Assembly: GCA_017650255.1 (NCBI GenBank) | Contig: JAGCFG010000052.1 | Location: 1 to 10,317, forward strand | Direction: 5' to 3' | From: Alphaproteobacteria bacterium | Lineage (GTDB): Bacteria; Pseudomonadota; Alphaproteobacteria; RF32; CAG-239 | DNA length: 10,317 nucleotides | Shown: in pieces, positions 1 to 10,317 of the stretch | Numbering within the stretch: position 1 is the stretch's first letter | How the letters are laid out: each line of letters opens with the position of its first letter | Translations under genes and position numbers: made by a program | Notes under the pieces: generated by a model | What the model saw: the letters and a program-made list of their open reading frames with translations, nothing else | Databases searched by the model: none | What the model was told of the DNA's origin: nothing

Positions 1-519
1 GAACACGGCGGCGAGGCCGGCATTAGAGCCGAAGATACAGGTCTGTTACAGACTTTGACCGCGGAACAGTTCGAAGAGATGAAAGCCAACGAGCAGTTTA
101 TTTTGAGTGTTACCTGCACCGGCTATGGCAAACGCTCATCTTCTTACGAATATCGTGTTACCGGTCGAGGCGGTTCGGGCATTGCCAACATGGAAATGTC
201 TCCGCGCAACAAAGAGGTTGTAAGCTCATTCCCGATTGAGAACGACAACCAAATTATGATGGTAACCGATGGCGGCAAACTTATTCGTATGCCTGTTGAA
301 GACATTCGTATTGCCGGACGCAAGACACAGGGTGTAATCTTGTTCCGCACGGCTGAGAACGAAAAAGTTGTTTCCGTAACCTGGCTTGACGCCGATTCCG
401 AAGACGAAGAAGAGCTGGAAAACGAAACCGGTTCCGAAGTTTTGGGCGAAAGCGTTGCTGATGACAGTGATATTGTTGAAGATATCACTGAGCCGGAAAC
501 TCAAGAACAAGAAGACTAA
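1..519 (+). CDS. gyrA: DNA gyrase subunit A, C-terminal part (5' end outside window)
   Basis: The frame is open from base 1 and ends at TAA 517-519, giving 172 residues of the GyrA C-terminal beta-pinwheel domain, which wraps DNA so that gyrase can introduce negative supercoils. Recognisable blade sequences include GYGKRSSSYEYRVTGRGGSG (about residues 41-60), then VTDGGKLIRMPVEDIRIAGR and a TQGVILFRTAENEKVVSV segment, all typical of proteobacterial GyrA rather than ParC. The last 40 or so residues are a strongly acidic tail rich in Asp and Glu, as in many GyrA proteins. The catalytic N-terminal half, with the active-site tyrosine, lies upstream of the window. The gene is followed 21 bases later by a hairpin terminator shared with the convergent gene. 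The family assignment is secure; the alphaproteobacterial flavour is a judgement from the wording of the blades. Confidence 0.96.
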   Translation, partial: EHGGEAGIRAEDTGLLQTLTAEQFEEMKANEQFILSVTCTGYGKRSSSYEYRVTGRGGSGIANMEMSPRNKEVVSSFPIENDNQIMMVTDGGKLIRMPVEDIRIAGRKTQGVILFRTAENEKVVSVTWLDADSEDEEELENETGSEVLGESVADDSDIVEDITEPETQEQED

Positions 520-540
520 ACAGTCTTCATTTTCAACAAA

Positions 541-571
541 AAACTCCGACCATGTGGCCGGAGTTTTTTTT
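541..571. terminator. Bidirectional rho-independent terminator between gyrA and the convergent gene
   Basis: AAACTCCG (541-548) pairs with CGGAGTTT (559-566), and the CC/GG pairs inside the loop can extend the stem. On the + strand it is followed by a run of T to 571; on the - strand a T-run also follows (the A-run 536-543). It therefore suits both gyrA and the leftward gene ending at 570, whose stop codon overlaps the T-run. Its stem is nearly the same as the terminator at 1190-1222. Confidence 0.9.
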
Positions 572-1109
572 AAGACATTTCCAGTTTGTCGACAGAGTCA
601 ACAACCTCCAAAACAAGAATAGAGCTGCTTTTGGCCAAAATTGCCTGCAACACATCATCTCCAAGCCGCTGCACTCGCAAAATACTGAGCGGATGCCGAT
701 AATAGGTTGCATAAGCAACATATGTACCATTGTCCATTATCGTACGTCCCCCCGGAGAGGTTTTGGCTTTGCCGTCTCTTTCAATAGAGCATTCCCATTG
801 ACCGATAATGTTATCAAAGTCAAAATCGGGATCAGGTCCTGAAAAGAACGGAAAAAGTTTATACAAAAAATCTTTTTGCTCGTTGTTCAGTCCGTGATCG
901 GTAATCGACTTAATTTCGGCATAAAGGTCCAACGGGTCCGAGGGATCGCCGGCCAAAATAATGTCTACAAACGACAGCCTGTCAATGTCACGTGTCATCA
1001 GGTTGGCTCCATAAACTTTATTAAAGCGGGTCATCAGCCTGTCTTTTAACATATACGCCAAACTATCAATCTGGCTTGCCGTGATTTTGTTTGAAATTAC
1101 AGTTTCCAT
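570..1109 (-). CDS. Uncharacterised protein, tandem paralogue 1 (179 aa)
   Basis: I do not recognise this family. The protein is 179 residues long, soluble, with no signal peptide or membrane segment. It is clearly a paralogue of the next gene upstream (1221-1784). Shared blocks are D-Y-A-E-I-K-S followed by HG and E-Q-K-x-F-L-Y-K-x-F-P-F-F-S with a DPD motif (about residues 62-96). A second shared region has A-T-Y-x-R-x-P-x-S-I-L-R-V-Q, then Q-A-I-L and L-E-V-V (about residues 132-170). The second block resembles a short beta-strand module, but no catalytic motif stands out. The ATG at 1107-1109 has no Shine-Dalgarno sequence; the leader before it is an A-run (AAAAAAAATATTATT) matched in the paralogue. 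It has its own promoter (1160-1187) and ends in the terminator shared with gyrA. Being real is well supported by the paralogy; function is unknown. Confidence 0.85.
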   Translation of the reverse strand: METVISNKITASQIDSLAYMLKDRLMTRFNKVYGANLMTRDIDRLSFVDIILAGDPSDPLDLYAEIKSITDHGLNNEQKDFLYKLFPFFSGPDPDFDFDNIIGQWECSIERDGKAKTSPGGRTIMDNGTYVAYATYYRHPLSILRVQRLGDDVLQAILAKSSSILVLEVVDSVDKLEMS

Positions 1110-1159
1110 AATAATATTTTTTTTGATTTTAACTATTCATAATTTATTTGACAAAAAAT

Positions 1160-1187
1160 ACTATATATTTTTTCTGCGAAAAATCAA
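1160..1187 (-). promoter_or_regulatory. Promoter of tandem paralogue 1
   Basis: On the - strand TTGATT (1182-1187) is followed by a 16-base spacer and TATAGT (1160-1165), leaving a leader of about 50 bases to the ATG at 1109. The same -35 box, the same 16-base spacer and a nearly identical leader recur before the paralogue at 1832-1859, which is the main support for this call. The promoter starts only two bases downstream of the previous gene's terminator T-run. Confidence 0.65.
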
Positions 1188-1189
1188 CA

Positions 1190-1222
1190 AAAAAACTCCG
1201 ACCGTCAGGTCGGAGTTTTTTT
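1190..1222 (-). terminator. Rho-independent terminator of tandem paralogue 2
   Basis: A perfect stem ACTCCGACC (1195-1203) / GGTCGGAGT (1208-1216) with loop GTCA is flanked by A-runs and T-runs that lengthen it. On the - strand it is followed by seven T residues. It begins directly at the stop codon (1221-1223) of the leftward gene. T-runs on both sides mean it could also stop rightward transcription. Confidence 0.92.
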
Positions 1223-1784
1223 ACTCTTGTTCAAAAGGATTTGAGAATTTCTCCTCAGAGTTAACGACCTCCAGGATAAGAATTTTTCCGTTCTGCACTA
1301 AGATGGCTTGCATCTCGTCGCTTGCAACTGCTTGCACTCGCAAAATGCTGAACGGTTCGCGGTGATAAGTGGCGACAGCTACCAGACCATTTTCGTCGCA
1401 GATGCACATGCTTGTACCGTCGACGAATTTTAAGCCTTTGGCAACAGCCCTTTCGGTTTTGCTGATGGCCGTTTCCAAAACGTCGATCATGGCCTCATAA
1501 TCGTCGTCCGGATCGGTGGCAGAAAAAAACGGGAAGAACTTGTAGAGAAATTTTTTCTGTTCTTGGGTCACACCGTGTCCGACCACGCTTTTAATTTCGG
1601 CATAAATATCAAACGGGCTGGCTTTTTGAGAGGCTGCCATGATGATGTCCAGAAAAGTGAGATCGTCGGCTTCACTTTTCATCAACTGTGTCCCAAAGGC
1701 TTTGTCGAAATGGGACATCAACTCATTTTTTTTCACATACGCATCGCGGTCAATCTGATGCGCATTGACTGTTAACTTTTCCAT
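1221..1784 (-). CDS. Uncharacterised protein, tandem paralogue 2 (187 aa)
   Basis: Family not recognised. The 187-residue product aligns along its whole length with the 179-residue neighbour at 570-1109, with a few extra residues in the middle. Conserved parts are IYAEIKSVVGHGV (about 60-72), EQKKFLYKFFPFFSATDPD (about 75-93), and a C-terminal stretch with ATYHREPFSILRVQAVAS (about 137-154) and ILILEVVNS. The N-terminal third is helical and charged; no signal peptide, membrane segment or known catalytic motif is visible. The ATG at 1782-1784 lacks a clear ribosome binding site and is preceded by AAAAAAATATTATTT, almost the same as in its paralogue. It has its own promoter (1832-1859) and terminator (1190-1222), so it can be expressed separately from ruvC upstream, although no strong terminator separates it from ruvC. 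It may be the source or the copy of the duplication; the sequence does not tell which. Confidence 0.86.
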   Translation of the reverse strand: MEKLTVNAHQIDRDAYVKKNELMSHFDKAFGTQLMKSEADDLTFLDIIMAASQKASPFDIYAEIKSVVGHGVTQEQKKFLYKFFPFFSATDPDDDYEAMIDVLETAISKTERAVAKGLKFVDGTSMCICDENGLVAVATYHREPFSILRVQAVASDEMQAILVQNGKILILEVVNSEEKFSNPFEQE

Positions 1785-1831
1785 AAATAATATTTTTTTA
1801 TTTGTACAACATAATTTCTTTGTCGAAAAAT

Positions 1832-1859
1832 ATTATACATATTTTGTACAAAAAATCAA
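1832..1859 (-). promoter_or_regulatory. Promoter of tandem paralogue 2
   Basis: On the - strand TTGATT (1854-1859), a 16-base spacer and a consensus TATAAT (1832-1837) lie 47 bases before the ATG at 1784. The leader shares the block ATTTTTyGwCAAA and AAATTATG with the leader of paralogue 1. The promoter sits in the 96-base gap after ruvC. Confidence 0.7.
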
Positions 1860-1880
1860 CAAAATTTTTTACAGGAACAT

Positions 1881-2366
1881 TTATTTATCAAGAAAACGCG
1901 CGCCCCGATAATTAAAATGCGCAATGGCAATCGCCAATGCGTCGGAAGAGTCATTGTTTTTCGGTTTACAACCGGGGAGCAAAATTTTAACCATGGTTTC
2001 TACTTGTTGTTTTTCGGCCTTTCCAACACCGACGACAGCTTTTTTTACCTTATTCGGCTCATACTCGACGACCGGAATCTCTTTCAGTGCCGGTGCCAAA
2101 ATAACCACTCCGCGCGCCATGCTCAGTTTTATTGTCGAAACCGGATTATCGTTGAGAAAAATTTGCTCAATGGCCGCTTCTTCAGGTTTATAATTTTCTA
2201 TAACTTGTGCCAGCTCATTATGAATTGCTGCCAATCTTTTCGCAATTGGGAGTTTTGTATCTGTTTTGATAAAACCGTCGGCAACGTATCTTATCTTATT
2301 GCCCTGTGTCTCAATAACCCCCCAACCTGTGGAAGACAAACTCGGATCAAGCCCCAATATCCGCAT
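1881..2366 (-). CDS. ruvC: Crossover junction endodeoxyribonuclease RuvC
   Basis: RuvC is the Holliday-junction resolvase that nicks recombination intermediates symmetrically, working with the RuvAB branch-migration motor. The 161-residue product starts MRILGLDPSLSSTGWGV, the classical RNase H-fold beginning. The four acidic catalytic positions are in place: D7, E67 (in AAIEQIF), D139 and D142 (in NNDSSDALAIAIAH). Length is slightly below the 173 of E. coli RuvC, mostly at the C-terminus, with no missing motif. The ATG at 2364-2366 is 13 bases after the upstream gene's stop, with a weak AGGT ribosome binding site in that gap, so the two are probably co-transcribed. Unlike the common ruvC-ruvA-ruvB arrangement, no ruvA or ruvB is adjacent; the following genes are the unknown paralogue pair. 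Identification is firm. Confidence 0.96.
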   Translation of the reverse strand: MRILGLDPSLSSTGWGVIETQGNKIRYVADGFIKTDTKLPIAKRLAAIHNELAQVIENYKPEEAAIEQIFLNDNPVSTIKLSMARGVVILAPALKEIPVVEYEPNKVKKAVVGVGKAEKQQVETMVKILLPGCKPKNNDSSDALAIAIAHFNYRGARFLDK

Positions 2367-2379
2367 TGCTCAACCTATA

Positions 2380-3156
2380 TTACCTTTGGTTTTGTTGATC
2401 TTTTCTGCCCTCGGCATAAGCAACTTCGGCAGATTTTTTTGCTGTTTTTCTTGGCTTAGATTTTTTCACACCCGATGTACCGCATTCAAAAGCCTCCTGC
2501 ATTTTTTTAGGAGTTTTTGCTTTGCGCGTAACCTTGATTTGTTGTTCTTGTTCCTGCGTTTTTACATCTTGCTCAATTTCTTTTTCGATATCACCGATAT
2601 CAAGAGTTGCCTCATCAGATTTAACTTCCAACTCGGGAGTATTAATCTCATTGACAATCTCAAAAGTCTTTTCAATGTTGTTATCAATCTCCAAATCGCC
2701 AATAATTTTAGAACACCTGCCGGCTTCTTCATTGACCAGCTCGTCAAAAATATCTGCCATCATTTCGTCTTTTTCATACAAATGATAAAAGGCATCTTCA
2801 ACAGAAGTTGTCAGAACCAAGTGGTCCTCTGGAGTATATTCAAAGAGGCGTTGTAAAAAACTTGGTTCAGCCGGCCTAAAGTCAAAGCACTCAACATCCA
2901 GCTCGTCAAATCCGCGCACTTCGTCTTCATCATGAATAAATTTCTTAAAAAAACGTTTTCCACGTTTGTTGCGATAGATAGACATGCCAAATTGATACAT
3001 GTAATTTTTCAGAGCCTCTTCAATAAGCTGGGCTTGCGAGAGCAGATTTTCCGCCTCTTCATTAAAAACTTCGCCCTTAGATGTTCTCAAAGCGCGCAAT
3101 TTTTTATAAAGTTCGTTCAGCTTGGCAAGTTTGGCTTCAATTTCTTCTTTTTTCAT
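2380..3156 (-). CDS. Uncharacterised coiled-coil protein with acidic middle and lysine-rich tail (258 aa)
   Basis: No family recognised. Residues about 1-50 (MKKEEIEAKLAKLNELYKKL onward) are a charged heptad-like helix, probably coiled coil. Residues about 60-75 are basic (YRNKRGKRFFKKF). Residues 76-205 are strongly acidic, and residues 208-258 form a basic, alanine/lysine-rich tail (KVTRKAKTPKK, KKSKPRKTAKKS) that resembles nucleic-acid-binding tails. No signal peptide or membrane segment. An ATG further upstream (3181-3183) would add nine residues, but it lies inside the -10 box of the promoter at 3182-3209. The ATG at 3154-3156 has AGGAG (3165-3169) eight bases before it, so I chose that start. 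ruvC follows after 13 bases, suggesting an operon. A DNA-related role is only an inference from the tail and the neighbour. Confidence 0.82.
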   Translation of the reverse strand: MKKEEIEAKLAKLNELYKKLRALRTSKGEVFNEEAENLLSQAQLIEEALKNYMYQFGMSIYRNKRGKRFFKKFIHDEDEVRGFDELDVECFDFRPAEPSFLQRLFEYTPEDHLVLTTSVEDAFYHLYEKDEMMADIFDELVNEEAGRCSKIIGDLEIDNNIEKTFEIVNEINTPELEVKSDEATLDIGDIEKEIEQDVKTQEQEQQIKVTRKAKTPKKMQEAFECGTSGVKKSKPRKTAKKSAEVAYAEGRKDQQNQR

Positions 3157-3164
3157 CGCAAAAA

Positions 3165-3169
3165 CTCCT
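3165..3169 (-). promoter_or_regulatory. Ribosome binding site that fixes the start of the 258-aa gene
   Basis: AGGAG on the - strand, eight bases upstream of the ATG at 3154-3156. It is downstream of the predicted transcription start (about 3175), so the shorter reading is the one that can be translated from this promoter. Confidence 0.8.
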
Positions 3170-3181
3170 AATTTTGCGACC

Positions 3182-3209
3182 ATTATATCACAAGAAAAAA
3201 TAAATTCAA
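3182..3209 (-). promoter_or_regulatory. Promoter for the 258-aa gene and ruvC
   Basis: On the - strand TTGAAT (3204-3209), a 16-base spacer and TATAAT (3182-3187); the spacer ends in TGA, giving an extended -10 (TGATATAAT). It occupies the short gap after the metalloprotease gene, starting within eight bases of its stop codon. Confidence 0.75.
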
Positions 3210-3216
3210 AAGAATT

Positions 3217-5049
3217 TTATCGTTGATTACCAGAGTTTTTGTTTAATGGTTTATTGTCAGATTTATTTGCAAGATTTTTGTCATTCAAATTGCGTAAAGA
3301 TTGCAAATACCTGTTGGCCGAACTTTCAAAAACCTCGCCGTTTATATAATGCAAAGTAAAAATTTTTTTCAAAGAAGATCGCAATTTTTCATCATTATCC
3401 GCATTATAGTTCATAGTTTGCATCAGCAAATTATCGGCAACTTTTTCAGGATTATTTCCTGTCAAATGTTCAATGACATAAGCACGCATTTTGTGAGCCT
3501 CGGACGGCGATGATGACAAATTATCAAATACATCATTATTGATGATTTCTTTTGTAAGTACATCAAATATTTTCATTTCTTGCTTGTGAACTTTTTTCAC
3601 TGTCATCGGCATCGTATTAATCTGCAATTTTTTCAAATCAATTTTTGCCTGCGGATTTTCCAGCCGCGCATAATACATCTGCCACATCAGTTCATACATT
3701 TTATTGCTTTGGTTAGAGGACTGCATGACATTAAGTGCCAAGCCGGTATCTGCCTTGTTGAAGTGCATAATTTTGTTAACCGTGCACACATAATTGTGTA
3801 CTGCTTGCTCTAATTTGTTGTTTACAACACCACTTTCGGCTCTTATCTGTTCAATAAGTGTATCTGTTGCTTCTGGCGGAAGTTTTCCGTATTTTAATAT
3901 TTTGTCGGTATCTAAAATGCTGTATTGTGTGACATCCATACCTTCTTTGGCTGCAATTTGTGCAAGTTTTGTATAAGCATTATCCAAGTCGCAGCAAGTG
4001 TTCAAAACTTCTGCAGCTTCATCATATGGTTCCAAAGATTTTAAATTACTTTCCCATTTTCTTTCATCAATCTCTTCATGTTTCCTTAGTTTGGCATTAA
4101 CTTGGTTCACTCCGGTGCCATTGCCGGTATCGACACAGGCAAAAGCAAAAGCCTGCGGCACAGAAGTTTGCCAGTTCTTATTTTTGGTTGAAATCTGCCA
4201 CAAATTGCTTTGCAAAAAATTATAAAAAACGCGCGGAGACATTGCGTGCTTATCTACAATTTCTCCAACTCTGAGCGCCAAAGCCTCAAAATCAATCTCT
4301 CCATTTGCATCACAATACAATGACAAGTCGTCATTTGAAAACCACCTGTTAACCTCTTTAACTGTTGCCTTTTGTGCGCCAAAGTCAGAATAATGTTTGT
4401 TACCTGAGGCATATCCTTTGTCTTCATCAAACATTCCGGCCAACAACCGCCTGCCGGAGCGTTGATATGCATATATTGTGTTTTTGGCTCTTTCCTGTCT
4501 GTTTTCGGCACGCAACAACATACACGCAAAACCGAATGCATCGGCATGAGCCTCACGCAGATAATGCCAATAATCCGCATAAAAAGACTTTGGAAATTTT
4601 TGTTTTTTTTGAGCAAGACACTTTTCTTTTACATACTTCAAATTAAAAATTTTCAATTTTTGCTGCAACAAGTGCCCAACTTCGTGATAGATTGTCTGTC
4701 TTTCAATAAATGTTTCATCACCAAAGAAAAATAAAATTCGCCCTTTTCCCGAGGTTTTGTTGTGTGAATAATTAAGGGTGCGAACACTTCCTCCGCCCGA
4801 AATTTCTACCGAACGCATAATATTAATTCGATATCCGCCATTAATATCGCGAAACAAAAAATTGCAATTTTTTAAAGTTTTTGGGGTTAGTCCTTTGTGA
4901 ATTTTTTTAGCAAGCTGGACAAAATTATTAACTTTTTCAGCACGCATATCAGCACTGTCAACATGCACATCACTATAGTTGACATAAATAGCATTTGTAG
5001 TTCTGCAAACCTTTTCAAGGTCTTGATATAAACGTTCTTCTGAAAACAT
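3217..5049 (-). CDS. Putative zinc metalloprotease, HExxH type (610 aa), otherwise uncharacterised
   Basis: From the ATG at 5047-5049 the protein has 610 residues. Its only recognisable feature is a zincin site: HEVGH at residues 122-126 in the context ERQTIYHEVGHLLQQKL, and 40 residues after E123's region REAHADAFGFACMLLRA with E166, H168 and D170. E166 is the likely third zinc ligand (gluzincin-like), and the spacing resembles ImmA/IrrE-type peptidases, though longer. The remaining 430 residues are mainly helical and unfamiliar, ending in an Asn/Lys-rich tail. No signal peptide or membrane segment follows the chosen start, so the product is either cytoplasmic or exported by a non-Sec route. 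A TTG start at 5154 would add 35 residues, but a strong promoter (5080-5108) lies within that extension. The gene is transcribed away from the efflux operon. The protease call rests on the motif alone; substrate unknown. Confidence 0.75.
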   Translation of the reverse strand: MFSEERLYQDLEKVCRTTNAIYVNYSDVHVDSADMRAEKVNNFVQLAKKIHKGLTPKTLKNCNFLFRDINGGYRINIMRSVEISGGGSVRTLNYSHNKTSGKGRILFFFGDETFIERQTIYHEVGHLLQQKLKIFNLKYVKEKCLAQKKQKFPKSFYADYWHYLREAHADAFGFACMLLRAENRQERAKNTIYAYQRSGRRLLAGMFDEDKGYASGNKHYSDFGAQKATVKEVNRWFSNDDLSLYCDANGEIDFEALALRVGEIVDKHAMSPRVFYNFLQSNLWQISTKNKNWQTSVPQAFAFACVDTGNGTGVNQVNAKLRKHEEIDERKWESNLKSLEPYDEAAEVLNTCCDLDNAYTKLAQIAAKEGMDVTQYSILDTDKILKYGKLPPEATDTLIEQIRAESGVVNNKLEQAVHNYVCTVNKIMHFNKADTGLALNVMQSSNQSNKMYELMWQMYYARLENPQAKIDLKKLQINTMPMTVKKVHKQEMKIFDVLTKEIINNDVFDNLSSSPSEAHKMRAYVIEHLTGNNPEKVADNLLMQTMNYNADNDEKLRSSLKKIFTLHYINGEVFESSANRYLQSLRNLNDKNLANKSDNKPLNKNSGNQR

Positions 5050-5079
5050 TTTTAATTTTTCCGCTAAAAGACTCCTCTT

Positions 5080-5108
5080 AATATAGCCAAAAAATAGTTT
5101 TTTGTCAA
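5080..5108 (-). promoter_or_regulatory. Promoter of the metalloprotease gene
   Basis: On the - strand a consensus TTGACA (5103-5108), 17-base spacer and TATATT (5080-5085). Transcription would start near 5073, about 24 bases before the ATG at 5049. AGGAG at 5072-5076 is too far (22 bases) to serve that ATG. This is the best sigma-70-like match in the window. Confidence 0.8.
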
Positions 5109-5140
5109 CATGAAATTCAAAAAAACTTACCACAAAAAAC

Positions 5141-5169
5141 TTGACCAAATTCAAAAAAAAATATAAACA
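5141..5169 (+). promoter_or_regulatory. Probable promoter of the RND efflux operon
   Basis: TTGACC (5141-5146) is followed by TAAACA at 17 bases (5164-5169) or TATAAA at 15 bases (5162-5167); neither is ideal. Just upstream, AAAAAACTT-ACCA (5120-5132) and AAAAAACTTGACCA (5134-5147) form a direct repeat that overlaps the -35 box and could be a regulator site. The -35 boxes of the two divergent promoters are 32 bases apart. Confidence 0.45.
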
Positions 5170-5187
5170 ATCAATAGAAACAACAAA

Positions 5188-5193
5188 AAGGAA
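5188..5193 (+). promoter_or_regulatory. Ribosome binding site of the adaptor gene
   Basis: AAGGAA lies eight bases before the ATG at 5202-5204. It favours this start over the in-frame ATG two codons later. Confidence 0.7.
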
Positions 5194-5201
5194 TTATACA
5201 A

Positions 5202-6356
5202 ATGAAAATGGGCAGATTGAAAAGCAAAATTATCTTAAAACGCGCACTTCTGATATGTTGCTGCATTGCAATCGGATGGTTTGTCAAAGGACGCTTAACT
5301 CCCCCGATGATGATGGGTGCGGGCGGAGCATTGGGAGACCCATATGTTTTGGTAGAAACCGTTGCTATGGAAGATGTTACCCCTTTTCAAAATGTCATCG
5401 GCCATGTCGAAGCTATAAACTATGTTGCATTACGACCGCAAGTTAGCGGATATTTGGAAGAAAAAACTTTCGAGGAAGGTTCACACGTCAAAGAAGGCGA
5501 CATCCTTTTTGTAATCGAAAAACAACGCTATCAAGCCACTGCCGATTTACGTGCGGCTGAACTTGATTCTGCTCGTGCCAGCCTTACCAGAATTGAAAAA
5601 GACTATAATCGTCAAGTATCTTTGAACAAACAAAAATATGCCTCAGAGGCTAGACTAGACGAAGCTTATGCCGGTTTGTTGCAGGCACAGGCCGCCGTTA
5701 AACAGGCCGAGGCCAACTACGAACTTGCAAAAATAGATCTCGAGCACGCTGTTATAAAAGCTCCTTTCACCGGCAGAATTGGCAAAGCTAAAATTACCGA
5801 AGGCAACTATGTTGGCCCATCGACCGGCATTTTGGCCTATGTTGTCCAGATGAACCCTATAAGAATTAACTTTGCTTTGACCGACAAACAGATAACTGAC
5901 ATCATCCAAAGTGGATCAGAAAACAAGCATGTCAATGCTCGCATCAAATTACCGAATGGCAATATCATACGCATGACTTCGTTTAAGGAATTTATGGAAA
6001 ATTCCATCGATACCAACACCGCAACCGTCGCCGTTTATGCCGAATTTGAAAATGCTGACGAAATCTTAGTTCCCGGTAGCTATGTTAACATGGATATCAG
6101 CTCCGGTTTGCCTCAAAAAGCTTTGTCTGTCAACCAGTCTGCAATTGGGCAGGACGAACACGGCAACTATGTTCTGACTGTCAACAAAGAAGGCATTGTC
6201 GAACAACACAGAGTAGAACTCGGCGATGTTTTTGGTTCAAGACAAGTTGTAAAAGCCGGCTTAAAGCCAGGCGACCAGGTAATTATCCAAGGCCTGCAAA
6301 AAGTTGCTGACGTCAAAAAAGTTAGAGCCGAAAACATAAAACCGGAGGAAGAATAA
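5202..6356 (+). CDS. RND efflux periplasmic adaptor (membrane fusion protein, AcrA/MexA type)
   Basis: This 384-residue protein is the periplasmic adaptor that links an RND pump to an outer-membrane channel. A single hydrophobic segment at about 11-28 (with three Cys, but no proper lipobox) anchors it to the inner membrane. The first half of the lipoyl domain is at about 76-105 ([20 protein letters not shown] then [10 protein letters not shown]). The alpha-hairpin is at about 108-180, with Ala/Glu/Gln-rich heptads. The second lipoyl half is at about 186-215 ([20 protein letters not shown]), and beta-barrel and membrane-proximal domains run to about 375. The tail is acidic. The length is usual for the family. 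The pump gene follows after two bases, with its ribosome binding site inside the end of this gene, so the two are one operon. No outer-membrane factor or TetR/MarR regulator is beside it; the pump may use a TolC-like channel encoded elsewhere. Substrate cannot be read from sequence. Confidence 0.95.
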
Positions 6357-6358
6357 GA

Positions 6359-9300
6359 ATGTTTTCAAAAATTTTTATTGAGCGTCCCCGCTTTGCAATA
6401 GTTATTTCTATTGTTTTATTTTTGGCTGGTATAATTTCCGTATTTTCTCTTCCTGTTTCACTATATCCGCAGGTAACCCCTCCGACAATTACCGTTTCTG
6501 CTATGTATCCCGGAGCCAGTGCTGAGGTTTTGGCCAACACTGTCGGTATTCCTTTGGAAGAAGCCGTCAATGGTGTTGAAGATATGCTCTACATGGAATC
6601 AACCTCCGATGCTGCAGGTTCCTATCAGATGACAATCACATTCAAAGTCGGTGTAGACCCTGATATGGCGCAAGTAAAAACCCAAAACAGAATTCAACAA
6701 GCAATCTCTAAAATGCCGTCAGAAGTTCAGCAACAAGGCATAACCGTATCGCGCCGTTCCAGCGATATATTGGGTTTTTTGATTGCCCGCTCTCCAAATG
6801 GCACTCTAGACGAGCTTCAGCTTTCCGACTATGTTCAAAACAACATCAAAAAGAACTTGATAAAAGTTAACGGAATAGGCGAGGTTAATGTATATTCTCC
6901 ACCATTGAGCATGCGTGTTTGGCTCGATGCCGACAAAATTACGGCCTTAAATTTGCCAACTGCATTGATTGTTGCCGCTATCAAAGGACAAAACATTCAG
7001 CCATCAATCGGCAAAGTCGGCGCCATGCCCGGCGATGGTACACAACAGATGGTTTATACCTTGCAAACAACAGGACGCTTAAACAAAGTAGAAGATTTTG
7101 AAAACATTATCATTCGCACCAACGAAGAGGGCGGTTTAGTAAAGTTGAAAGACATTGCAAAAGTAGAGATAGGAAAAGAAAGCTACCGTGCAAAAGCCCA
7201 ATTTGACGGCGCTCCGTCGGTTGCTATTGCCATCAACCTTTTGTCCGGTGCAAATGCCATTAATGCCATGAACAACCTGCGTGCCGAAATGGCTCGTCTG
7301 CAAAAAATGTATCCGCAAGACTTCGAGCTTATTGTCGCTCACGACGCCACAGACTACATCAAAACTTCTATCGAAGAAGTTGTCATGACTTTGGCACTCA
7401 CCTTTATTTTGGTTATATTTGTGTGCTATATCTTTTTGCAGGACTGGCGCTCAACCCTCATACCGTCATGTACGATTCCTGTTTCCATTTTTGCTACTTT
7501 TGCAGTTTTGTTGGCAATGGGTTTCAGCCTCAACATCTTGACTTTGTTCGGTCTTGTTCTGGCAATCGGTCTTGTGGTAGACGACGCCATTGTTGTTGTT
7601 GAACGCGTTTTGTTCCTTATGGAAGACGAAAAACTCACCCCGAAAGAAGCCACAATAAAAGCCATGGAACAGGTTTCCGGCGCAATTATCGCAACAACTT
7701 TGGTGTTGTTGGCAATTTTCGTACCGATTGCTTTCATCGGCGGCATTACCGGCAGAATATACCAACAATTTGCCATCTCCATTTCTGCCGCGGTGTCATT
7801 CTCGTCTCTAAACGCACTGACATTGTCTCCGGCCTTGTGTGCAACCATCTTAAGACCGCTAAAACCATATACTCATGGTCCGATGTTTTGGTTCTCAAAA
7901 ACTTTGGATAAATCCAGAGACAAATATTTGAGCATTGCCAAATTTGCCAGCCGCAACGTCAGCGTAATCGGCACAATTTTTATTTTGATAATAGTCCTCA
8001 TTTGCGGACTTTTGAAAATCAGCCAAACCAGTTTTCTCCCCGACGAGGATCAAGGCGTATTTATGGTAGATCTCCAGTTGCCCGAAGGTGCCTCGTTTGA
8101 AAGAACGGAAAAAGTCACTCGTCGCATTGCACAGTTTATCAAAGACCAAAAAGGCATTTCTCATGTTATGAACCTCACCGGTATCAGTATGATTAGCGGT
8201 AGCGGCGAAAATGTTGGCTTTATGGTTGCCATTTTGGAACCATGGGCAAAAAGAAAATCTGCCGAATTGCTCTCTACCAACATTATGAACAGATCAAAAA
8301 TGGCCATTTCCGCCTCAACCCCTGAAGGCAATATCAATATGTTTGAAATGCCGGCCATTATGGGTTTGGGCATGAGCAACGGAATGGACTTCAGGCTCCA
8401 ATCACTCGACAGCAGTGATCCGCACGAGCTTGAAATGGCTCTCATGATTTTGCTCAAAGCAATGAATACATCGCCATATTTGATGTATGCTTACTCTACC
8501 TACAACGCCCAAACACCGGAAATTTTTGTGGAGGTCAACCGCGAAAAAGCCGAGTCTATGAAAACATCCATAGGTAATATATATTTAACATTGGGGCAAT
8601 ATCTCGGCTCGTCATACATAAACGATGTCAACTTTGGTACACAGGTTAACAAAGTTATTGTCCAGTCCGATTGGCAATTTCGCAAAGATATCGACAGCAT
8701 CAGCAAGCTCTATGTCCAAAATAACGAAGGACAAATGGTTCCATTGGGCGGTATGATAAGCCTTAACAAAAAACTCGGTCCTCGTGCCATTACACGTTAT
8801 AACCAATATCCTGCGGCCTCAATCACTGCCATTGCCCGCCCCGGAGTCAGCACCGGAAAGGCCATGGACGGTATAGAAGCACTTGCCGCAAAAGTTTTGC
8901 CCAAAGGCTATGGCTATGAGTGGTCAAGCATGAGCTATCAGGAAAAATCTAACCAAGGAACAATCGGCTCACTAATTTTGTTGGCGGTCGTTTTCGCCTA
9001 CCTCTTTTTGGTTGCACAATACGAAAGCTGGTCAACTCCGGTTCCGGTTTTGGCTTCGGTTTCGATTGCGATGGTAGGCGCTTTGCTTGGCTTGTTCATC
9101 CACGGCTTGCCGCTTTCGATATATGCGCAACTGGGCTTGATTTTATTGGTCGGCTTGGCGGCTAAAAACGCGATTTTGATTGTCGAGTTCTCCAAAGAAG
9201 AACACGAAAGAGGCTCTTCTATTGCCAAAGCTGCAATGGTCGGCCTAAGAGAACGTTTCCGCGCGGTTTTAATGACGGCATTTACATTCATTTTGGGTGT

Positions 9301-9475
9301 TTTGCCGATGGTGGTTGCCAGCGGTGCCGGCGCCAACAGCCGTATTGCAATCGGTGTTCCGGTATTCTACGGCATGTTGGTCGGAACAGGTGTCGGCTTA
9401 ATTTTGATTCCGATGCTATATGTTCTCTTCCAAACCACAACCGAAAAACTGATAGCAAAATTCGCAAAAAAATAA
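6359..9475 (+). CDS. RND (HAE1 family) inner-membrane multidrug efflux pump, AcrB type
   Basis: The proton-driven pump of 1038 residues, normal for AcrB/MexB relatives, exports hydrophobic or amphiphilic compounds from membrane and periplasm. The start [20 protein letters not shown] is typical, with TM1 at about 10-30. Further TM helices lie at about 340-500 and 868-1023, separated by two large periplasmic loops. Proton-relay residues are present: D408-D409 in [12 protein letters not shown] and K936 in [13 protein letters not shown]. The family motifs [20 protein letters not shown] (39-58) and [10 protein letters not shown] (559-568) are intact, so it should be functional. GGAGGA (6344-6349), nine bases before the ATG at 6359, is a strong ribosome binding site lying in the adaptor gene's end. 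The stop codon at 9473-9475 falls inside the left arm of the cloverleaf element at 9472-9589, so the C-terminal end may have been set by that element. Substrate is unknown. Confidence 0.96.
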
Positions 9476-9589
9476 ATGTCATCGCTCGTTTTTCCTTCAG
9501 AAAAACGTCCAGCGATCTTCGACTTTTTAAACAAAAGCAGAAGATGCCATGAATTTTTCGTTTTCACGAAAAATAGGCATGACATTTAT
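9472..9589. other. 118-nt cloverleaf element: outer stem enclosing three contiguous hairpins
   Basis: Outer stem ATAAATGTC (9472-9480) pairs perfectly with GACATTTAT (9581-9589). Arm A, 9481-9516: ATCGCT/AGCGAT, a 3-nt bulge (9508-9510), then CGTTTTTC (9487-9494)/GAAAAACG (9500-9507) with loop CTTCA. Arm B, 9517-9543: CTTC/GAAG, a 2x2 internal loop, then CTTTT/AAAAG with loop TAAAC. Arm C, 9544-9580: ATGCC/GGCAT, a 4x1 internal loop, then ATTTTTCG (9553-9560)/CGAAAAAT (9567-9574) with loop TTTTCA. The arms abut one another and the outer stem with no unpaired junction base. It begins at the pump's last codon and contains its TAA. There is no U-run after it on the + strand, so it is not a normal terminator for the pump. 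On the - strand seven T overlap and follow the end of the outer stem. It may be a palindromic mobile repeat or a structured RNA; which is open. Confidence 0.8.
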
Positions 9590-9627
9590 ATAATATTCAT
9601 CTCTAAAAAAACAACAACACAAAAATA

Positions 9628-9653
9628 CCCCCGAGCCAAAATAAACTCGGGGG
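9628..9653 (-). terminator. Terminator of the rubrerythrin gene
   Basis: CCCCCGAG (9628-9635) pairs with CTCGGGGG (9646-9653), 10-nt loop. On the - strand it is followed by TATTTTTGTG, a T-rich tail; on the + strand the tail CAAATATTAAAT is poor. It lies 25 bases past the rubrerythrin stop and is the most GC-rich hairpin in the window. It could still weakly slow rightward transcription from the pump operon. Confidence 0.85.
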
Positions 9654-9678
9654 CAAATATTAAATCAGATTAAAAATC

Positions 9679-10218
9679 TTAAAACTGCTCTTGCAATTCA
9701 AAGAAATAAGCTTGCGGGTGGTCGCAGACCGGACATTTTTCCGGAGCCATCGGGCTTTCTACCCTGTGACCGCAATTTGCACATTCCCAAATAACTTTTG
9801 TCGGACGAGAAAAGATTTTTCCTTCGCACAAAGATTTGAGCAAAGCGTTATATCTTTCTTCGTGACCTTTTTCGATTTTTCCGACCATTCTGAACAAATT
9901 GGCAATTTTTGTAAAGCCCTCTACATCAGCATCTTTTGCCATACGCTCATACATATTTGTCCACTCAAAATTTTCTCCATTTGCAGCATCTTTAAGGTTG
10001 TCCATTGTAGAAGGAACTTCACCGTTGTGCAAAAGTTTGAACCAAATTTTTGCATGTTCTTTTTCGTTGTTTGCGGTTTCTTCAAACTTTGCAGCAATAA
10101 TATTATAGCCTTCTTTTTTGGCCTTAGATGCATAATAGGTATATTTGTTTCTTGCTTGCGATTCGCCGGCAAAAGCTTCCATCAAATTCTTCTCGGTCTT
10201 AGAGCCCTTAAGTTCCAT
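9679..10218 (-). CDS. rbr: Rubrerythrin (diiron peroxidase with C-terminal rubredoxin domain)
   Basis: A 179-residue cytoplasmic protein that reduces hydrogen peroxide to water using electrons passed through its rubredoxin domain; it is common in anaerobes and microaerophiles. The ferritin-like four-helix domain (about 1-135) carries diiron-ligand motifs: [12 protein letters not shown] (E19), NNEKEHAK (E52, H55), [10 protein letters not shown] (E82, E85) and IEKGHEERY (about 116-123). The rubredoxin-like domain (about 140-179) has C146-x-x-C149-G and C162-P-V-C165 as iron ligands, in W-E-C-A-N-C-G and K-C-P-V-C. Length is usual for classical rubrerythrin and no ligand seems missing. The ATG at 10216-10218 is preceded at seven bases by AGGAG (10226-10230). 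It converges on the efflux operon and is transcribed alone within the window. Identification is firm. Confidence 0.97.
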
Positions 10219-10258
10219 AGTTTTACTCCTTAGCTAAAATTTGTTATAATCAACGAGA

Positions 10259-10289
10259 ATAATAAATATTTTTTCGCATTTTGCAAAAT
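10259..10289 (-). promoter_or_regulatory. Candidate rubrerythrin promoter overlapped by a 12-bp palindrome
   Basis: On the - strand TTGCAA (10281-10286), 16-base spacer and TATTAT (10259-10264) form a moderate promoter. ATTTTGCAAAAT (10278-10289) is a perfect palindrome across the -35 box and could be an operator. An alternative -10, TATAAC (10243-10248), has no good -35 partner. The remaining bases to the window end (10290-10317) show nothing further. Confidence 0.4.
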
Positions 10290-10317
10290 AAAATAATTCC
10301 CCTTGTTAGCACATTGA

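Follow-up and report, generated by a model that had tools for sequence, protein, structure and literature searches.

The element at positions 9472-9589 of the window, i.e., the whole stretch of DNA analysed (10,317 nt), represents a single copy of a repeat that is dispersed in the genomes of gut and rumen Alphaproteobacteria. Judging from its sequence, it is composed of two homologous units of about 50 nt in inverted orientation rather than of one RNA cloverleaf, and it is likely to represent one head-head (tag-outside) dimer of the REP type, similar to BIMEs and REPINs and non-autonomous.

Fold of the element and its locus

The element is located between an efflux pump gene and a convergent rubrerythrin gene, where the following features were recognised:

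6359-9475, plus strand: upstream AcrB-type efflux pump gene (open reading frame; PF00873, 982.5 bits)
9472-9477, no strand: left half of an extra outer pairing ATAAAT/ATTTAT, partner 9584-9589; holds the pump stop codon
9478-9527, plus strand: REP-like unit 1, arm A plus tail (match to model R1, 67.3 bits; fold)
9478-9482, plus strand: GTCAT tag and stem start of unit 1 (fold)
9483-9486 with 9511-9514, plus strand: stem of unit 1, CGCT with AGCG (fold)
9487-9494 with 9500-9507, loop 9495-9499, plus strand: hairpin of unit 1 (fold)
9508-9510, plus strand: unpaired TCC of unit 1 (fold)
9517-9527, plus strand: tail of unit 1, CTTCGACTTTT (fold)
9517-9543, no strand: arm B, i.e., the inverted tails 9517-9527 and 9533-9543 with a 5-nt spacer at 9528-9532 (fold)
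9533-9583, minus strand: REP-like unit 2, arm C plus tail, inverted (match to model R1, 55.8 bits, found twice; fold)
9583-9579 GTCAT and 9578-9576 stem GCC, minus strand: start of unit 2, followed by hairpin, unpaired bases and a tail that ends at 9533
9584-9589, no strand: right half of the extra outer pairing ATAAAT/ATTTAT (local, from the flank test)
9626-9655, minus strand: terminator-like hairpin on the rubrerythrin side (terminator scan)
9679-10218, minus strand: downstream, convergent rubrerythrin gene (PF02915, PF21349)

A sequence-only reading had claimed a three-arm cloverleaf at this place, and the predicted fold agrees with it: an outer stem and three directly adjoining arms meet in a four-way junction without unpaired bases. 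The minimum free energy (MFE) is -39.8 kcal/mol for RNA of the plus strand (z -7.3), -44.4 kcal/mol for RNA of the minus strand (z -7.0) and -29.9 kcal/mol with DNA parameters (z -8.0), and in each of the three cases none of 200 dinucleotide-preserving shuffles matched the fold energy. The perfect junction is confirmed in this way; the assignment of its bases is ambiguous, however, as the AT pairs at the junction fit either the outer stem or arms A and C, and the MFE and centroid structures disagree about them. Arms A and C, described in the same reading as alike, are indeed related, but as inverted copies of one unit (own-genome matches G000:C104:9478-9527:+ and G000:C104:9533-9583:-, contig C104 being the window).

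The outer stem and the middle arm B exist because the units stand in inverted orientation. At the core of the outer stem, the pairing GTCAT/ATGAC is formed by the GTCAT ends of the two units, and arm B, CTTCGACTTTT / AAAAGCAGAAG, is formed by their tails; as ends of the inverted units, neither provides independent evidence. Past GTCAT, complementarity in 32 inverted pairs was at the level of shuffled flanks, and the ATAAAT/ATTTAT pairing was therefore rejected as a part of the repeat. In line with these observations, the complete cloverleaf is predicted as the MFE structure in 4 of the 34 non-redundant inverted pairs as RNA, the present element among them, and in 2 of the 34 with DNA parameters, counts that depend on author-set, overlapping thresholds; in these models it is no general property of the inverted pairs. 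The Rfam search gave no match at E ≤ 1 inside 9472-9589 and five sub-threshold matches toward the terminator side, and the terminator scan reported no terminator-like site within the element.

With respect to the pump, the copy of the repeat starts 3 nt past the stop codon TAA (9473-9475), and this codon falls inside the ATAAAT side of the extra outer pairing. Stretches around the rubrerythrin gene were compared with those of 12 relatives of the genus, where the pump 3' end is present in three loci (G001, G008 and G012), all with additional genes in the pump-rubrerythrin interval. Model R1 found units at one of the 13 rubrerythrin loci, namely the element's own, together with a weak match in L208 (E 0.055). 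The pump of G001 (96% identity over 72 residues) ends at the identical codon and lacks the element, and the stop codon is therefore the gene's own; that the element serves the pump in a dedicated way is unlikely. By eye, G008 and G012 carry a hairpin and a T-run behind the pump in the element's place. Elsewhere in the window, the adjacent minus-strand ORFs 570-1109 and 1221-1784 are 45% identical (E 7e-53) and have no Pfam match. Behind them stand terminator-like repeats that are near-identical to each other (538-570 and 1190-1222, respectively); the ORFs are a tandem gene duplication that includes the terminator.

Structure and covariation of the unit

The unit begins with GTC and continues with a stem strand AT-SSCT, a variable hairpin of 7-8 bp, an unpaired TC(A/C), the second stem strand and CTTC/CTAC, after which comes a T-rich tail; thus, 6 bp of stem are separated by the conserved unpaired TC(A/C) from a further 7-8 bp. 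GTC itself is near-invariant, and the base before it is T in 52%, A in 26%, C in 20% and G in 2% of 181 units, both units of the window being preceded as TGTC. Additional stem types, GTCATTCCT..AGGAATCTG, were seen in L065, L129, L131 and others, with an equal bulged design and some of them preceded as CGTC. These further types suggest that the repeat family is wider than model R1.

Both helices of the unit covary. In an alignment of 36 units, double-sided changes were found on 11 of 14 pairs, with 116 double-change cells against 34.4 after shuffling; 96.7% of the cells pair, and a shift of the partner by one column lowers this value to 46-53%. Because these 36 rows had been gathered by requiring a 3 bp stem, the test was repeated on units that had been picked by their tag and tail, with no selection for the stem, and all four stem pairs were formed in 42 of 51 units, as compared to 15.4 when the 3' strands were re-dealt. 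A second unit alignment, fitted to model R1 and made of the best 150 of 209 matches (80 loci, 127 distinct sequences), contained 369 double-change cells vs 105.5 in shuffles; the number of pairs with a double change and of further pair types showed no excess over shuffles. In this alignment the first stem pair is A-U in 127 of 127 units and the second U-A in 123, the other 4 having C-G.

G-U and U-G pairs occupy 18 of about 1587 paired cells of the unit stems (hand-summed, second unit alignment) vs 62 of 861 in 40 tRNAs from the same loci. A constraint acting on RNA only should tolerate G-U, so that two covarying helices with almost no G-U point to a constraint at the level of DNA. Template switching inside hairpins as a source of mutations would be an alternative cause of the rarity of G-U.

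Occurrence of the units

The sequence-only reading had expected dispersed copies with compensatory changes, and such copies are numerous. BLASTN with the 118-nt element gave 26 places at E ≤ 1 in its own genome, which is 79% complete, and model R1 gave 33 unit matches there. Across the taxonomic family, matches were present in 21 of 64 genomes, 17 of them with at least five units and the highest with at least 94. Their distribution is patchy within genera: the genome with at least 94 units (G088) has four congeneric species with 0. In a sample of the class (142 genomes, stricter filters), matches were confined to the own genome and a single weak one in G144, a genome 67% complete. The exact unit pattern occurred in at least 105 stretches in named genomes; among the matches listed, 104 of 105 were titled Alphaproteobacteria, Rhodospirillales/Rhodospirillaceae or proteobacterium, and the sample titles were largely rumen and gut. 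The host bacteria belong to the gut and rumen lineage RF32/CAG-239 in GTDB. Units are more alike within genomes than between them (0.668 vs 0.596), the difference of 0.071 being above the maximum of 0.025 reached in 300 shuffles over 32 genomes.

One exact unit pattern had 0 matches in viral contigs, and a phage origin of the units was rejected on that basis. A contig filed as Candidatus Gastranaerophilales (L111, CAJOPF010000097.1) matches L056, from the alphaproteobacterial genome G083, over its first 253 bases; since the flanks agree without mismatch outside the unit gap of the query, it is probably misbinned.

Inverted pairs and unequal stems

Among 67 neighbouring unit pairs within 150 nt, the head-head arrangement is the commonest (39 pairs), with a spacer of at most 15 nt in 33 of the 39; single units make up 72 of 114 clusters. 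The new detail of this family is that inverted pairs never had identical stems among those typed. Typing succeeded for 74 of 77 distinct head-head pairs, and 0 of 74 had identical 6-nt stems vs 19.8 by random pairing; after clustering, which left 39 pairs, the counts were 0 and 10.0. Same-orientation neighbours had equal stems in 29 cases and different stems in 15, and many of the equal ones are probably tandem copies. Of 18 tail-tail pairs, 11 had different stems and the remaining 7 were not typable. Cross-complementarity between the two stems of a pair was 4.64 of 6 positions vs 4.98, below all of 3000 random re-pairings (67 pairs), as a consequence of the same unequal-stem rule.

The rule may in part be inherited with copied dimers, an effect that clustering to 39 pairs lessens and does not remove. 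In the predicted structures, both local arms are kept in 10 (RNA) or 17 (DNA) of 34 non-redundant dimers, and at least 10 pairs are formed across the units in 12 (RNA) or 6 (DNA) of them, a class that mixes long hairpins with branch-migrated junctions. As many dimers appear to fold partly across the units, the block to branch migration would be incomplete, which counts against a strictly structural reading of the rule.

Genomic context and turnover

Units lie mostly outside genes: 20 of 150 are within ORFs of at least 100 aa, as compared to 115.5 for randomly chosen places in these loci. With regard to the neighbouring ORFs, the setting was convergent for 30, co-directional for 57, divergent for 17 and at an edge for 26 of the 150 units, vs 4.2, 14.3, 7.8 and 8.2, respectively, for random places. 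The median distance to a gene 3' end was 145 nt, vs 95 nt for random intergenic places.

Orthologous sites were compared in six species of one genus over a syntenic block, parA-rsmG-mnmG-mnmE, whose genes were assigned by eye. G092 carries units at two intergenic sites of the block and the other five species carry none, with one sub-threshold partial match in the G014 stretch (E 0.059); elsewhere in these genomes, G014 has 22 units, G028 41, G069 63, G078 8 and G085 none. The species are only 68-79% identical over the block, so that gain and loss of units are indistinguishable and exact borders are out of reach. None of 222 joined-flank queries yielded a clean empty site; they returned diverged paralogues, e.g., L030 vs L038 (77%) and L096 vs L197, in which the start of the copy is still unit-like. 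No insertion with exact borders or a target duplication was seen in the species comparison or the joined-flank queries. Together, these data indicate that unit copies are mostly extragenic and variable between species at orthologous sites, and we infer that the repeat is mobile.

Several further arrangements were observed. Seven type IV pilin-like ORFs of one genome (JAFUSA, isolate RGIG4773; L125, L126, L134, L138, L145 and, with two genes, L146) contain an in-frame head-head dimer in the leader region, which adds about 36 residues before GRSMIEMLGVLA; the three of these ORFs scanned against Pfam are PilS/Bundlin, and a similar ORF in G028 has no dimer. Pilin leaders are cut off, and the insert may therefore be harmless. 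Among tandem ankyrin-repeat genes (L085, G070:C13:1-9000, and the cluster L113, L116, L123, L159, L160 and L192 of isolate SIG44), several have a single inverted unit 6-7 nt past the stop codon. A different dispersed repeat of about 150-200 bp, which is numerous in G092 and also has some copies in G078, stands close to units in L094/L290 (G092:C22, around 1650-1890 and 5300-5460).

Search for a mobilizing enzyme

The Y1_Tnp family (PF01797) is that of the RAYT and IS200 transposases. No match to it was found in the element's own genome (79% complete), nor in 10 of the 17 unit-rich genomes, this one included, and the matches in G014 and G028 are fragments. Y1_Tnp was present in 7 of 17 unit-rich vs 17 of 47 other genomes (p 0.77), i.e., without enrichment, and 1 of 30 Y1 loci had units nearby (L231). 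Given this lack of association at the level of both genomes and loci, RAYT/Y1 was rejected as a partner of the units. In L231 (G062:C51), located at the end of a contig, a Y1-type transposase ORF (104-469) has a head-head dimer (591-691) as its neighbour. No transposase was seen in the neighbour-gene survey, which covered 105 loci and the 9 ORF clusters with at least four members, all 9 judged by their protein starts and 4 proteins by Pfam; the neighbours most often near units were type IV pilins and, at 6 loci of a single genome, tandem ankyrin-repeat genes.

Relationship to known REP systems

By analogy, the element is of an already known kind, the REP head-head dimer known as BIME or REPIN; the claim of the earlier reading that it is unlike a REP is not supported, since it is a pair of REP-like hairpins. 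Going by the text descriptions, the closest known system is that of the CGTC-tagged REPs of Alphaproteobacteria, a superfamily with the families CGTC-1 to -4 (Di Nocera et al., 2013; PMC3733652). These REPs are described there as having an unpaired terminal tag CGTC (or TGTC, CCTC), a stem that starts with AT..AT and is unbroken over 8-9 bp, and a tail that is mostly CCA; they are also reported to lack a dedicated transposase. The units share with them the tag ending in GTC and the AT..AT stem start, and the window units also the 4-5 nt loops. Head-head dimers prevail in both, both reside in Alphaproteobacteria, neither has an associated transposase gene as far as described, and the preference for heterodimers is common to the present units and several CGTC families. 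By the same descriptions, they differ in the stem (6 plus 7-8 bp around the unpaired TC(A/C) in the units), the tail (CTTC/CTAC), the presence of A before GTC in 26% of units, clusters that are not rare here and the absence of any homotypic dimer among the 74 typed. As the stem is not unbroken and the tail is not CCA, the repeat is set apart by these descriptions from CGTC-1 to -4 and is a related variant of the CGTC REPs; bulged members of the CGTC type possibly escaped detection, going by the same text (PMC3733652).

REPINs are regarded as mobile DNA of miniature size (Bertels and Rainey, 2011; PMC3116915). Like them, the element consists of two inverted units with a spacer and predicted hairpins, and its copies are extragenic and dispersed; unlike REPINs, which are described as tied to RAYT transposases, it has no associated RAYT gene and its arms are unequal. 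In Escherichia coli, the BIME is described as two REPs in inverse orientation, with three REP types combined as the unequal pairs y-z1 and y-z2 and a conserved stem bulge that TnpAREP requires (PMC8266576). Inverse orientation, unequal pairing and a conserved stem bulge are thus common to both, whereas the E. coli REP has the tag GTAG, another sequence and TnpAREP, and the present genome has no Y1 match. A resemblance to Rickettsia palindromic elements had also been pointed out. In this regard, the CGTC-1 and CGTC-4 REPs of R. conorii are equated with RPE-6 and RPE-4, and longer elements of the RPE-1 type are described as other insertions (PMC3733652, section 6 for the former); compared by description only, the likeness holds for the GTC end of the tag and the AT..AT start and fails for the stem and the tail. 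RPE-4 and RPE-6 can be located in frame inside genes, as the dimers here are in the pilin leaders of one genome. Overall, the REPIN-like build of the element is well supported, and its way of moving is what we infer.

Proposed model and alternative explanations

We propose that a trans-acting enzyme would recognise the unit as a single-stranded DNA hairpin with its tag and bulged stem, that dimers would be copied into new, mostly extragenic sites, and that many of them would decay to single units. If the two inverted units were equal, their junction would be free to branch-migrate and they would make up one long palindrome; unequal stems could hinder merging by branch migration, each arm would stay recognisable, and the pair may be less exposed to palindrome removal. 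A more specific version, namely that the family is an orphan, bulged-stem branch of the CGTC type, still spreading with the help of a mover other than Y1/RAYT, and that its heterotypic rule is mechanistic (ends that can be told apart, or an obstacle to branch migration) and not a by-product of copying, is tentative and, as a whole, rather doubtful.

The fold alone would be compatible with a structured RNA (an sRNA or a riboregulator) that has the four-way cloverleaf as its defining structure, a possibility also raised in the sequence-only reading; the perfect junction and the low energy in the window fit this idea. We rejected a single structured RNA as the main reading and consider it extremely unlikely: arms A and C are homologous to each other in inverted orientation, so few dimers have the cloverleaf as their MFE structure, neither the outer stem nor arm B covaries independently, many units stand singly, Rfam has no match in the element and G-U pairs are rare. 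The same rarity of G-U, the lack of a terminator-like site, the distance of units from gene 3' ends and the poor conservation of the whole fold weigh against a transcript-end element that protects 3' ends or stops transcription on both strands, behind the pump and the rubrerythrin gene. Its stable RNA fold on both strands, the excess of convergent settings (30 convergent and 17 divergent vs 4.2 and 7.8) and the hairpins with T-runs behind the pump in G008 and G012 speak for such a role, which we judge improbable; a transcript-end effect may still arise locally as a side effect. Host functions such as binding of chromosomal proteins or packaging have been proposed for REPs and BIMEs, and the extragenic, dispersed units with their conserved tag and unpaired bases could be sites of this kind kept for the host. 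As 43 of the 64 family genomes have no match, congeners of species with dozens of units among them (a count in which the stricter filters of the search may lose weak matches), this explanation seems very unlikely.

A non-autonomous mobile repeat, a possibility already raised in the sequence-only reading, emerges as the most likely nature of the element, on the grounds of its dispersal and covariation and of a fold energy that shuffled sequences do not reach. A striking fold that is easily mistaken for a new structured RNA is, at this locus, a pair of repeats. The heterodimer preference of REPs, for which PMC3733652 sees no obvious explanation, is made testable by the unequal-stem rule. Species with dozens of copies stand beside sister species without a match, and their genomes measure 1-2 Mb, which makes it practical to look for the mover by comparing gene content.
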